A stretch of 64,000 nucleotides of DNA, taken from Verrucomicrobiota bacterium. Lineage in GTDB: Bacteria > Verrucomicrobiota > Verrucomicrobiia > Limisphaerales > UBA9464. The stretch's first letter is position 1. Every line of letters begins with the position of its first letter. The notes beneath the pieces are model-generated. The model was not told the origin of the DNA. It saw nothing but the letters and a program-made list of their open reading frames with translations, and did no database searches. Where the stretch lies: positions 1 through 64,000 of the forward strand of contig CANGKZ010000013.1 of the NCBI GenBank assembly GCA_947454705.1, written 5' to 3'. A program made the position numbers and the translations under genes. Of this stretch, positions 1 to 64,000 are shown piece by piece.

Positions 1-339
1 CCGCGTCTTGCCCATCCGCTTGGCGAGCAGGATCTGGCCCATGGCGTTGTTGATCTTGTGCGCGCCGGTGTGGAGCAGGTCCTCGCGCTTGAGGTAGATT
101 TTGGCGCCGCCCAGTTCGCGGGTGAGGCGTTCCGCATGGTACAGCGGCGTGGGGCGTCCCACGAATTCGCGAAGGTAGTAGCTCAGTTCGTTCTGAAACG
201 CGGGATCCTTCTGCGCGCGGTAGTACTCGTCCTCCAGCTGTTGAAGCGGATAGACGAGCGTCTCGGGAACATAACGACCGCCAAAGGGGCCGAAGTGTCC
301 GTTGGAATCGGGAACCGTGGAACTGGCTGCTGCGTTCAC
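1..339 (-). CDS. trpB: Tryptophan synthase beta chain, N-terminal part (cut by the window edge)
   Basis: This is the 5' end (113 codons) of TrpB, the PLP enzyme that condenses indole with serine to make tryptophan. It reads GTG (337-339) and then a typical TrpB beginning: the [15 protein letters not shown] block (residues 14-28), GRPTPLY (61-67), [16 protein letters not shown] (84-99). K95 in [10 protein letters not shown] corresponds to the PLP-binding lysine. The rest lies beyond base 1. It is downstream of trpF on the same strand with an 80-bp gap, the usual trpF-trpB order, so the two are probably one transcript. Start codon is inferred: no ATG lies in frame nearby. Confidence 0.95.
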
Positions 340-419
340 GCGGGCACAGTAACGCAGACCGCCGAATCGTCGAGTGCCGGGTTGATCCGGTTGGCAAATG
401 ATCCCGCGAACCGACCGGC

Positions 420-1052
420 TCAGCTGCGAACCGCTTGGATCAAGGCGCGAATCTTCGCCGCGTCCTTTTTTCCGGGGCTGGATTCGACGCCGCTGGAGAC
501 GTCCACCGCATCGGGTCGCACGCGCGCCACCGCTTCGGCGACGTTTTGCGGGGTGATTCCTCCAGCGAGGATCAACGGTCGGCCCGCGGACTTCGCTGCC
601 AGCGCAAGTTCCCAATCAAACCGGGCCCCGGTGCCGCCATGGGCCCCGGGAACAAAGGCATCGAGGAGAAACGCATCGGCCGCGAAACGGTAATCCGCAA
701 GACGCTGAATGGTTTCGGGTCCGCGAACACGAAACGCCTTGAGCACCCGAACGCGTCCGAGCCATTTCATAGAATCTTCCGGGGATTCATCGCCGTGGAG
801 TTGCACGGATTGAACGCGGCTGATGCGCAGATGCGAGTCGATGGTGTCCTCGCTGGCGTTCACGAACAGTCCGACCGTGGACACAAACGGCGGCAGGGCG
901 CTGATGATCCCCGCCGCAGCCTCCGCGGTGATGAAGCGCGGTGTTCCGGGGACAAAGACGAAGCCCAGAGCATCCGCCCCGGCGTCCACCGCCGCTAGGG
1001 CGTCTTCCAACCGGGTGATTCCACAGATTTTGACTCGTGCCGACACGGGCAA
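420..1052 (-). CDS. trpF: Phosphoribosylanthranilate isomerase
   Basis: TrpF isomerises N-(5'-phosphoribosyl)anthranilate to the CdRP intermediate of tryptophan synthesis in the cytoplasm. The protein (about 210 residues, normal for the family) is a TIM barrel with the signature [12 protein letters not shown] at its start (the cysteine is the catalytic base), [15 protein letters not shown], and the phosphate-binding [12 protein letters not shown] near the C-terminus followed by [15 protein letters not shown] chose the TTG at 1052 because GGGA lies six bases upstream; the GTG at 1046 is an alternative two codons later. A longer open frame extends upstream but is not TrpF-like. trpB follows downstream. 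The gene is divergent from the sugar-binding protein at 1111. Confidence 0.93.
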
Positions 1053-1110
1053 AGATTGATCCCGGACATTGCCTTTCTGCAATTCACCATTCCATGATGG
1101 CGGAACTCCC

Positions 1111-2067
1111 ATGAACGCCACCCCGCGTCGCCAGTTCCTCATCGAAGCCGCGTCCCTGTTGCTCGCCCCCGCGCTTTTGGCGGCGGGCCCGGCGAAATCC
1201 AAGGGCACCATCGGCATCTCGGTGCTCACGCTGACCAATCCGTTTTTCCGCGACCTGGCCGATGCCATGACGGCCGAGGCCCGCACCCAGGGATTCGAAA
1301 CCCTGGTGACCAGCGGCGAATTCGATGCCGCCAAGCAGCGCAATCAGGTGGCCGATTTCATCGTGCGCAAGACGGTGGCCATGATCCTCTGCCCCTGCGA
1401 TTCCAAGGCCGTGGGAACCGCCCTGCTCGAAGCCAACCGCGCGGGAATCCCGGTGTTTACGGCCGACATCGCGTCCCTCGCCAAGGAAGGCAAGGTGGTG
1501 GGACACGTGGCGACCGATAACTTCGGCGGCGGCAAGTTCGCGGCCGTGGCGTTGATCGAAGCCCTCGGGGGCAAGGGCAAGGTTGCCATCCTCGATCACC
1601 CGGAAGTGGAATCTGTCATTCTGCGCACCCGCGGCTTTCTCCAGGAGTTGGAGCAACAGCGCAAGGACAAGGGCGTGTCCATCCAGGTGGTGGCCACCCT
1701 GCCCGGCGGCGCGGCGAAGGATCGCTCCATGAAGGCCACCGAAGACCTGCTGCAGGCGCACCCCGACCTCAACGGCATCTTTGCCATCAACGATCCCAGC
1801 GCGCTCGGAGCGGTGGCGGCGTTGGAGAAAGCGGGGCGGCTGGCGCAGGTCAAGGTGGTGGGCTTCGATGGTTCACCCGAGGGCAAATCCGCCATCAAGG
1901 CCGGGAAGATCCATGCCGATCCCATCCAGTTCCCCGACCGCATCGGCCGGGCCACGGTGCAAAACATCGTGAAATATCTGGCCGGCGACGACGTCCCACG
2001 TGAGACGCTGATCCCCACGGCGCTGTACCGGCAGGCCGACGCCGCGAAGGATCCGGCGGTGAAGTGA
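1111..2067 (+). CDS. Periplasmic sugar-binding protein of an ABC importer (RbsB/FrcB type)
   Basis: A 318-residue type I periplasmic binding protein of the Peripla_BP_4 class. The N-terminus has a Tat-like signal (TPRRQFLIEAASLLLAPALLAAG). The mature part begins GTIGISVLTLTNPFFRDLADAM, the typical first strand and helix of RbsB-like proteins. Later come MILCPCDSKAV, GIPVFTADI, GKVAILDHP and GIFAINDPSALGA, all conserved in this family. The ATG at 1111 was chosen because it starts the signal peptide. It is followed by a GH32 fructan hydrolase and a matching permease, so fructose or short fructans are the likely ligand. That is an inference; ribose-type sugars are possible too. Confidence 0.85.
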   Translation: MNATPRRQFLIEAASLLLAPALLAAGPAKSKGTIGISVLTLTNPFFRDLADAMTAEARTQGFETLVTSGEFDAAKQRNQVADFIVRKTVAMILCPCDSKAVGTALLEANRAGIPVFTADIASLAKEGKVVGHVATDNFGGGKFAAVALIEALGGKGKVAILDHPEVESVILRTRGFLQELEQQRKDKGVSIQVVATLPGGAAKDRSMKATEDLLQAHPDLNGIFAINDPSALGAVAALEKAGRLAQVKVVGFDGSPEGKSAIKAGKIHADPIQFPDRIGRATVQNIVKYLAGDDVPRETLIPTALYRQADAAKDPAVK

Positions 2068-2140
2068 AGCAAACGGCCCCGTGCCTTCGACTGAAATTCC
2101 GCCTACCTCATTTTTGAAACGTCCGTTTTCCGCTGATTCC

Positions 2141-4138
2141 ATGCACTCCGTCTTGCGCGCCGGTCTTGTATCGCTGTCCGTCCTGGGTTCGGTCGCCGTG
2201 CTCGCCGAGGAGCGTTTGATCGCGGATTTTGAAGGGTCGGACTACGCCGGCTGGGTGGCCACCGGGACGGCGTTCGGATCCGGCCCGGCCCATGGCACGT
2301 TGCCCGAGCAGGCGCCGGTCACCGGATTTCGCGGACAAGGCCTGGTCAACACCTACCTCGGCGGGGACAAGCCCATCGGCACGCTCACCTCGCCCGAGAT
2401 CGAACTGAATCACCGCTACCTCAGCTTCCTGATCGGCGGCGGGGCCGAGGAGGGCCGCACCTGCGTGAACGTGTTGGTGGACGGACAGGTGGTGCGATCC
2501 GCCACCGGACGCGAGGACGAGACTCTTTCCACCCTCACCTTCGACCTCGGGGACTACGCTGGGAAGAAAGCCCGGATTCAGATCGTGGACGACGTCACCG
2601 GCGGATGGGGCCACATCCTGGCCGATCATTTCGTCCTGAGCGACACCGCCGCCACGCCTCCGTATTTCAAGCAACCGCTCGACACCGAAACCCTGTACGA
2701 GGAGAGCTACCGACCTCAGTTCCACTTCACCGCGCAAAAGGGCTGGCTCAACGATCCCAACGGCCTCGTCTTTTTCGGCGGAGAATATCACCTGTTCTTC
2801 CAGCACAACCCCAAGGGACGCGAATGGGGCAACATGACCTGGGGCCATGCCGTGAGCACCAATTTGCTCGAATGGAACCAACTCGAGCACGCGCTGCATC
2901 CGGACGCTTTGGGCACCATGTTCAGTGGATCGGCCGTAGTGGATTGGAAGAACACCGGCGGCTTCCAGACCGGCAAAGAACCGGCGCTGGTGGCGCTGTA
3001 CACCGCGGCCGGAGGCACGAGCGATGAATCCAAGGGCAAGCCCTTCACCCAGGGCCTCGCCTTCTCCAACGACCGCGGCCGCACGTGGAAGAAGTACGAC
3101 AAGAACCCGGTGCTCGGAAACATCGGCGATGGCGACCGCGACCCCAAGGTGTTCTGGCACGAGCCCAGCAAGCATTGGGTCATGCCGCTCTACATCGGCG
3201 AAAAGGACCCGTCGAACCTCGACAAAAACGGAAAGCCGAAGACGCGCAACGTCTGCCATTTCTACACCTCCACCGATCTCAAGCAGTGGACCTTCGCCAG
3301 CAAGTTCGCGGAGGAATTGTACGAGTGCCCCGGGTTCGTGGAGCTTCCGGTGGATCGCGGAACAAAGCCCTCGAAATGGGTGCTGTGGGGCGCGAGTGGC
3401 GAGTACTGGGTGGGCCGGTTCGACGGCAAATCCTTCACCGCCGAAACCCCCAAGCGCAAAGGCGACTTCGGATCCAACGCCTACGCCGCGCAGGCCTTCG
3501 ACAACCTGCCCGACCAGCGCGTGATCCTGATCAATTGGATGCAGGGTGGCAAATACCCGAGCATGCCCTTCAACCAGCAGATGGGCTTTCCGGTGGAACT
3601 CTCGCTGCAATCCAGCGCCGAGGGACCGCGTCTGGTGAAGTGGCCCATTTCCGAAATTCGCCAGCTCTTCACCTCGGTGCTGCACGAGGAACTCCCCTTG
3701 AATTTTCCTGCGGGGAAACGCGCCCTCTCCGGCACGAATGCGGAGCTCGCCGATCTGGAGTTCGAATTCATTCCCGGCAGTGCGACCACGGTGGCTTTTG
3801 ACCTCCGCGGAAATCGCTTCGAATGGAATGCCGTCAGCCAGGAACTGTCCGCGTTCGGACGCAAGGTCCCGGCCCCGATCGGCAATCGCAACCTGGGACG
3901 CCGCTCGGAATTCCGCCGCCCCTGGGGACCGGACTACGAGCCCTGGGAAAAGAGTGTCCGACTCCGCTTCCTCATCGACCGCACGTCGATCGAACTCTTC
4001 GTCAACGGCGGCACCGCCGCGGCGTCGTTCTGCTTCGTTCCGAAAGTCGCCCCGGGGAACACCCTGATCGTCGAAGGCGGCGAGCTCACGCGCAGTCGCG
4101 TGACGCTCCGGGAATTGAAATCAGCCTGGAAATATTGA
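2141..4138 (+). CDS. Exported GH32 glycoside hydrolase (levanase/inulinase-like)
   Basis: A 665-residue secreted GH32 enzyme expected to cleave beta-fructosyl bonds of levan, inulin or sucrose. The signal peptide is MHSVLRAGLVSLSVLGSVAVLAEE. Residues about 25-175 form a beta-sandwich-like region (IADFEGSDYAGWVATGTAFG...GTLTSPEIEL) as in SacC-type levanases. The five-bladed catalytic domain carries WLNDPNG (D205, nucleophile), RDPK (D334, transition-state stabiliser) and YECPG (E395, acid/base). The C-terminal beta-sandwich includes LRFLIDRTSIELFVNGG. All catalytic residues are present. It sits between a sugar-binding protein and the permease, suggesting extracellular breakdown coupled to uptake. 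Exact substrate cannot be read from sequence. Confidence 0.92.
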   Translation: MHSVLRAGLVSLSVLGSVAVLAEERLIADFEGSDYAGWVATGTAFGSGPAHGTLPEQAPVTGFRGQGLVNTYLGGDKPIGTLTSPEIELNHRYLSFLIGGGAEEGRTCVNVLVDGQVVRSATGREDETLSTLTFDLGDYAGKKARIQIVDDVTGGWGHILADHFVLSDTAATPPYFKQPLDTETLYEESYRPQFHFTAQKGWLNDPNGLVFFGGEYHLFFQHNPKGREWGNMTWGHAVSTNLLEWNQLEHALHPDALGTMFSGSAVVDWKNTGGFQTGKEPALVALYTAAGGTSDESKGKPFTQGLAFSNDRGRTWKKYDKNPVLGNIGDGDRDPKVFWHEPSKHWVMPLYIGEKDPSNLDKNGKPKTRNVCHFYTSTDLKQWTFASKFAEELYECPGFVELPVDRGTKPSKWVLWGASGEYWVGRFDGKSFTAETPKRKGDFGSNAYAAQAFDNLPDQRVILINWMQGGKYPSMPFNQQMGFPVELSLQSSAEGPRLVKWPISEIRQLFTSVLHEELPLNFPAGKRALSGTNAELADLEFEFIPGSATTVAFDLRGNRFEWNAVSQELSAFGRKVPAPIGNRNLGRRSEFRRPWGPDYEPWEKSVRLRFLIDRTSIELFVNGGTAAASFCFVPKVAPGNTLIVEGGELTRSRVTLRELKSAWKY

Positions 4139-4165
4139 GTCCGACTGCACGGATCCAACGATCAC

Positions 4166-5530
4166 ATGGCCTCCCCCGCCACTCCTTCGGTTAAGGCGCG
4201 AATCGCCTCGTGGTTCGGTCGGCAAGGCATGCTGGCGGTGCTCGTGATGCTGGGGGGATTCTTCTCCCTGGCCACCCTGCGGGATGAAACTCCGGTGGGA
4301 TCGGCGGCCGCGGAACAGGAGGTTCGCCGGCTGGGCAGCCCGAAGCCCGGCGACTCCTTTTTGGTCATCGCGCGCGACACCGACGAGGACCGCACCTTCG
4401 CCACCGCCGCGGAATCAGCGGCTGTTCGAGCCGGTTGGATCTCCGCAGGCATCACCCTCGGCGAACCCCGCGATGCGCGGGTGCGGCTTCAGCAGCTTGC
4501 CGCCACCAACGCGCCCCTCCGCGCGATTCTCACCGTGCCCGAGTGCGCCAGCTGGCCCGTTCTCACCGGATTGGCCGAAAAATATCCCACTCTCGGCGCG
4601 CTCCGGGTTCTCACCCCCGAGTCCACCCGGTGGCCGGTGTTTCTCACCCGGCAGAATCTCCTCAACGTGGCCAACCAGATCGTTGTGGTGGCCATCCTCT
4701 CGGTCGGCCTCACCCTGGTGATCCTCACCGGAGGCATTGACCTCAGCGTGGGCAGTCTGGTGGCGCTCGCAGCGGTGCTTTCCACACGACTCGTCCGCGA
4801 CCACCTGGGCGGAATCCACGCCACGCCGTCCGGACTGGTGCTCGCCGCCCTCGCCGGAATTTTGCCCTGCGTGCTGATCGGCGCACTCTCGGGATGGCTC
4901 CGCGTGGCGTTCCGACTCCCGGCCTTCATCTCCACGCTCGCCGTGATGCAGGCCACCAGCGGACTCGCCTTCCTCCTCTCGAAGGGCCAATCCATCTACG
5001 AACTCCCCGACACCGCCACCTGGCTCGGACGCGGGACCGGGCTGCTCGGACTCCCTCACGCCGTCGTGCTCACCGCCGTGGTTTACGGCGTCGCGCACTT
5101 GTTCCTCACCCGCTCCCTGGTGGGCCGGCATCTCTACGCGGTGGGAGGAAATGAAAACGCCGCGCGGCTTTCCGGCGTGCCCGTGGGACGCGTCCACATC
5201 CTCGCCTACGCCGCCTCCGCCGGACTCGCAGGACTCGGCGGCATCGTCCTCACCTCCCAGCTCAAAAGTGGTTCCCCCACCTACGGCACCAGCTACGAAC
5301 TCTACGCAATCGCCGCAGTCGTGGTCGGCGGAGCCCGACTCTCCGGAGGCGAAGGCACCGTGGCCGGCACCCTGATCGGCGCGTGGATCATTGCCGTGAT
5401 CAACAACGGCATGAACCTCATCGGCGTCGAGAGCTACACGCAGAAGGTCGTGCTCGGCGGCGTAATCCTCGGGGCGGTGTTGATTGATCGACTCAAGCAC
5501 CGCGGCTCCTCCCTCCACGGACGCGACTGA
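4166..5530 (+). CDS. ABC sugar permease (RbsC/FrcC type) with an extra extracytoplasmic domain
   Basis: A 454-residue inner-membrane permease of the BPD_transp_2 family. The C-terminal part, from NLLNVANQIVVVAILSVGL (about residue 160), is a full RbsC core: LTLVILTGGIDLSVGSLVA, GRHLYAVGGNENAARLSGV and the helices GVVLTSQLKSGSPTYG-like and GGARLSGGEGTVAGTLIG. The family is usually about 320-350 residues. Here TM1 (about 22-40) is followed by roughly 110 hydrophilic residues containing SFLVIARDTDEDRTFATAAE, which resembles one lobe of a periplasmic sugar-binding protein, before the core resumes. No ATP-binding subunit is encoded beside it. The substrate is probably the sugar bound by the product at 1111. 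Confidence 0.88.
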   Translation: MASPATPSVKARIASWFGRQGMLAVLVMLGGFFSLATLRDETPVGSAAAEQEVRRLGSPKPGDSFLVIARDTDEDRTFATAAESAAVRAGWISAGITLGEPRDARVRLQQLAATNAPLRAILTVPECASWPVLTGLAEKYPTLGALRVLTPESTRWPVFLTRQNLLNVANQIVVVAILSVGLTLVILTGGIDLSVGSLVALAAVLSTRLVRDHLGGIHATPSGLVLAALAGILPCVLIGALSGWLRVAFRLPAFISTLAVMQATSGLAFLLSKGQSIYELPDTATWLGRGTGLLGLPHAVVLTAVVYGVAHLFLTRSLVGRHLYAVGGNENAARLSGVPVGRVHILAYAASAGLAGLGGIVLTSQLKSGSPTYGTSYELYAIAAVVVGGARLSGGEGTVAGTLIGAWIIAVINNGMNLIGVESYTQKVVLGGVILGAVLIDRLKHRGSSLHGRD

Positions 5531-5585
5531 TCCCGCGACCTGGATTTCACACGGATTCGGCTCGCCATCGATCCGGGGTTCGACG

Positions 5586-7472
5586 ATGGAAGTGGCACCC
5601 GGAATGAACGCGATGCCCCTCCCCCGATTGAACTGGCTCCTGCTCGGCACCCTGGTCGCCGGCCTGCTCACCAGCGGCTCCGCCTCCGCGGCGGAACGCA
5701 CCCCGGCCATCCCGGAGTCCAAGGCGGATTCCGTGATCAACTTCAGCCTGCTCGACTACCGGGGCGGCTACCATGAACTCCGCCGAAGCGACGCCCGCGT
5801 GGTGGTGCTGTATTTCGCCAGTTTCAGCTGCAACAAGCTGCGCCCCGCCCTGGGAAAGATCCGCGGGTTCCAGCGTCAGTGGAGCGACAAGGGCGTGGAA
5901 GTCTGGCTGGTCAACGCTTCCACCAAGGAGGACCCGAGCGACGCCATGCTCATGATGCTCGCCAGCGGCCGCAAAAACGGGCCGATTCCCGACACCACCA
6001 AGATCGATCCGGAAACGCTGCGTCTCGAAGTGATCCGATCCGCCGTGGGCACCATGCCGGTGCTGCGCGATGAGCGTCAGCTCGTGGCCCAGCAGTTCGA
6101 CGTCAACACCTCCGGCGAAGTCGTGGCGGTCGACCCAAAATCGATGCAGGTGATCTACCGCGGCGCCCTCGACGATCAACCGCTGGAGAAATCCGGACGC
6201 GGTGAGGCAAAGACCAAATACCTTGCCAACGCGATCGAGGAATTCCTCGCCGGCAAGCCCGTCACGCTGGCCAAGACCGAACCCGATGGATGCGCCATCC
6301 GGTTCGAAGTCGAACCCGCCGCCACGCCCATTTCCTATCGCGAGACCGTCGCCCCGCTGCTTGAGAAGCACTGCGTGAGCTGCCACAGCCCGGGACAGAT
6401 CGGACCCTTCTCGATGTCGAGCTACGCCAAGGTGAAGGGATGGTCGGCCATGATTGAGGAAGTGCTTCTCGATCGCCGCATGCCGCCCTGGCACGCCGAT
6501 CCGCACTACGGAAAATTTGCCAACGACCGATCCCTCACCCAGCGCGAGGCGCGACAGATCATCGACTGGGTCCGCCAAGGCTGCCCGCGCGGCGAAGGAG
6601 CGGATCCGCTCGCGGTGGAGCGCAAGCCCGCACCGGTCTGGGACCTCGGCCAGCCTGACTACGTCGCCGCCCTTCCGCAGCGCGAGGAAATCCCCGCCAC
6701 CGGCACCGTGCGGTACCGCTACATCGACAGCGCCTTCGTGATGCCCGAGGACGCGTGGCTCCGCGCCGCCGTGGTTCGCGCGGACAATCCCAAGGTCGTT
6801 CACCACATCATCGTTCGCGTCCACTATCCCGACGGATTCAAGGACGCGCCGAAGGATTCCTACCTGTTCACCACCTGGGTTCCGGGTCTGGCCGCCGCGG
6901 AGTTCCCCGCAGGCACCGGCATGTTCGTGCCCAAGGGTGCGCGGTTCAATTTCGAGGTCCACTACACCACCAACGGAAAACCCGAGACCGACCAGAGCGA
7001 GCTCGGCCTGTACGTGGCGAAGGAGAAGCCCTCGAAGTTGCTCGAAGTGCGTGTGAGCGAAACCCGCGACTTCGAAATCCCGCCCGGAAGCAAGAACGCG
7101 GAACACAACAGTCACTACTGCTTCACGCGCGACACCCTGCTGTACGAACTCAGCCCGCACATGCACCTGCGTGGATCGACCTTCCGCTACACCGCGCTCT
7201 ATCCGGACGGCCGACGCGAGACGCTGCTCTCCGTGCCGAACTACGACTTCAACTGGCAGACCAGCTATCGTCTGAAGGAACCCAAGCGGATTCCTGCCGG
7301 CACCTGGATCTTCTGCACTGGGAGCCACGACAACTCCGCGAAAAACCCGAACAACCCGGATCCCACGAAGACCATCCGCTGGGGCCTGCAAAGCTGGGAA
7401 GAAATGTTCATGGGCTTCATGACCGTGGCGGAAGTGGGCGGAGACATCACCGCAGAGGCGCAGAAACGCTGA
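5586..7472 (+). CDS. Redoxin / cytochrome c / PHM-like copper monooxygenase fusion
   Basis: A 628-residue exported protein with three modules. After a signal peptide (NWLLLGTLVAGLLTSGSASAA) comes a thioredoxin-fold redoxin domain (about 45-215) with a single active-site-type cysteine in ASFSCNKLRP (C82). A short cytochrome c domain follows with CVSCH (C263) and a downstream methionine in MPPWHADP. The C-terminal half resembles copper type II ascorbate-dependent monooxygenases: VVHHIIV (H406, H407) and FEVHYTT (H459) fit the CuH site, SPHMHLRGS (H525, H527) and SWEEMFMGFM (M607) fit the CuM site. Function unknown; an oxidative step on a small molecule or peptide is plausible. The start is uncertain: ATGs at 5604 and 5613 are also possible. 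Confidence 0.8.
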   Translation: MEVAPGMNAMPLPRLNWLLLGTLVAGLLTSGSASAAERTPAIPESKADSVINFSLLDYRGGYHELRRSDARVVVLYFASFSCNKLRPALGKIRGFQRQWSDKGVEVWLVNASTKEDPSDAMLMMLASGRKNGPIPDTTKIDPETLRLEVIRSAVGTMPVLRDERQLVAQQFDVNTSGEVVAVDPKSMQVIYRGALDDQPLEKSGRGEAKTKYLANAIEEFLAGKPVTLAKTEPDGCAIRFEVEPAATPISYRETVAPLLEKHCVSCHSPGQIGPFSMSSYAKVKGWSAMIEEVLLDRRMPPWHADPHYGKFANDRSLTQREARQIIDWVRQGCPRGEGADPLAVERKPAPVWDLGQPDYVAALPQREEIPATGTVRYRYIDSAFVMPEDAWLRAAVVRADNPKVVHHIIVRVHYPDGFKDAPKDSYLFTTWVPGLAAAEFPAGTGMFVPKGARFNFEVHYTTNGKPETDQSELGLYVAKEKPSKLLEVRVSETRDFEIPPGSKNAEHNSHYCFTRDTLLYELSPHMHLRGSTFRYTALYPDGRRETLLSVPNYDFNWQTSYRLKEPKRIPAGTWIFCTGSHDNSAKNPNNPDPTKTIRWGLQSWEEMFMGFMTVAEVGGDITAEAQKR

Positions 7473-7485
7473 GTCGGAGCAGGGC

Positions 7486-7729
7486 GGTTGAAGAGTTGAA
7501 ATGTTGAAGGGTTGAAGGGGACAGAAGCGCTCTGCTCACACGTATGGAGTACCGCGTTTACGCGGCTCTGCTGTTCGACGGAGAATCCAGTCCGGGGTTG
7601 AATCTCCCTCGGGCTGACCTCCCACGCGCCTCCCCGAACCGTCTGAAGACGAGACTCCAAACCAATGAGAAAACCCTCGCGGTAGCGTCGAATTCCCCTT
7701 CAACGCTTCAACTTTTTAACCCTTCAACC
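7486..7729. repeat. Dispersed intergenic repeat A, copy 1 (GTTGAAG ends)
   Basis: This is a 244-bp element with 35-bp inverted ends (7486-7520 and 7695-7729) that match at 31 of 35 positions. Each end is a run of near-heptamers of the form GTTGAAG. The core contains GTTTACGCGGCT, GAACCGTCTGAAGAC and AGCGTCGAATT, all found again near 56.8 kb. It fills most of the 377-bp gap between the redoxin fusion and the next gene and has no credible coding frame. The rest of the gap holds a promoter with a palindrome (7752-7785). It could be a non-autonomous mobile element or a folded-RNA repeat; neither is shown. Confidence 0.8.
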
Positions 7730-7751
7730 TCCCAGCCCCGCAACCTTCCCT

Positions 7752-7785
7752 TTGACAACGCCCATTCACTTTGCAATACAAAGTG
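7752..7785 (+). promoter_or_regulatory. Promoter with overlapping palindromic operator
   Basis: A TTGACA -35 box (7752-7757) is followed after 17 bp by a weak -10 (AATACA, 7775-7780). A perfect 7-bp inverted repeat, CACTTTG-CAATA-CAAAGTG (7767-7785), covers the spacer end and the -10. Its position would block RNA polymerase if bound. The same core, CTTTG-N5-CAAAG, lies upstream of ispH (8856-8870). The downstream unit encodes a winged-helix regulator, which is the obvious candidate to bind both sites; that link is an inference. Confidence 0.6.
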
Positions 7786-7849
7786 AGTTGCTTCGTGCGG
7801 CCCCGCTTCCGGTTCGGAATGGCCACGCCCGAGCTCCAAAGCGTCATCC

Positions 7850-8482
7850 ATGGACCCCTCCTCCGCCTCCGCGCAGCTTCAGACCATTCGCACCTTGATG
7901 GAGCGTGTGGCCTTGTACCGACGCGCCCTCGTTCCCTGCTGCCTCATTGCCGGAGGGGCCGGCACCGCCGCCGCCACGCTCGGACTCGTCCTGCACTTCT
8001 CCTCGCTCAGTTCGTTTTTGGCGCTCTGGATTTCCACCGCCGCACTCGCGCTGGGTACCGCACTGGCCGTCATCCGGCGCGAAGCCATCCGCGCCGATGA
8101 ACCCTTCTGGACCCCGCCCACCCGGCGGGTCGCCGCGGCCTTCCTTCCTCCCATGGTGGCTGCGATCGTGGCCACGGTCTGGATCGCCCGCATCGGGTCG
8201 CCGGACTCCAGGCTGGTGCCGACGCTTCTGCCATCGGTCTGGATGGCCTGCTACGGACTCGGCCTGCACGCGGCGGGATTCTTCATGCCCCGCGGAATCC
8301 GCTGGCTGGGATGGATCTTCCTCGCTGCCAGCGCCCTGCTTTCTCCGATCCTGGACTGGGCCGCGGTCGAACCCCGGGCCTCGTTTGCCGCGGCAAACCT
8401 CAGCATGGGAATCGCTTTTGGTGCCGGACATCTCGCGTACGGTCTCTACCTCCGCGCCACGGAATCGACCCACACGTCGTGA
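7850..8482 (+). CDS. Small integral membrane protein of unknown function
   Basis: A 210-residue protein with about six hydrophobic segments (for example LVPCCLIAGGAGTAAATLGL, FLALWISTAALALGTALAVI and VAAAFLPPMVAAIVATVWIA). I do not recognise specific catalytic residues. The arrangement of the helices and the companion gene suggest a partner membrane protein of HTH_34-type regulators. Its TGA overlaps the GTG start of the regulator (GTGA), so the two are almost certainly translated together. The pair is preceded by a promoter with a palindromic operator. What it transports or senses cannot be told from sequence. Confidence 0.75.
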   Translation: MDPSSASAQLQTIRTLMERVALYRRALVPCCLIAGGAGTAAATLGLVLHFSSLSSFLALWISTAALALGTALAVIRREAIRADEPFWTPPTRRVAAAFLPPMVAAIVATVWIARIGSPDSRLVPTLLPSVWMACYGLGLHAAGFFMPRGIRWLGWIFLAASALLSPILDWAAVEPRASFAAANLSMGIAFGAGHLAYGLYLRATESTHTS

Positions 8483-8787
8483 AGCCGGACCCGATTTCCC
8501 AACTCGACCGCACCGTCCACGAGAAGGGCCGACTGGCCATTCTCGCGGTCCTGGCGGCGACGGATGAGCTGTCGTTCACCGACCTCAAGGCCGCGGTGTC
8601 CATGACCGACGGCAACCTGACCTCGCACGTCCGCACCCTCCAGGAAGCCGGCTTTCTCGCCGTCACCAAGTCCTTCCGCGACAACCGCCCGCTGACCACC
8701 TGCTCGCTCACCCGGCAGGGACGCGAGGCCTTCGCCCAGCACATCCGCCTCCTCGAGGAAATCGTCCGCCAACACCGTTCCCGCTAG
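8479..8787 (+). CDS. Winged-helix transcriptional regulator (HTH_34 / MarR-like)
   Basis: A compact 102-residue DNA-binding protein. It reads ISQLDRTVHEKGRLAILAVL, then a winged helix: LSFTDLKAAVSMTDGNLTSH holds the recognition helix, followed by VRTLQEAGFLAV and the wing TKSFRDNRPLTTCSLTRQG. This layout matches the HTH_34 group of small regulators, which bind as dimers. There is no ligand domain. It starts at a GTG that overlaps the stop of the membrane protein by four bases. A CTTTG-N5-CAAAG palindrome lies in the promoter of its own unit and another in front of ispH, so autorepression and control of ispH are plausible. Confidence 0.85.
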   Translation: MKPDPISQLDRTVHEKGRLAILAVLAATDELSFTDLKAAVSMTDGNLTSHVRTLQEAGFLAVTKSFRDNRPLTTCSLTRQGREAFAQHIRLLEEIVRQHRSR

Positions 8788-8831
8788 AATTCCGCACTTT
8801 TCTCCTCTCTGGATTTGAACATTTCTCCCAG

Positions 8832-8870
8832 TTGCCACTCTTACGAAACCGCATACTTTGCACTACAAAG
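8832..8870 (+). promoter_or_regulatory. ispH upstream region with CTTTG-N5-CAAAG palindrome
   Basis: The inverted repeat CTTTG-CACTA-CAAAG (8856-8870) ends six bases before the first ATG of ispH. A weak TTGCCA -35-like box lies at 8832-8837, with TACTTT (8854-8859) as a possible -10. The palindrome shares both arms and the TACAAAG flank with the site at 7767-7785, one gene pair upstream. I take it as a second operator for the regulator encoded at 8479. The promoter boxes are poor and only the palindrome is persuasive. Confidence 0.5.
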
Positions 8871-8876
8871 CCTAAC

Positions 8877-9752
8877 ATGATGACTCTTCTTCGCGCGGAG
8901 CATTTGGGAATGTGCTTTGGCGTTCGCGACGCCATCCAGCTCGCCCGCACCGAATCCCTCCAACAGCCGGTCACCGTGCTTGGGGATCTCGTTCACAATC
9001 CAACGGTGCTCGATGACCTTCGCTCCATCGGCACCCGGTTCGAACGCGCCTTGGAATCTGTATCCACCGCCACCGTGATGATCACCGCGCACGGCGCTAG
9101 CGATCGACGACGCGACGAAGTCCGGTCCCGCGGATACCGGTTGCTCGATGCCACCTGCCCCCTGGTCCACGTGGCCCACAAGGCCCTCGCGACCCTCGTC
9201 GCCCAGGGCTACCACCCGGTGGTCATCGGCCAGCGGAACCACACCGAGGTGCAGGGATTGATCGGCGATTTTCCCGAAGCCGATGTGATCCTCTCCGCCG
9301 AAGACATCCAGGCGCTGCAACCCCGCACCAAATTTGGAATCATCAGCCAGACCACCCAGCCCGTCGTCCGGTGCCGCGAACTGGTCGCTGCCGTTCAGGC
9401 GCGGTTCCCGGAATCCGAGGTGAAGTTCCGCAACACCGTCTGCCAGCCCACGCAGCAGCGTCAAAGCGCGGCCGAGCGACTGGCGCAGCGGTGCGACGTC
9501 GTGGTGGTCATCGGCGGCGCGCACAGCAACAACACCCGCGAACTCGTACAGACCTGTCTCCGATCCTGCGACCGGGTGCACCACGTGACCACCGCCGGAG
9601 ATCTGCGTCCCGAGTGGTTTGAGGAAGCCGACACCGTGGGTATCACCGCGGGCACGAGCACGCCGGATTCCACGATCCAAGCGGTCGAGGCTGCCCTCCG
9701 TCGAATTGCCGATTCGGTGCCAGCTGCCCAGCGCATTCCGTCCCCGCACTGA
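8877..9752 (+). CDS. ispH: 4-hydroxy-3-methylbut-2-enyl diphosphate reductase
   Basis: IspH carries out the last step of the MEP isoprenoid pathway, reducing HMBPP to IPP and DMAPP with a 4Fe-4S cluster. The three cluster cysteines are present: C13 in GMCFGV, C94 in DATCPLV and C189 in NTVCQPT. Substrate-binding residues are also in place: H40 (LVHNP), H72 (TAHGAS), H122 and E124 (NHTEVQG), and the IGGAHSNNTREL block. At 291 residues it is near the short end for the family. Either of two adjacent ATGs (8877, 8880) may be used. A palindrome lies just upstream, suggesting control by the winged-helix regulator at 8479. Confidence 0.95.
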   Translation: MMTLLRAEHLGMCFGVRDAIQLARTESLQQPVTVLGDLVHNPTVLDDLRSIGTRFERALESVSTATVMITAHGASDRRRDEVRSRGYRLLDATCPLVHVAHKALATLVAQGYHPVVIGQRNHTEVQGLIGDFPEADVILSAEDIQALQPRTKFGIISQTTQPVVRCRELVAAVQARFPESEVKFRNTVCQPTQQRQSAAERLAQRCDVVVVIGGAHSNNTRELVQTCLRSCDRVHHVTTAGDLRPEWFEEADTVGITAGTSTPDSTIQAVEAALRRIADSVPAAQRIPSPH

Positions 9753-9759
9753 TGAAAGC

Positions 9760-9985
9760 AGTTGAAGGGTTGAAAAGTTGAAGAGTTGAAGGGGACGGCG
9801 AATAAATCGCGATGAGGAGACGCGCGATGACAACCGTCCCTCATTCAAAAACGCCAAAAAACTGACGCTCTCAGCGACGCGGCCGCGACTCCATCCCCGC
9901 GCGACGAGGGTGAGGGTGGGTCGGCGTTGCCGCGCCGCCGTCACTGGATCCCCCTTCAACGCTTCAACTTTTCAACCCTTCAACT
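9760..9985. repeat. Dispersed intergenic repeat A, copy 2
   Basis: This copy has 35-bp inverted ends (9760-9794 and 9951-9985) identical at 34 of 35 positions, better preserved than copy 1. The core is different: it lacks the GTTTACGCGG/CCGTCTGAAG block and holds other sequence, including a CGACGAGGGTGAGGG stretch. So the ends are conserved while the cargo varies. It lies in the 252-bp gap between ispH and the convergent kdpE. Bases 9977-10003 overlap a 24-bp match to the tail of repeat B near 57.15 kb, which suggests nested or joined elements. Confidence 0.75.
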
Positions 9986-10004
9986 GCCGCTTCCAGGTTC
10001 AACC

Positions 10005-10715
10005 TCACTCCTCTTCCGGCGGCTGCAACCGGTAACCAACGCCGGGTTCGGTAAGGAGCAGGCGGGGATCGGAAGGATCGGCTTCGATCTTGTTGCGCAG
10101 GTGAACCAGATAGACGCGCAGGTACGCGGTCTGCGATTCCGCCTGCGGGCCCCACACTTCGCGCAGCAGAAATCGGTGGGTGAGCACGCGACCTGAATGG
10201 CGCGCGAGGAGCTTCAATAGTTTCGACTCTGTCACCGTCAGCGACACTTCCCTGCCCTGCACCGTGGTCCGTCCGGTGGCGAGGTCCACGGTCAGGGGAC
10301 CGCATTGCACCACCGGATTTTCCACACCGGACCTCGCAGGACGGAGCGCCACGCGGATGCGCGCCAGCAATTCGCCCGGACTGAACGGCTTGGTGACGTA
10401 ATCATTCGCCCCGGCGTCCAGCGCGGCGATCTTGTCGCGCTCGTCGTCCTGAACGGTGAGGATGATCACCGGCACCGAACTCCAATCGCGCAGACGCCGC
10501 AGCACTTCCAATCCGTTCAGATCCGGCAACCCGAGATCGAGCAGTACCAATTCCGGTCGCACCTGCGATACCGCCACGCCGCCGTCGGTTCCGTTGACGG
10601 CGGTCTCCACGCGGTATCCGGCCGCCTCCAACGTGTGGGTCAGGAGACGCCGAATCTGCGGCTCGTCGTCGATCACGAGGATCAACGGCTTCGCTTCGGT
10701 GGCAGGCTTCGACAT
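10005..10715 (-). CDS. kdpE: KDP operon response regulator
   Basis: A 236-residue OmpR/PhoB-type response regulator. The receiver domain has the acidic pair in VIDDEPQ, the phosphorylation site D60 (LVLLDLGLPD) and the lysine in YVTKPFSPGELL. The C-terminal winged helix includes LTVTESKLLKLLARHSGRVL and the end GVGYRLQPPEEE. It lies 11 bp downstream of kdpD on the same strand, so it is the partner of that sensor and is expected to activate kdpABC when potassium is low or cells face osmotic stress. The ATG at 10715 gives the normal KdpE length; the open frame extends upstream in non-KdpE sequence. Confidence 0.95.
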   Translation of the reverse strand: MSKPATEAKPLILVIDDEPQIRRLLTHTLEAAGYRVETAVNGTDGGVAVSQVRPELVLLDLGLPDLNGLEVLRRLRDWSSVPVIILTVQDDERDKIAALDAGANDYVTKPFSPGELLARIRVALRPARSGVENPVVQCGPLTVDLATGRTTVQGREVSLTVTESKLLKLLARHSGRVLTHRFLLREVWGPQAESQTAYLRVYLVHLRNKIEADPSDPRLLLTEPGVGYRLQPPEEE

Positions 10716-10726
10716 GAGTGTCTGCT

Positions 10727-13444
10727 TCAGGATCCAGCTGCGGCGGCGGGGACTTCGGGCGGAACCGGCGCGACTTGCACCGGCAATTGCAGCGAAAAGG
10801 TGGTGCCGCCGCCCGGCCGGGCCGATGCCGTCAATCGACCGCCGCAAGCCTCTGCGAATCCGCGGGCGATGGAAAGCCCCAGGCCGGTCCCACCCGCGGG
10901 CGCGTTCCGCGCGCGCCAGAACTTGTCGAAGATACGTTCCAAATCCGATGCAGGAATCCCCAGCCCGCGATCGGCCACCTCCAGACACACCTGCCCGTCG
11001 CGAACCCATCCGCCGAGCGTGATCGGTCCACCGCCCGATGCGTGCACCGCCGCATTCACGAGCAGGTTTTCCAACACCTGACCGATTAGGACAGGATCCA
11101 CGCGGATCAGCGGAAGCCCGTTCGCCACCTTCCACTCGACTGCATGGTTGCGGAGAACCGGCTCGCAATTCCGAAGCGCGGTGCGGGCAACATCCACGGG
11201 ATCGACCCACTCCCATTGTGGCGCGACGTGGCCTGCCTCCATTCGCGCCATGTTGAGGAGATTCCGGACCAATCGATTCAACCGGTCGGTCGCCTCATGG
11301 ATCTCACCGGCGAGCGTGCTGGCGCTGTCCGCGAGACCGGGAGTCGATCGCAATCCCGCGGCGGCGGCGGTGATCACCGCAAGGGGCGTGCGGATTTCGT
11401 GGGAAATGGAATTCAGCAACGCGCGTCCGAGCCGTTCCGATTCCGCGAGTTGACGGCTCTCCAACTCGGCCGCCTGGAGTTGCTGACGCTCCAGCATCAG
11501 TGCGGCCTGACGCGCGAAGGCATCGAGCAAATCCCGCTGATCCGGCTGGAGCGTTTGCTCCGAATCCACGCGGATTGAAAGCACACCCAGCGATCGCGAT
11601 CCCACCCGAAGCGGAAGGTGCATCGATTCCGCCAGCGGAAGATTGGCGGTGAATCGACCCGCGGCTTCCCCGTGCTGGTGCGCCCATTCGGCCACGCCCA
11701 GTTCTTTTTCCCCCGGGGCATAGGTCGAGCCGGTCATGGCCGCGGGTTCAAGCCGGCCGGGCGCACCGGGCAAATGCACCGCCGACTGCGCCTGGAAGAG
11801 GGTGCCGATTTGCGCCGCCAATCCCCGGATCACCGCCTCGGCATCCACGGCCGATGCCAGGTCCCGCGTGAGCAGGTACAACGCAGTGGCGCGCTCCTCG
11901 CGTCGGCGGTTCGCCTCGCGGGCCGCCTGGAGACGGGTGACCAAATGTCCGAGCACCGCGGCCACCACGAAATACAGGCCGAACATGATCCCGTCATCGA
12001 CCCGCGTGATGTACAGGGTGAATCGGGGCGGGAGAAAAAAGTAATCCCACAGGACCGCACTCGCCGCCGCCGCAAACAGAATGGGGCCGCGTCCCAGCAC
12101 CAGCGCGAGGCTCACCACGCCGAGCAAATACAGCAGCGCGATGGCCCGATCGCCGATCCAGGGCGCGAGCAATCCTCCTGCAAAACTGATCGCCGCCACC
12201 ACGCCGATCGCGGTGCCATACTGCTCCGCCGTGGTACGATCCTGAAACCGCACCTCCGGGCGGATCTCCGTTCCACCGGATCCGGAAGGTGCCGACTTCG
12301 ACGTCGGTGCCGCGCTCTCCGGATGCACCACGAGCACATCAATGGCCCCGCTCTGCCGAAGCAGACGGTTCAATCGCAACGTACCAAGAAATCGCGTCCA
12401 GCCGGCTCCGCCGGGCTTTCCGACCACCAAATGGGTCGCGTTGTGTTGTCTGGCAATTCGCAGCAATCCCGCGGCGCGATCTTCGTCCACCGTTCGAATC
12501 ACCTCGGCCCCCAGCTCACGGGCCATCGCCAGATTTCGTTCCAACCCTGGATCGTCCGCCGTCGCGCCCACCACCGGCGAATCCACGTGAGTCGCAATCC
12601 ACGGGCATTGCATCGACTCCGCCAGCGAACGGGCGCGTCGAACGAGGGCCGCCGAGGTCGGACTCCCGCTCACTCCCACCAGCAGCCGTTCGCCCGATTT
12701 CCAGGGTCCGTCGAGCTGCATGGCCTGCAGGTAATCCTGCACATCGCGTCCGACGCGCCCCGCGGTGTAACGCAGCGCCATTTCGCGCAACGCCTTCAAA
12801 TTGCCTTCGCGAAAAAAATGAAACAGCGCCGCCTCGGCTCGATCGGTGGAATAAACCTTTCCAGCCTCCAGACGCGCCATCAGCTCCTCCGGCGGAAGGT
12901 CCACCACCTCGACTTCGGCCTCGTCGAGCACACGATCCGGAACCGTCTCGTAGATCGTGGATCCGGTGATCTGACGCACGGTGTCGGTGCGGCTCTCCAC
13001 ATGCTGGATGTTCAGGGTGGTGAGGACGTCGAGCCCCGACTCCAGCAGCTCCACCACATCCTGCCACCGTTTCGGATGACGCGACCCCGGCGCATTGGTG
13101 TGGGCCAGTTCATCGACAAGGACCAATTCCGGGCGACGCTTCAAAATGGCATCGAGATCCATTTCCTCCACACGAAGCCCGCGGTGTTCGGCGGTTCGAC
13201 GGGGAATGAGGGGAAGTCCGGCGCACAACGCATCGGTCTCCCGACGCCCGTGCGATTCCACGTACCCGATGACGACATCGCGTCCGTCGCGTTTGGCGCG
13301 ATGCGCGGCCTCCAGCATGGCGTAGGTCTTCCCCACCCCGGCGCTCATGCCGAGGAAGACCTTCAGACGCCCCCGTTGCGCCGCCTGCTCCGACTTCTGA
13401 ATCGCGGCGAGCAGCGCATCGGGATTCTTGCGGGTGTCACTCAT
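10727..13444 (-). CDS. kdpD: Potassium sensor histidine kinase
   Basis: A full-length KdpD (905 residues). The N-terminal KdpD domain begins KVFLGMSAGVGKTYAMLEAA (Walker A) and has LVDELAHTNAPGSRHPKRW (Walker B region) and DVLTTLNIQHVES. A universal-stress-type domain follows (about 245-375, LVVGKPGGAGWTRFLG), then four close membrane helices (DUF4118) ending near VVAAVLGHLVTRL, a GAF-like region, and the kinase: SISHEIRTPLAVI (H682), ENLLVNAAVHA (N box) and GLGLSIARGFAEACGG (G box). It senses potassium or turgor at the inner membrane and signals to KdpE. It lies between kdpC (75-bp gap) and kdpE. Confidence 0.96.
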   Translation of the reverse strand: MSDTRKNPDALLAAIQKSEQAAQRGRLKVFLGMSAGVGKTYAMLEAAHRAKRDGRDVVIGYVESHGRRETDALCAGLPLIPRRTAEHRGLRVEEMDLDAILKRRPELVLVDELAHTNAPGSRHPKRWQDVVELLESGLDVLTTLNIQHVESRTDTVRQITGSTIYETVPDRVLDEAEVEVVDLPPEELMARLEAGKVYSTDRAEAALFHFFREGNLKALREMALRYTAGRVGRDVQDYLQAMQLDGPWKSGERLLVGVSGSPTSAALVRRARSLAESMQCPWIATHVDSPVVGATADDPGLERNLAMARELGAEVIRTVDEDRAAGLLRIARQHNATHLVVGKPGGAGWTRFLGTLRLNRLLRQSGAIDVLVVHPESAAPTSKSAPSGSGGTEIRPEVRFQDRTTAEQYGTAIGVVAAISFAGGLLAPWIGDRAIALLYLLGVVSLALVLGRGPILFAAAASAVLWDYFFLPPRFTLYITRVDDGIMFGLYFVVAAVLGHLVTRLQAAREANRRREERATALYLLTRDLASAVDAEAVIRGLAAQIGTLFQAQSAVHLPGAPGRLEPAAMTGSTYAPGEKELGVAEWAHQHGEAAGRFTANLPLAESMHLPLRVGSRSLGVLSIRVDSEQTLQPDQRDLLDAFARQAALMLERQQLQAAELESRQLAESERLGRALLNSISHEIRTPLAVITAAAAGLRSTPGLADSASTLAGEIHEATDRLNRLVRNLLNMARMEAGHVAPQWEWVDPVDVARTALRNCEPVLRNHAVEWKVANGLPLIRVDPVLIGQVLENLLVNAAVHASGGGPITLGGWVRDGQVCLEVADRGLGIPASDLERIFDKFWRARNAPAGGTGLGLSIARGFAEACGGRLTASARPGGGTTFSLQLPVQVAPVPPEVPAAAAGS

Positions 13445-13519
13445 GACCTGGTGGCACCGTACCCCTGAATGCCGCCGCATTCCGAGAAAAACGCGGCAAC
13501 CATTCGGGATCGGTGCGGT

Positions 13520-14119
13520 TCATCGACGTGCCGTTGGGAAGGTTTCATCAAGCGCTAGATTAAGCAGGAGGACATTCACTCTGGGTTCGCCAAGAACCCC
13601 AAGAGTCGGAGATTCAACCTTTGCTTCCACCAGTTGGGTCAGAGTGTTGCGCTGCTCCGGATTGAGTCCGCGCGTTCTCGCCACACGATCCAGCTGAAGC
13701 CGCGCTGCGTCGGGCGAGATGTGGGGATCCAATCCGCTGCCGCTGGCCAACACCAGGTCCGCCGGCACCGCGCGGTTCGTGCTCATCCCGCGGGCGGTTC
13801 GGATCGCGGCCGATCGTTGTTGAACCGAAGTGATCCAGTCAGCCGAGGTCGGTCCCTTGTTGCTCGCGGACGAGGGCACCGCGACGTAGTTGGTGCCGTC
13901 ATCCCCGGCCGACGGACGCGGCCAGAAATAGGCTTCCGACGTGGTGCGCTGGCCGAGCAGCGCGGAGCCCACGACCTGCCGATCCCGCACCACGAGGCTT
14001 CCTGCGGATTGCCGGGGAAACATCGACTTGGACAACACGGTGACCAGCGCAGGATACACCGCCCCCGTGATCACGGTGAGAACGAGGAGAAGTCGAATCG
14101 ACTGAAGGAGAGGTTTCAT
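13520..14119 (-). CDS. kdpC: Potassium-transporting ATPase subunit C
   Basis: A 199-residue KdpC with one N-terminal membrane helix (IRLLLVLTVITGAVYPALVT) and a periplasmic domain. Family blocks are clear: GSALLGQ, YFWPRPSA, SNKGPTS, ASGSGLDPHISPDAARLQ and VARTRGL. KdpC stabilises the KdpFABC complex and may help ATP binding by KdpB. The gene follows kdpB after 34 bp and precedes kdpD by 75 bp in the same orientation, so all five kdp genes are likely one transcript. Confidence 0.95.
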   Translation of the reverse strand: MKPLLQSIRLLLVLTVITGAVYPALVTVLSKSMFPRQSAGSLVVRDRQVVGSALLGQRTTSEAYFWPRPSAGDDGTNYVAVPSSASNKGPTSADWITSVQQRSAAIRTARGMSTNRAVPADLVLASGSGLDPHISPDAARLQLDRVARTRGLNPEQRNTLTQLVEAKVESPTLGVLGEPRVNVLLLNLALDETFPTARR

Positions 14120-14153
14120 AACAACGGTTCGAGACGGAATGAGCGTTTTGAGT

Positions 14154-16241
14154 TCAGGCGAGGTGCAGCGCCGAGAGCGCGAGATCGATCGCCTTGATGC
14201 CCAAGAATGGGGCGATGATTCCCCCGAGGCCGTAGATCAGCAGATGGTCCCGGAGCACCACCGCCGCTCCGAGCGGACGATACGCCACACCGCGAAGCGC
14301 GAGCGGAATGAGGGCGATGAGGATCAGTGCGTTGAAGATCACCGCGCTGAGGATCGCGCTCTCGGGCGAGGCGAGCCCCATGACATTCATCACAGCAAGC
14401 GGACCGGTCTTGGCGCCAGGCAGCGCATAGATGCCGAGAAACATGGCGGGAAGAATGGCGAAGTACTTCGCGACATCGTTGGCGATGCTGAAGGTGGTGA
14501 GCGCTCCGCGGGTCATGAGGAGCTGTTTTCCGATTTCAACGATCTCGATGAGCTTGGTCGGATTGCTGTCGAGATCGACCATGTTGCCCGCTTCACGCGC
14601 GGCCTGCGTGCCCGTATTCATGGCCACGCCGACGTCGGCCTGGGCGAGCGCAGGAGCGTCGTTGGTGCCGTCACCGGTCATCGCCACCAAGTGTCCCGCC
14701 GCCTGCTCCTCGCGAATCCGGCGAAGTTTATCCTCCGGACGCGCCTGGGCCATGAAGTCGTCCACCCCCGCTTCCGCTGCGATGGCGGCGGCGGTCATTG
14801 GGTTGTCGCCGGTGATCATCACCGTGCGGATGCCCATCTTGCGCATTTGCGCGAAACGTTCGCGGATTCCGCCCTTCACTCGGTCGCGCAATTCCACCAC
14901 CCCAAGAACGACCGGTCCCTCGGCGACGACCAGCGGCGTGGCGCCCGCCCGGGCGACCGACTGGACCGATTCTGATACCTCCGCGGGAAACGATCCGCCC
15001 TGACGCTCCACCCATTGCTGGACCGATTCCGAGGCGCCCTTGCGAATGGGTCGCACGACTCCATTGCCCACCGCGAGGTCGATACCGCTCATGCGGGTCT
15101 GCGCCGTGAAGGGAACGAACTGCGCCGCATCCGGGGTGAGCTCGCGTCCACGCAGGTCGAACCGTTCCTTGGCCAGGACCACGATGCTTCGGCCTTCCGG
15201 GGTTTCATCGGCGAGCGATGCCCACTGCGCCGCCTCGGCCAGTCGGGATTCCTCCACGCCCGGCGCGGGAAGAAAACGCGACGCCATGCGGTTGCCAAAG
15301 GTGATGGTTCCGGTTTTGTCGAGGAGGAGCACATCGATGTCCCCGGCGGCTTCCACCGCGCGGCCGGAAGTGGCGAGAACGTTGCGACGGATCAGGCGAT
15401 CAATGCCGCTGATGCCAATCGCACTGAGAAGCCCGCCGATGGTGGTCGGAATGAGGCAGACCAAAAGCGATACAAGCACGGGAAGGCTGAGGTGAGCCGA
15501 GCCAGGTTGCTTCGAAGCGGTCTCCGTGTAGGCCGCAAAGGCGGGAAGCGTGAACACCGCGAGCACAAAGATGCCGGTGGTGGCGACCAGCAGCAGCGTG
15601 AGCGCAACCTCATTCGGCGTCTTCTGGCGCCGTGAGCCCTCCACCATCGAGATCATGCGGTCGAGGAAGGTATTGCCCGGTTCGCTGGTGATGCGGATCA
15701 CGATGCGATCGCTGATCACGCGGGTGCCACCGGTCACCGCGCAGCGATCGCCGCCGCTTTCGCGAATCACCGGGGCGGATTCACCAGTGATGGCCGATTC
15801 ATCCACGCTGGCGATGCCTTCGATCACGTCGCCATCGGCGGGAATCACGTCGCCGGTTTCGCAGATCACCAGGTCACCTTTTCGCAGCGCGGCGGCCTCC
15901 ACAGGTTCCTCGCCGGAGTCGGTCTTGCGACGCGCGGCGGTTTTCGTGCGCGCCTTACGGAGGCTGTCGGCCTGGGCGCGTCCGCGTCCCTCGGCGATGG
16001 CTTCGGCAAAGTTGGCAAACAACACCGTGAACCAAAGCCACACGGTGATCTGAAAATTGAACGACGAGAACCGTCCCGCAAACACGTCGCGAAGCACCAC
16101 CACGGTGCACGCGATGGCCCCCATCTCGGTGATCCACATCACCGGATTGGCCCACAGGATTCGCGGATCCAGTTTGCGAAACGCATCGATGACCGCAGGA
16201 CGCACAATGGCCGGGTCAAACAGAGAGCGAGAGGAATTCAT
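14154..16241 (-). CDS. kdpB: Potassium-transporting P-type ATPase subunit B
   Basis: The 695-residue catalytic subunit of the Kdp potassium pump. It has the P-type ATPase set: actuator motif ITGESAPV (TGES), phosphorylation site D308 in [12 protein letters not shown], and the hinge [20 protein letters not shown]. The membrane core includes [20 protein letters not shown], which is typical of KdpB, and [20 protein letters not shown]. Length and motifs are normal. I chose the ATG at 16241, which starts the conserved [13 protein letters not shown] segment; the frame stays open a few codons upstream. It lies 42 bp downstream of kdpA. Confidence 0.97.
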
Positions 16242-16283
16242 GGGAACAAGGAGTTCGGAGAAACGACGCAGCAAAGACGGGAA

Positions 16284-17969
16284 TTAGAACGAACGGCCAA
16301 GGAGCACGTGTTCCACGATGGGACCCAAAGTGAGCGCGGGGAGATGGGTGAGGCCCGACACCACCACGACCACCATGACGAGCAGGACCACGAAGAGGAT
16401 GCCGTCAGTGGGAAACGTCCCCGCCGAGGGCGGCGAGACCTTGCGCGGCGCGAGGGAACCCGCGATCGCCAGTGCCGGAATCAATACCGCGAACCGACCG
16501 ATCGCCAGGGCCGCGGTTCCAAGAAGGTTGTAGAACGGCGTGTTGGCGTTGAGACCGGCGAAGGCGCTGCCGTTGTTGCCGATCATCGAGGCAAACGCGT
16601 AGAGGATTTCACTCAATCCGTGCGGACCGGCATTCCCGAGGCTGGCCAACCCGGCCGGATGCACTGCGGCAATCGCTGCGAACAGCAGCAGGAAGGCGAA
16701 CGGAACCAGGGTGCCGATCATGACCCAGATGATCTCGGTCTTCCCAATCTTCTTGCCCAGGTACTCGGGCGTGCGTCCCACCATCAGCCCCGCGATGAAC
16801 ACGGTCAGCACCACGTAGAGCAGCAGTCCGTACAACCCCGCACCGACGCCGCCGAACACCACTTCCCCGAGCACCAAATTCACCAGGCACATCAACCCTC
16901 CGAGCGGCGTGAGGCTGTCGTGCATGGCGTTGACCGAACCATTCGACGCGGCGGTGGTGGTGCCTGCCCAGAGGACGCTGTTGAAAATGCCGAAGCGGGT
17001 TTCCTTGCCCTCCAGATTCGCAAGACCACCCACCGCGGGATTCGGCTGAAACTCGCCGTACAAACCAATCGCAAGCGTGGCAAGCAGCAACACGAACATT
17101 GCCGAAAACAGGGCCCATCCGTGACGACGCGATCCCACCATGCGTCCGTAGAGATCCACCGTCGCCGCCGGCAGCAGCAGAATGGCGAGCATCTCGATGA
17201 AGTTGGAAAGCGGCGTGGGGTTCTCGAACGGATGCGCCGAGTTCGCGCCGAAATAGCCGCCACCATTCGTTCCCAATTGCTTGATCGCCACCTGCGAGGC
17301 CACGGGGCCCAGCGGGATCGAGTTCTTCGCCCCTTCGAGCGAAGTTACTTCAACGCTCGAGGAAAAAGTCTGAACCACACCCTGCGACACCAGCACGAGC
17401 GCAAACACCAGGGACAACGGCAGCAGGACGTAAAGAGTCGATCGCACCAAGTCGGTCCAGAAGTTCCCCAGCGAGTCCGATCCGCGGGAGACCAATCCGC
17501 GAGCCATCGCCACCAGCACCGAAAGTCCGGACGCAGCGGAGAGGAAATTCTGCACCGTCAGTCCGGCGAACTGGGTGAGCAGGCTCATCGTCGCCTCGCC
17601 GGAATAGGCCTGCCAGTTCGTGTTGGTCATGAAGCTCATGGCGGTGTTCAACGCCAATGCCGGCGGCACCGCGGGCAGATGCTCCGGATTGAACGGCAGG
17701 AGGTGCTGCCCCAGTTGAAGCGCGAACAGCACCAGGAATCCCACCCCATTGAAAAGCACCAGCGCGGTGGCGTACTGGCGCCAGTTCATCGTTTCCTCGG
17801 GGTTGCATCCGCCGAGCCGGTAGATTGCGCGTTCGACCCGGCCCAGGAGGGATCTCAGAACGTGAGATTGGTTGGAGAAGATCCGGTGCATCCATCCGCC
17901 CAAAATTGGGGTAAGGACGATCAGGGCGCCGAAATACACCGTCAGTTGAAGCCAGTCGCGTTGACTCAT
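16284..17969 (-). CDS. kdpA: Potassium-transporting ATPase subunit A
   Basis: A 561-residue membrane protein, the potassium-binding and channel-like subunit of KdpFABC. It has about ten helices and the selectivity-filter-like blocks MSFMTNTNWQAYSGE, LGTNGGGYFGANSAHPFENP and FGGVGAGLYG. It begins MSQRDWLQLTVYFGALI. It is the first gene of the kdpABCDE unit; the promoter must lie in the 137 bp shared with the divergent gene at 18107. I could not find a small kdpF frame upstream. Expression is expected to depend on KdpDE. Confidence 0.97.
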   Translation of the reverse strand: MSQRDWLQLTVYFGALIVLTPILGGWMHRIFSNQSHVLRSLLGRVERAIYRLGGCNPEETMNWRQYATALVLFNGVGFLVLFALQLGQHLLPFNPEHLPAVPPALALNTAMSFMTNTNWQAYSGEATMSLLTQFAGLTVQNFLSAASGLSVLVAMARGLVSRGSDSLGNFWTDLVRSTLYVLLPLSLVFALVLVSQGVVQTFSSSVEVTSLEGAKNSIPLGPVASQVAIKQLGTNGGGYFGANSAHPFENPTPLSNFIEMLAILLLPAATVDLYGRMVGSRRHGWALFSAMFVLLLATLAIGLYGEFQPNPAVGGLANLEGKETRFGIFNSVLWAGTTTAASNGSVNAMHDSLTPLGGLMCLVNLVLGEVVFGGVGAGLYGLLLYVVLTVFIAGLMVGRTPEYLGKKIGKTEIIWVMIGTLVPFAFLLLFAAIAAVHPAGLASLGNAGPHGLSEILYAFASMIGNNGSAFAGLNANTPFYNLLGTAALAIGRFAVLIPALAIAGSLAPRKVSPPSAGTFPTDGILFVVLLVMVVVVVSGLTHLPALTLGPIVEHVLLGRSF

Positions 17970-18106
17970 GGCGAAATGGATGCCGTGGCGACGCGTCCGC
18001 GGGTAATTAAAGTGCGGGGCCAACGCGTTAAAAAAAGATTAACGGGAAGGGCTTCCGTCGGTTTTTCCGGTGGCCAGAACCGGCATTCAGAATCCACACT
18101 CGCGAC

Positions 18107-20875
18107 GTGAATCCCCTCGCGAAACCGCCGTGCAAACCCAGGCGAACGCTTGCTGCGTTGCAGGTCGTGGGTTGCCTGTTGTCGGTGTGGGTCGGATTCG
18201 CCGCCAGCGCCGCCATTGATGCATCGACCAATGCCGCCGCATTCTGGGCCTTCCAGCCCCTTTCCCATCCGGCGGTCCCTGCAGATCCGCAGGCCAAGAG
18301 CCGCCCCGGAAACCCGATCGATGCCTTCATCCGCCAGAAGCTCCGTGCCGCCGGTCTCACCCCCGCACCGGCGGCGGACCGCGCCACGTTGCTTCGTCGG
18401 TTGAGCTTCGACCTGATCGGCCTGCCTCCCACTCCCGCCGAACTGGCCGCGTTTCAGTCCGACACGGCGGAGGGCTCGATCGCCCGGAGCATCGACCGAC
18501 TCCTCGCATCGCCACATCACGGCGAACGCTGGGCGCGGCACTGGCTCGATGTGGTCCGCTTCGGCGAAAGCCAGGGCTTCGAGTACGACCGCATCCGCGA
18601 CCACGCCTGGCGCTATCGCGATTACGTCATTCAATCGTTCAACGCCGACAAGCCCTACGACCGCTTCATCCGCGAGCAGCTCGCCGGCGATGTGATCGAG
18701 CCCGTGACCCAGGAGGGCATCGTGGCCACCGGATTTTTGGTCGCCGGTCCTTGGGATCAGGCGGGCAGCGGGGCTTCGAGTCCGAGCATCCGAGCCATGG
18801 TCCGCGAGGCCGAGATGGAGGACATGGTCGGAACCGTGGGGCAGACCTTCCTCGGCGTGACGCTCAACTGCGCGCGCTGCCACAACCACAAGTTCGACCC
18901 CGTCCCGCAGCGCGATTATTACCGGGTGAAGGCCGTGTTCGATGGCGTCCGTCACGGCGATCGCTCCGTGCTGGGTGTTGCCGAAGCCGCCGAACGCAAG
19001 CAGCGCCGCGAAGCCCTCGATCGCCAGCGTCAGGAGCTTTCCTCCCAGCTCGCCGAACTGGACCAACTGGCCGCCACCCGTGTTCGCGCTGCATCTTCGG
19101 CCACCTCTGCCGCCCCCGGCTACGCCGGAGTGGAACCGAAGCTCCGATGGAACTTCGCCGATCCCGCAACCGTCCGGCTCGGTCACCTGGAAGGACGTGC
19201 CAAAATTGAAAACGGACGCCTGGTGCTCGACGGGGCTGGATCGTTTTGGGTCTCGGATCCTCTCACCACTCCCCTCCGCGAAAAGACCCTCGAAGCCTGG
19301 GTTCGCGTCGGCGATTTGAATCAGCGCGGAGGCGGCATTGTCGCCCTCGAAACTCCCGACGGCGGACGTTTCGATGCCATCACCTTCGGCGAACGACAGC
19401 CACGCCGCTGGGCTGCCGGCAGTGAAGGCTTCGCGCGAACCAAGGATCTCGAAGCATCCGATGAAACGGCCGGCGCCGGAGAAACCGTCCACGTGGCCAT
19501 CACCCACGCCGCCGATGGCACGCTCGCGCTGTTCCGCAACGGAGTGCCCTGGGGCAAACCGTGGCGGCCGGAGTCGGGTCCGTCGTCCCTTCGCGAGGAA
19601 GCCCGGACCCGCGTTCTCATCGGATGCCGCCACACCGGCGGCAGCAATGCCTTCTTCCGCGGGGAGATTGAAGACGTTCGGGTGTACGATCGCGCGCTGT
19701 CTCCGAATGAGCTTCTCGCCTCCTTCCGCGCCGGAGCCTCCGCCGCCGCGATCCCGGTGGAACAACGCCTCGCCGCCCTCACCCCGCAGGAACGCACCCG
19801 TCGCACCGCGCTTCAAACCGGGCTCGATCGGATTCAGTCGGAATGGAAGTCCATCGAAGTCGCTCCCCAGGGCTACGCCGCGAACCCCTCCCAACCGGGC
19901 CCCACCCGCGTGCTGGCGCGCGGGGAATTCGACAAGCCCCGCGAGGAGGTCACCCCGGGAACCCTTTCCGGAATCGTCGGAGTCCCCGCGGAGCTCGGCC
20001 TCGACTCCAAATCCCCGGAGGCGGAACGGCGCCGTCGTTTTGCCAATTGGGTGGCCAGTTCCTCCAATCCCCTCACCGCCCGGGCGATCGTGAATCGCGT
20101 GTGGCATTATCATTTCCACCGCGGACTTTCCGGGACGCCGAATGATCTCGGCCGGATGGGCGATACGCCGTCGCATCCCGAATTGCTCGATTGGCTGGCA
20201 GGTTGGTTCGTGGATCCAAAGGGCGGCAACTGGAGCCTAAAGCAACTCCATCGACTCATCCTCACCAGCGACACCTGGCAACAGGCCTCCGGCCCCGCAC
20301 CGGCAGCCGCATTGGAAAAGGATGCGGAGAACCGCCTGCTGTGGCGCTTCACCCCGCGACGCCTCGAGGCCGAGGAAACCCGCGACGCCCTGCTCGCATT
20401 GGGCGGGGAGTTGAATCCCGCGATGGGCGGGCCCGGATTCCGCCCCTTCAATCACGTCGGCAACGGTGGACAGAACGAGTATTTCGCCGCCGACCTGCCG
20501 GGGCCCGAGTTCAGCCGGCGGACCATTTATCGCATCTCGGTCCACTCCGCCCGCGATCCCCTGCTCGATGCGCTCGATTGCCCGGAATTCTCGACTCGAA
20601 CCGCGGTGCGTCCCAACACCACCACGCCGCTGCAGGCGTTGTCGCTGATGAACAACTCCATGGTGCTTCGCCAGGCCGAGCGACTCGCCGCGACCGTGCA
20701 GGCGGAGACCCGGGGCAATCCGCGGGCGGCGATCGATCAACTTTGGAAACGCGTGCTGAATCGGGCCCCGCGTCGATCCGAAGTGCAGGGCGCCCTCGCC
20801 CTGGCGCGCAAACAAGGCCTGTCGCAGGTGGCCTGGGTGTTGATGAACTCCAACGAATTCATGTTCGTGCGATGA
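18107..20875 (+). CDS. Exported DUF1549/DUF1553 protein with a LamG-like domain (PSD1 type)
   Basis: A 922-residue secreted protein typical of Planctomycetes and Verrucomicrobia. It starts at GTG and has a signal region (LAALQVVGCLLSVWVGFAAS). The DUF1549 domain follows with LRRLSFDLIGLPPTP, ERWARHWLDVVRF and CARCHNHKFDP, which contains a CxxCH heme-type motif. A concanavalin/LamG-like beta sandwich occupies about 350-545 (ENGRLVLDGAGSFWVS...ALFRNGVPWG). The C-terminal DUF1553 has LARGEFDKPREEVTPG, NRVWHYHFHRGL, FTPRRLEAEETRD and RPNTTTPLQALSLMNN. Biochemical role is not known. A DUF1501 gene follows after 22 bp, the usual pairing. Confidence 0.88.
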   Translation: MNPLAKPPCKPRRTLAALQVVGCLLSVWVGFAASAAIDASTNAAAFWAFQPLSHPAVPADPQAKSRPGNPIDAFIRQKLRAAGLTPAPAADRATLLRRLSFDLIGLPPTPAELAAFQSDTAEGSIARSIDRLLASPHHGERWARHWLDVVRFGESQGFEYDRIRDHAWRYRDYVIQSFNADKPYDRFIREQLAGDVIEPVTQEGIVATGFLVAGPWDQAGSGASSPSIRAMVREAEMEDMVGTVGQTFLGVTLNCARCHNHKFDPVPQRDYYRVKAVFDGVRHGDRSVLGVAEAAERKQRREALDRQRQELSSQLAELDQLAATRVRAASSATSAAPGYAGVEPKLRWNFADPATVRLGHLEGRAKIENGRLVLDGAGSFWVSDPLTTPLREKTLEAWVRVGDLNQRGGGIVALETPDGGRFDAITFGERQPRRWAAGSEGFARTKDLEASDETAGAGETVHVAITHAADGTLALFRNGVPWGKPWRPESGPSSLREEARTRVLIGCRHTGGSNAFFRGEIEDVRVYDRALSPNELLASFRAGASAAAIPVEQRLAALTPQERTRRTALQTGLDRIQSEWKSIEVAPQGYAANPSQPGPTRVLARGEFDKPREEVTPGTLSGIVGVPAELGLDSKSPEAERRRRFANWVASSSNPLTARAIVNRVWHYHFHRGLSGTPNDLGRMGDTPSHPELLDWLAGWFVDPKGGNWSLKQLHRLILTSDTWQQASGPAPAAALEKDAENRLLWRFTPRRLEAEETRDALLALGGELNPAMGGPGFRPFNHVGNGGQNEYFAADLPGPEFSRRTIYRISVHSARDPLLDALDCPEFSTRTAVRPNTTTPLQALSLMNNSMVLRQAERLAATVQAETRGNPRAAIDQLWKRVLNRAPRRSEVQGALALARKQGLSQVAWVLMNSNEFMFVR

Positions 20876-20897
20876 CGGGCGAACCGGAGGGCAACCG

Positions 20898-22319
20898 ATG
20901 AATCCACTGACACGACGCGACTTTCTCACCCACACCGGATCCGGCATCGGGGGGCTCGCCCTGAGCCTGCTGCTGCACCAGGAGGCCCGCGCCGCCGGGT
21001 CTGCCTCGCCCTACGCGCCCCACGTCACGCCCGCACGGGCCCGCGTGAAGCGGATCATCCACATCTGCGCCCTCGGAGGCGTGTCCCACGTGGACACCTT
21101 CGACCACAAACCAGAATTGATACGCCGGCACGGACAGGATTCCGGACGCAAGTTCGACACCTTCTTTTCCCAGCCCGGCATGCTACTGAAGAGTCCGTTC
21201 GAATTCCGCCGTCATGGTGCCTCGGGACGCTGGGTGTCGGACCTCCTGCCGCACCTGGCGGGCTGTGTGGATGACCTCACCTTCATCCATTCGATGCGCA
21301 GCAAGAGCTCGAATCACACGCCGGCCACCTTCCTCATGAACTCGGGATTCACCTTCAACGGGTTTCCCAGCATGGGCGCGTGGATCAGCTACGGACTCGG
21401 CTCCGAGAATCAGAACTTTCCCGCCTACGTGGTCCTCCCCGATCCGCGCCAGCTCCCCGCCGGGGGCGCGATCAACTGGACCAACGGATTCCTCCCGGCC
21501 GTCCACCAGGGCGTTGCCTTCCGCAGCGGCACTGCGGAGCCGATAGCCGACCTCTCCACGCCCGGCTCCATTGCCCCGGCCAAGCGCGGCGCGAGCTTCA
21601 AGTTTCTCCAATCGTTGAACGAGTCCGACGCCGCCGCGCATCCCGCCGACACCGCACTGGCCGCGCGCATCCGCGCCTACGAGCTCGCGGCGCAGATGCA
21701 GCTGAGCGTCCCCGAACTGGCCGACCTGCGCGGTGAATCCGAAGCCACCCGCACCGCCTACGGACTCGACCATTCCAACGGCCCCACCGCGGCCTTCGCA
21801 CGAAACTGCCTGCTCGCACGCCGCCTGAGCGAACGCGGGGTCCGCTGCGTGCAGGTGTTCAACGGCGGCCAATTCGGCTCGCCGCGCATCAATTGGGACG
21901 GACACGAGGACATCGTGGAAAACCACCGCAAACAGGCGCTGGTGATGGATCAACCCGTCGCCGCCCTGCTGCACGACCTCAAGCAGCGCGGCCTGCTCGA
22001 CGAAACGCTGCTGCTCTGGACCACAGAATTCGGCCGCACGCCGATCACCCAGGGCATCAATGGACGCGGACGCGACCATCACCAGCACGGATTCACCATC
22101 TGGATGGCCGGCGCCGGCGTGAAACCCGGATTCGCCTACGGAGCCACCGATGACATCGGCTACGACGCCGTGGAGCACCCGGTGGAATTCTACGACATCC
22201 ACGCCACGCTGCTCCGCTTGATGGGCATCGACCACACCAAGCTCACCTTCCGGCACAACGGCGTCGACCGTCGCCTCACCGACGTCCACGGCGAAGTCGT
22301 CGAAGGAATCCTCAGCTGA
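20898..22319 (+). CDS. Tat-exported DUF1501 protein
   Basis: A 473-residue protein with a twin-arginine signal (LTRRDFLTHTGSGIGGLALS). The body is of the alkaline-phosphatase/sulfatase-like DUF1501 fold: IHICALGGVSHVDTFDHKPE near the N-terminus, the FRRHGASGRWVSDLLPHLA block, TEFGRTPITQGINGRGRDHH and the end NGVDRRLTDVHG. DUF1501 genes nearly always accompany DUF1549/DUF1553 genes, as here on both sides. The substrate is unknown. A good Shine-Dalgarno (GGAGGG) precedes the ATG at 20898. It is 16 bp from the next gene, so an operon is likely. Confidence 0.9.
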   Translation: MNPLTRRDFLTHTGSGIGGLALSLLLHQEARAAGSASPYAPHVTPARARVKRIIHICALGGVSHVDTFDHKPELIRRHGQDSGRKFDTFFSQPGMLLKSPFEFRRHGASGRWVSDLLPHLAGCVDDLTFIHSMRSKSSNHTPATFLMNSGFTFNGFPSMGAWISYGLGSENQNFPAYVVLPDPRQLPAGGAINWTNGFLPAVHQGVAFRSGTAEPIADLSTPGSIAPAKRGASFKFLQSLNESDAAAHPADTALAARIRAYELAAQMQLSVPELADLRGESEATRTAYGLDHSNGPTAAFARNCLLARRLSERGVRCVQVFNGGQFGSPRINWDGHEDIVENHRKQALVMDQPVAALLHDLKQRGLLDETLLLWTTEFGRTPITQGINGRGRDHHQHGFTIWMAGAGVKPGFAYGATDDIGYDAVEHPVEFYDIHATLLRLMGIDHTKLTFRHNGVDRRLTDVHGEVVEGILS

Positions 22320-22335
22320 CCGTCCTTCGCCGTCC

Positions 22336-25080
22336 ATGAACGCCACCACTCCCCGCATCGCCTCACGCAGCGGAGGATTGTGGCGGGCCATGGCAATCGT
22401 CGCGGCTTCACTGGGCTGCGCCGACACCACGCTCCCGGCCTCGGCCGCAGCCGGTACCACAAACGGTACGTCCTCCCATTGGGCCTATCAGCCGCTCATC
22501 CGCCCCGCAGTCCCCAATGCGCCGGGAACCAGCGGAAACCCCGTGGACCGCTTCCTTCGCGAGCGGCTCCAACGTGAAGGGCTTCGACCGTCCGCACCGG
22601 CGAGCGCGGAGGTGTGGTTGCGTCGGGTGACCTACGATCTCACCGGACTTCCGCCCACACCGTCGGAACGGGTTTCGTTCCTTGCCGATTCCAGCGCCGA
22701 CGCCCGATCGCGCGTGGTGGACCGCCTGCTCGCCTCCCCGCGCTACGGCGAGCGATGGGCGCGGCATTGGATGGATGCCGTCCATTTCGCCGAGACCCAC
22801 GGACACGATCAGGACCGCATCCGCACCAACGCCTGGCCGTATCGCGACTACCTCGTTCGGGCCTTCAATTCCGACCGTCCCTACACGCGCTTCGTCGAGG
22901 AACAGATCGCCGCGGACCAGTTGTTCCCGCGCGAACCCGAGTTGATCCCCGCGCTCGGACTCGCCGCTGCGGGACCGTGGGACGAGAGCTCCCTGCGCTG
23001 CATCCGCGAAGACGCATCGGACCGACAGGCCGCGCGCTACATCGACCGGGACGACATGGTCACCACGGTGATGCAGACCTTCACCAGCACCACGGTCCAG
23101 TGCGCTCGCTGCCACGATCACAAGTTCGATCCGGTGTCGCAGCGCGACTACTACGCGCTTCAAGCCGTCTTCGCCGGTGTGGAACGGGCCAACCGCCTGT
23201 TCGACACAGATCCCGGCCGACACGCACTCCGCCAGCAGCTTCGCGCCGCGCTGCATCAAGTTCGATCCACCTCCGGCACCAATGCCCCCGCCTGGCTCAC
23301 CCCGGAAGTGCAGGACGAGGTGCGCCGGTGGGAATCGGCCCGCGCCGCCGCAGAAGCGTTGTGGAAACCGCTCACCCGGGTAACGCCTTCCAGCACCTCC
23401 GGCAGCACGCTGACCGCTGGCCAGGGCGGCATCGTGGTGGCTTCCGGCCTCCGACCCGAACGCGACGATTATCAGGTGATCGCGAATCCCGAGGGCCTCG
23501 CATCCCCCATTTGTTCGATTCGCCTGCAGGTGCTCGCCGATCCCTCGCTGCCGCAGGGCGGTCCCGGACGTCAGGACAACGGCAATTTTCACCTCACGGA
23601 ATTCGAAGTGTGGAACGGCTCCACACGGATTGAGCTGGCGCGGGCGAAGGCCGACTTCAATCAGGACGGATGGGGCATTTCTGCAGCACTCGATGGCGAC
23701 GAGAGAACCGCCTGGGGCATCCACCCCGAGGAAGGAAAATCCCACGTGGCGGGGTTCGAACTAAAGACGCCGCTTTCCCTCAAGACTGGCGAGTCTCTCC
23801 GGATCGTTCTCAAGCAACGCCATGGCGGCGGACATCTAATCGGCCGGTTCCGGCTTTCGATTTCCGACCGCCCCCTGACCGAAGCCACCCAACCGCTTGC
23901 CTCAAGTTTGGAACAGACCCTGGCGACCGCGCCGGCGCGACGTTCCCCATCGCAGATCCTCGAACTCGCGCGCCACGTCGTTACCCGGCGGCTGGAGTCC
24001 CACCTCGACTCCCTTCCAGCACCGCACTTGGTTTACGCCCCGGCGGCGGATTTCGATCCCGATGGCGGACTGAAGCCGGTGTTCCAACCCCGCCCCGTGA
24101 GTGTGCTGAAGCGCGGGGAATTCGATCATCCGCTTGAACCCGCCCTTCCCGGAACGCTGTCCTGCGTGGCCGGACTTCCGTCACGGTTCGCTGTTTCCCC
24201 CGACGCCCCGGAAGGCGAACGCCGCGCCGCGCTCGCGCGCTGGATCACCGATCGCGGGAATGCGCTGGCCTGGCGCTCGATTGCAAATCGCGTGTGGCAT
24301 CTGCACTTCGGACGCGGACTGGTCGAAACGCCCAATGATTTCGGCCGCATGGGCTCGGGCCCGTCCCACCCGGAACTGCTCGACTGGCTTGCCGTGTGGT
24401 TCCGTGACGACGCGCAGGGTTCCTTCAAAGCCCTGCATCGATTGCTCGTTCTCAGCGACACCTACGCGCAGTCCTCGCGCGTCACGGATTCCGATCCCCA
24501 GGCGGCCACGCGCGACGCCGGCAACGTCCTGCTCTGGCGCATGAATCGAACTCGCCTCGATGCCGAGGCGGTGCGCGACACGATGTTCCAAGTTTCCGGC
24601 CGGCTCGACTTTCGCATGGGTGGACCGGGCGATCGGCAGTTCGATCTGAAACCCGGAATCCACGTCACGCCCATGGTGGACTACGCGAAGTTCGATCGCG
24701 ACTCCGAGGCGGCCGGGCGACGCAGTTTGTACCGTTTCCTTTTTCGCACGCTGCCGGATCCATTCATGGACGCCCTCGATTGCCCGGCCGGGGATCAACT
24801 CACACCGGTGCGCACCTCCGGAATCACCGTCCAGCAGGCCCTCGCCCTGTGGAACGATGAACTCGTGCTCCGCCAATCGGGGCATTTCGCCGCGACGCTT
24901 CAACGCGAATTCCCCGGCGCAGACGAATCGGTTCGCATCCGCGCTGCGGTGGAACGAACCTTTGCGCGTCTCGCAACTACGGACGAAACCCGGCTTCTCA
25001 CCCAGTATGCCTCCCGGCACGGCCTCGCCGCCGCCTGCCGGCTCCTGTTCAACAGCAATGAATTCATCTTTGTGGACTGA
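22336..25080 (+). CDS. Exported DUF1549/DUF1553 protein, second copy (PSD1 type)
   Basis: A 914-residue paralogue of the product at 18107. The signal region is GLWRAMAIVAASLGCADTTLPA. DUF1549 has LRRVTYDLTGLPPTPSE, ERWARHWMDAVHFAETHGHD and CARCHDHKFDPV (CxxCH). The middle differs from the first copy: instead of LamG it has the discoidin-like stretch common in this family (NGNFHLTEFEVWNG, ALDGDERTAWGIHPEEGKSH, GRFRLSISDRP). DUF1553 includes LKRGEFDHPLEPALPG, NRVWHLHFGRGLVE and ITVQQALALWNDELVLRQ. Its last 23 bases overlap the start of the lipoprotein gene, which suggests coupled translation. Confidence 0.88.
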   Translation: MNATTPRIASRSGGLWRAMAIVAASLGCADTTLPASAAAGTTNGTSSHWAYQPLIRPAVPNAPGTSGNPVDRFLRERLQREGLRPSAPASAEVWLRRVTYDLTGLPPTPSERVSFLADSSADARSRVVDRLLASPRYGERWARHWMDAVHFAETHGHDQDRIRTNAWPYRDYLVRAFNSDRPYTRFVEEQIAADQLFPREPELIPALGLAAAGPWDESSLRCIREDASDRQAARYIDRDDMVTTVMQTFTSTTVQCARCHDHKFDPVSQRDYYALQAVFAGVERANRLFDTDPGRHALRQQLRAALHQVRSTSGTNAPAWLTPEVQDEVRRWESARAAAEALWKPLTRVTPSSTSGSTLTAGQGGIVVASGLRPERDDYQVIANPEGLASPICSIRLQVLADPSLPQGGPGRQDNGNFHLTEFEVWNGSTRIELARAKADFNQDGWGISAALDGDERTAWGIHPEEGKSHVAGFELKTPLSLKTGESLRIVLKQRHGGGHLIGRFRLSISDRPLTEATQPLASSLEQTLATAPARRSPSQILELARHVVTRRLESHLDSLPAPHLVYAPAADFDPDGGLKPVFQPRPVSVLKRGEFDHPLEPALPGTLSCVAGLPSRFAVSPDAPEGERRAALARWITDRGNALAWRSIANRVWHLHFGRGLVETPNDFGRMGSGPSHPELLDWLAVWFRDDAQGSFKALHRLLVLSDTYAQSSRVTDSDPQAATRDAGNVLLWRMNRTRLDAEAVRDTMFQVSGRLDFRMGGPGDRQFDLKPGIHVTPMVDYAKFDRDSEAAGRRSLYRFLFRTLPDPFMDALDCPAGDQLTPVRTSGITVQQALALWNDELVLRQSGHFAATLQREFPGADESVRIRAAVERTFARLATTDETRLLTQYASRHGLAAACRLLFNSNEFIFVD

Positions 25081-25633
25081 CGCCCAACGGGGCGCGTTTT
25101 TGATCACGTCGGCCGCCCTCCTCGCCACGGGATGCGCGAGCCGAAGGACCGGCTCCATCTCCACCGAGGGCTCGGCCACGACGGCCAGCACCGTCACCAC
25201 CACCGCCACGGTCTCGACCTCTACCTCGACCTCCACTACCACCCCGCGCGGCGGCGATCCGGTCACCGCCGTGCGCGGCGTGCTCTCCCGTCAGGTGGAC
25301 GCCTGGAATGCCGGCAACATCCCGGAATTCATGCAGGGATACTCCGTGTCGGCCGACACCCGCTTCGCCTCCGGTGGATCGGTCACCCGCGGATGGTTGA
25401 CGGTGTTGAAGCGGTACCAATCCCGATACACCGATCGGAAGGCGATGGGGCAGCTCACCTTTTCGGAACTCGAATTCACGGTGCTCGGACCGGATTCGAT
25501 CCTCGTCTTCGGCCACTGGCGACTGCAGCGCGAGGCCGACCATCCGGGCGGCTTGTTCACGCTGGTGTTCCGCCGGATGGGGAACGACTGGCGCATCGTC
25601 CACGACCACACCTCGGCGGAAGACGCGCATTGA
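25058..25633 (+). CDS. Lipoprotein with an NTF2/SnoaL-like domain (DUF4440 type)
   Basis: A 191-residue predicted lipoprotein. The N-terminus has a short positive region and a lipobox (AALLATGCAS), then a Ser/Thr-rich linker (about 40 residues, largely TTTATVSTSTSTSTTT). The C-terminal domain begins VRGVLSRQVDAWNAGNIPEF, followed by GWLTVLKRYQSRYTDRKAMG, and ends LFTLVFRRMGNDWRIVHDHT, a pattern of SnoaL/DUF4440 cone-fold proteins. The start is the ATG inside the previous gene. The role is unknown; anchoring beside the DUF1549/DUF1501 proteins is suggested only by position. Confidence 0.75.
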   Translation: MNSSLWTDAQRGAFLITSAALLATGCASRRTGSISTEGSATTASTVTTTATVSTSTSTSTTTPRGGDPVTAVRGVLSRQVDAWNAGNIPEFMQGYSVSADTRFASGGSVTRGWLTVLKRYQSRYTDRKAMGQLTFSELEFTVLGPDSILVFGHWRLQREADHPGGLFTLVFRRMGNDWRIVHDHTSAEDAH

Positions 25634-25670
25634 TCCAATGAACCTAACTCCGGCACCTGTGAGAAAAACC

Positions 25671-25813
25671 AACCGCAGATGGACGCAGATGAACGCAGAT
25701 TCGAGCGCGCGGAACCGAAGCCATTGAGCCCACTCGGCAATTGAATGAACCAGAAGCGAAACAAGCGATTTGTCTTAGTCCCAATCAGCGTTCATCTGCG
25801 TCCATCTGCGGTT
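25671..25813. repeat. Inverted pair of repeat B (CGCAGATGGACGCAGATGAA type)
   Basis: Two 31-bp arms (25671-25701 and 25783-25813) are inverted and match at 30 of 31 positions. Each is made of three 10-bp-spaced CGCAGAT units. About 80 bp of unrelated sequence lies between them. The arms could form a long stem in RNA or single-stranded DNA. The same type of inverted pair occurs at 56995-57138 and a degraded half at 56641. The element fills the 198-bp gap before the second DUF1501 gene. Confidence 0.8.
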
Positions 25814-25831
25814 TGAACTGCTGTTCTTAGA

Positions 25832-27286
25832 ATGATTTCCCCGATTCCATCGCATCGCATCGCAGGCTCCCGCCGGGAGTTCCTGTGGCGATTTGGAGGT
25901 GGATTGGGCGGCGCGGCACTGAGCCGATTGCTGATCGACGAAGCGCTCGCGGGAACCAGCGCAACCGGCGGACTGTTCGCCGGCGGCACCCATCACCGCC
26001 CCCGCGCCAAGCGCGTGATCCAGCTGTTCATGAACGGCGGCGCGAGCCAGATGGATCTGTTCGACTACAAACCGATGCTTTTCCAGCGGCACGGGCAGAA
26101 GTTTGATCCCGGCACCGGCGCACGCGTGGAGGCCGCCACCAGCGAACCCGGAAAAATTCTAAAGCCCGCCTTCGAATTTCGGCGACACGGGGAATCGGGC
26201 CGATGGGTCAGCAGCCTGATGCCGCATCTGGCCGGGTGCGTCGATCAACTGGCGTTCTGCATGTCGATGGTTTCCAAAACCAACGTGCACGGTCCCGGCA
26301 GTTACCTGATGAACACGGGATTCCTCCTTCCCGGATTTCCCTGCATGGGCTCGTGGGTCAGCTACGCGCTGGGGCGGTTGTCGGACAACCTGCCCACGTT
26401 CGTCGTTTTGCCCGACGGCCGCGGCCTGCCCTACAACCAAAAGGGAAACTTCAGCGCCGGTTTCCTCCCCGCGAGCCATCAGGGAACGGTGATCCAGGCC
26501 TCCGCACCCACGCCGATTCCCCACCTGACCGCCGCCGCCGGCGGGGCCGGGATCAGCACGCCGTCCTCCGATGCCGAAGGGCTCGAGGTGCTGCGGCAGT
26601 TGAATGGATCCCACCTCGCGACCACCGGTCCCGATTCAAGGTTGGAATCGCGCATCGAAGCCTACGAACTCGCGGCCCGCATGCAGCTCAGCGCGCCCGA
26701 GGCGTTTTCCATCAAGGGCGAATCGCCCGCCACCCGCGCGCTGTACGGAGTTGATGATACCAAGACTGCGGACTTCGGCCGACGCTGCCTGATGGCGCGT
26801 CGATTGATTGAGCGCGGCGTTCGATTCGTGCAGGTGTGGAGCGGAGCGGGAGGGCCCACCGGAAATTGGGACAACCACACCAGCATTCCCAAGGAACTCC
26901 CGCCGATTTGCGCCGCGACCGATCGTCCCATTGCCGCTCTGCTGCGCGACCTCGCGGGACGCGGCCTGCTCGAAGACACGCTGGTGCTCTGGAATACCGA
27001 ATTTGGTCGCATGCCCTTTTCGCAGGGCGGCGATGGGCGCGATCACAATGGCGGCACGTTTGTCGGCTGGATGGCCGGGGCCGGGGTTCGCGCCGGAGCG
27101 TCGGTTGGAGAAAGCGATGAATGGTCGTGGAAGTCGGCGCACGATTCGGTGTCGAACTACGATTTCCACGCCACCGTACTGCATCTCCTCGGCATCGATC
27201 ACGAGCGGCTTACCTACCGACACGACGGGGCCAACCGACGGCTGACCGATGTGCATGGGCAGGTGGTTCGCGGTCTTCTGGCCTGA
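25832..27286 (+). CDS. Tat-exported DUF1501 protein, second copy
   Basis: A 484-residue paralogue of the product at 20898. The twin-arginine signal is SRREFLWRFGGGLGGAALS. The body has QLFMNGGASQMDLFDYKPML, FRRHGESGRWVSSLMPHLAG, YLMNTGFLLPGFPCMGSWVS, TEFGRMPFSQGGDGRDHNGG and the conserved end GANRRLTDVHGQVV. It completes the second DUF1549/DUF1501 set, separated from it by the lipoprotein gene and an inverted repeat B. The repeat sits right upstream, so this gene may have its own promoter. Function unknown. Confidence 0.9.
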   Translation: MISPIPSHRIAGSRREFLWRFGGGLGGAALSRLLIDEALAGTSATGGLFAGGTHHRPRAKRVIQLFMNGGASQMDLFDYKPMLFQRHGQKFDPGTGARVEAATSEPGKILKPAFEFRRHGESGRWVSSLMPHLAGCVDQLAFCMSMVSKTNVHGPGSYLMNTGFLLPGFPCMGSWVSYALGRLSDNLPTFVVLPDGRGLPYNQKGNFSAGFLPASHQGTVIQASAPTPIPHLTAAAGGAGISTPSSDAEGLEVLRQLNGSHLATTGPDSRLESRIEAYELAARMQLSAPEAFSIKGESPATRALYGVDDTKTADFGRRCLMARRLIERGVRFVQVWSGAGGPTGNWDNHTSIPKELPPICAATDRPIAALLRDLAGRGLLEDTLVLWNTEFGRMPFSQGGDGRDHNGGTFVGWMAGAGVRAGASVGESDEWSWKSAHDSVSNYDFHATVLHLLGIDHERLTYRHDGANRRLTDVHGQVVRGLLA

Positions 27287-27361
27287 ATTTCTCCCGCGCC
27301 GGCGGGGTCCATCGACCGTTCGTCTTGCGTCCGCGACAAAAACTGAAAGCCTTTTCGCACC

Positions 27362-28690
27362 ATGTCCTCCGCCCACCACCTCCCACGCCGTCAGTTTCTA
27401 AAAACGGCGGCCAGCGCCGTCTTTGCGGCCCCCTTCATCACCCGCGACCTGATCGCCAATCCGCCCTCCGGCCAGGTGATCCACGCCAGCTTCGGCGCCG
27501 CGGGCATGGCCTGGGCCGACCTCACCTCGATCGCCACGCACAAATCCGTCCGCATGGTCGCGTGCGCCGAGGTGGACTCCAACCGCGCGCTCGAGTTCCG
27601 CAAGAAGTTCCCCGATGCAAAGGTCTACGCCGACTACCGCATCCTGCTGGAGAAGGAAAAGCTCGATTCCTGCAACGTCTCCACCCCCGACCACATGCAC
27701 GCTCCGATCGGCATGCTGGCACTGCATCACGGGGTGAATGTGTACGGACAGAAGCCGTTGACCCACGATTTGTACGAGACGCGCCGTCTCGCCGAATTCG
27801 CCGCGCAGAAGAAGCGCGTGACCCAGATGGGCATCCAGATTCACTCCGCGCGCGAGTACAAGCTGGCGGTCCAGCTCGTGCATCAGGGCGTGATCGGAAA
27901 GGTCCGCGAAGTCCACACCTGGAGCAACAAGGCCTGGGGTGACAACGGCACCATGCCGCAGCGCAACGACCCGGTTCCCGCCAACCTGAACTGGGATCTC
28001 TGGCTCGGCGTCTGCCAGCCCCGCCCGTTCATCGGCGGCGACTGGTATCACCCGGGCAACTGGCGCAAACGCCTCGATTTTGGTACCGGCACGTTTGGCG
28101 ACATGGGATGCCACATCTTTGACCCGGTGTTCGGCGCCCTCGGCCTCACCGCCCCGGTCAGCGTTCGCAGCGAAGGCGCGCCGCCCAACTCGCACTCCTG
28201 GGCCACCAACGCGGTCATCCATTACCTATTCCCGGCGACGCAGTACACGGTGCCCGGCAAGATCCCGGTGACCTGGTACGACGGCGACCAGAAGCCGCCC
28301 GCGGAAATCCGCGCCCTGCTCGAAGGCAAGCCGCTGCCCGAACAGGGATCGATCGTGATCGGCACCGAGGGCATCCTGGTGATTCCCCACATCGAAGATC
28401 CGATCCTCCTTCCCCAGGCCAAGTTCGCCGGATTCAAGTTCCCCAAGATCGAAGGCGCGGATCACTGGCACGAGTTCGTCGATGCCGTCCGCGGACAGGG
28501 CAAGACTTCGGCCGGGTTTGAATACTCCGGTCCGCTCACGGAATCAGTGCTCCTCGGCAGCGTCGCCACGCGTTTCCCGAAGACCACGCTCGATTGGAAT
28601 TCCTCCAAGCTCAAGTTCACCAACGTGAAGGAGGCGAATGCCTTCGTCCGTCGCAAGTACCGCGCCGGCTGGGAGACCCGCGGTCTGTAA
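27362..28690 (+). CDS. Tat-exported Gfo/Idh/MocA-family oxidoreductase
   Basis: A 442-residue NAD(P)-dependent-type oxidoreductase with a twin-arginine signal (LPRRQFLKTAASAVFAAPF), so it probably acts in the periplasm with a pre-bound cofactor. The Rossmann part has SFGAAGMAWADL, CAEVDSNRA, NVSTPDHMHAPIGMLAL and VYGQKPLTHD; the lysine of the EKP-type motif is kept while Glu is Gln, as in other exported relatives. The C-terminal domain has GNWRKRLDFGTGTFGDMGCH. Secreted members of this family are abundant in the Verrucomicrobia/Planctomycetes and often act on sugars or polyols. The substrate cannot be told. It ends 26 bp before a strong hairpin. Confidence 0.88.
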   Translation: MSSAHHLPRRQFLKTAASAVFAAPFITRDLIANPPSGQVIHASFGAAGMAWADLTSIATHKSVRMVACAEVDSNRALEFRKKFPDAKVYADYRILLEKEKLDSCNVSTPDHMHAPIGMLALHHGVNVYGQKPLTHDLYETRRLAEFAAQKKRVTQMGIQIHSAREYKLAVQLVHQGVIGKVREVHTWSNKAWGDNGTMPQRNDPVPANLNWDLWLGVCQPRPFIGGDWYHPGNWRKRLDFGTGTFGDMGCHIFDPVFGALGLTAPVSVRSEGAPPNSHSWATNAVIHYLFPATQYTVPGKIPVTWYDGDQKPPAEIRALLEGKPLPEQGSIVIGTEGILVIPHIEDPILLPQAKFAGFKFPKIEGADHWHEFVDAVRGQGKTSAGFEYSGPLTESVLLGSVATRFPKTTLDWNSSKLKFTNVKEANAFVRRKYRAGWETRGL

Positions 28691-28716
28691 GTTAAGCCTG
28701 CGGTTCGATCGTCCGC

Positions 28717-28748
28717 TCAGCCTGCCGCGGCATCCCGCGGCAGGCTGA
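28717..28748. terminator. Perfect 14-bp hairpin between convergent genes
   Basis: A 14-bp perfect stem (28717-28730 with 28735-28748) with a CATC loop lies between the convergent oxidoreductase and histidine kinase genes. It is very GC-rich. The stop codon and last codons of the kinase are part of the stem. Neither strand has a T-run after the stem, so it is not a textbook intrinsic terminator, but its position and perfect pairing suggest it blocks transcription or protects both 3' ends. Confidence 0.55.
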
Positions 28749-30156
28749 CGACGAATTCACTCCCCTGCCCGACCGTGCTCGTGACAGTGGCACGGCCTCC
28801 GTGGGCCTCCACGATCGCCTTCACCAGGCTCAACCCCAGGCCCAGTCCGGCCTCGGTGCGACTCCGATCCCCGCGGTAAAGCCGGTTCCAAATTCGGGGC
28901 AGTTCCTCCGGCGTGATCCCCATGCCGGTGTCGCGAATCCGGATCACCGGTCCTGCAGACTCCATCGATACCGACATCCGCACCGATCCGCCCGACGGCG
29001 TGTACTTGAGGGCGTTGTCGAGCAGGTTGGCGAGCGCCTGACGGAAGCGGTTCACATCGATCGATGCCTCCAACGCCAGCCCGGACACCACTTCCACCTG
29101 AATCCGTTTCACCTCGGCGAGGTGGTCGTACAACGACGCCACATCTCGCAGCAGCGCGAGCAATTCGTGTCGCTCGCGTCGCAGCTTCATCGCCCCGGAC
29201 TCCGCCGCGGTGACATCGAGCAGCGTGTTCAGGAGCGTCAGCATTCGCTCGGATTCCTCCACTGAATCCGCCAGCGCCTCGCGCGCCGTGTCCGAAAGAT
29301 CGGACGATTGGAGCGCCGCCTCAGCCCCGGCCCGCAGACGCGCCAGCGGGGTTCGAAGATCATGCGCCACGTTGTCCATGGCCTCGCGCATGGTCCGCAG
29401 CAGCGACTCATTCCGGTCCAGCAACGTGTTGAAATACGACACCAGCTCCGCAAGTTCATCGTCCGCCCGGGGATTCGTCACTCGCGCGTCCATGCTGCCG
29501 GTTTCCAGAATTCGCCGCGCGGTGGCGGTCAATTGACGGACCGGCCGCAGGGCGCGTGACGACATGAACACTCCGAATCCGATCGCAGCGATCACCACCT
29601 GTCCGCCGGCGATGAAAAACGCGCGTCGCAGCGGCTGGTAGAGCACCTCCCGATTGTCGGTGCTGGCTCCGGCCTGCAGCACGGAGCCATCGCGCAGCTC
29701 GCGGGCTGCGAATTGAAAATCACGCTGGGCATCGCGCGGGATGCGCAGCACTCCGCGGGGACGTTCATACGTGCCCATGCCGAACGGCAGCGGAACGGAT
29801 TCCATCCGCAGCTCCAGCCAATCCTCCGGCACCTGCAACACCATGCCCATGCCCTTCCTGGGCACCCAGCGGAGGAACATGGCTCCAACGCCCGGGCTCT
29901 GGGATTCACGTTCGATGCGGTCGCGCACCTGCGCCAGCCCGCCGCGGTCGTAGTCCTGCGAGTACGCATCCAAGCGGACATTGAGCAGCCGTTGCTCCCG
30001 CTCCTCCAGTCGTCGGCCCAGTTCCCAGTAGAGGAACCCAAACAGCACCGAGGCGCCGATGAGAAACATCGCCGCAAAGCCCAGCGTCAACCGGACCGAG
30101 AGCATCCGGCCCACCCGCTCCATGGAAGAGCCTGCTTTAGGTTTTTCGGAGGACAT
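28717..30156 (-). CDS. Sensor histidine kinase (CopS/CusS-like layout)
   Basis: A 479-residue inner-membrane kinase. Two membrane helices (about 25-44 and 180-198) enclose a periplasmic sensor of about 135 residues. A HAMP linker follows ([20 protein letters not shown]), then HisKA with [19 protein letters not shown] (H265), the N box [16 protein letters not shown] and G boxes [13 protein letters not shown] and [19 protein letters not shown] strong Shine-Dalgarno (GGGGAG, six bases before ATG) sets the start, which overlaps the end of the response regulator by 20 bases. It therefore pairs with that regulator. The signal is unknown; the htrA and efflux genes upstream point to envelope stress. 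Confidence 0.92.
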
Positions 30157-30805
30157 ATCCCACTCCCCGCTGCGTGTTCAGGCGTGTCCGGTCCGGATCA
30201 ATTTTGGAACGGAGCCGGTGCACCAGCACGTCCACGACATTGGTCTGCGGATCAAAACTGTAATCCCACACGTGCTCCAGAATCATGGTTTTGGTGACGA
30301 TGCGTCCGGCATTGCGCATCAGGTATTCGAGCAACGAAAACTCGCGAGGCTGAAGCTCCACCACCTCGTCCTTGAGCCGGACCTCGCGGCTCACCAGGTC
30401 CAGCGTGAGGTCACCGACCACAAGGCGGGTCGGCTCCACCGCATGCGTGGACCGACGAATCAGGGCCTGAATCCGGGCCAGCAGTTCCGAAAAGGCGAAA
30501 GGCTTGGTGAGGTAGTCGTCCCCGCCGGCCTGCAATCCGGCAACGCGATCCTCCACGGTGGCGCGCGCGCTGAGGAAGAGTACCGGCATGTGCTTGCCCT
30601 CCGAACGCAGGCGGCGCACCAGGCTCAATCCATCCACCCCGGGCAGCATCACATCGACGACGGCCGCATCGTACGCAGTGGACCGAGCGAGAAAGGATCC
30701 CTGCGTTCCCTCCGGGGCGTGGTCCACCGCGAACCCCGATTGCCGGAGTCCATTCGCGACAAACGAGGCAATCTTGGGATCATCTTCGACCACGAGGATG
30801 CGCAT
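30137..30805 (-). CDS. OmpR-family response regulator
   Basis: A 222-residue regulator. The receiver domain begins [20 protein letters not shown], has the phospho-acceptor D51 ([10 protein letters not shown]) and the lysine in [15 protein letters not shown]. The DNA-binding domain includes [40 protein letters not shown] and the end [11 protein letters not shown]. It is of the CusR/CzcR/QseB sub-type. It lies between htrA (112 bp upstream) and its kinase (overlap). A TTACA-N4-TGTAA inverted repeat upstream of htrA (32540-32553) may be its binding site; this is a guess from spacing and symmetry. Confidence 0.93.
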
Positions 30806-30916
30806 CGGCAGCGAGTATGGTGGAGAATCTGGAAAAAACGAGCCGCCATCCGGGGACTGCCGCGGTTCCATTTCTGGTCCGCGGAGTCCCGCGAATGGCG
30901 GCCTCGGCTCGCACGT

Positions 30917-32416
30917 TTAGCGGCGGGGCTTGGGCTCGACGCTTTCATCCACCACCAGGAACCGCACCCCGCGCCGGGTCCACAGCTTCAGCAGCGTGGT
31001 CTTGTCCTTGGGGTTTTCGGTGAGCTTCACCGCCTCGTCGGCCGAGGTGATCTTCTGTCGGTTGATTTCGAGGATGACTTCCCCGGCCTGCACTCCGGCC
31101 TCCGCCGCAGCGGAACCCGGTTCCACACTGGTGATGACCGCGCCCTTCACGGACTCGGGAATCTGGTACTCACGACGCGTGCGGGCATCGATGTCCGCCA
31201 CGGCCACGCCGTTGAGCGTGCCGGATTCGCCATCGGCAGTGGGCTCGGAGTCGGCGAGTTCGGGATCCTCGGGACGGGTGCCCACCTTCACTTTGATGAC
31301 CTTCGTCTCACCGTCGCGCAGCACCTTCAGCGCCGCCACTTCGCTGGGCTTCACGCGGGCGATGGCATTCTTGAAGTGCTGCGAATCGCGCACCTCGCGG
31401 CCGTTCACTTCGGTGACCACGTCCCCGCTCTTCACTCCGGCCTTGTCGGCAGCACCTCGCGGGGTGACATCGGCAATCAGCGCGCCCTTGGGTTCACCCA
31501 GCTTGAACTGACGCGCGAGCTGCGGGTTGATGTTCTGGATTTTCACCCCAATGAAACCACGGGTGACCTTCCCGTCGGTCACGAGCGATTCCATGATGTC
31601 GCGCGCCATGTTGATGGGGATCGAGAAGCCGATGCCCTGGTTGCCACCGCTGCGACTCAGGATGGCGGTGTTGATGCCCACCAGTCGGCCGGAAATGTCC
31701 ACCAGCGCACCGCCAGAATTACCAGGATTGATCGCCGCGTCCGTCTGGATGAAGTCCTCGTAGTCGAGCCCCATCGTGGTGCGGCCGGTCGCGCTGACGA
31801 TGCCGGACGTCACGGTCTGCCCGATGCCGAACGGATTTCCCACGGCCAGCACGAAGTCACCCACCTCGACTTTGTCGCTGTCGGACAAGGTCACCGCAGG
31901 CAGTCCGGTCGCGTCCACCTTCACGACCGCGACATCGCTCTTGGGATCCTTGCCCACGACCTTGGCGGTGAATTCGCGTCCGTCGGCGAGCGAGATGCTC
32001 ACCGTGTCGGCCGATTCCACCACGTGGTTGTTGGTCAGAATGTAGCCATCCTCGGTGACGATCACGCCGGAGCCGAGGCCCTGCACCTTGGGCATCTGCT
32101 GATTGCGGCCCATGCCGTCGGGAATGCCGAAGAAACGGCGGAGGAACGGATCGTCCATCCCTTCACCCAACGGATTTCGCGGATCCATCTTGGCCTTCCC
32201 GGAGGTCACCACCTTCACCACGCTGGGCGCGACCTTCTTGACGATCGGCGCGAAGCTGGCGGGAAGACGGTCGGTGCGGGAGACCGAGGATTCATCGGTC
32301 TTGAGGTTCAACTTGGGGGCGCTGTCCTTCGCGGAAAGGGACCAGGCGAGCAATCCACCCACCGCCACCGCGGGCAGAGCCTTCAGGAGAGTTCGGGGAC
32401 TGAGAATGCGTGTCAT
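30917..32416 (-). CDS. Periplasmic serine protease (HtrA/DegP family, two PDZ domains)
   Basis: A 499-residue DegP-like protease/chaperone for misfolded envelope proteins. A signal or anchor segment (LLKALPAVAVGGLLAWSLSA) is followed by the trypsin-like domain with the full triad: H131 (TNNHVVESAD), D161 (KSDVAVVKVD) and S234 (INPGNSGGALVD). Two PDZ domains follow, at about 275-360 (RGFIGVKIQNINPQLARQF) and about 400-490 (GAVITSVEPGSAAAEAGVQA). I chose the ATG at 32416 over a TTG two codons earlier. It lies 154 bp after the MacB-like permease and 112 bp before the two-component genes, so it could have its own stress-inducible promoter. Confidence 0.95.
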   Translation of the reverse strand: MTRILSPRTLLKALPAVAVGGLLAWSLSAKDSAPKLNLKTDESSVSRTDRLPASFAPIVKKVAPSVVKVVTSGKAKMDPRNPLGEGMDDPFLRRFFGIPDGMGRNQQMPKVQGLGSGVIVTEDGYILTNNHVVESADTVSISLADGREFTAKVVGKDPKSDVAVVKVDATGLPAVTLSDSDKVEVGDFVLAVGNPFGIGQTVTSGIVSATGRTTMGLDYEDFIQTDAAINPGNSGGALVDISGRLVGINTAILSRSGGNQGIGFSIPINMARDIMESLVTDGKVTRGFIGVKIQNINPQLARQFKLGEPKGALIADVTPRGAADKAGVKSGDVVTEVNGREVRDSQHFKNAIARVKPSEVAALKVLRDGETKVIKVKVGTRPEDPELADSEPTADGESGTLNGVAVADIDARTRREYQIPESVKGAVITSVEPGSAAAEAGVQAGEVILEINRQKITSADEAVKLTENPKDKTTLLKLWTRRGVRFLVVDESVEPKPRR

Positions 32417-32539
32417 AATCAATGTCTATTGGAATTGGTTTGCGACGGGGATCCGCAGACCCCCTGTTGCCGTGCCGGCCTTCGCAGCCGTCACTGAACC
32501 AACAGACACCCGACCCATTGCCCGAACCTTTCCGGATCC

Positions 32540-32553
32540 TTACAAAACTGTAA
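32540..32553 (-). promoter_or_regulatory. TTACA-N4-TGTAA inverted repeat upstream of htrA
   Basis: The 14-bp sequence TTACAAAACTGTAA (plus strand) is a perfect 5-bp inverted repeat, 124 bp upstream of the htrA start in the 154-bp gap after the permease. It is AT-rich in an otherwise GC-rich region. OmpR-family regulators related to CopR/CzcR often bind such TTACA/TGTAA symmetry, and one is encoded just downstream. No clear -35/-10 pair is visible, so the assignment is tentative. Confidence 0.3.
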
Positions 32554-32569
32554 TGCAGCCGAAGGCCGA

Positions 32570-33826
32570 TTACTCGTAGCGGAGCGACTCGATGGGATCG
32601 AGTTGCGCGGCCTTCCAGGCGGGGTACGTACCAAAAGCGATCCCCACGATGGAGCAGACCCCGAGGCCGATCAGCGCCCAGTCCCAGGGAAACACCGGCG
32701 GCGTGGACAGGGCCATGGCGGCCAGATTTCCGGCCAGAATTCCGAGAAGGATTCCCAGCACGCCGCCCATTTCGCTGAGAATGACCGCCTCCAGGATGAA
32801 CTGGGTCATGATGTTGCGCTTCTTGGCACCGATGGCGCGGCGGATGCCGATCTCCTTGGTTCGCTCGGTGACGCTGACCAGCATGATGTTCATGATGCCG
32901 ATGCCTGCGGCGATCAGCGCGATGCTGCTGATCAATCCGGCCCCGGCGCGGACCGCGAGGGTGATCTTGCGGAACTGCGAAATGAGCGAGTCGTTGGAGA
33001 CGATCTCAAAATCATCCGGATCCCCGGGCGGCACCTTGCGCAGGGTGCGGAGAATTCCGCGAACCTGTTCCACGGTGTCGTCATAGACATCCTGATTCCA
33101 GGCCTGCACCTGGATGGTCAGCGGCGTCTCGCGTCCGTAGAGATTGATCACTGTCGAAATGGGCACCGCGAGAAACCCGTCCTGGTTCTGCCCAAACATG
33201 CTTCCCTTGGACTCGAGAACGCCGACCACGGTGTACTTAATTCCCTTGAACTGAACCCATTCGCCGAGCGGCGATCCGAAGGGAAACACCTTGCGGGCCA
33301 GGTCCGCCCCCAGCACCGCCACATGACGACTTCCGGTGATGTCCGATTCCACCAGCGCGCGTCCCTCGGCGACGGTCAGGTTTCGGGTTTCGAAAGACTC
33401 CGGGCTCATCCCGCGAAATGCGATGCTCGGATTCGTTTTCGTGAAGCGCGACCGCACCTCGCCTTGATCAACTTCGGAAGTGGCGCTGACCGCCCGAGCC
33501 ATCGTCGCGCGCTCGCGCACCGCGAGGGCATCGGCCAGGTAGAACCGCTTTCGACGGAAATATTTGTCGAACGATTCCTCGTCATCATCCACCCGGATGG
33601 CCGGGAAACGCTGGAACTGGAAGGTCTGGTTGCCCAGCTGCGACATCTGGTTCTCGATACTCCCCTGGAGCGCGCGAATCGCCGTCATCACCAGGATGAT
33701 GCTGAACACGCCGATCAGGATTCCCAGCAGTGTGAGCGAGGAACGGAGGCGATGCGTGGTCACGGCGTTGAGCGCCATGGACACGGCTTCGCGGAATTCG
33801 CTGACCCAATGGAATCGCACCTTCAT
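32570..33826 (-). CDS. MacB-like ABC permease subunit (second of two)
   Basis: A 418-residue FtsX/MacB-type permease without a fused ATPase domain. TM1 is at about 25-45 (LRSSLTLLGILIGVFSIILVM), then a large periplasmic MacB_PCD domain (about 50-290, with LARKVFPFGSPLGEWVQFKG and VVGVLESKGSMFGQN), and three C-terminal helices starting at [20 protein letters not shown], with the coupling motif ERTKEIGIRRAIGAKKRNI. The end is YPAWKAAQLDPIESLRYE. It starts four bases before the stop of the first permease (ATGA), so the two are made together and probably form a heterodimer. GAGG precedes the ATG. Confidence 0.92.
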   Translation of the reverse strand: MKVRFHWVSEFREAVSMALNAVTTHRLRSSLTLLGILIGVFSIILVMTAIRALQGSIENQMSQLGNQTFQFQRFPAIRVDDDEESFDKYFRRKRFYLADALAVRERATMARAVSATSEVDQGEVRSRFTKTNPSIAFRGMSPESFETRNLTVAEGRALVESDITGSRHVAVLGADLARKVFPFGSPLGEWVQFKGIKYTVVGVLESKGSMFGQNQDGFLAVPISTVINLYGRETPLTIQVQAWNQDVYDDTVEQVRGILRTLRKVPPGDPDDFEIVSNDSLISQFRKITLAVRAGAGLISSIALIAAGIGIMNIMLVSVTERTKEIGIRRAIGAKKRNIMTQFILEAVILSEMGGVLGILLGILAGNLAAMALSTPPVFPWDWALIGLGVCSIVGIAFGTYPAWKAAQLDPIESLRYE

Positions 33827-35046
33827 TCGGACCTCAGAGCCTCCACGGGATCCATGCGTGCGGCGCGCCAGGCCGGGAGGAATCCGCTCACGACACCGGT
33901 GAGCACCGACACGGCCAGTGCGATTCCCACAAGCCACCAGGGCATCGACGCCGCCATGTAGTGGTCAATCACAAGCGTAATCGGCCAGGCAATCAGCAGC
34001 CCCAGGATTCCGGCCCCGAGGGTGATGGTCGCGGCCTCCACCAGGAACTGAACCAGGATCGTTCGCCGCTTGGCGCCAATCGCCTTGCGAATGCCGATCT
34101 CGCGCGTGCGCTCGGCCACGCTCACAAACATGATGTTCATGATGCCGATCCCTCCCACGAACAGGGACAATCCGGTGATGAACAATCCGACGGCCGCGAT
34201 GCTGCCGCCGATGACATTGAAAAAGGAAATCAACGCATCCTGCTGGTTGATCGCGAAGTCATCCTTTTCCCCCGGCGCGACGCGCCGAATCTTTCGGAGA
34301 ATTCCACGCAACTCCTCCTTGGCGTCGTCCAACTCCTGAAGGTTTCGAATTTTCACCACGATGGAGACATCGGGCCATCGCGTGAATTCGCGGGTGAATC
34401 GGGTGACCGGGATCACGATCTGGTCGTCGGGATTGTTGCCAAAGCTGGAACCCTGCTTCTCGAGCACGCCAATCACTTCAAATGGCATGTCGTTGAGTTT
34501 GATCCGGCTGCCGACCGCGCCTCCGTACGGGAAGAACCGCTCCACGAGATAGCTGCCGATTACGCAGACGGGACGCGCGGACTGGACGTCGGACTCCGAG
34601 AGCCAGCGTCCAGCCGACAACGAGAGTCCACGGATCGTGGCGCTGTTCTCTGTGTTGGCCGCGACCCAGACGCCCTTGGCCTGCTTGCGCTGGTAGGACA
34701 CGGTCCCATTGCCATTCGCCTCCGCGCCGACCGCGACAGCAAAGGAGGAGAGTCGCTCCACCTCGCGGGCATCGCGCAGCGTGAGTTCGCGTCGATTCCG
34801 CGCCTGGCGCCACGGTTCCTCACCGGCGAACCAGGCGAAGCGTTGAACGTACAAATTGTCCGCCCCGATTCCCGCCACCATGCGCCGGAACTCGGTGTTG
34901 AGCCCCGCGATGGCGCTGCCCATCAGCGTCACCGTGACGATGCCAATGATGATGCCCAGCGCGGTCAGCATGGACCGCATCTTGTTCGTGCGGAGCGCGG
35001 ACCAGGCGATCAACACCGACTCCTTGAGCTCGTGCAGCAGGTTCAT
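33823..35046 (-). CDS. MacB-like ABC permease subunit (first of two)
   Basis: A 407-residue FtsX/MacB-type permease. TM1 lies at about 25-47 ([20 protein letters not shown]). The periplasmic domain includes [20 protein letters not shown] and [20 protein letters not shown]. The C-terminal helices carry [20 protein letters not shown] and [20 protein letters not shown]. It ends [19 protein letters not shown]. It follows the ATPase gene after 46 bp and overlaps the second permease by four bases. Mechanotransmission-type export of a peptide, lipid or toxic compound is the family role; the cargo is not known. Confidence 0.92.
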
Positions 35047-35092
35047 TCGGCAACGAACCGGTTCCAGAACGTGGATTTCAAACGGCGACGAG

Positions 35093-35815
35093 TCACTTCA
35101 CTGCCTCCTGCATGCGGAGCGCCGCACGGGGGTTCGGGTTGATCTCATCCGCCGCCACGAGTCCATCGCGAATGCGGATGATGCGCCGGGCGTGTTGCGC
35201 CACATCTTCTTCGTGCGTGACCACAATGATCGTGTTGCCACGCCGGGAAAGCGTCTCGAACAGACCCAGGATTTCCTCACCGGTCCGGGAGTCGAGATTT
35301 CCGGTCGGTTCATCCGCGAGCACGATGCTCGGGTTGTTCACCAAGGCCCGCGCAATGGCCACACGCTGCCTCTGGCCGCCGGAGAGTTCGTTGGGTTTGT
35401 GATGTGTGCGTTCGCCCAGGCCCACGTTCACGAGCGCCTGCATCGCTTTCTCGCGACGTTCGGAGGCCGACACTCCGGAGTAAATCAGCGGCAGTTCAAC
35501 GTTGTGGAGCGAGTCCGAGCGCGGGAGCAGGTTGAAACTCTGGAACACAAAACCGATCTCGCGATTCCGGATTTCAGCGAGCGAATTGTCGTCCATGTGG
35601 GCCACGTTGACCCCGTTGAGCTCATAGTAGCCGCTCGATGGAGTGTCCAGGCATCCGAGAAGGTTCATGAGCGTGGATTTGCCCGAACCCGACGGCCCCA
35701 TGATCGCCAGGTATTCCCCGCGTTCGATGCTCAGCGACACTCCGCGCAACGCATGGACCGTTTCGGTGCCCATGACGTAGCGCCGGGTGAGGTCGTGGAT
35801 TTGGATCAGCGACAT
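35093..35815 (-). CDS. MacB/LolD-type ABC transporter ATP-binding protein
   Basis: A 240-residue cytoplasmic ATPase. It has Walker A ([19 protein letters not shown]), Q-loop ([12 protein letters not shown]), signature ([19 protein letters not shown]), Walker B ([19 protein letters not shown]) and the switch histidine ([11 protein letters not shown]). This set and the sequence [10 protein letters not shown] are typical of the MacB/LolD group. It is encoded between the adaptor protein (89-bp gap) and two permeases, so it powers that complex. An outer-membrane TolC-like partner is not encoded in the window. Confidence 0.95.
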
Positions 35816-35904
35816 GGCGATGTCAGTTCAGCAGGAATTCCGCACGGCGCGCCCGGTTTGGATCACGGGCCAAAGCAGCCGCGCGAAACCGGAGGCCGCC
35901 GCGG

Positions 35905-37290
35905 TTACTTCTTCGGTTCGGTCGCTGACTTCTTCTTGTTGTTGTCCACGACCACCAGCTTGCCGTCCTCGAGTTCGCGGGCGATGGCCTTGAAACTCCC
36001 GGAAACCACTTCGGCCCCTTCGGCCACGCCTTCGACGATCTCGTAATACGAATCGTCGCTGATGCCGCGCTTCACCGGAATCATCTTGGCCTTGCCGTCT
36101 TCCACCCCGAACACCACGTCGATCGGGACCACGGCCTTTTCACGCTTCTTCGTCAGGTTGGCAAATTCCTGGTCCAGATCCTTGTCGGCCTGATCCTTGG
36201 ACGCCGGCTTGGCCTCCTCCTTCTTCACTCCCTTGGGCAGGCGCGTGGTGACGCACTGGATGGGAACCGTGATTGCGTTCGTCCGATAGCGGGTTTCAAC
36301 CTCGGCCGTGGAACTCATTCCCGGCAGGAAACGCTCCCGGTCGGTGATCCGAATCCTGACCTCAAATTTGGTCGCTTCCTGCTGGGTCCCCGCTCCCTGG
36401 GTTTTGGCTGAATTGGCGATCTGGGTGACGGTTCCCGCAAACTTCCGGTCGCGGAAGGAATCCACTTCCAACCGCGCCTTCTGCCCCACGCGGACTTGCA
36501 CCACATCGACCTCGCCCACTTCCACGCGGGCTTCCATCAGATTCAAATCCGCCACGGTCATGATTTCCGTGCCCGCCATCATGCCGGTACCCACCACGCG
36601 CTCGCCCGCTTCGGAGATCAGCTTGGAAATCGTTCCATCGATCGGGCTGTAAATCGTGCACTTGAGCAGGTCTTCCTCGGCCTTCTTCAAGGACTGCCGA
36701 GCCATCTCGATCTGGTGCCTTGCCGACACCTCGGCCGCGGCGGCGACCTCCTTGTTGTTCTTCGCGGTATCAAAATCGGTCCCGCTGATCAGTTTCTTCG
36801 AGGCCAGTTCCTGCACCCGGGCGAATTCACTGGCGGTGCGTGAGACATTGGCCGAGGCGGACACCAGACCCGATTCCGCGGATTTGAAGCTGGCTTCGGA
36901 GGAATCGCGAATGGCGCGGTAGTAGTCGGGTTTGATGCGGACGAGGAGGTCCCCCTTCTTGACCGACTGACCTTCCTTGACTGCAAGTTCGATGATTTCG
37001 CCCGAGACCTCGGGGCTGATCTTCACCTGGAGCACCGGTTGGATCTTGCCGGTGGCGGTGACCAGTTCGGTGAGATTCCGGCGCGCGGCTTTTTCGGTCT
37101 GAACCGTGTACGGCTTGGGACGGAATTTCTGCCACGCCGCTCCGGAACCGGCGACTCCGACGAGCACGAGCCCGACGAGGATCCAGAGCCACAGGCGGGA
37201 TTTCTTCTTCAGGGTAGGCGTCATTTTTGCGCCTACAGAACCCGAATGCGTCGGCTTTGTTTCAGAAGAAATAAGGGGAGGCGCTTCCAT
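35905..37290 (-). CDS. Periplasmic adaptor protein (MacA/HlyD family)
   Basis: A membrane-fusion protein of 461 residues. An N-terminal anchor (about 30-50, LWLWILVGLVLVGVAGSGAA) precedes the lipoyl and hairpin domains: TELVTATGKIQPVLQVKISP, GEIIELAVKEGQSVKKGDLL, a coiled-coil hairpin (about 130-215), and the returning IYSPIDGTISKLISEAGERV. The beta-barrel has MEARVEVGEVDVVQVRVGQK. A charged insert rich in Lys/Asp/Glu (about 360-395) interrupts the membrane-proximal region. It heads the MacAB-type operon. The start may be the ATG at 37290 or at 37224; the latter gives a short cytoplasmic tail before the anchor. Confidence 0.9.
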   Translation of the reverse strand: MEAPPLISSETKPTHSGSVGAKMTPTLKKKSRLWLWILVGLVLVGVAGSGAAWQKFRPKPYTVQTEKAARRNLTELVTATGKIQPVLQVKISPEVSGEIIELAVKEGQSVKKGDLLVRIKPDYYRAIRDSSEASFKSAESGLVSASANVSRTASEFARVQELASKKLISGTDFDTAKNNKEVAAAAEVSARHQIEMARQSLKKAEEDLLKCTIYSPIDGTISKLISEAGERVVGTGMMAGTEIMTVADLNLMEARVEVGEVDVVQVRVGQKARLEVDSFRDRKFAGTVTQIANSAKTQGAGTQQEATKFEVRIRITDRERFLPGMSSTAEVETRYRTNAITVPIQCVTTRLPKGVKKEEAKPASKDQADKDLDQEFANLTKKREKAVVPIDVVFGVEDGKAKMIPVKRGISDDSYYEIVEGVAEGAEVVSGSFKAIARELEDGKLVVVDNNKKKSATEPKK

Positions 37291-37373
37291 GATCTAAGGT
37301 CTTCACGGTTCGCGCCGCCAACGGCCAAGTCAAGGGCACTTCGGGCTCGTCATCGGTTCGTCACAGAACACCC

Positions 37374-38384
37374 TCAACCCGCTGCGGAATGGCGTTTGAC
37401 GATGGCCCGCGCGGACTCGGTCACCGAGTCCACAAGCTCCTTGGGTTCAAGCACTTTTACCGACCCACCCCAACCCAGAATCCAACGGCGGATTTCCGGA
37501 AGGCTGCCCAGCCGCAGGCGCAATTCCACCCCTCCGTCCTTAAGCTCGACGAGTTTTTGGGAGGGATGCCACCGTTTTTCGCGGATGTAGTCAGCCACTG
37601 CCTCGTCGAACTGCACCACCACCTGGAAGTCGCCCTCCTTGGAATGGATGTTGAAGCTATCGGCCAGCCGACGCTCCAGCGCCGAGCGATCCGGTCGCTT
37701 GAAGGTCGCCCCGGTCTCCTCAGCCGACACGATGCGCGCCGGGACAAAGGTGCGCAGGTCCTTGCGGAGATGGTCGTAGGCGAAGAGGTACCAATCGCCG
37801 TTCACATTCGCCAGATGGTGGGGATCCACGATCCGCTCCTCCGGCTTGGCGGAACCGGGTTTCCGATAGAGGAGTTTGAGCTGGCGACGGCGCTGCATGG
37901 CCTGGGCCACGGCATCCAGCACGGGCAGATGCACCATCGGTTCCGCCGTGGTGCGGAAGGAAATGGTCTGCTCCCAATCGGCGACATGGACCGACACGGT
38001 GTCCGGAAGCGATTGGGCCAGCTTGCGAAACGCCCCCACGAGCCGCTTTTCAAAGGGAGTGCCCCGGTACTGTTGGAGCGCCTTTTCCGCCACCATCATG
38101 GCGAACAATTCGCCCTCCGTGATCTGCAACGTGGGAAAGGCCTCCACCTCCTCGGTGTAAACGTATCCATTTCGGGCGGCGACGTACTCAATGGGGAGGT
38201 TCATGCGGTCGCGCATGAACTCCAGGTCGCGCTGAATGGTTTTGGTGGTGACCTCCAGATCCCGCGCCAGCGTGCTCGCGTTGGGGTGGTCGCCGCTCGC
38301 GATGGCGGAATGGATGCGCATCATCCGTTCCATCGGGGGACGGGTGTTGGGCAGTTCCCGAGTGCCGTTGGAATCGCGTTTCAC
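37374..38384 (-). CDS. WYL-domain transcriptional regulator (YafY/PafC type)
   Basis: A 336-residue regulator. The N-terminal helix-turn-helix (about 18-80) has MERMMRIHSAIASGDHPNAS and LARDLEVTTKTIQRDLEFMR. The WYL domain follows at about 165-245 with RRRQLKLLYRKPGSAKPEE and VDPHHLANVNGDWYLFAYDH, where the W-Y-L residues that give the domain its name are visible. A WCX-like C-terminal domain completes it. WYL domains bind nucleotides or other small ligands and often control stress or defence genes. The GTG at 38384 or the ATG at 38333 could start it; neither has a good ribosome site. Divergent from the adenylyltransferase gene at 38485. Confidence 0.88.
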   Translation of the reverse strand: MKRDSNGTRELPNTRPPMERMMRIHSAIASGDHPNASTLARDLEVTTKTIQRDLEFMRDRMNLPIEYVAARNGYVYTEEVEAFPTLQITEGELFAMMVAEKALQQYRGTPFEKRLVGAFRKLAQSLPDTVSVHVADWEQTISFRTTAEPMVHLPVLDAVAQAMQRRRQLKLLYRKPGSAKPEERIVDPHHLANVNGDWYLFAYDHLRKDLRTFVPARIVSAEETGATFKRPDRSALERRLADSFNIHSKEGDFQVVVQFDEAVADYIREKRWHPSQKLVELKDGGVELRLRLGSLPEIRRWILGWGGSVKVLEPKELVDSVTESARAIVKRHSAAG

Positions 38385-38484
38385 GGGACCAGCATGCGGA
38401 GCCGGCACCGCCGGAACAGTCCAAATCCCGCCTTGGCGATTCTTTTTGAAATGCGGTGCGGGTCGCGGCGACTCTCCCAGCCCG

Positions 38485-38967
38485 ATGCTGACCGACCACA
38501 AGCTCCTCACCCTCGCCACCCTGCCCGCCTGGCGCGCCGCACAGCGCGCCGCCGGCCGACGCGTGGTGGTGACCAACGGCGTCTTTGACCTGCTGCACGT
38601 CGGACACGTGTCCTACCTCGAGACCGCCCGTTCTCTCGGCGACCTGCTGCTCATCGGGGTCAATGGCGACGACAGCGTCCGTCAACTCAAGGGCCCCACG
38701 CGTCCGCTCAATCCCGAGGCCGACCGGGAACGGATTCTCGCCGCCCTCGAATGCGTCAGCGCGGTCTGTATCTTTCCTGAAATGCGGGCGGTGAACTTCC
38801 TGAAGGTCGCCCAGCCCGACATCTACGTGAAGGGCGGCGATTACACGCTCGACACCATCGACCAAAACGAACGCCAGGCCGTGGAATCCGCCGGAGGACG
38901 CATCGAGTTCATCCGGTTTGTGGATGGAAAATCCACCACTCGGCTGGTGGAAAAGATGAAGCAGTAA
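38485..38967 (+). CDS. rfaE2: D-glycero-beta-D-manno-heptose 1-phosphate adenylyltransferase
   Basis: A 160-residue stand-alone cytidylyltransferase-fold domain, equivalent to the C-terminal half of HldE. It makes ADP-heptose for the inner core of lipopolysaccharide. The signature TNGVFDLLHVGHVSYLE contains the HxGH nucleotide-binding motif. LIGVNGDDSVRQLKGPTRP, RILAALECVSAVCIF and PDIYVKGGDYTLDT follow, and the end is the ISTTRLV-like KSTTRLVEKMKQ. It starts at ATG 38485. The heptose kinase is not encoded here. The gene supports an LPS-bearing outer membrane. Confidence 0.93.
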   Translation: MLTDHKLLTLATLPAWRAAQRAAGRRVVVTNGVFDLLHVGHVSYLETARSLGDLLLIGVNGDDSVRQLKGPTRPLNPEADRERILAALECVSAVCIFPEMRAVNFLKVAQPDIYVKGGDYTLDTIDQNERQAVESAGGRIEFIRFVDGKSTTRLVEKMKQ

Positions 38968-39004
38968 CCGCGCAGCCGGAGTACCAAAAACGGTCCCCAC
39001 CGGT

Positions 39005-40672
39005 TCAACGGCGTCCCACCAGCACGAACGCTCCAGTCCGGGCGAGCTCCTTCCACTGCGGTTCGGAAAACTCCCGGCCCCAGTGTTCTTCGGAAATCAA
39101 CCCACAGACGGGTTGGCCCGGCTTGCCCAGTCGGGCGGCGTCCGCGGCGGTTTCGATCAACCTCAAGGACTCTTCCGCCGTGGGGGCAAGAACCAGATCG
39201 GCCTCGGAAGCCCGGATGCCAATCGTCCGCTCCAGGTAAAAACCAAACCCGCACGCCCGAACGTTATAGCTGAAGGCCACGCCATCGGTGCCGAGAAATT
39301 CACGCGCCACCGCCGCAACGTCACGGACTGTGGATTGCCGTTTCAGGATCGGGTTGAGCGTTGGGACCTGAAGGATAAAGGCGATCCAGACCGTTGAAGC
39401 CGCGATGGCCATGCGTTGGAGGTCGTCGGGGGCGTTGGCCTTCCATCGCTCGCGAATCAGGTACGCCACCAGAAACAGCGGGATCGCCAGCGGCCAGATG
39501 GGAAGCGTGCCACCGAATCGGGTGAACCGCATTCCGATCAATCCGACGGTCAAAACCGCGAGCAGGATTGCGCCAATCCGCCATGCCCACCGTGCGGCCG
39601 GCCGGGGTAAAATCGCGTGTCGATGCCATGCCCACGCCAGGACCAGAGCGATCGCCGGAAAGAGCGGCAATACGTAGGTCAACAGCTTGGATCCGCTTCC
39701 TGACAGCACCAGGAACGGAATCACAGTCCAACCAAGCACCAACCCCTGCCAGGGTTCCAACGGACGTGTGGCGCGATGGCTCAAGCGCCGCCAGGCGGAT
39801 TGGATCAACGATGGAAAAAAGAAACACCAGGGCACCGCCCCGCCGATCAACACCGGAACAAAAAACCAGAACGGCTTGGAGCGTCCATGGGCTTTTGACA
39901 TGACCCGATTCACCAGTTCGTCGCCCACGAAGTACTCGAGGGTACCCGGCTGTCGGATCGAAATCACAACGTACCAAGAAAGAGAAATCCCGAGCGTCAC
40001 CAGAAGGCCGGTCTTCCACGGAATGCGGACCCGATTTCCCAGACTCCGCGAAACCCAGATCCACCCCAGGGCAGCGCTCCAGGGCACGACCAGTGCCATC
40101 GGTCCCTTGGTGAGAAATCCAAGTCCCTGGCAAATGAAGAAACCCCAAATCCACCGGATTGCCGGCGGTTCACCGGGTTCTGCGGGCGCCTTGGCCCGAA
40201 CCCAGCAGGCAATCGATGCCGTGATCCAAAAACTCATCAGCATGTCCGGCGTCAACATTCGGGCCAGGCCGAAAAATTCGAGACTCCCGAGCAGCACCAA
40301 TGCGGCCGTATTCGCCACTTCCACACGAAACAGGCGTCGGCCAATCCACCACGTGCACATCGTCACGCCAAATGCCGCAATCGCCGAAGGGAAGCGCGCA
40401 CCCCATTCATTCACACCAAACACTCGAAAGCCAGCCGCGGTAAGCCAGTACACCAGCGGGGGTTTTTGAAAGTGGGGAAACCCGTTCAAATGCGGCAGCA
40501 ACCAGCTGCTCCCGGCATGCATCTCGCGGCCAATCTCCGCGTAACGGCCCTCATCAGGCTCGTTCAAGCCTCGCGTTCCCAGCCACACGAACAACACCAG
40601 CAGCACCCAGAGGACCAGAAGCACTGAAGGCCGCGTCGATTCACCGCGGGGTGGCGAAGATGAACTATCCAC
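39005..40672 (-). CDS. ArnT/PMT-family lipid-linked glycosyltransferase
   Basis: A 555-residue polytopic membrane enzyme of the GT-C fold. After the first helix (SVLLVLWVLLVLFVWLG) comes the catalytic loop GLNEPDEGRYAEIGREM, with the acidic pair and RYAE typical of ArnT/PMT proteins, and HFQKPPLVYWL. More than ten hydrophobic segments and a periplasmic C-terminal domain follow. It would transfer a sugar from a polyprenyl phosphate to lipid A or another envelope acceptor. Its GTG start (40672) overlaps the stop of the GT2 gene, whose product could make the lipid-linked donor. The donor sugar is not known. Confidence 0.87.
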   Translation of the reverse strand: MDSSSSPPRGESTRPSVLLVLWVLLVLFVWLGTRGLNEPDEGRYAEIGREMHAGSSWLLPHLNGFPHFQKPPLVYWLTAAGFRVFGVNEWGARFPSAIAAFGVTMCTWWIGRRLFRVEVANTAALVLLGSLEFFGLARMLTPDMLMSFWITASIACWVRAKAPAEPGEPPAIRWIWGFFICQGLGFLTKGPMALVVPWSAALGWIWVSRSLGNRVRIPWKTGLLVTLGISLSWYVVISIRQPGTLEYFVGDELVNRVMSKAHGRSKPFWFFVPVLIGGAVPWCFFFPSLIQSAWRRLSHRATRPLEPWQGLVLGWTVIPFLVLSGSGSKLLTYVLPLFPAIALVLAWAWHRHAILPRPAARWAWRIGAILLAVLTVGLIGMRFTRFGGTLPIWPLAIPLFLVAYLIRERWKANAPDDLQRMAIAASTVWIAFILQVPTLNPILKRQSTVRDVAAVAREFLGTDGVAFSYNVRACGFGFYLERTIGIRASEADLVLAPTAEESLRLIETAADAARLGKPGQPVCGLISEEHWGREFSEPQWKELARTGAFVLVGRR

Positions 40673-41429
40673 GCGGTGCCTCCACGGACCCTCCCTCGCG
40701 CACCTGCGGAAACCGACGACGCGTGAACCACCACATGCCCAACAAATCCAGAACCGGTCGCCACAGGAACACCACGAACCCATAGCTCGAGGTGCCACCG
40801 AGGCGCGGACGGTGGTTCACGGGAATCTGAACCACGCGGAATCCCGCCGCGACCGCCATCGCCGGCATGAACGAGTACAGCGTCCGGATGGGAATCAGCG
40901 ACGTCACCACTTCACGGCGAAACACCTTGAGCGCGCATCCGCTGTCGCTCATGCCATCGCGCAGGATCCGGGATCGAACCGCGTTGGCGAATTTGGAGAT
41001 TTTCCGTCGGAACGCAGAATCCTGCCGGTGCTTGCGGATTCCCACCACCATGTCCGGGGCATCGCCCTCGTTCAGCCGCTTCAGCAGCGCGGGAATGTCC
41101 GCCGGATCATTTTGACCGTCGCCATCCATGGTGATCATCAGCGATCCCTTGGCGAAGTGGAGCCCGTGGTACACCGCCGACGCCTGCCCGCGATTCGGAA
41201 CCAACCGAATGTGACGGCACTCCGCATTTTCCTTCACGAAGCCGGCCAGGACCTGCGGCGTGGCATCCGCGCTGCCGTCGTCCATCATGAGAACTTCGAA
41301 CGGACGCCCCATCGCGCGCAGGACCGACAGGATCTCCCCCAGCAGCGCCCCGGCGTTGGCGGCCTCGTTGTAGAAAGGCACCACGACCGAAAACTCGGGC
41401 GATTGGGGGACTGCAGGCACGATGGGCAT
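40665..41429 (-). CDS. GT2 polyprenyl-phosphate sugar transferase (ArnC/DPMS-like)
   Basis: A 254-residue family-2 glycosyltransferase. It has FSVVVPFYNEAANAGALLGE (nucleotide-binding strand), VLMMDDGSADATPQVL, RGQASAVYHGLHFAKG and the metal site ITMDGDGQNDP. The acceptor region has GMSDSGCALKVFRRE. A hydrophobic C-terminal stretch (SYGFVVFLWRPVLDLLGMWW) anchors it. It is expected to make a polyprenyl-phosphate-linked sugar. The overlap of eight bases with the ArnT/PMT-like gene downstream indicates they act together. The ATG at 41429 opens the family-conserved part. Confidence 0.9.
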   Translation of the reverse strand: MPIVPAVPQSPEFSVVVPFYNEAANAGALLGEILSVLRAMGRPFEVLMMDDGSADATPQVLAGFVKENAECRHIRLVPNRGQASAVYHGLHFAKGSLMITMDGDGQNDPADIPALLKRLNEGDAPDMVVGIRKHRQDSAFRRKISKFANAVRSRILRDGMSDSGCALKVFRREVVTSLIPIRTLYSFMPAMAVAAGFRVVQIPVNHRPRLGGTSSYGFVVFLWRPVLDLLGMWWFTRRRFPQVREGGSVEAPRG

Positions 41430-41557
41430 GTAGGCAACGCCGACCAGAAGGGAGCCAGGCGACGAGCCCCAAAGGTGGGAATTCCCGGCCCGACTGCCAA
41501 CGAAATAAGCCGCCAAAAGCTGGCCCAACTCCGGGGCGCAGGTTAGGATCACCGGCC

Positions 41558-41878
41558 ATGTCGAGTCCGACCGATGCCTCCGCCGCCGCCCCCAGCCGTT
41601 CCGAACTGCGGGCCCTGAAGTCCCGTGCCCAACGGTTGGAACCCGTGCTCAAGCTCGGAAAGGCCGGCATCAGCGAACCTTTTCTGAAATCCCTGGAACA
41701 GGCGCTTTTGGACCACGAACTGGTGAAAATCCGCCTCACCGAGTTCAAGGAAGAGCGCAAGACGGTCGCCCCCGACCTCGCCGCCAAGAGTGGCAGCCAC
41801 CTCGTCACCCTCATCGGCAACGTGGTCGTTCTCTACCGCAAACGCGCTGCCGTTGCACCCGCTGCCGATTCGGAATAG
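41558..41878 (+). CDS. yhbY: CRS1-YhbY RNA-binding protein
   Basis: A 106-residue RNA-binding protein with a short Ala/Ser-rich start and one CRM domain: LRALKSRAQRLEPVLKLGKA, GISEPFLKSLEQALLDHELV, KIRL and the end SGSHLVTLIGNVVVLYRKR. The loop GKAG and the final hydrophobic strand match YhbY. In E. coli it associates with pre-50S ribosomes. Divergent from the GT2 gene (128 bp between starts) and followed by the IMP dehydrogenase gene after 101 bp. Confidence 0.93.
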   Translation: MSSPTDASAAAPSRSELRALKSRAQRLEPVLKLGKAGISEPFLKSLEQALLDHELVKIRLTEFKEERKTVAPDLAAKSGSHLVTLIGNVVVLYRKRAAVAPAADSE

Positions 41879-41979
41879 CCGATCCCGGTTCGCCCCGGGC
41901 GCCCCGCGTTTCACGGTCTTCACGCACCCGGGGACGATTCAGCCTTGCCAGCCACCCCGGTGCTGCCTGATTTTCGGCC

Positions 41980-43554
41980 ATGGCAGACACCGAATCGCCG
42001 AATCTCGTCGACGCTGAGTTTTATTCCCAGGCCGACGCCTTCTTCCGCGCCCACCGCGGCACCGGCCTCACCTTTGACGACGTCACGCTGGCCACCCTCT
42101 ATTCCGAGGTGCTGCCCCGGGACACCCAGCTCCACACCACGCTGGCGCCCGGACTGAATCTCAACATCCCGGTCATCTCGTCCGACATGGACACCGTGAC
42201 CGAAGCCCGCATGGCCATCGCCATGGCGTTGAACGGCGGCCTCGGTCTCATCCATTACAACCTCCCAGAAAAGGAACAGCTCGCCGAGGTCAGCCGGGTC
42301 AAGAACCACGTCCACGGCCTGATCCAGGAACCGATCAAGGTGTCGCCCGATCAGTTCATCGGCGACGTCCTCGACCACATCGAGCGCAAGCGGTTCTCCT
42401 TTTCCACCTTCCCCGTGGTGGATTCCGCAGGACGCCTCCTCGGCCTGCTTCCCGGCCACGTGGTGAAACCGCGCTACGCCAAGCGCAAGGTGTCCGAATC
42501 CCTCCAGCCGCGTTCACAAGTGTACACGGTAAACGTGAAGGAACTCGCCGCCGATCCCATCGCGCGCGCAGACCGCTTCTTCACCGACCATCCTGGCATC
42601 CACAAGCTGCTCGTCGTGGACGATCAGGACTGCCTCCGCGGCTTGTTCACGCTGAGCGACATTGAACGCATCACCGCGGAAAAAGGCGCCTGGCTCAAGC
42701 CCGCTCGGGATACCCAGTTCCGGCTGATCTGCGGCGCCGCCGTGTCCACTTCTCGCAAGTCCGACGGTTCCCTCGACCGCGACCGCATCCTCGCCCACGT
42801 CTCCGCCCTGGTGGAGCGAGGCGTCGATGTCGTGGCCGTCTCCACCGCGCACGGCCACAGCCGCGGCGTGGGAGAATCTGTCGCGCTGATCCGATCCGCC
42901 TTCCGCGACCTCCCGATCATCGCCGGCAACGTCACCAGCGGCGCGGGCGTGGAGTTCCTCGCCGATGCCGGAGCCAACGTCATCAAGGTCGGCCAGGGCC
43001 CCGGTTCGATCTGCACCACGCGCATTGTGGCCGGTGTTGGAATCCCGCAGCTCACCGCCTTGTACGTCGCCTCCCGTGCGGCCGAGAAACGCGGCGTCAC
43101 CATCATCGCCGATGGCGGCATCACCAAGTCGGGCGACGTCGTCAAGGCCCTCACCCTGTCCCATGCGGTCATCTGCGGCGGCATGTTTGCCGGATGCGCC
43201 GAGGCCCCGGGCCAGATCATGGAAATCAACGGCAAGCTCTACAAACAGTACCGCGGCATGGGCAGCCTCTCCGCCATGAAGGCCGGCTCCGCAGCCCGGT
43301 ACGGCCACGTCTCCGCCGACTCCAGCCGCAAGGTCGCGGCCGAGGGCGTCGAGGCATTGAAGGAAGTCTCCGGATCCCTCGACAGCGTGGTCGCCCAGCT
43401 CGTCGGCGGCGTCCAATCCGGCATGGGATACCTCGGAGCCAGGGACCTCCCCGCCCTGCGCGCCGCTGCCCGGTACATTCGCGTGAGTCCCGCCGGACAA
43501 CGCGAGGCCGCGCCGCACGACGTCGTGGAAATCAAGACCGGCAAGAACGACTGA
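41980..43554 (+). CDS. guaB: IMP dehydrogenase, divergent
   Basis: A 524-residue enzyme of the IMPDH/GMPR barrel with two CBS domains (about 115-235) inserted in the usual place. IMPDH converts IMP to XMP for GMP synthesis. The catalytic loop [19 protein letters not shown] holds C345; the flap has [16 protein letters not shown]. Several otherwise conserved residues differ: [11 protein letters not shown] has S288 where E. coli has Asp (VLLIDSSHGHS), ICGGMFAG has G401 where Ser is usual (VGSMLAG), and [10 protein letters not shown] has D69. It may be a divergent but active IMPDH or a relative with another role. IMPDH is still the best call. Confidence 0.85.
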
Positions 43555-43579
43555 TCGCGGCTCCATGCCGCGTGGGATT

Positions 43580-43804
43580 TCAGAACGCGAACACGTCGTT
43601 CGTCTTCCCGCACTGCGGGCAGCGCGAGCGCTCCACCCCGGCATCGTCCGTGTAGATCATCGAGCACTGGAGACACCGGAAAATCCGGTCCGAGGACGAC
43701 GACGCCTGGATGCGTCGCTTCCGAAACTCATCCATCAACGCGAGCCAGCCCACCACGGATAGCACTCCGAGGATGAGCAGGGTCAGCAGGGTTTCAGGAT
43801 GCAT
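43580..43804 (-). CDS. Small membrane protein with a zinc-ribbon tail
   Basis: A 74-residue protein. One N-terminal membrane helix (LLTLLILGVLSVVGWLALM) is followed by a basic stretch and a C-terminal zinc ribbon with CLQC and CPQC pairs spaced by about 16 residues, ending GKTNDVFAF. The ribbon would face the cytoplasm. It is the last gene after the ExbB/ExbD-like operon (22-bp gap), so it may belong to that system, but its role is unknown. Start at ATG 43804. Confidence 0.7.
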   Translation of the reverse strand: MHPETLLTLLILGVLSVVGWLALMDEFRKRRIQASSSSDRIFRCLQCSMIYTDDAGVERSRCPQCGKTNDVFAF

Positions 43805-43826
43805 GTGATTCCAGGTGAGTGCGCAC

Positions 43827-44618
43827 TCAGGGCGTGGTGGCAACCGTCCAGTGAATCGCCACCTCTCCCCAGGTCAGGGGCCCTGCCGCATCGAGCAGCG
43901 GCGGGTTTTCCAATTCTGGGGTATCCCATTGCAGACGGCGGACGCTTCGCAGCGCCGCCTGGTCGGCCGTGACATCGCCGGAGGATTTGGCCAGCCGCAC
44001 CAGCACCAGGGAACCCGTCGGCCCGGCCGCGAGTTCGAGCACCGTCGGACCCGCCAGTGTTCCACCGGGGCGCACCGGCTCGAGCGATTCCATCGGCACC
44101 GATTGACGCCAGTTCCTCAAGGCGCCGCGGAATTCCACGATCGGCTTCACACTCGCCAGCCGTTCCACCGTGGTCTCCCCGAGGAAGCGCTCCATGCTCT
44201 CCGGTCGACGCGGGGAAAACGGCTCCGCCACCGCGGGCATCGGACCGATGCGTTCTCCGGTCGGGCCCACATCGAACCACGTGATCGGCGGCAGGTACTC
44301 GGCCACCTGATACGTGACCACCGGACGGCGCGCGCGGATCGCATCGGAAAATCCGGGCGCACCCGGCCGCGCAAACCGCGTGGGATCCGGAGCCCAAACC
44401 TGCCAGGCCTCCATCGATTTTGGATCCGACACCCACTGCAATCGTCCGTCGAGGGAAGCCGCCGGCACGGGCAATTGCGGCCACTGGCTCAATCCCCACA
44501 TGGCCCCGCCGATCCCGGCCGACAGCATCAATCCCAGCACCCCGATCCGAGCCGGAGACCAAACCTGGTACACCGACCCCGGGGCGTCGTTGGGGTTGGA
44601 TGCTTCCGAAGGATTCAT
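43827..44618 (-). CDS. Membrane-anchored protein of unknown function in an ExbBD-like operon
   Basis: A 263-residue protein with a short cytoplasmic tail, one membrane helix (about 27-46, RIGVLGLMLSAGIGGAMWGL) and a long periplasmic part. The latter has a proline-rich middle and ends in WTVATTP after a segment LDAAGPLTWGEVAIH. The layout (inside tail, one helix, periplasmic domain) recalls TonB or TolA, and the gene holds their place after an ExbD-like gene (17-bp gap), but I see no TonB box-binding motif or TolA coiled coil. I do not recognise the family. Start chosen at ATG 44618; the upstream frame is not credible coding sequence. Confidence 0.65.
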   Translation of the reverse strand: MNPSEASNPNDAPGSVYQVWSPARIGVLGLMLSAGIGGAMWGLSQWPQLPVPAASLDGRLQWVSDPKSMEAWQVWAPDPTRFARPGAPGFSDAIRARRPVVTYQVAEYLPPITWFDVGPTGERIGPMPAVAEPFSPRRPESMERFLGETTVERLASVKPIVEFRGALRNWRQSVPMESLEPVRPGGTLAGPTVLELAAGPTGSLVLVRLAKSSGDVTADQAALRSVRRLQWDTPELENPPLLDAAGPLTWGEVAIHWTVATTP

Positions 44619-44635
44619 GGGAGCCTTGCGGCGAC

Positions 44636-45052
44636 TCACTGGGCCACCGGTCGGGTGAGGAACACGACGTCGCGAATTCCCGCCTGACGGGCGATCCCCG
44701 AGAGCTCCGTCAAACGCGCCGTGCGAACGTCCCGGTCCGCCTGCAGCAGCAGGGTCCGCGGACCGCGATCCGCACGGGTCCGGGCCGAAAGCAGATCCTT
44801 CAATTCGGACCATTCCACGCGCTGGTTTTCGAAATAGAGCTGCTCGTTCGAATCCAATCCCACCACCAACGCACGCTCGCCCGCAGCAACGGCCGTGGGC
44901 GACGACGCCTCGGGAAGATCAATCCTGAGTCCGCGGGGAAGCACGAGGAACTGATGGAACAACGCCACCAGCGCCACGGGAAACAGCACGCACAAATACG
45001 GGGCGGCGTCCGGCCGGCCGGTGAGCAATCGGGTGGTCCGGGTGAACTTCAT
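44636..45052 (-). CDS. ExbD/TolR-like protein without the channel aspartate
   Basis: A 138-residue protein with ExbD layout: short tail, one helix (about 18-38) and a periplasmic domain ending DVRTARLTELSGIARQAGIR. In E. coli ExbD the helix opens with TPFIDVMLVL, whose Asp25 is needed for proton use. The matching segment here is APYLCVLFPV, with Cys (C21) in place of Asp. The periplasmic part, including LRIDLPEASSP and TLLLQADRDV, fits the family. It overlaps the ExbB-like gene by four bases (ATGA). The complex may not use protons in the known way, or the acidic residue may be supplied elsewhere. Confidence 0.8.
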   Translation of the reverse strand: MKFTRTTRLLTGRPDAAPYLCVLFPVALVALFHQFLVLPRGLRIDLPEASSPTAVAAGERALVVGLDSNEQLYFENQRVEWSELKDLLSARTRADRGPRTLLLQADRDVRTARLTELSGIARQAGIRDVVFLTRPVAQ

Positions 45053-45765
45053 CCGTTCGAAGATTTCGAGGCCCCGTTGTCACCGGTCACCATCTTCACG
45101 GCTTCGCTGCCGGCCCGTTCCAAATCGAGGACCAGCGTGTTGACCCGGGTGACCAGGTAGTTGTAGGCGGCGTAGCAGACGATCGCGAGTCCGATGCCGA
45201 GCGACGCCGCATAGAGCGCCTGCATCACTCCGTCGAACAACTCTCCCGGCGCCGCATAGCCGAATCCACCGGCATCGGGCCGGCGCAATTCACGGAACAC
45301 GCCGGTGAATCCCATCAACGTGCCCAGCAGGCCCAACAGCGGGGCGATCTGGGCAATGGTGGCGAGAAAGGCCAGATGCGCCTCGAGTCGAGGCACCTCG
45401 ACCAGCCCCACTTCTTCGATCGCCTCCTGCACGCGTTCGCGTCCGCCATCGCGCGCGAGGATGGCCGACTTCATCATCCGCGCCACCGGCCCCGGTGTGG
45501 CGTCGCAGATGGAAAGCGCTTCGAGCACGTTGTCGCGCTTCAGCACGTTGCGGACACCGGCAAGGAACTGCGCGGAGTCGATCTGCTCGCGTCGAAAGAG
45601 CAGCGCCCGTTCGAGGATCACCGCGAACGACACCCCGCACAGCAGGATCAGGAACCAGAACACCGGGCCGAAACCCGCGGTCGGCGTGGTCGCATGCGCC
45701 ACCGACGCGACACCGGCGGCGGCATTGGTCGCGTCCGCGGCAGCCAGGGTCAGGAACAAAAGCAT
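45049..45765 (-). CDS. ExbB/TolQ/MotA-family membrane protein
   Basis: A 238-residue protein with a signal-like first segment, then three helices as in ExbB: VFWFLILLCGVSFAVILERA, FLATIAQIAPLLGLLGTLMG and ALYAASLGIGLAIVCYAAYN. The GLLGTLMGF stretch keeps the conserved Thr (E. coli T148). In the third helix E. coli ExbB has GIAEALLATAIGL; here it is GVMQALYAASLGI, so E176 is Gln (Q182) and T181 is Ala. It is the first gene of a four-gene operon with the ExbD-like protein, the anchored partner and the zinc-ribbon protein. Confidence 0.85.
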   Translation of the reverse strand: MLLFLTLAAADATNAAAGVASVAHATTPTAGFGPVFWFLILLCGVSFAVILERALLFRREQIDSAQFLAGVRNVLKRDNVLEALSICDATPGPVARMMKSAILARDGGRERVQEAIEEVGLVEVPRLEAHLAFLATIAQIAPLLGLLGTLMGFTGVFRELRRPDAGGFGYAAPGELFDGVMQALYAASLGIGLAIVCYAAYNYLVTRVNTLVLDLERAGSEAVKMVTGDNGASKSSNG

Positions 45766-45860
45766 GGCGGGACTCTACGCGGGAACTGCGGCACGGACCA
45801 AGCCGGATTCCAACCCACCGGCGGAACAAAAGGCGTCCCTTTCAAGAAATCCGTTTTCCC

Positions 45861-48218
45861 ATGAACGCGCATCGGGTAGGAACCGTCGGTCATCCCATGC
45901 GCCGCCTCAAAACTTCCCCATTGCCGCTCGTCGCCGGCCTTCTGGCCCTGCTCCCCGCAGCCCAGATCGCCCGCGCGCAGACCGCCCCCACCTCCATCAA
46001 ACCCAAATCCCAGGCCCTCTGGAAATGGGAGCAGATGGACAACGGAAACTTCTTCGCCAGCAACCTCCAGGGGAAGCAGGCGGCGCTGAAGACCTTCACC
46101 GTGAAGCTGGGGGATCCCGCCGATCTCGCAGCCGCGGTGAATTTTGACACCATGACGCTTCGTTGGAACGCCGCCTGGACCGGTGGGTTCCTCCATCTTC
46201 CCAAGGGCCGTGATGGACTCGAAGGCCTCCCCGAACCCTGGGGCGACATCCAGTTCAGCAGCGCGGTCGGCCCGGGCTGGGCCCACGAGGGTTCCTTTAC
46301 CGATCCGCGCCAGGGCGTGGACCGCTTTGCCCCCCTGCCCCATTCCTGGGCGCAATGGCGCGGCGCGTATGTGTACGGATCGAGCACGATCCTCAGCTAC
46401 ACCGTGGGTGGAGTCGGAGTGCTCGAACTTCCCTCGTTTGAAAACAGCGCCGGCGGACCGGTGTTCACCCGCACCATCCAGTTCGAAAGTGCGAGCGGAC
46501 CGCAGTCGCTCCTGGTGTTCAGCGATCCTTCCGGCGCCGTTCCCGGTTCGTACTTCAAGGGAGCCACGGCCGCGATCCAGTCCTCGGTCACCAAGAAGTG
46601 GTGGATCGCCACCGTGGTCGGACTCGACGCTCCGGTGTGGGAAGCGGGTCGTGACGGCCGCCTCGTCCTGAAATTGGACGGAGTGCCTGCGAAGAAACCG
46701 TTCCGTTTGCATCTGTGGTCCTCCACCGAAAAGCCGGGAACCCTGCCTTCGCACCTCGACGCGCCCATTCCGAACCTCGCCGCATTCACCTACGGCGGAC
46801 CCGCCCGCTGGGGAGCCCCGCTCGTGACCCAGGGCAAGCTCGCCACCAGCGGCGGCGATGGTCCCTACGTTACCGACACCATCACCCCGCCGGAGAACAA
46901 CCCGTTCAATTCCTGGCTGCGGTTTGCCGGATTCGACTTCTTCAAGGACTCCACCCGCGCCGCAATCTGCTCGGTCAGCGGCGATGTCTGGGTGGTCTCC
47001 GGGCTCAACGCCACGCTCGAAAAACTCGAGTGGAAGCGTTTCGCCGCCGGACTATTCCAACCGCTCGGACTCAAGATCGTCGATGACGTCGTGTACGTGA
47101 CCTGCCGCGACGGCATCTACCGTCTGCGTGATCTGAATCACGATGGAGAGGCCGACTTCTACGAGTGCTTCAACAACGACATCAGCATCACCCCCGAGTA
47201 CCACGAATTCGTCCTCGGACTCGAAACCGACCGCGCCGGGAACTTCTACTTCAACAAAGGTGGCAATCTCGGATGGGCCAAGGTTCCCAATCACGGCACC
47301 CTCAATCGCCTCAGCCGCGACGGCAAGAAACTGGAACCCATCGCCAACGGCCTGCGCGCGCCGAACGGAATGAGCGTCGGACCCCGCGATGAAATCACCA
47401 CCAGCGACAACGAAGGCAACTGGGTTCCCGCCTGCCGCGTGAACCTGATGAAGCCCGGCGGCTTTTACGGACACGTGTTCACCGCCCACACCGCCGTGCC
47501 CCACACGAATGGCTACGACGGCCCGCTGTTCTGGATTCCGAAGAACGTGGACAACTCCAGCGGCGGCCAGGGCTGGGTTACTTCCAAGCGATGGGGTCCG
47601 TTCGAAGGCGACCTCCTCCACACCAGCTACGGCATGTGCACGCTGTTCAAGTGCTTCTACGAAACCGTGGACGGCGAGGACCAGGGCGGACTCGTCCGCT
47701 TCCCGCTCAAGTTTGATTCCGGCGTCATGCGCGTTCGTTTCAGCCCGGGCGACGGACAGCTCTACACCTGCGGTCTCGTGGTCTGGCAGAGCAACGGCGC
47801 CAAGCAGGGGGCCTTCCACCGCGTGCGCTACACCGGCAAGCCCGTGAACATGGTCCGCGACCTCAAGGTCCGGTCCAATGGCGTGGTCCTCACCTTCACC
47901 CGCTCGCTCAATCCCGCCAGCGCCACCGACCTCGAAAACTACGCGGTCGACCGCTGGAACTACGACTGGGCCGAGCACTACGGATCGCCGGAGTTCTCCG
48001 TGAAGAATCCCAAGCAAAAGGGCCATGACCTGGTCACGGTCAAATCCGCGAAGCTCAGCGCCGATGGCAAAACCCTCGCCCTCGAGCTCTCCGACGTCAT
48101 CCCCGTCATGCAGCAGCGCGTGAAACTGAGCGTCAAAGCCGCCGATGGCGCGGAAGTTCAGCAGGAAGTCTGGCACACCATTCACAAGGTGCCCGCCACT
48201 CCCGTCGCCGCGAAGTAA
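45861..48218 (+). CDS. Exported DUF6797-like and beta-propeller (sorbosone dehydrogenase-like) protein
   Basis: A 785-residue secreted protein. The signal is LPLVAGLLALLPAAQIARAQ. The N-terminal region (about 40-300) has WKWEQMDNGNFFASNLQG and LRWNAAWTGGFLHLPKGRDG, which I associate with DUF6797. The middle is a beta-propeller of the NHL/sorbosone-dehydrogenase sort: LQPLGLKIVDDVVYVTCRDG-like blades, LRDLNHDGEADFYECFN, GLRAPNGMSVGPRDEITTSD. No CxxCH cytochrome is present, although relatives often have one fused. Such proteins are abundant in Verrucomicrobia; the substrate is unknown. A clear hairpin terminator follows at 48292. Confidence 0.75.
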   Translation: MNAHRVGTVGHPMRRLKTSPLPLVAGLLALLPAAQIARAQTAPTSIKPKSQALWKWEQMDNGNFFASNLQGKQAALKTFTVKLGDPADLAAAVNFDTMTLRWNAAWTGGFLHLPKGRDGLEGLPEPWGDIQFSSAVGPGWAHEGSFTDPRQGVDRFAPLPHSWAQWRGAYVYGSSTILSYTVGGVGVLELPSFENSAGGPVFTRTIQFESASGPQSLLVFSDPSGAVPGSYFKGATAAIQSSVTKKWWIATVVGLDAPVWEAGRDGRLVLKLDGVPAKKPFRLHLWSSTEKPGTLPSHLDAPIPNLAAFTYGGPARWGAPLVTQGKLATSGGDGPYVTDTITPPENNPFNSWLRFAGFDFFKDSTRAAICSVSGDVWVVSGLNATLEKLEWKRFAAGLFQPLGLKIVDDVVYVTCRDGIYRLRDLNHDGEADFYECFNNDISITPEYHEFVLGLETDRAGNFYFNKGGNLGWAKVPNHGTLNRLSRDGKKLEPIANGLRAPNGMSVGPRDEITTSDNEGNWVPACRVNLMKPGGFYGHVFTAHTAVPHTNGYDGPLFWIPKNVDNSSGGQGWVTSKRWGPFEGDLLHTSYGMCTLFKCFYETVDGEDQGGLVRFPLKFDSGVMRVRFSPGDGQLYTCGLVVWQSNGAKQGAFHRVRYTGKPVNMVRDLKVRSNGVVLTFTRSLNPASATDLENYAVDRWNYDWAEHYGSPEFSVKNPKQKGHDLVTVKSAKLSADGKTLALELSDVIPVMQQRVKLSVKAADGAEVQQEVWHTIHKVPATPVAAK

Positions 48219-48291
48219 TGCCGCGAGCGTCGACTCGTAACCGGAGCGATTGAGCCCAATCGCATCCACCGCTCCGGTTCCTCAACACTTC

Positions 48292-48319
48292 AAGGCCGGG
48301 TCCGAAAGGGCCCGGCCTT
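48292..48319 (+). terminator. Intrinsic-type terminator after the propeller gene
   Basis: A 12-bp stem (48292-48303 with 48308-48319) closes a GAAA tetraloop, with a single G-T wobble. The stem is AAGGCCGGG-rich and is followed by T and TG rather than a long T-run. It lies 73 bp after the stop of the beta-propeller gene and 94 bp before the next gene. The GNRA-type loop and long GC stem make it a good stop signal for the gene at 45861. Confidence 0.7.
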
Positions 48320-48412
48320 TGTGCTTCTGACCGGCTTCACCGACGCCCGCCGCGGCGAACGATTCCAAGTCGGGGCTTTGCCTCGTGGCGGTATTCCCCG
48401 TAAAACACCGCC

Positions 48413-49573
48413 ATGAAGCGACCCGCGTCGTCCCAATGCTGGTGGAATCGGAGCGTGCTCGCGGCGCTGTTTCAGCTGCTCGTCACCGCCATTGCCCCCG
48501 CGGTCGCAGCACCCAAGGACGAGGTGGTGTTCACCTTCGCCACCGTGGGCGATTCCCGCTACGACGCGAAGATTGCCGACGCCACGCCCGAGGAAAAACT
48601 CTGGCAACAGCACGTGCGACCCTTCTCGCGCATCCTCCGGGAAATCGGAGCGCAGAAGCCGCAGGCCCTGTTCTTCAATGGCGACATGATCATGGGCTAC
48701 ACCACCAATGCCCACGTCCTAGACCGTCAGTACGCGTACTGGCGCGGCATGGTCGCCGGGTTGATCGACAGCGGCGTGTATCTCGTTCCCGTACCCGGCA
48801 ATCACGAGGTCCAAATCCCCGAGGTCCGCGACGGCGTCACCAACAAATGGGCGCACCCGGCGGGGGAGAATTCGTGGCGCACCAACATGGGCGATCTGAT
48901 CCTCAACACGAAGCGCTGGCACGAAGTCACCGGAGCCCACGTTCATGCCTGGAACGTCGAACACCGCCCCGAGGTCGGGGGACGCGACGGCATCCGCACC
49001 GATCAAACCCAGCTCAGCTACTCCTTCGACTGCCGCGGCATCCATTTCTCCATCATCAACACCGACGCCGTGGGCCTCGACTCGAAGGCCCCCAATCACT
49101 GGCTGGCCGATGACCTGAGCGCCGCGCGCGTCCGCGGGAATCGGCACCTGTTCGTGTTCGGACACAAGATGGCCTACACGTACCATTTCCGAAACAAAGG
49201 CACCCAGCTTCCCAAGGGACTCGACATCCTCCCGCCGGATCGCGACGCCTTCTGGGGAACCATCGAGCAGTACGGCGCCACCTATTTTTGCGGACACGAG
49301 CACATCTACCACGCCATGCGCCCGCGGCCCGACGGCCCGAACCCCTCGTGGCAGATCATTGCCGGCTCCGGCGGTTCCCCCTTCGAAGCCACCCCCGGAG
49401 ACAGCACCAATCCGAACGATCGGAAATACGTCTGGGTGCTGGTCCGCGTTTACTCCAGCGGACGCGTGGTGATGGAAGCCTACGGATTCGATGACACCTT
49501 CGGCCCAACCCAACGGATCGAAACCATCGAGCTCGCCAAGCCGCTTCCGGTCCCTCGCGCCCAAAAACGGTAA
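48413..49573 (+). CDS. Exported calcineurin-like metallophosphoesterase
   Basis: A 386-residue secreted phosphoesterase. The signal is SVLAALFQLLVTAIAPAVAA. The metal-binding motifs appear in order: FATVGDSRYD (GDx), LFFNGDMIMG (GDx), VPVPGNHEVQ (GNHE), LFVFGHKMAYTY (GHx) and TYFCGHEHIYHA (GHEH). All ligands for a two-metal site are there. The acceptor could be a nucleotide, phospholipid or sugar phosphate. It is a single gene between the propeller gene and the convergent rsmH. Confidence 0.9.
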   Translation: MKRPASSQCWWNRSVLAALFQLLVTAIAPAVAAPKDEVVFTFATVGDSRYDAKIADATPEEKLWQQHVRPFSRILREIGAQKPQALFFNGDMIMGYTTNAHVLDRQYAYWRGMVAGLIDSGVYLVPVPGNHEVQIPEVRDGVTNKWAHPAGENSWRTNMGDLILNTKRWHEVTGAHVHAWNVEHRPEVGGRDGIRTDQTQLSYSFDCRGIHFSIINTDAVGLDSKAPNHWLADDLSAARVRGNRHLFVFGHKMAYTYHFRNKGTQLPKGLDILPPDRDAFWGTIEQYGATYFCGHEHIYHAMRPRPDGPNPSWQIIAGSGGSPFEATPGDSTNPNDRKYVWVLVRVYSSGRVVMEAYGFDDTFGPTQRIETIELAKPLPVPRAQKR

Positions 49574-49606
49574 TCGCGTCGATCGACCGACCGGACCGTC
49601 CTCGAA

Positions 49607-49624
49607 GGCGGACGGGAATCCGCC
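49607..49624. terminator. Short hairpin between convergent genes
   Basis: A 6-bp stem GGCGGA/TCCGCC (49607-49612 with 49619-49624) with a 6-base loop lies in the 55-bp gap between the metallophosphoesterase and rsmH, which converge here. There is no T-run. It may act on both strands, but the stem is short. Confidence 0.35.
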
Positions 49625-49628
49625 CAGA

Positions 49629-50723
49629 CTACGCCTCCGCGCGAACGGCCCAGCGCAATTTGGCCGGCGCGCTTCGGGGATTGGATCGAAGTTCCTCCGC
49701 CCCCGGCCGCACCACTTCATCCGCAATCTGCGAATACAGCCCGTTGCGGAAGCCCTCCTGGAAGGACTTCTTCACCCGACGATCCTCGCCCGAGTGAAAG
49801 GTGAGAATCGCCACCCGGCCGCCCGGCTTCAGGCAAAACGGCAGACCGCGCAGCAGCGCGTCGAGCACTCCAAACTCGTCGTTCACGGCAATCCGCAGCG
49901 CCTGAAACACGCGTCGGATGCAGGTATTCTCTGCCTCGCGATCCCCTCCCTTGCCCGCGCCGCGGAGGGCCTCGCGGATCACACCCGCAAGCCGCCCCGT
50001 CCGCGCAATGGGTTCAATCCCCCGCGCCGAGACCACGGCCGATGCGATCAATGCCGCGTGCGGTTCATCCGAATTTTCCGTCAACGCCGTTTCCAACTCC
50101 GCGAGCGTCACCCGCGCGAGCCATTCGGCGGCGGACGGCGACTTCGACGGATTGAGGCGCAGGTCCAGCGGGCCGTCCTCTTTGAACGTGAAACCGCGCG
50201 CGGGATCATCGAGCTGCATCGACGACACGCCAAGATCCGCCAGCACGCCATCCACGCCTTCCAATCCAGCCTCGGCGATGACCTGGGGAAGGCCCGCGAA
50301 GTTGCGTCGAACCGGGATGAACGACTCCTCCCCAAAACCGGCGGCGCGAAGGCGCTCGACCGTTCGGGGCTGCTCGATGGGATCCACGTCCAATCCGTAC
50401 ACGCGTCCGCCGGGCGACACCGCCGACAACAACTCCCGCGTGTGCCCGCCGTAGCCGAGCGTGCAATCCACCAGCGTCATCCCCGGCTGCGGCGCGAGCG
50501 CCTCGAGGATCTCCCGGACCAGGATGGGGCGATGCATGCCCGCCGGGGTTTTGCCCGACGCGATCACATGCGCCACATCCGTGCCGTATCGATTCGGCGC
50601 GAGTTCCTTGTATTTCTCGGCGAATTTCCTGGGATTCTTCCCCGAATAGCGCGGACGACGCTTCGGTCGTGGAGGATCCACGGGAGTCCCTTCCCCGGAT
50701 GACGGCGTCGGATCGGTGTTCAC
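49629..50723 (-). CDS. rsmH: 16S rRNA (cytosine-1402-N4)-methyltransferase
   Basis: RsmH (MraW) methylates C1402 in the ribosomal P site. The 364-residue protein has the SAM site LVDCTLGYGGHTRELLSA, GLDVDPIEQPRTVERL, VDGVLADLGVSSMQLDDPAR and the C-terminal GGRVAILTFHSGEDRRVKKSF. The catalytic core starts at MHRPILVREILEAL; before it lies an extra N-terminus of about 75 residues, rich in Arg/Pro/Lys (PPRPKRRPRYSGKNPRK). The start is a GTG whose last bases overlap the stop of xylB (GTGA). RsmH usually belongs to the mraZ-fts division cluster; here it is coupled to a sugar kinase. Confidence 0.93.
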   Translation of the reverse strand: MNTDPTPSSGEGTPVDPPRPKRRPRYSGKNPRKFAEKYKELAPNRYGTDVAHVIASGKTPAGMHRPILVREILEALAPQPGMTLVDCTLGYGGHTRELLSAVSPGGRVYGLDVDPIEQPRTVERLRAAGFGEESFIPVRRNFAGLPQVIAEAGLEGVDGVLADLGVSSMQLDDPARGFTFKEDGPLDLRLNPSKSPSAAEWLARVTLAELETALTENSDEPHAALIASAVVSARGIEPIARTGRLAGVIREALRGAGKGGDREAENTCIRRVFQALRIAVNDEFGVLDALLRGLPFCLKPGGRVAILTFHSGEDRRVKKSFQEGFRNGLYSQIADEVVRPGAEELRSNPRSAPAKLRWAVRAEA

Positions 50724-52282
50724 TTTTTGGTACGAGCCGACGGCGCTGCGGGCGCATTGATCCACGCGCGATGCTGGGCAAAGGCCGGGCGCATCGATTT
50801 CCCGAGCTCATCCTGGAGCGCCTGCAACTCGGCGTACCGCGCCGCGTTCGCGGCATTCGGAGAGGCGGTCTCGGAACGGTTCAACGTCACGAACGTGTCG
50901 GTGATGTCCTCAATGGCCACTGATTCACCGCGCGACCGACGCCAGCTCCACAACGCCTGAAGCGCCGCACCATACGCCGCGCCTTCGGACACCTTGAGCG
51001 TCACGACCTCGGCGTTGAACACATCGGCCATGATCTGCCGCCAGAGCTTCGACTTCGCCCCGCCACCGGTGGCGCGCACCTGCGTCGCCTTCACCCCGAG
51101 CGCCGCCAGGCGTCGCAATCCGTAATTCATCCCCAGCGTGACGCCTTCCATCGTCGCTCGCGCGAAATGCGAGGCTGTGAAGGTCTTGGGCCGCACCCCG
51201 AAATAAGCGCCCGTGCCATCGGGAATGTTGGGCGTGCGCTCGCCTTCGAGATACGGCACCAGCACCAGGCCGTCCGAACCCGCCGGAGCCTTGGCCGCGG
51301 TCTTCTCAAACTCGGCGTGATCCAGTTCAAAATCGCGACGCACCATCTCGGTGGCCACCGTCACGTTCATCGTGCACAGCAGCGGCAGCCAACGGTTGGT
51401 GGAATCGCAGAACGCAGCGATCTCCCCCTGCGGATCCACGACCGGCTTTTCCGCGCAGGCGTAGATCGTTCCGCTGGTTCCAAAGCTGGCCGTCACCACG
51501 CCTTCACGGGTGTTGCCGGTTCCGATCGCCCCCATCATGTTGTCGCCACCGCCCGCGCTCACCACCACGCCCGGATTCAATCCGAGCTGGGCCGCAGTCG
51601 CCGCGGTCAATTCACCCGCCGGGACATCACTCGAAGAAAGCGTGGGAAGCTTGCCGGAGAGTTCCGGATCAATCGCGCGCACCGCCGCGTCGGACCAGCG
51701 CCGCTTGCGGACATCCATCAGCGCACTGCCCGAGGCGTCGCCGTATTCCATGAACGCCTTCCCGGTGAGCCAGAAGTTCAGGTAATCGTGCGGGAGCAGC
51801 ACGGTGGACAACCGGGCGTAATTCTTTGGCTCGTGCTTTTTCAGCCAAAGGATCTTGGGGGCCGTAAAGCCCGGGAGCACCGCATTGCCGGTGGCGCGGA
51901 TCGCGGCTTTCGGACCGCCGAGCGCCGCCGTGATTTCCGCGCATTCAGCGATGGTGCTCGTGTCGCACCAAAGCTTGGCGGGACGGATCACCTCGCCCCT
52001 GGCATCCAGCGGCACAAATCCGTGCTGCTGTCCGCTGACGCCGATCGCCACCACTTCGCCCGCGCTCGCCTTCGCTTCCTTGAGGGCGGCCTTCACCGCC
52101 TTGGCCGTCGCGGCAATCCATTCCGACGGATGCTGCTCCTTGGCCCCGGCGGGGAGACCCGGGATCAGGTCGTAGGCGGCCGATCCGGTGCCCAGAACCT
52201 TGCCGGATTTCGCCTCCACCACGAGGGCCTTGGTGGACTGCGTGCCGGAATCAATGCCGATCAAAAGTGTTCGCGATGCCAT
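50720..52282 (-). CDS. xylB: Xylulokinase (FGGY family)
   Basis: A 520-residue FGGY kinase that phosphorylates D-xylulose. It has the first phosphate loop GIDSGTQSTKALVVEA, GVSGQQHGFVPLDARGEV with the substrate pair, LLPHDYLNFWLTGK, the mid-domain motif SAGGGDNMMGAIGTGNTREG, SFGTSGTIYACAEKP and the late ATP motif VRATGGGAKSKLWRQIMADV. SGQQHG and GDNM are typical of xylulokinases within FGGY. The C-terminus is extended (about residues 480-520, ending SARTKK). rsmH starts on its stop codon. No xylose isomerase is in the window. Confidence 0.92.
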   Translation of the reverse strand: MASRTLLIGIDSGTQSTKALVVEAKSGKVLGTGSAAYDLIPGLPAGAKEQHPSEWIAATAKAVKAALKEAKASAGEVVAIGVSGQQHGFVPLDARGEVIRPAKLWCDTSTIAECAEITAALGGPKAAIRATGNAVLPGFTAPKILWLKKHEPKNYARLSTVLLPHDYLNFWLTGKAFMEYGDASGSALMDVRKRRWSDAAVRAIDPELSGKLPTLSSSDVPAGELTAATAAQLGLNPGVVVSAGGGDNMMGAIGTGNTREGVVTASFGTSGTIYACAEKPVVDPQGEIAAFCDSTNRWLPLLCTMNVTVATEMVRRDFELDHAEFEKTAAKAPAGSDGLVLVPYLEGERTPNIPDGTGAYFGVRPKTFTASHFARATMEGVTLGMNYGLRRLAALGVKATQVRATGGGAKSKLWRQIMADVFNAEVVTLKVSEGAAYGAALQALWSWRRSRGESVAIEDITDTFVTLNRSETASPNAANAARYAELQALQDELGKSMRPAFAQHRAWINAPAAPSARTKK

Positions 52283-52346
52283 AACAACAAGGGAAGAAAG
52301 TCAGTGAATCGGGAGGAACAGTGGGACAGACGCGGGGCGCTGTCCA

Positions 52347-53051
52347 TCATCCGGAAACGGAAGCACCGGCGGCGCGCATCCATCCCGACACGATCGGATG
52401 CAACCGACCCGACAGGGCCGCACGTTCCGGCTGGAACAACGTGCCGAAGTAGAATGGATGCCCCGAGAGTTCCCCGCCCCGGATCTCGCCTTGAGGATCA
52501 AATGCCGTGAAACGAAATCCCGCGGATTCCAGCACGGATCGAAACTCAGGATTCACCCCGAACCGACACTGGTACCCCTCCTCGGATTCTTCCGTCCCCG
52601 CCAGCGCAGCCAACCGGCTTCCGGGCACAAACCGCACCCCGGCCCGCACCCCGACCAATCCGCAGGCCAGCAGGTGAATCACCTGCGTTGCCGCTTCGGG
52701 ATTCATCTCCGCATGCGCGGCATCCGAGAGTTCGAGGACATTCACCGCCAGCTCCAACACGGCATGCTGAAACCCGCCGCAGGTTCCCAAAAATGGGACA
52801 CCCCGCTCCCGCGCCCACCGGCACGCGAGCAGCGCGCCTTCGGTCGATTGATACGGGGAGCCCGGAACGAGCCAGATGCCGGTCGCATTCGCGAGCGTCT
52901 CCGAAGTCACCTCGCGGCTGGACAGCCAGCCCCAGCCGCGGTCGAGCCCAGCGAGTTCAAACGACCGGAGAATACCGGCGTGTGCTGGAATCGAATCATC
53001 CCGATCGCCAATCACCAGCAACCGCGGCTCGGTTTCGGCAGGTGGATTCAT
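52347..53051 (-). CDS. CTP synthase C-terminal-like class I amidotransferase-fold protein
   Basis: A 234-residue stand-alone domain related to the glutaminase half of CTP synthase. It starts RLLVIGDRDDSIPAHAGILR, has an oxyanion-type strand WLVPGSPYQSTEGALLACRW and the nucleophile elbow FLGTCGGFQHAVLEL (C91). At the usual catalytic FHPE it reads TLFQPER, so His is replaced by Gln (Q207) while Glu (E209) is kept. This matches a group named CTP synthase C-terminal region-related (seleno)protein, in which the cysteine can be selenocysteine. Function unknown; glutaminase activity is doubtful without the histidine. It is 23 bp upstream of nothing related; it follows the DUF4097 gene on the same strand. 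Confidence 0.8.
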   Translation of the reverse strand: MNPPAETEPRLLVIGDRDDSIPAHAGILRSFELAGLDRGWGWLSSREVTSETLANATGIWLVPGSPYQSTEGALLACRWARERGVPFLGTCGGFQHAVLELAVNVLELSDAAHAEMNPEAATQVIHLLACGLVGVRAGVRFVPGSRLAALAGTEESEEGYQCRFGVNPEFRSVLESAGFRFTAFDPQGEIRGGELSGHPFYFGTLFQPERAALSGRLHPIVSGWMRAAGASVSG

Positions 53052-53074
53052 TTCAAGCAGGTCGTCTCGTTCGA

Positions 53075-54136
53075 TCAGTGCTTGGCTACCGGAACCGAGT
53101 TGGTCAGCGGCACGGTGTTGGTCGCGGTGACATGAATCATCCCTGCCCCGGTTCGCAGTTTTATTTCCGGACCGCCGCCATTGATTTTCTCCCGTCGGAT
53201 GGCCACCGGCCCCGCCGGCCCCTTCGCCGCGCCGATGGAGACCACCACCGATCCCGACGAGGTCTCCGCGTCCAGATCGAACCCGGTCCCGCGAGGCAGA
53301 TTGACCGCGATCCCTCCGCCTCCAGTTGCTTCCAGATGGATCAATCCTGGAACGGGATTCGGCACCTCTGCCACGAGCCTTCCAGTTCCGGTGGTCCCGT
53401 CGATGTCGCCCGCCACGCGGTCGAATCGGATTCCGCCCGCCGCTGTTTCTGCAGAAACCCGACCCCGGAATTCTCGAATCAACAAAGTCCCACCACCCGA
53501 TTCGACCCGCAGTTCTCCGGCCCCGCCGGCAACCGACACTCCACCCCCTCGGGAGATAAACGAGTTGGTCCCGATGCAGTCCCTCACCTGGATCGAACCA
53601 CTCCCAGTTTCAGATCGAATCGCGCCTTGAATCGCTGAGAAGCGAAGCGAACCCGAAACCACTCGAACCCGCACGTCGGCTTTCAAGCCCGTCACATCCA
53701 CCGCTCCCAGCAGCGTCTTCAGCTCCAACTTGCAGTCGCCGGGCACCCAGATCTTGAAAGTTCCGCCCAGCGGCGGACGGGCTCCGTCGGGAAGTTCCGG
53801 ATCGGACTTCGGCGTGCTCGTTGTGATCTTCCACTCGTCCCCTTCGTGTTGAAACTCCAGCGGACTTCGCGACAGCAGTTCCCGCTCCCGTTGAGGGGAT
53901 CGACCGCGTGCGGAACGCTCCACTTCCATCCGGATTTCCCGCCGATCCTGAACCGCGACTTCGATGCTTCCCCCGTTGAGATCCACGGTCAGCGTGGTCC
54001 CAGCCGGGGCCGAAAGATTGGTCCGAAAGGGCTCGGCGCCGGCACGAACGCCGGCAATCAGCAACGCAATCAAGCACACGATCAACGGAGACTTCACCAG
54101 GCACCGCATTCCAAATGGGAGCGCAACGGGTTTCAT
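53075..54136 (-). CDS. Exported DUF4097-type beta-helix protein (paralogue 1)
   Basis: A 353-residue exported protein with a signal at about 12-34 (SPLIVCLIALLIAGVRAGA). Residues about 35-135 resemble the start of DUF4097 adhesin-like proteins (TLTVDLNGGSIEVAVQDRRE). Residues 140-247 are six successive units of exactly 18 residues, each with a glycine-rich turn (SGSLRF, GSGSIQV, RGGGVSV, SGGGTLL, AAGGIRF), as expected for a right-handed beta-helix. A longer unit with PNPVPGLIHL follows. The start ATG overlaps the end of the glycosyltransferase gene (ATGA). A paralogue lies on the other side of that gene. Confidence 0.82.
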   Translation of the reverse strand: MKPVALPFGMRCLVKSPLIVCLIALLIAGVRAGAEPFRTNLSAPAGTTLTVDLNGGSIEVAVQDRREIRMEVERSARGRSPQRERELLSRSPLEFQHEGDEWKITTSTPKSDPELPDGARPPLGGTFKIWVPGDCKLELKTLLGAVDVTGLKADVRVRVVSGSLRFSAIQGAIRSETGSGSIQVRDCIGTNSFISRGGGVSVAGGAGELRVESGGGTLLIREFRGRVSAETAAGGIRFDRVAGDIDGTTGTGRLVAEVPNPVPGLIHLEATGGGGIAVNLPRGTGFDLDAETSSGSVVVSIGAAKGPAGPVAIRREKINGGGPEIKLRTGAGMIHVTATNTVPLTNSVPVAKH

Positions 54137-55308
54137 CGAGAGACGGCTTCGACCACCTTGCGCAGCTTCGTGCCGATGGCGCGCATTTGAACCTCCGGAT
54201 CGAACAATCGACGGGCGCACTCCGGGCCGCGGGCTCCAAGCCGCCTGGGTTCGGATCGATCGTTCATCCATGCTTCCAGCGTCCGGGTCAGGGCTCCCGA
54301 ATCACCCGGCGTGACCCGGCGTCCGAAGGAATCGTCCACAATCTCGCCAATACCGCCGGAATTCGCACAAATCACCGGACGTCCGGCATGCATCGCCTCA
54401 ACAAACACCAGCCCCAATGGTTCAGGCGTGGTATTGATTTGCGCATACACATCGCAGGCGTCGAGCAACAGCGGGAGGTCATTGCGATGCCCCAGCCAGC
54501 GGATGCGGTCTGCAATTCCCGCAGCACTGGCCTCGCGAATCAATTCCGACTTGTACTGTTCCTCCTCCGGCCGCTGGACTCCGCCTGCGATCCACCACAC
54601 CCAATCAGTTCGAGTCTTCAGGGCCGAAAGAGCCTTTAGCAGGTGTCGATGCCCCTTCCAATCCTCTAGCCGGCTCGCCTGCAGTATCACAAAGGTTTCG
54701 GCGGTCGCTCCGAGCCCGATCCTCATCAGTTCACGCGAACCGGATCGCACCGACACCGGCTCCGGCGCCGGCACCGGATAATAGATCACTTCTGGTACCG
54801 CAGAAGGATACCAAGCCGCGATGGTCTCCGCGGTGAAATGGCTGTTGGCGATCCAGTCGGACGGTTTCACCCGCCGGGCGAACTGATGAAGGAGACTCCG
54901 TGGTGGGATCTCGTTGTGAACCCAAAGCACCATGGGAATTCCCGCGGTCACGGCACCGGGCCCCATCACCGCCTGGGTCCAGCCCGAATGGACCACGACA
55001 ACATCCGGTCGGCATTGGCTCAGAAGTGCACGAACACGGCGTCGCACCTGAATCACCTGCCACGGACGCGTCAAACGCGCTCCGCCCACAAAATCCACCT
55101 TCGCTCCGAGGGCTCGAAGACGTTCCGACTGACGTCCCTCCCAGCCCACAAGAAACCGGCTCTCCAACCCCGCCAGTTTCTCGTATCGAACGAAGGATTC
55201 GAGAAAGGTTTCGACTCCTCCGTACAGATTCCCTGCGCACAGGTGGGCGACCTTCAAGGGCACGCACCCGCGGGTTCCAGAATTGGGACTTTGCTGGGGG
55301 GCGGTCAT
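54133..55308 (-). CDS. GT4-family glycosyltransferase
   Basis: A 391-residue GT-B enzyme. The N-terminal half has VAHLCAGNLYGGVETFLESF (the glycine-rich acceptor loop) and VVVHSGWTQAVMGPG. The C-terminal half has FVILQASRLEDWKGHRHLLK and IRWLGHRNDLPLLLDACDVY, and the donor motif PEPLGLVFVEAMHAGRPVI with the ExxxxxxxE spacing. No membrane helix is visible. It sits between two DUF4097 beta-helix genes and overlaps one by four bases, so its product may modify a surface glycan linked to them. Start at ATG 55308. Confidence 0.88.
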   Translation of the reverse strand: MTAPQQSPNSGTRGCVPLKVAHLCAGNLYGGVETFLESFVRYEKLAGLESRFLVGWEGRQSERLRALGAKVDFVGGARLTRPWQVIQVRRRVRALLSQCRPDVVVVHSGWTQAVMGPGAVTAGIPMVLWVHNEIPPRSLLHQFARRVKPSDWIANSHFTAETIAAWYPSAVPEVIYYPVPAPEPVSVRSGSRELMRIGLGATAETFVILQASRLEDWKGHRHLLKALSALKTRTDWVWWIAGGVQRPEEEQYKSELIREASAAGIADRIRWLGHRNDLPLLLDACDVYAQINTTPEPLGLVFVEAMHAGRPVICANSGGIGEIVDDSFGRRVTPGDSGALTRTLEAWMNDRSEPRRLGARGPECARRLFDPEVQMRAIGTKLRKVVEAVSR

Positions 55309-55354
55309 AGTGGGCGGTGTGGAAAATGCGCCACGGGCCACCACGACAGCGGAG

Positions 55355-55387
55355 CCTCGGGAGCATTTGCATCACGCAAACCCGAGG
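55355..55387 (-). other. Two-tier hairpin between the DUF4097 and glycosyltransferase genes
   Basis: An outer 7-bp stem (55355-55361 with 55381-55387, CCTCGGG/CCCGAGG) and an inner 5-bp stem (55366-55370 with 55376-55380, TTTGC/GCAAA) are separated by a four-base bulge (AGCA) and closed by a 5-base loop. It lies in the 191-bp gap upstream of the glycosyltransferase and downstream of the second DUF4097 gene. No T-run follows on either strand. It could be an RNA control element or a processing site; I see nothing else in the gap. Confidence 0.4.
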
Positions 55388-55499
55388 GCATCAGCGCAAA
55401 GGACGCCCCCTGCGGTCAAGCGCTTCGTGAATCCCATCCCTCCGGAGTGAATCCGTTTTACAGGATGTCTGAGCACCACACCACACCCCACCTCACCGT

Positions 55500-56501
55500 T
55501 TAGCGAAGGGCGGCACCCGAGCTTCGGATCCGGACCGATCCGGCGCTGGTTTCGAGCACCACTTTGGGACCACCGCCATTGACCGGCCCCGAAAGGTGGG
55601 AACGGTGTTTCGTGCCTGACGACGCGATAGGCAGATCACAGCTCACGCCGCCGGCGGAGGTACTGGCATCGAGATCAAACGCCGCACTCGCCCCGGTGAT
55701 GAGTTCAATACCGCCACCGGAGGAGGACAAATGCACGGGTCCCGGAACCGGCGTGGGAATTTGCGCATGGATCGACCCTCCTGAGGTCTCGCCGAACACC
55801 TCACCGCCAATGGATTCAACGCGAATACCGCCACCGGAAGTGTGAAGCCGAACCGGACCGCCAAACGATTTCACTTCAACGGAGCCGCCCGAAGTGTCGG
55901 CATGCAGGGAGCCAGATCCCCCCTCGGAACGAATGCCTCCACCGCTGGTCTCCACTCGCAGGGTTCCCTTGCTGTTCTTGAGCTGAATCCCACCGCCGGA
56001 CGTCGTTCCCTTCAACTCACCCTCCGTGTCTTCAAACCGAAGTCCACCACCGGAAGTGTCGGCCTTGATCGCTCCGCGCAGTCCGCGTACCGAAATTGGG
56101 CCACCCCGGGTGGAAAGGTTGGCAGCAAACTCCGCAGGAACAGTGACCAGGTATCGCGCCTGGGTGCTCTGGGAGCCAAACGACCAATTCCAGCTGATCT
56201 TGCTGGTCTTGCGGGAGCGGATCGTGAGCGTCGATCCCGATCGAGTGATCGAGATCGGATTGTCCTTCAAAAAGGCCGATTCGCGTTCTGAAGTACGCAT
56301 CGACACCTTGCGCTCGATGTCGACGAGGATCTCGTTCGAGCTGTGGGTGGCGATCTGAAGGCTTCCGAAATCAACATCCACCACCAGGGTGCCTCCGGGC
56401 ATCGCGGTGAAGTTGGTTTTGACGGAGTCCTCGGTCGCAGCCAGAGAGCGAAGTCCAAAGGCACCGGCCAGAAGGAGGAGAAAAAGTGCGGTTCGTTTCA
56501 T
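55500..56501 (-). CDS. Exported DUF4097-type beta-helix protein (paralogue 2)
   Basis: A 333-residue exported protein with signal MKRTALFLLLLAGAFGLRSLA. Residues 30-128 contain the DUF4097-type opening (TLVVDVDFGSLQIATHSSNE). Residues 130-237 are six exact 18-residue units, such as DTSGGGLRFEDTEGELKG and ETSGGGIRSEGGSGSLHA, each starting with a TSGGG turn. They form an unusually regular beta-helix. A longer unit with PTPVPGPVHLSSSGGG follows, matching the same place in paralogue 1. It may lie on the cell surface or outer membrane. The start is the ATG at 56501, close to a GGAGGAGA stretch in the coding region. Confidence 0.83.
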   Translation of the reverse strand: MKRTALFLLLLAGAFGLRSLAATEDSVKTNFTAMPGGTLVVDVDFGSLQIATHSSNEILVDIERKVSMRTSERESAFLKDNPISITRSGSTLTIRSRKTSKISWNWSFGSQSTQARYLVTVPAEFAANLSTRGGPISVRGLRGAIKADTSGGGLRFEDTEGELKGTTSGGGIQLKNSKGTLRVETSGGGIRSEGGSGSLHADTSGGSVEVKSFGGPVRLHTSGGGIRVESIGGEVFGETSGGSIHAQIPTPVPGPVHLSSSGGGIELITGASAAFDLDASTSAGGVSCDLPIASSGTKHRSHLSGPVNGGGPKVVLETSAGSVRIRSSGAALR

Positions 56502-56640
56502 TATGGGATCGCCGGCCATCGTGGTTCAACCGTGTCCGGCAGCGAACTCATCACCCGCAGGACGTCGGTCAAGTTTCAGCATCTTTTCTGGATTCTTTCC
56601 AAGCAGGAAACGGAGATTCCGGCGCCGAAAAGACAGTTTA

Positions 56641-56662
56641 AACCGCGGATGAACGCCGATGG
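56641..56662. repeat. Degraded half of repeat B
   Basis: The 22 bases starting AACCGCGGATGAACGCCGAT resemble one arm of repeat B with the middle unit missing. There is no matching inverted arm nearby. It opens a gene-free stretch (56502-57336, 835 bp) made mostly of repeat remains. Confidence 0.5.
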
Positions 56663-56785
56663 AGAGGAAGATGAATCATCGAATGCGCCTCCAATTCATT
56701 TACCTGCTGGGTGAGTCTCAGCAGCCTCAGCGCTGCGGCTGGTTTCTCTCGCGATTCCAGAATTAGGCTGCGGAGTTCCTCACAC

Positions 56786-56968
56786 GTTTGGAGTCCCTTG
56801 TTTACGCGGCTCACCTGTTGGACGCAGGGTCATCGAACGGCTGGAAATCAACCGCCTGAATGCCTCGAGACACGCCTCCCAGAACCGTCTGAAGACGGGA
56901 CTCCAAACGAGAGAGAGAATCCTGGCGCCAGCGTCGAATTCCCCCTTCAACGCTTCAACTTTTTGACC
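56786..56968. repeat. Dispersed intergenic repeat A, copy 3 (left end missing)
   Basis: The core matches copy 1: TTTACGCGGCT, GAACCGTCTGAAGACG and AGCGTCGAATT appear in the same order and spacing. The right end (56942-56968, CCCCTTCAACGCTTCAACTT...) is present but the left GTTGAAG end is missing. A perfect 12-bp inverted repeat, GTTTGGAGTCCC (56786-56797) and GGGACTCCAAAC (56897-56908), encloses the core; copy 1 has a weaker version. So the core may be an element of its own, sometimes carried inside GTTGAAG ends. Confidence 0.75.
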
Positions 56969-56994
56969 TAAATCCGGCAGTTAAAGAGGAGTTC

Positions 56995-57138
56995 AACCAC
57001 AGATGGACACGGATGAACACAGATGAAATTGCGCGGTACGAAAGCACTCATGGATCACCCAGAAGGTGAAACCTTTTTAGCCCAGTCCAACCGCCCACCT
57101 CCCTCTCTATCTGTGTGAATCTGTGTCCATCTGTGGTT
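56995..57138. repeat. Inverted pair of repeat B (CACAGATGGACACGGATGAA type)
   Basis: Two 30-bp inverted arms (56995-57024 and 57109-57138) match at 27 of 30 positions. Each has three CACAGAT-like units at 10-base spacing. They differ from the 25.7-kb pair by G-to-A changes (CGCAGAT to CACAGAT). The tail after the right arm, TTCAACTGCCGTTTCTAGGT, is found again at about 9980-10000 next to repeat A copy 2. The rest of the gap up to the rplK terminator has no visible gene. Confidence 0.75.
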
Positions 57139-57280
57139 TCAACTGCCGTTTCTAGGTTCAATCGTTGCGTCAAACTCTCAAATCCGTCCGATGCGATTGA
57201 ATCCATTTGGGTCTGTCTGCGGCTAATGCCTTTGCCTTCGAGCACGACGCAACATGGGTTGGGAGGCTGTATCTCCATAC

Positions 57281-57309
57281 AAAAAAACCCGATCCAATGA
57301 CGGATCGGG
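57281..57309 (-). terminator. Rho-independent terminator of the tuf-secE-nusG-rplK operon
   Basis: On the minus strand an 8-bp stem CCCGATCC/GGATCGGG (57302-57309 with 57288-57295) with a 6-base loop is followed by seven T residues (57287-57281). It lies 27 bp after the rplK stop. This is the clearest intrinsic terminator in the window and shows that the transcript ends here, with no rplA. Confidence 0.93.
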
Positions 57310-57336
57310 CTTTTGAAAAACGGGGAATGAGCCTGC

Positions 57337-57762
57337 TCAGTCCACCACGTCGATGCCCATGTTGCGGGCGGTGCCGGCGATGGTGCGGATTGCAGCTTCT
57401 TCGCTGTTGCAGGCGAGATCGGAGCCCTTGAGCTTGATGATCTCGAGGATCTGCTTCCGGGTGACCTTGCCGACCTTTTCCTTGTTCGGGGTCTTCGATC
57501 CGGAGGCGATGCCGGCTGCCTTCTTCAGCAGCACGGAAGCGGGAGGAGACTTGTAAACGCAGGAGAAGGACTTGTCTTGGTACACCGTGATAACCACGGG
57601 GATGACCAGACCAGCCTTGTCCTTGGTCGCGGCGTTGAATTCCTTGCAGAACGCCATGATGTTGATGCCCTGGGAGCCGAGAGCCGGACCCACCGGGGGT
57701 GCAGGATTGGCCTGGCCGGCCGGAATCTGCAGCTTGACGATGCCTGTGACTTTCTTTGCCAT
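57337..57762 (-). CDS. rplK: 50S ribosomal protein L11
   Basis: A 141-residue L11, part of the GTPase-associated centre of the large subunit. It begins [20 protein letters not shown], continues [20 protein letters not shown] and ends [14 protein letters not shown] after the rRNA-binding domain with [12 protein letters not shown] and [15 protein letters not shown]. It follows nusG by 62 bp. In most bacteria rplA and rplJL come next; here the terminator follows. Confidence 0.98.
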
Positions 57763-57824
57763 GTTACTGAACTAGTTCAATGGTTTGCGGCGGTTTCCGA
57801 CGTCGCGCAAGAGAGGCGCATGCA

Positions 57825-58373
57825 TCACGACTTCTCGACCTGCCAGTACTCGAGTTCCACGGGCGTTTTGCGCCCGAAGATATCCACGGTGACCTTGAGC
57901 TTACCCTTCTCAGGTTCAATCTCTTCGATCATGCCGCTGAAGTTGAGGAACGGACCATCATTGATCTTAACCGTTTCACCCACTTCGAAATTCACCTTCG
58001 GCTTCTCGGTGTCCGCGCTGTCGCTCACCTGAGCCTTGATCACTGCAATCTCGTCCGCAGTGACTTCCATCGGCCGCTCTCCGCCGACGAATCCAATTAC
58101 GCCCTGAATGTCTTTGACGAAATACCAGGGGCGTTCCATCGGACGCTTGTTTTCATCCAACAAGGCCATCTCGATGTAAACATATCCCGGATGGAGTTTC
58201 CGGTTGGTGACGGTCTTTTTACCGCCACGGACTTCCACAACCTTCTCCATCGGGAGGAGCACCTCGTTGATATAGGGCTCCATTTCATCGGTCTTGATGC
58301 GCTTATTGATACTATCGCGCACTTTCTGCTCCTGACCGGCGAGCACGTGTAGGACGAACCACTGGAATTTCAT
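57825..58373 (-). CDS. nusG: Transcription elongation/termination factor NusG
   Basis: A 182-residue NusG. The NGN domain starts FQWFVLHVLAGQEQKVRDSI and has LHPGYVYIEMALLDENKRPM and WYFVKDIQGVIGFVGG. The KOW domain (about 125-180) has FEVGETVKINDGPFLNFSGM and IFGRKTPVELEYWQVEKS. It binds RNA polymerase and links it to Rho or the ribosome. The start (ATG) lies nine bases after the stop of secE. Confidence 0.98.
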   Translation of the reverse strand: MKFQWFVLHVLAGQEQKVRDSINKRIKTDEMEPYINEVLLPMEKVVEVRGGKKTVTNRKLHPGYVYIEMALLDENKRPMERPWYFVKDIQGVIGFVGGERPMEVTADEIAVIKAQVSDSADTEKPKVNFEVGETVKINDGPFLNFSGMIEEIEPEKGKLKVTVDIFGRKTPVELEYWQVEKS

Positions 58374-58382
58374 GAGGTGTTC

Positions 58383-58643
58383 CTAGACGAGTCTCTTAAT
58401 CACGTACAGCACAACAAAATCGACAGCCATGGTGAACACACCCAGCGAACTGATCACAACGGCGATCAGCAACGTGGACTGAATGAGCTCATCCCGGGTT
58501 GGCCAAGTGCACTTCCGCAACTCTTCGCGGGTCTCCGCGACGTACGTTGACAGACGGGCAAGGTAGCCGTTTTTCCAGAGGATCGCGAAGGCAGCGCCTA
58601 CCACGAAAACCCAGACCAGAAGTTGAATGTAAAATTTGTCCAC
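58383..58643 (-). CDS. secE: Preprotein translocase subunit SecE
   Basis: An 86-residue SecE of the inner-membrane translocon. It has an N-terminal hydrophobic helix (YIQLLVWVFVVGAAFAILW), the conserved amphipathic segment VAETREELRKCTWPTRDEL and the essential last helix (LIAVVISSLGVFTMAVDFVV). The start is inferred as the GTG at 58641-58643: upstream sequence is tRNA-Ser. That GTG is six bases past the CCA end of the tRNA, leaving no room for a ribosome-binding site after tRNA processing. Confidence 0.92.
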   Translation of the reverse strand: MDKFYIQLLVWVFVVGAAFAILWKNGYLARLSTYVAETREELRKCTWPTRDELIQSTLLIAVVISSLGVFTMAVDFVVLYVIKRLV

Positions 58644-58649
58644 AGTCGA

Positions 58650-58739
58650 TGGCGGAGGGGGAGGGATTCGAACCCCCGGTGGGCTTTCACCCACAGCGGT
58701 TTTCAAGACCGCCGCATTAGACCACTCTGCCACCCCTCC
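58650..58739 (-). tRNA. tRNA-Ser (UGA), CCA end encoded
   Basis: The cloverleaf is complete: acceptor GGAGGGG paired with CCCCTCC, D arm TGGCAGAGTGGTCTAATGC, anticodon loop CTTGAAA (anticodon TGA), a long variable arm (GGGTGAAAGCCC) typical of class II tRNAs, and T loop TTCGAAT. The discriminator is G and the CCA (58650-58652) is encoded. It lies between tRNA-Trp (8-bp gap) and secE (6-bp gap). Confidence 0.97.
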
Positions 58740-58747
58740 GCGGAGTT

Positions 58748-58823
58748 TGGCAGGGCGTGAGGGACTTGAACCCCCAACCAACGGTTTTGGAGACCGCTAC
58801 TCTACCAATTGAGCTAACGCCCT
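58748..58823 (-). tRNA. tRNA-Trp (CCA anticodon), CCA end encoded
   Basis: A 76-base tRNA with acceptor AGGGCGT/ACGCCCT, D arm TAGCTCAATTGGTAGAGTA, anticodon loop CTCCAAA (anticodon CCA), T loop TTCAAGT and discriminator G followed by CCA. It is the tRNA-Trp usually found between tuf and secE in many bacteria. rpmG, which often comes next, is absent. Confidence 0.98.
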
Positions 58824-58857
58824 GTCCGGTGAATCCTTTGTTGTACGGCGGTCGGTG

Positions 58858-58884
58858 GGGGGAGCCGGAATTACCGACTCCCCC
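58858..58884 (-). other. Strong hairpin between tuf and tRNA-Trp
   Basis: A 7-bp GGGGGAG/CTCCCCC stem (58858-58864 with 58878-58884) is extended, after one mismatch, by CGG/CCG around a 5-base loop. It starts 13 bases after the tuf stop on the minus strand. No T-run follows. It may set the 3' end of tuf mRNA or act as a partial terminator that lowers secE-nusG-rplK expression compared with tuf. Confidence 0.5.
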
Positions 58885-58897
58885 GCATCGAACCAAA

Positions 58898-60085
58898 TCA
58901 GACGAGCACTTCGCTAACGCGGCCTGCACCGATGGTGCGACCACCTTCGCGAATTGCGAAACGGAGACCCTTCTCCATTGCGACAGGAGCGATGAGCTCC
59001 ACGTCGACGGCGACGTTGTCGCCAGGCATCACCATTTCAACACCCGCCGGGAGGGTGACCGTGCCGGTCACGTCCGAGGTACGGAAGTAGAACTGAGGGC
59101 GATACTTGGTAAAGAACGGGGTGTGGCGGCCACCTTCATCCTTGGTGAGGACGTAAACCTCAGCCTTGAACTTGGTGTGCGGCTTGATGGAACCGGGCTT
59201 GGCGAGAACCATGCCGCGTTCGACATCTTCCTTGCGAGTGCCGCGGAGCAGGACGCCGACGTTGTCGCCGGAGGTCGCGCTGTCGAGCAGCTTGCGGAAC
59301 ATTTCGATGTCGGTCGCGGTGGTCTTGCGGGTTTCCTTAAGACCAACGATTTCGACTTCGGACATCTTGTTGAGGGTTCCGCGTTCCACACGGCCGGTCA
59401 CGACAGTGCCGCGACCTTCGATGTTGAACACGTCCTCGATGCACATGAGGAAGGGCTTGTCGTTCTCACGAACGGGCTCCGGCACGAACGCGTCCAACGC
59501 GTCGAGCAGGTCGGAGATCGCCTTTTCACCTTCAGGCTTGCCGGACTGAGCGGCGGTGGCGGAACCACGGATGATCGGGGTGGTGTCGCCAGGGAAGCCG
59601 TACTTGCTGAGAAGATCGCGAATTTCCATCTCGATGAGCTCGAGGAGGTCCGCGTCAGCGAGGTCAACCTTGTTCAGGAAGACGACGATGCTCGGAACGC
59701 CGACCTGACGGGCGAGCAGGATGTGCTCACGGGTCTGGGGCATCGGGCCGTCAGCAGCGCTGACAACCAGAATGGCGCCGTCCATCTGAGCGGCACCGGT
59801 GATCATGTTCTTCACATAATCGGCGTGGCCGGGGCAGTCGACGTGCGCATAGTGGCGCTTCGGGCTCTCGTACTCGACGTGCGAGACAGCGATGGTCACC
59901 GTCTTGGTGTCGTCGCGGACCGTACCACCCTTGGTGATGTCGGCGTACGAGATTGCGGGAGCCATGCCCTTGCGATTCTGGACCGCAACGATCGCGGCAG
60001 TCAGGGTGGACTTGCCGTGGTCAACGTGGCCGATGGTGCCCACGTTCAGGTGCGGCTTAGTGCGTTGGAAGTTCTCTTTAGCCAT
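58898..60085 (-). CDS. tuf: Elongation factor Tu
   Basis: A 395-residue EF-Tu that brings aminoacyl-tRNA to the ribosome. It has G1 [18 protein letters not shown]2 around [20 protein letters not shown] (the usual I-T-I pattern is [17 protein letters not shown]), G3 [13 protein letters not shown]4 FLNKVDLAD and G5 RGSA. Domains 2 and 3 are complete, ending [14 protein letters not shown]. The loop before switch I reads [10 protein letters not shown] rather than the commoner KG..FKSYDEID-type sequence. It follows tRNA-Thr by 63 bp. Confidence 0.98.
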
Positions 60086-60148
60086 GTGACTGACGTTGTT
60101 CTTAGTTCGTTGTGTTCGATCGCTGCTGCTCTTGCTCTTACTGCAAAC

Positions 60149-60224
<76 letters not shown>

Positions 60225-60337
60225 CTGTCTGGCGGGCATTTCTGCCGCCTTGCGACGACAAAAAATCTCAGCCTCCCGTCCGCTTTCCGGGCGAAGAAAC
60301 CGAAATCCAGCGTCAGCAACTCGAATTGAGGCGCGAA

Positions 60338-60366
60338 TTGATAGGAGTCGGTCGTTAAGGTGTCAA
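60338..60366 (-). promoter_or_regulatory. Near-consensus sigma-70-type promoter of the tRNA-Thr-tuf operon
   Basis: On the minus strand TTGACA (60366-60361) and TATCAA (60343-60338) are exactly 17 bp apart. Transcription would start near 60331, giving a leader of about 105 bases before tRNA-Thr. Just upstream (60384-60404) is a CCTCAC/GTGAGG inverted repeat with a 9-base loop, and AT-rich sequence beyond. The rest of the 327-bp gap up to 60551 shows only a weak TTGCAG/TAGTGT pair (60515-60542) for the plus-strand gene. Confidence 0.85.
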
Positions 60367-60551
60367 CGCGTTTTTGACTTAACCCTCACAATCCTGTGGT
60401 GAGGTTTAATTTTCCGCGCTGACCTGCGACATCTTCCCGCCGGAAGTTCCGCCGGGAAGCGACCCCATTCGACTCGCGTCCAATAGGAAACGTCATTTCC
60501 GCACGCACGGCACCTTGCAGTCAATCCCCGTTTCCCTAGTGTGAGCCTTGC

Positions 60552-61499
60552 ATGAAGCAATTCGCGGTTCCCTTTTTCATCTGGTGCCTCGGTTGGATCC
60601 CCTGTTCGGCATTGGCTCAAATCGATGTCCGGATGACCTCCGCGCAGGAGCAATTTCTCCCCGCGGAAGCTCTGGAGGTGGCTGTGAAAATCAGCAACTT
60701 CACCGGCGCGCCGCTGCAGTTGGGAACGCATTCCCGTTGGATCGACTTCACCGTGGAGCGCGTGGATGGCGGAGTGGTCAACAAACTTTCCGAGCCCGCA
60801 GACGTGGGTGTTTTTTCTCTTCAGCAGGCAACCTCTGGAACCATTCGTTTCGATCTCGCCCCGCAGTTCGCCCTTCAACAGTCCGGCTCTTACCGGATTA
60901 CTGCGACGGTGACGCCGATTGCGGGAGGAAACACGTTTGTCAGTCCGCCGTTGACGGTCGAGATCGTCAACGGAGTCCGGCTCAACGAGGACCGAACCTT
61001 CGGGTACGCCAAGCCCGACGGATCGATCGTCGCGCGGAAATTCATCCTTCAGCAAGTCAACTACCTCAAGCATCTGCGGCTGTATCTTCGAGTCACCGAC
61101 GGCGCGGAATCCCAAACCCTGAAGGTGCTTCAACTGGGGCCGTTGGTTTCCTTTGATCGCCCCCAGTGGGTGATGGATCGCCAAAGCCATTTGCACGTGC
61201 TGCATCAGACAGGCCCGGACGATTTGCGGTACCACGAGATCGACCCCGAGGGATCAATTGTGGCACGCCAGGTGTGGCGAATTTCCGGCCGGCGCCCCGA
61301 ACTTCGCGTGAATGAATCCGGAGAGATTGCAGTCGTTGGAGGCATGCGTCGTCCGGATCGGAACGATATTCCCGCACCGGTCGCCGCACCCGCCGGCGCC
61401 ACTCCCACCGAGCCGGTAAAACCGTCGGTCAAGGCGCCTGAAGTGGAGGCCAAGCCCCCGACCAAGAAGAATGCAAGCCCAACGGCAAAAGGACGCTAG
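60552..61499 (+). CDS. Exported protein of unknown function
   Basis: A 315-residue secreted protein. The signal is FAVPFFIWCLGWIPCSALAQ. The body looks all-beta: IDVRMTSAQEQFLPAEALEV, VAVKISNFTGAPLQL and a second half with RLYLRVTDGAESQTLKVLQL and SIVARQVWRISGRRPELRVN. The C-terminal 55 residues are Pro/Ala/Lys-rich and low in complexity (EVEAKPPTKKNASPTAKGR). The first region resembles intracellular-protease-inhibitor or BsuPI-like beta sandwiches, but weakly. I do not recognise the family. Its end overlaps the next gene by 29 bases. Confidence 0.75.
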   Translation: MKQFAVPFFIWCLGWIPCSALAQIDVRMTSAQEQFLPAEALEVAVKISNFTGAPLQLGTHSRWIDFTVERVDGGVVNKLSEPADVGVFSLQQATSGTIRFDLAPQFALQQSGSYRITATVTPIAGGNTFVSPPLTVEIVNGVRLNEDRTFGYAKPDGSIVARKFILQQVNYLKHLRLYLRVTDGAESQTLKVLQLGPLVSFDRPQWVMDRQSHLHVLHQTGPDDLRYHEIDPEGSIVARQVWRISGRRPELRVNESGEIAVVGGMRRPDRNDIPAPVAAPAGATPTEPVKPSVKAPEVEAKPPTKKNASPTAKGR

Positions 61500-62658
61500 C
61501 CGCCGCACGATCGAATCGGGCGCATCCGGTTGCGGACATCCCTTCCCCGGTTTTCGACGGGCGCTCGCGGTGGTGCTGTCGCTTCTGACATTCGTCCAGG
61601 GATCCGCCGCCACGCTGCTGGTCACACTTTCCAACGGCGACCGAATCACCGGTGATTTTCTTTCCGAGGACAACACCCAGTTGGTGATTCTCTCACCGCT
61701 TGCGGGACGCATCGCGATCCCGAAATCCGCGGTCGCCCAGCGAGTCGAAACCTCAACCTCGAACAGCACCAGCGGACCGTCCCCTGCTGCGTCGCCGACT
61801 CCTGCCCCGGCCCCAGCCTCGGTTCCGGCTCCTGCACCAAAGCTGGTTTCCACCAACGCCGCTGCGGCTTCCAAGCAAACGAACTCAACACCCGCGACCG
61901 CAGCCCCGGCGGCGATTGCCGGGGCAAAGAAGCCCGCGGCTCCGCCTCCTCCGGCACAATCCTGGTTTGTCGGACTCATGCCCGTCTCACTCCGTCCGTT
62001 GTTCACCAACTGGCATGGAGGATTGAATCTGGGTATGGACGTGGGGTTTGGCACCTCCGATCGACGGACGTTCTACATGAACGGAAACGCGTCCCACTCC
62101 TGGGATCGCGTCCGCAACACGGTGGATTACCACGTCGCGTATGGCACGGTGAACGCCGTGCAGTCCGCGAACCGGATGGAAGGTTCGGAAAAAACCGAGA
62201 CCGACCTCGGAAAGAAACGCCGTCTCTACATCTACAATCAAGGTGGTGCGGGCTATGACGAAATCCGACGCATCGATTTCGAATTCCACGAAGGCGCCGG
62301 GCTCGGATACAAGCTCCTCCAGAAGCCGAAACTGAACCTGAACACCGAAGCAGGTCTTCAGTATCAGGAGCAGAATTTTCACAACCAGGCGCGCCACTCC
62401 TTCGTATCCGTTCGTCTTGGGGAAAACCTGGTCTGGAGGCCGGTGGATAAGTTGGAGATCCGCCATTCCCTCGCCTACACGCCGGATCTTGCCGACTTTT
62501 CCGTGGTCCGATTCCGCGCCGACCTCAGTCTGATTTATCCCCTCTTCAAACGAATCACGCTGAGCTTCAACTTGATCGACCTGTACGATTCCCAACCCGC
62601 GATCGGCGTGAAAAACAACGACCTCCAGGTTCAATCGACCATCGGCATGAGCTTTTAG
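61471..62658 (+). CDS. DUF481 outer-membrane-type protein
   Basis: A 395-residue exported protein. After a long N-terminus and signal helix (RALAVVLSLLTFVQGSAAT) comes a small beta domain, LLVTLSNGDRITGDFLSEDN...GRIAIPKSAV, often found in front of DUF481. A Pro/Ala/Ser linker of about 80 residues follows. The C-terminal DUF481 region (about 180-395) has GGLNLGMDVGFGTSDRRTFY and LEIRHSLAYTPDLADFSVV, and ends in a beta strand with terminal Phe (STIGMSF), as outer-membrane barrels do. It overlaps the upstream gene by 29 bases, so the two are coupled. Salt- or stress-related roles are known for relatives. Confidence 0.82.
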   Translation: MQAQRQKDASRRTIESGASGCGHPFPGFRRALAVVLSLLTFVQGSAATLLVTLSNGDRITGDFLSEDNTQLVILSPLAGRIAIPKSAVAQRVETSTSNSTSGPSPAASPTPAPAPASVPAPAPKLVSTNAAAASKQTNSTPATAAPAAIAGAKKPAAPPPPAQSWFVGLMPVSLRPLFTNWHGGLNLGMDVGFGTSDRRTFYMNGNASHSWDRVRNTVDYHVAYGTVNAVQSANRMEGSEKTETDLGKKRRLYIYNQGGAGYDEIRRIDFEFHEGAGLGYKLLQKPKLNLNTEAGLQYQEQNFHNQARHSFVSVRLGENLVWRPVDKLEIRHSLAYTPDLADFSVVRFRADLSLIYPLFKRITLSFNLIDLYDSQPAIGVKNNDLQVQSTIGMSF

Positions 62659-62742
62659 GATTTGCCCGCCGCATGGCAGATCGAGCCCTGGGGCCCGCAG
62701 GCAAGTCTTGAATGGATTCGCGGGATCGCAGAGTGTTTTCCC

Positions 62743-64000
62743 GTGGATTCAAACGACAACAATTCACGGCGTCAGCGCCGGATGGTTCGGCGAAGCACTT
62801 CGCTCTTGATCACGATCCGTTGGCTGATTGGAGCCACCGTGGTGCTGTTTCTGGCCTGGGCCGTATGGGAATTCCGGGGAGAGCGAACCTACCGCACTTG
62901 GAGAAACAACAAGCGCATGGAAGGCGCGATGTCCCTCTTCCAGCAGGGCAAGGTGGACGAGGCGGCGGTCATGGCGCGCGCCGTGTTCGATTCCGACAAC
63001 AACAACGTTGAGGCGATCCGGATGATCGCGACGGCTGCGGAACGCAGTTCCCCCTATGCCGCCCGCCCCTGGCGGCAGCGTGCGTTTGATCTGCAGCCCT
63101 GGAATCTCACCAATCGAATCGATCTCGCGATCACCTACCTTCGCATCGGTGATGCAATGACGTCGCGCAACCTGCTGCTCGCCGTTGGAACAAACGTGCC
63201 GACCTCCGCGTCCTTCCTTGAGACCCTCGGGGCGGCGAGCTTTGCGGTCGGGGACATGACCCGCGCCGAGTACGGTTTTGCGCAGGCCAGCCGACTGGAT
63301 CCCTCGAACCTGGACCGCCAATTCAATCTGGCGAAGGTCCTGCTGACGCTCGATTCTCCGGCCCGGAATGCCGAGGCACGTCAGACCATTGACCGACTCT
63401 CCACCAATCCCGCCACCCGGGTTGCGGCCTTGACGCTTCGCGTTGAGGATGCGTTGAGCCACAAACGGGTGTCGGAAGCCGTCCGCTTTGCCGAGAATCT
63501 TAGTTCCATCACCAACGTTCCCTTTTCAGGCCGTCTACTGCACCTGACCGCCCTCAAAGCGGCCTCCTCGCCCAAGCTCGCGCCCGCGCTGGCCTCCCTT
63601 CAGAAGACTGCCGTGGCAAGTCCCGTGGAATTTGCTCAGCTCGCGGTCTGGATGAGTCGCAACGGGATGAGTCCTGCGGCCATGAAATGGGTCAAGAGTC
63701 TCTCGCCCGATCAGCTGGCCGATCCCTCCGCGCGAATCGCGGTGGCCGACCTATACATCGGAATTCAGGACTGGCTTGGACTTCGGCAGTGGGTTCGTTC
63801 GGAGGATTGGAAGAATTTCAATGCCTTCCGCCTCGCCTACGATTCCTTTGCATCGCGTTTCCTGGGATCTGCGGAAAGCCGCGCCACCGAGCAGGACGCG
63901 CTCTGGCAGCGAGCCATCAAGGCCACAGAGAAGAATCCGGCCCAGCTCCAGGCGTTGTCCCAGATGGCGCTTCAGTGGAAGATGATCCCGCAATACGAAG
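62743..64000 (+). CDS. Membrane-anchored TPR-like protein, 5' part (cut by the window edge)
   Basis: The first 419 codons of a protein that runs past the window. It begins at GTG 62743 (or ATG 62782). A single membrane helix (SLLITIRWLIGATVVLFLAW) is followed by a helical region of TPR type: KRMEGAMSLFQQGKVDEAAV, SFLETLGAASFAVGDMTRAE, YGFAQASRLDPSNLDRQFNL and further similar pairs. The bulk would be outside the cytoplasm. No catalytic motif is visible. It follows the DUF481 gene by 84 bp. Similar anchored TPR proteins are common beside exopolysaccharide or export genes, which must lie further right. Confidence 0.78.
   Translation, partial: MDSNDNNSRRQRRMVRRSTSLLITIRWLIGATVVLFLAWAVWEFRGERTYRTWRNNKRMEGAMSLFQQGKVDEAAVMARAVFDSDNNNVEAIRMIATAAERSSPYAARPWRQRAFDLQPWNLTNRIDLAITYLRIGDAMTSRNLLLAVGTNVPTSASFLETLGAASFAVGDMTRAEYGFAQASRLDPSNLDRQFNLAKVLLTLDSPARNAEARQTIDRLSTNPATRVAALTLRVEDALSHKRVSEAVRFAENLSSITNVPFSGRLLHLTALKAASSPKLAPALASLQKTAVASPVEFAQLAVWMSRNGMSPAAMKWVKSLSPDQLADPSARIAVADLYIGIQDWLGLRQWVRSEDWKNFNAFRLAYDSFASRFLGSAESRATEQDALWQRAIKATEKNPAQLQALSQMALQWKMIPQYE

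Follow-up and report, generated by a model that had tools for sequence, protein, structure and literature searches.

A conserved palindrome links a predicted winged-helix regulator to a second ispH gene in Verrucomicrobiota

The window, the whole 64,000-nucleotide stretch of DNA analysed here, contains a cassette in which a membrane-protein gene, a gene for a small winged-helix regulator and an ispH gene follow one another on the same strand, with one palindrome ahead of the membrane-protein gene and another ahead of ispH (Table 1). The start of the regulator gene overlaps the stop of the membrane-protein gene, and a six-base gap (8871-8876) separates the second palindrome from the ispH ATG at 8877. 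The pattern CTTTGN5CAAAG occurs twice in the window, compared with 0.01 occurrences expected from shuffled sequences, and in the genome of origin (5,446,992 bases) it was found solely at these two places, while the reversed control pattern was found four times. This confirmed the first-pass annotation, which had pointed out two CTTTG-N5-CAAAG palindromes, one at each gene start; they are the only copies in the 5.45-Mb genome. In the window, TTGACA lies 17 bases 5′ of operator 1 and GAAC lies 39 bases 5′ of operator 2, and the distance to the start of the membrane-protein gene is 81 bases. These promoter spacings fit less well than those of the relatives described below. Short repeats resembling GTTGAAGGGTTGAA were seen on both flanks of the cassette (7487-7520, 7700-7730, 9757-9800 and 9960-9990) and are possibly a repeat family of this genome.

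Table 1. Features of the cassette in the window, with predicted functions
Feature	Position	Strand	Remark
Candidate -35 (TTGACA) for the membrane-protein/regulator promoter	7752..7757	+	sequence reading
Putative operator 1, CACTTTGCAATACAAAGTG	7767..7785 (core 7769-7783)	.	palindrome 5′ of the membrane-protein gene
Membrane protein, 210 aa, six predicted helices	7850..8482	+	family without earlier description
HTH_34 winged-helix regulator, GTG start	8479..8787	+	PF13601, E 2.5e-26
Candidate ECF-sigma-like ispH promoter, TTGAACA ... GAAC-N17-CTC	8815..8840	+	sequence reading
Putative operator 2, CTTTGCACTACAAAG	8856..8870	.	palindrome between regulator and ispH
ispH, second (short) copy, 291 aa	8877..9752	+	TIGR00216 above cut-off

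The regulator, a protein of about 100 amino acids, scored 92.1 bits against PF13601 (HTH_34; gathering cut-off, 27), which places it in this family. It scored below the cut-off of an NCBIfam metalloregulator model (32.6 bits; cut-off, 55) and, at 14.3 bits against a cut-off of 100, does not belong to the SdpR family NF033789. The membrane protein gave no Pfam or NCBIfam match, and no match to the SdpI family was obtained with it, nor with 60 orthologues at E 0.1. An AlphaFold2 model of this protein, calculated with a 60-row alignment, consists of six helices with a pLDDT of 90.7. A Foldseek search with the model returned no match at E 0.001 or better, and VIA-align gave Z scores of up to 8.8 against designed bundles and receptors, from which no inference was drawn since the VIA-align notes describe such scores as common for helical bundles. 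That the membrane protein is a sensor or a carrier is a guess.

Homologues of the regulator were collected by protein similarity, independently of the operator, from 50 of 58 relatives, from 64 of 188 genomes of the class and, among 211 relatives in named genomes, from the best 80. The 171 regulator-bearing loci obtained in this way comprised 153 distinct ones, of which 135 encode a regulator at least 50% identical together with a membrane-protein match. Orthologous loci from named genomes belong mostly to bins whose titles give Verrucomicrobia, and several of these are labelled subdivision 3, Limisphaerales or Pedosphaera. Three cassette regulators that are 60-62% identical to that of the window come from entries titled Methylacidimicrobium fagopyrum, Akkermansia muciniphila and Acidobacteria (L127, L155 and L183, respectively); identities of this order also occur among the Verrucomicrobia subdivision 3 bins, and the titles may be wrong.

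Site 1, 5′ of the membrane-protein gene, was present in its strict form in 113 of 132 scorable loci and with at most one mismatch in 121, and site 2, in the gap between regulator and ispH, was strict in 116 of 131 loci and within one mismatch in 129. Both sites were retained at this tolerance in 117 of 129 loci, so that the same site recurs at regulator and target across orthologues, although these loci share kinship and the counts are of non-independent events. Where the regulator is less than 50% identical, site 1 was strict in 13 of 14 loci and site 2 in all nine in which ispH was detected. Across the 135 loci, 234 strict sites fall within the two intervals scored for these positions (44,112 bases in all), compared with 1 in the remaining 788,917 bases, and the extended consensus reads ACTTTG-Y-NNN-R-CAAAGT. 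This 17-base motif gave 32 sites in 35 relatives versus 3 reversed-control matches; the cassette accounts for 27 of the sites and a separated ispH for 1, and the other 4 lie elsewhere. Conservation ahead of the orthologous regulator operon and ispH was the check proposed at first pass for shared control of the pair and ispH, and with this footprinting the reading of the palindromes as operators of a shared regulon is well supported. Inverted repeats that adjoin genes could also be RNA hairpins, terminators or chance repeats, but this is extremely improbable here. The conservation is overwhelming relative to background, no T-run follows the palindromes in the sequences examined, and in 47 of 231 strict sites the inner positions would pair C with A, which is no RNA pair, Y and R being kept separately in each half-site.

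A wider regulon was considered and rejected. The strict short motif occurred 232 times genome-wide in the 58 relatives, compared with 286 times for the reversed control, and in 11 of the HMG-CoA synthase (HMGS) genomes described below CTTTGYNNNRCAAAG occurred 22 times, compared with 20 for the control. As the short motif does not exceed its control genome-wide in the 58 relatives, the regulon looks local, and no wider one is claimed. Clustering of the open reading frames of 57 large loci showed that the three cassette genes alone are common to all; the other families were present in at most 26 of the 57 and pointed to no function.

Both sites are placed on promoter-like motifs. At site 1, TTGAC (at least four of five bases) lies 13 or 12 bases 5′ of the palindrome in 100 of 120 loci, and the start codon follows 22 or 23 bases past the first base of the palindrome in 103 of 121. 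The spacing from TTGAC would put a -10 element over the right arm of the palindrome, and it suggests that site 1 spans the gap between -35 and -10, with transcription starting at or near the membrane-protein ATG. Ahead of site 2, GAAC-N17-GTC was found in 71 of 129 loci, compared with 0 to 5 at other spacers (12 to 22). The [GC]TC form was found in 77 of the 129, compared with 1 of 385 control stretches; it starts 29 bases 5′ of the palindrome in 65 of the 77, and the candidate ispH promoter of the window is of the CTC type. GAAC and GTC elements at a fixed spacing are the consensus of ECF-sigma promoters, and the motif before site 2 has the form of a candidate promoter of this class; no paper on the motif was found in the open-licence literature. 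In two distant members, L074 (2039, 2059) and L078 (1892, 1912), tandem operators 20 bases apart were seen 5′ of the membrane-protein gene.

Since site 2 lies beyond its promoter-like motif and does not cover it, the regulator could activate ispH, or could bind solely for its own control, with the ispH site an inherited by-stander. We regard this as decidedly unlikely. Repression is what would be expected from a site located at the start point or between -35 and -10, and conservation of site 2 is no weaker than that of site 1: in the nine loci in which site 1 has been lost (3 or 4 mismatches), site 2 is still strict in eight. Furthermore, a short ispH that lies on a different contig from the regulator, in G044, still has a strict site, which begins 40 bases before its ATG (L094), and in this genome the regulator's own site is gone (L032/L073).

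Several loci carry the same change at both places. In L016 and L018, which belong to the genus of the window, both sites read CTCTG-N5-CAAAG. In L049, L050 and L053 both places have A-T instead of the inner G-C in one or both of the arms, and only 3 of 153 regulators, namely those of these same three loci, have Gln for His in the recognition helix. The link between this substitution and the change of site is not exclusive, because four regulators that keep His (L043, L046, L147 and L182) also come with an A/T change, confined to one arm of site 2. Each of the concerted changes may be a single event. These parallel changes of sites and recognition helix are indirect signs that one regulator would bind both sites.

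The protein encoded behind site 2 in the window scored 250.3 bits against the IspH/LytB equivalog TIGR00216 (cut-off, 187.85), its nearest solved structures are IspH (3dnf, E 5.5e-55), and it keeps all 11 checked positions, which comprise the three cluster cysteines and active-site residues of IspH. It is predicted to be an HMBPP reductase. The first-pass annotation had treated it as the essential enzyme, which was wrong as put: the genome of origin has two LytB/IspH genes, the short one of the window and a long one on another contig. Among the matches listed, and counted by eye, a long IspH shows in at least 55 of the 58 relatives; seven of these long forms were examined over their whole sequence. 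Judged by strong matches, 47 of these relatives have both the regulator and the short IspH and 9 have neither; in the two discordant ones, G031 and G033, the genes lie at contig ends. In the class sample, a short IspH (E 1e-70 or better) was found in 44 of 188 genomes, all 44 of which have a regulator match, and in none of the 124 genomes without one (Fisher p 1e-27, with kinship ignored); a further 20 genomes have a regulator match without the short IspH. All 11 residues are kept in 132 of 133 distinct short IspH proteins, the last one being clipped by a contig end. As the genome has a long IspH as well, and the short form is tied to the regulator, the ispH of the window is better regarded as an additional copy under control. 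Distant IspH proteins of ten class genomes (32-36% identity, E 1e-31 to 1e-40) were rejected as members of the system and left out of the 44; the corresponding stretches (L244-L253) contained no strict palindrome. As to the essentiality of the two IspH proteins of V. spinosum, the main text of PMC12283558 does not mention ispH, lytB, isoprenoid, the MEP pathway or terpenoid.

In some loci the gene behind the operator encodes a broken IspH or another protein. L079 and L080 have a full-length LytB relative at this position (Pfam E 2.3e-26 and 4.5e-25) that keeps 2 of the 11 checked residues, with none of the three cluster cysteines in L079 and one in L080, and the LytB relatives of L254 and L261 are similarly broken. 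The broken ispH of L254, which has two operators, lies on a different contig from the regulator. A 100-aa remnant matching the last third of LytB follows the operator in L075 and L086, and a 113-aa open reading frame with a weak LytB match (E 1.2e-6, custom profile) follows it in L081. In L072 the gene behind site 2 encodes a DUF4153 membrane protein, and in L082 and L083 a protein without likeness to IspH. Because broken relatives of IspH are kept behind the operator, catalysis may not be the whole role of the controlled gene, and this favours the view that in some lineages the IspH fold serves as a partner. These cases would also be accommodated if the controlled IspH were mainly a sensing partner, for example by binding a precursor or the regulator, and if some lineages had retained catalysis whereas others had lost it. 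As a general account this is rather unlikely, since in the main set the catalytic residues are intact in all but the clipped one of the distinct short IspH proteins.

Several further features of these loci were observed. Tandem operators 57 to 85 bases apart precede the broken ispH of further distant members (L079, L080, L254 and L261). DUF4153 membrane proteins (Pfam E 4e-37 to 6e-49) recur behind the operator, alone in L072 (3030-4712) and after the IspH piece in L075 (3039-4577) and L086 (2781-4307); in L263 the operator (813-827) is followed by a DUF4153 open reading frame (839-2341) and then by an intact short ispH from 2341. Two families of open reading frames, assigned by eye, recur downstream of ispH. 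The first, present in 5 of 57 loci, resembles a B12-type radical SAM protein, and the second, present in 11 of 57, has a length of about 250 aa; example positions are about 1.4 kb (L150) and about 2.2 kb (L170) past the regulator start. Relatives of both seem, again by eye, to lie directly behind operator 2 in L082/L083.

When the genomes of the phylum were searched with a membrane-protein profile, 30 of 288 contained a relative, and 14 of these lie outside the class. Ten of these 14 have an HMGS gene beside the pair of membrane protein and regulator, and four (G257, G294, G351 and G363) do not. In L198, L201, L203, L206 and L212 the order is regulator, then palindrome, then HMGS. The three HMGS proteins scanned (L201, L206 and L212) all exceeded the cut-offs of both PF01154 and PF08540; the other assignments are tblastn-type matches at least 50% identical to L201. 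Among the 30 best HMGS loci, the regulator lies directly upstream of HMGS in 11. A strict operator precedes HMGS in five of these (L214-L218); in L221, L225 and L229 it lies about 1.1 kb farther upstream, ahead of the membrane-protein gene; the operator of L223 has one mismatch, and L219 and L220 have none. None of the 19 HMGS loci without an adjacent regulator has the strict palindrome, and a one-mismatch form occurs in L222 and L238. In G358 a second HMGS copy adjoins the pair, without a strict site, which brings the HMGS-linked pairs to 12 genomes in total, in 8 of which the cluster has a strict operator. In G308, G312 and G413, CTTTGYNNNRCAAAG occurs nowhere in the genome except at the operator ahead of HMGS. 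No LytB gene was found in any of the 12 HMGS-linked genomes by a search that matched twice in the genome of the window. The HMGS-type pairs of G257, G351 and G363 adjoin neither HMGS nor IspH, and in G351 and G363 IspH is on another contig; in L262, L088 and L091, HMGS-side pairs lie near a short ispH with no operator within one mismatch. A tree of the regulators (53 rows of about 100 aa) separates IspH-type from HMGS-type sequences by a moderately supported branch (88/81); since its root is arbitrary and long branches meet, no order of target switches is claimed.

The common thread of the IspH and HMGS linkages is isoprenoid-precursor synthesis. As related pairs stand beside HMGS in genomes without IspH, control of isoprenoid-precursor supply is the best functional reading, and the isoprenoid-related role suggested at first pass has thereby gained independent support. 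The same observation bears on a reading of the regulator as a redox or iron-sulfur isozyme switch, by which the short IspH would take over from the long one in response to oxygen, iron or oxidative stress, with no sensing of isoprenoids. IspH contains an oxygen-sensitive cluster, ECF promoters, which the candidate ispH promoter resembles, are often a stress class, and the genome of the window has two types of IspH, all of which would suit such a switch. However, the same operator and related pairs are found at HMGS, which has no iron-sulfur cluster, in genomes that lack IspH, and the regulator falls short of a metalloregulator-level match; we therefore consider the isozyme switch unlikely, if not negligibly so.

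Collectively, these findings suggest that the cassette probably forms a local regulon that controls itself as well as the supply of isoprenoid precursors. The HTH_34 protein would bind ACTTTG-Y-NNN-R-CAAAGT as a dimer. At site 1 its occupancy would block the promoter of its own operon, that of membrane protein and regulator, and at site 2 it would block a separate promoter for the second, short IspH. The most likely role of the membrane protein is that of a sensor of the state of the membrane or of isoprenoids, which would release the repressor and raise the second IspH when the long IspH is insufficient; the ECF-type promoter at ispH may add a stress input. Several observations speak against this regulon. 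The strict operator is missing at 4 of the 12 HMGS clusters (those of L219, L220, L223 and G358), the pairs of G257, G351 and G363 have neither an adjacent HMGS nor an adjacent IspH, and the pairs of L262, L088 and L091 near short ispH have no operator within one mismatch. Furthermore, a pure flux role leaves the broken IspH under the operator unexplained, and the gene behind site 2 in L072, L082 and L083 is not IspH-like.

The finding is sound and goes beyond what was first stated, with part of it reinterpreted: it amounts to a probable local regulon, conserved among relatives, whose target belongs to a new class. To our knowledge, few dedicated transcription factors are known for bacterial isoprenoid-precursor synthesis. 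In the open-licence literature, with most subscription papers outside the scope of the search, nothing was found on this system (ispH operators, HMGS regulators or MEP regulons), and no dedicated transcription factor for IspH or HMGS was found there. An operator that follows the pathway, MEP or mevalonate, would, if true, open a direct way to study how isoprenoid demand is sensed in bacteria, and the regulon would explain why a second IspH is retained in these genomes. The system would also offer an operator-regulator pair with natural specificity variants, and the presence of broken IspH relatives behind the same operator raises the question of a non-enzymatic role of the IspH fold. More tentatively, and with somewhat less than an even chance of being right, the cassette could be a pathway-independent isoprenoid homeostasis switch of Verrucomicrobiota, in which a six-helix sensor, a winged-helix repressor and one type of operator act at a second IspH in MEP lineages or at HMGS in mevalonate lineages with a logic like that of SREBP, some controlled IspH proteins being catalytically dead and acting as sensing partners.

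SREBP controls sterol synthesis in animals. If the membrane protein is a sensor, the cassette would resemble it in exerting membrane-linked feedback on a precursor enzyme such as HMGS; no homology to SREBP is claimed. Among solved chains, the nearest to the regulator is PH1061 of Pyrococcus (1ub9), although at an E value of just 1.2e-5; it is likewise an HTH_34 protein of about 100 aa with the same domain and no extra ligand domain. No paper on HTH_34 or PF13601 was found in the open-licence literature, and thus there is no operator or target of this family for comparison. In SdpI/SdpR of Bacillus subtilis, a membrane protein sequesters an autorepressor. As in that system, the membrane-protein gene here shares an operon with the gene of a small winged-helix protein, and this small protein is predicted to repress the operon; in contrast to that system, the two proteins fall outside the SdpI and SdpR families, and the additional target is an isoprenoid gene. 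By analogy, the pair of the cassette may work like SdpI/SdpR without belonging to it. Two IspH homologues in one genome are also found in Mycobacterium tuberculosis, where, according to the abstract of PMC4550268, just one of LytB1 and LytB2 is essential and the dispensable homologue has all known critical residues. Unlike in M. tuberculosis, for which that abstract reports no cognate regulator, the second copy here is tied to a regulator and an operator.
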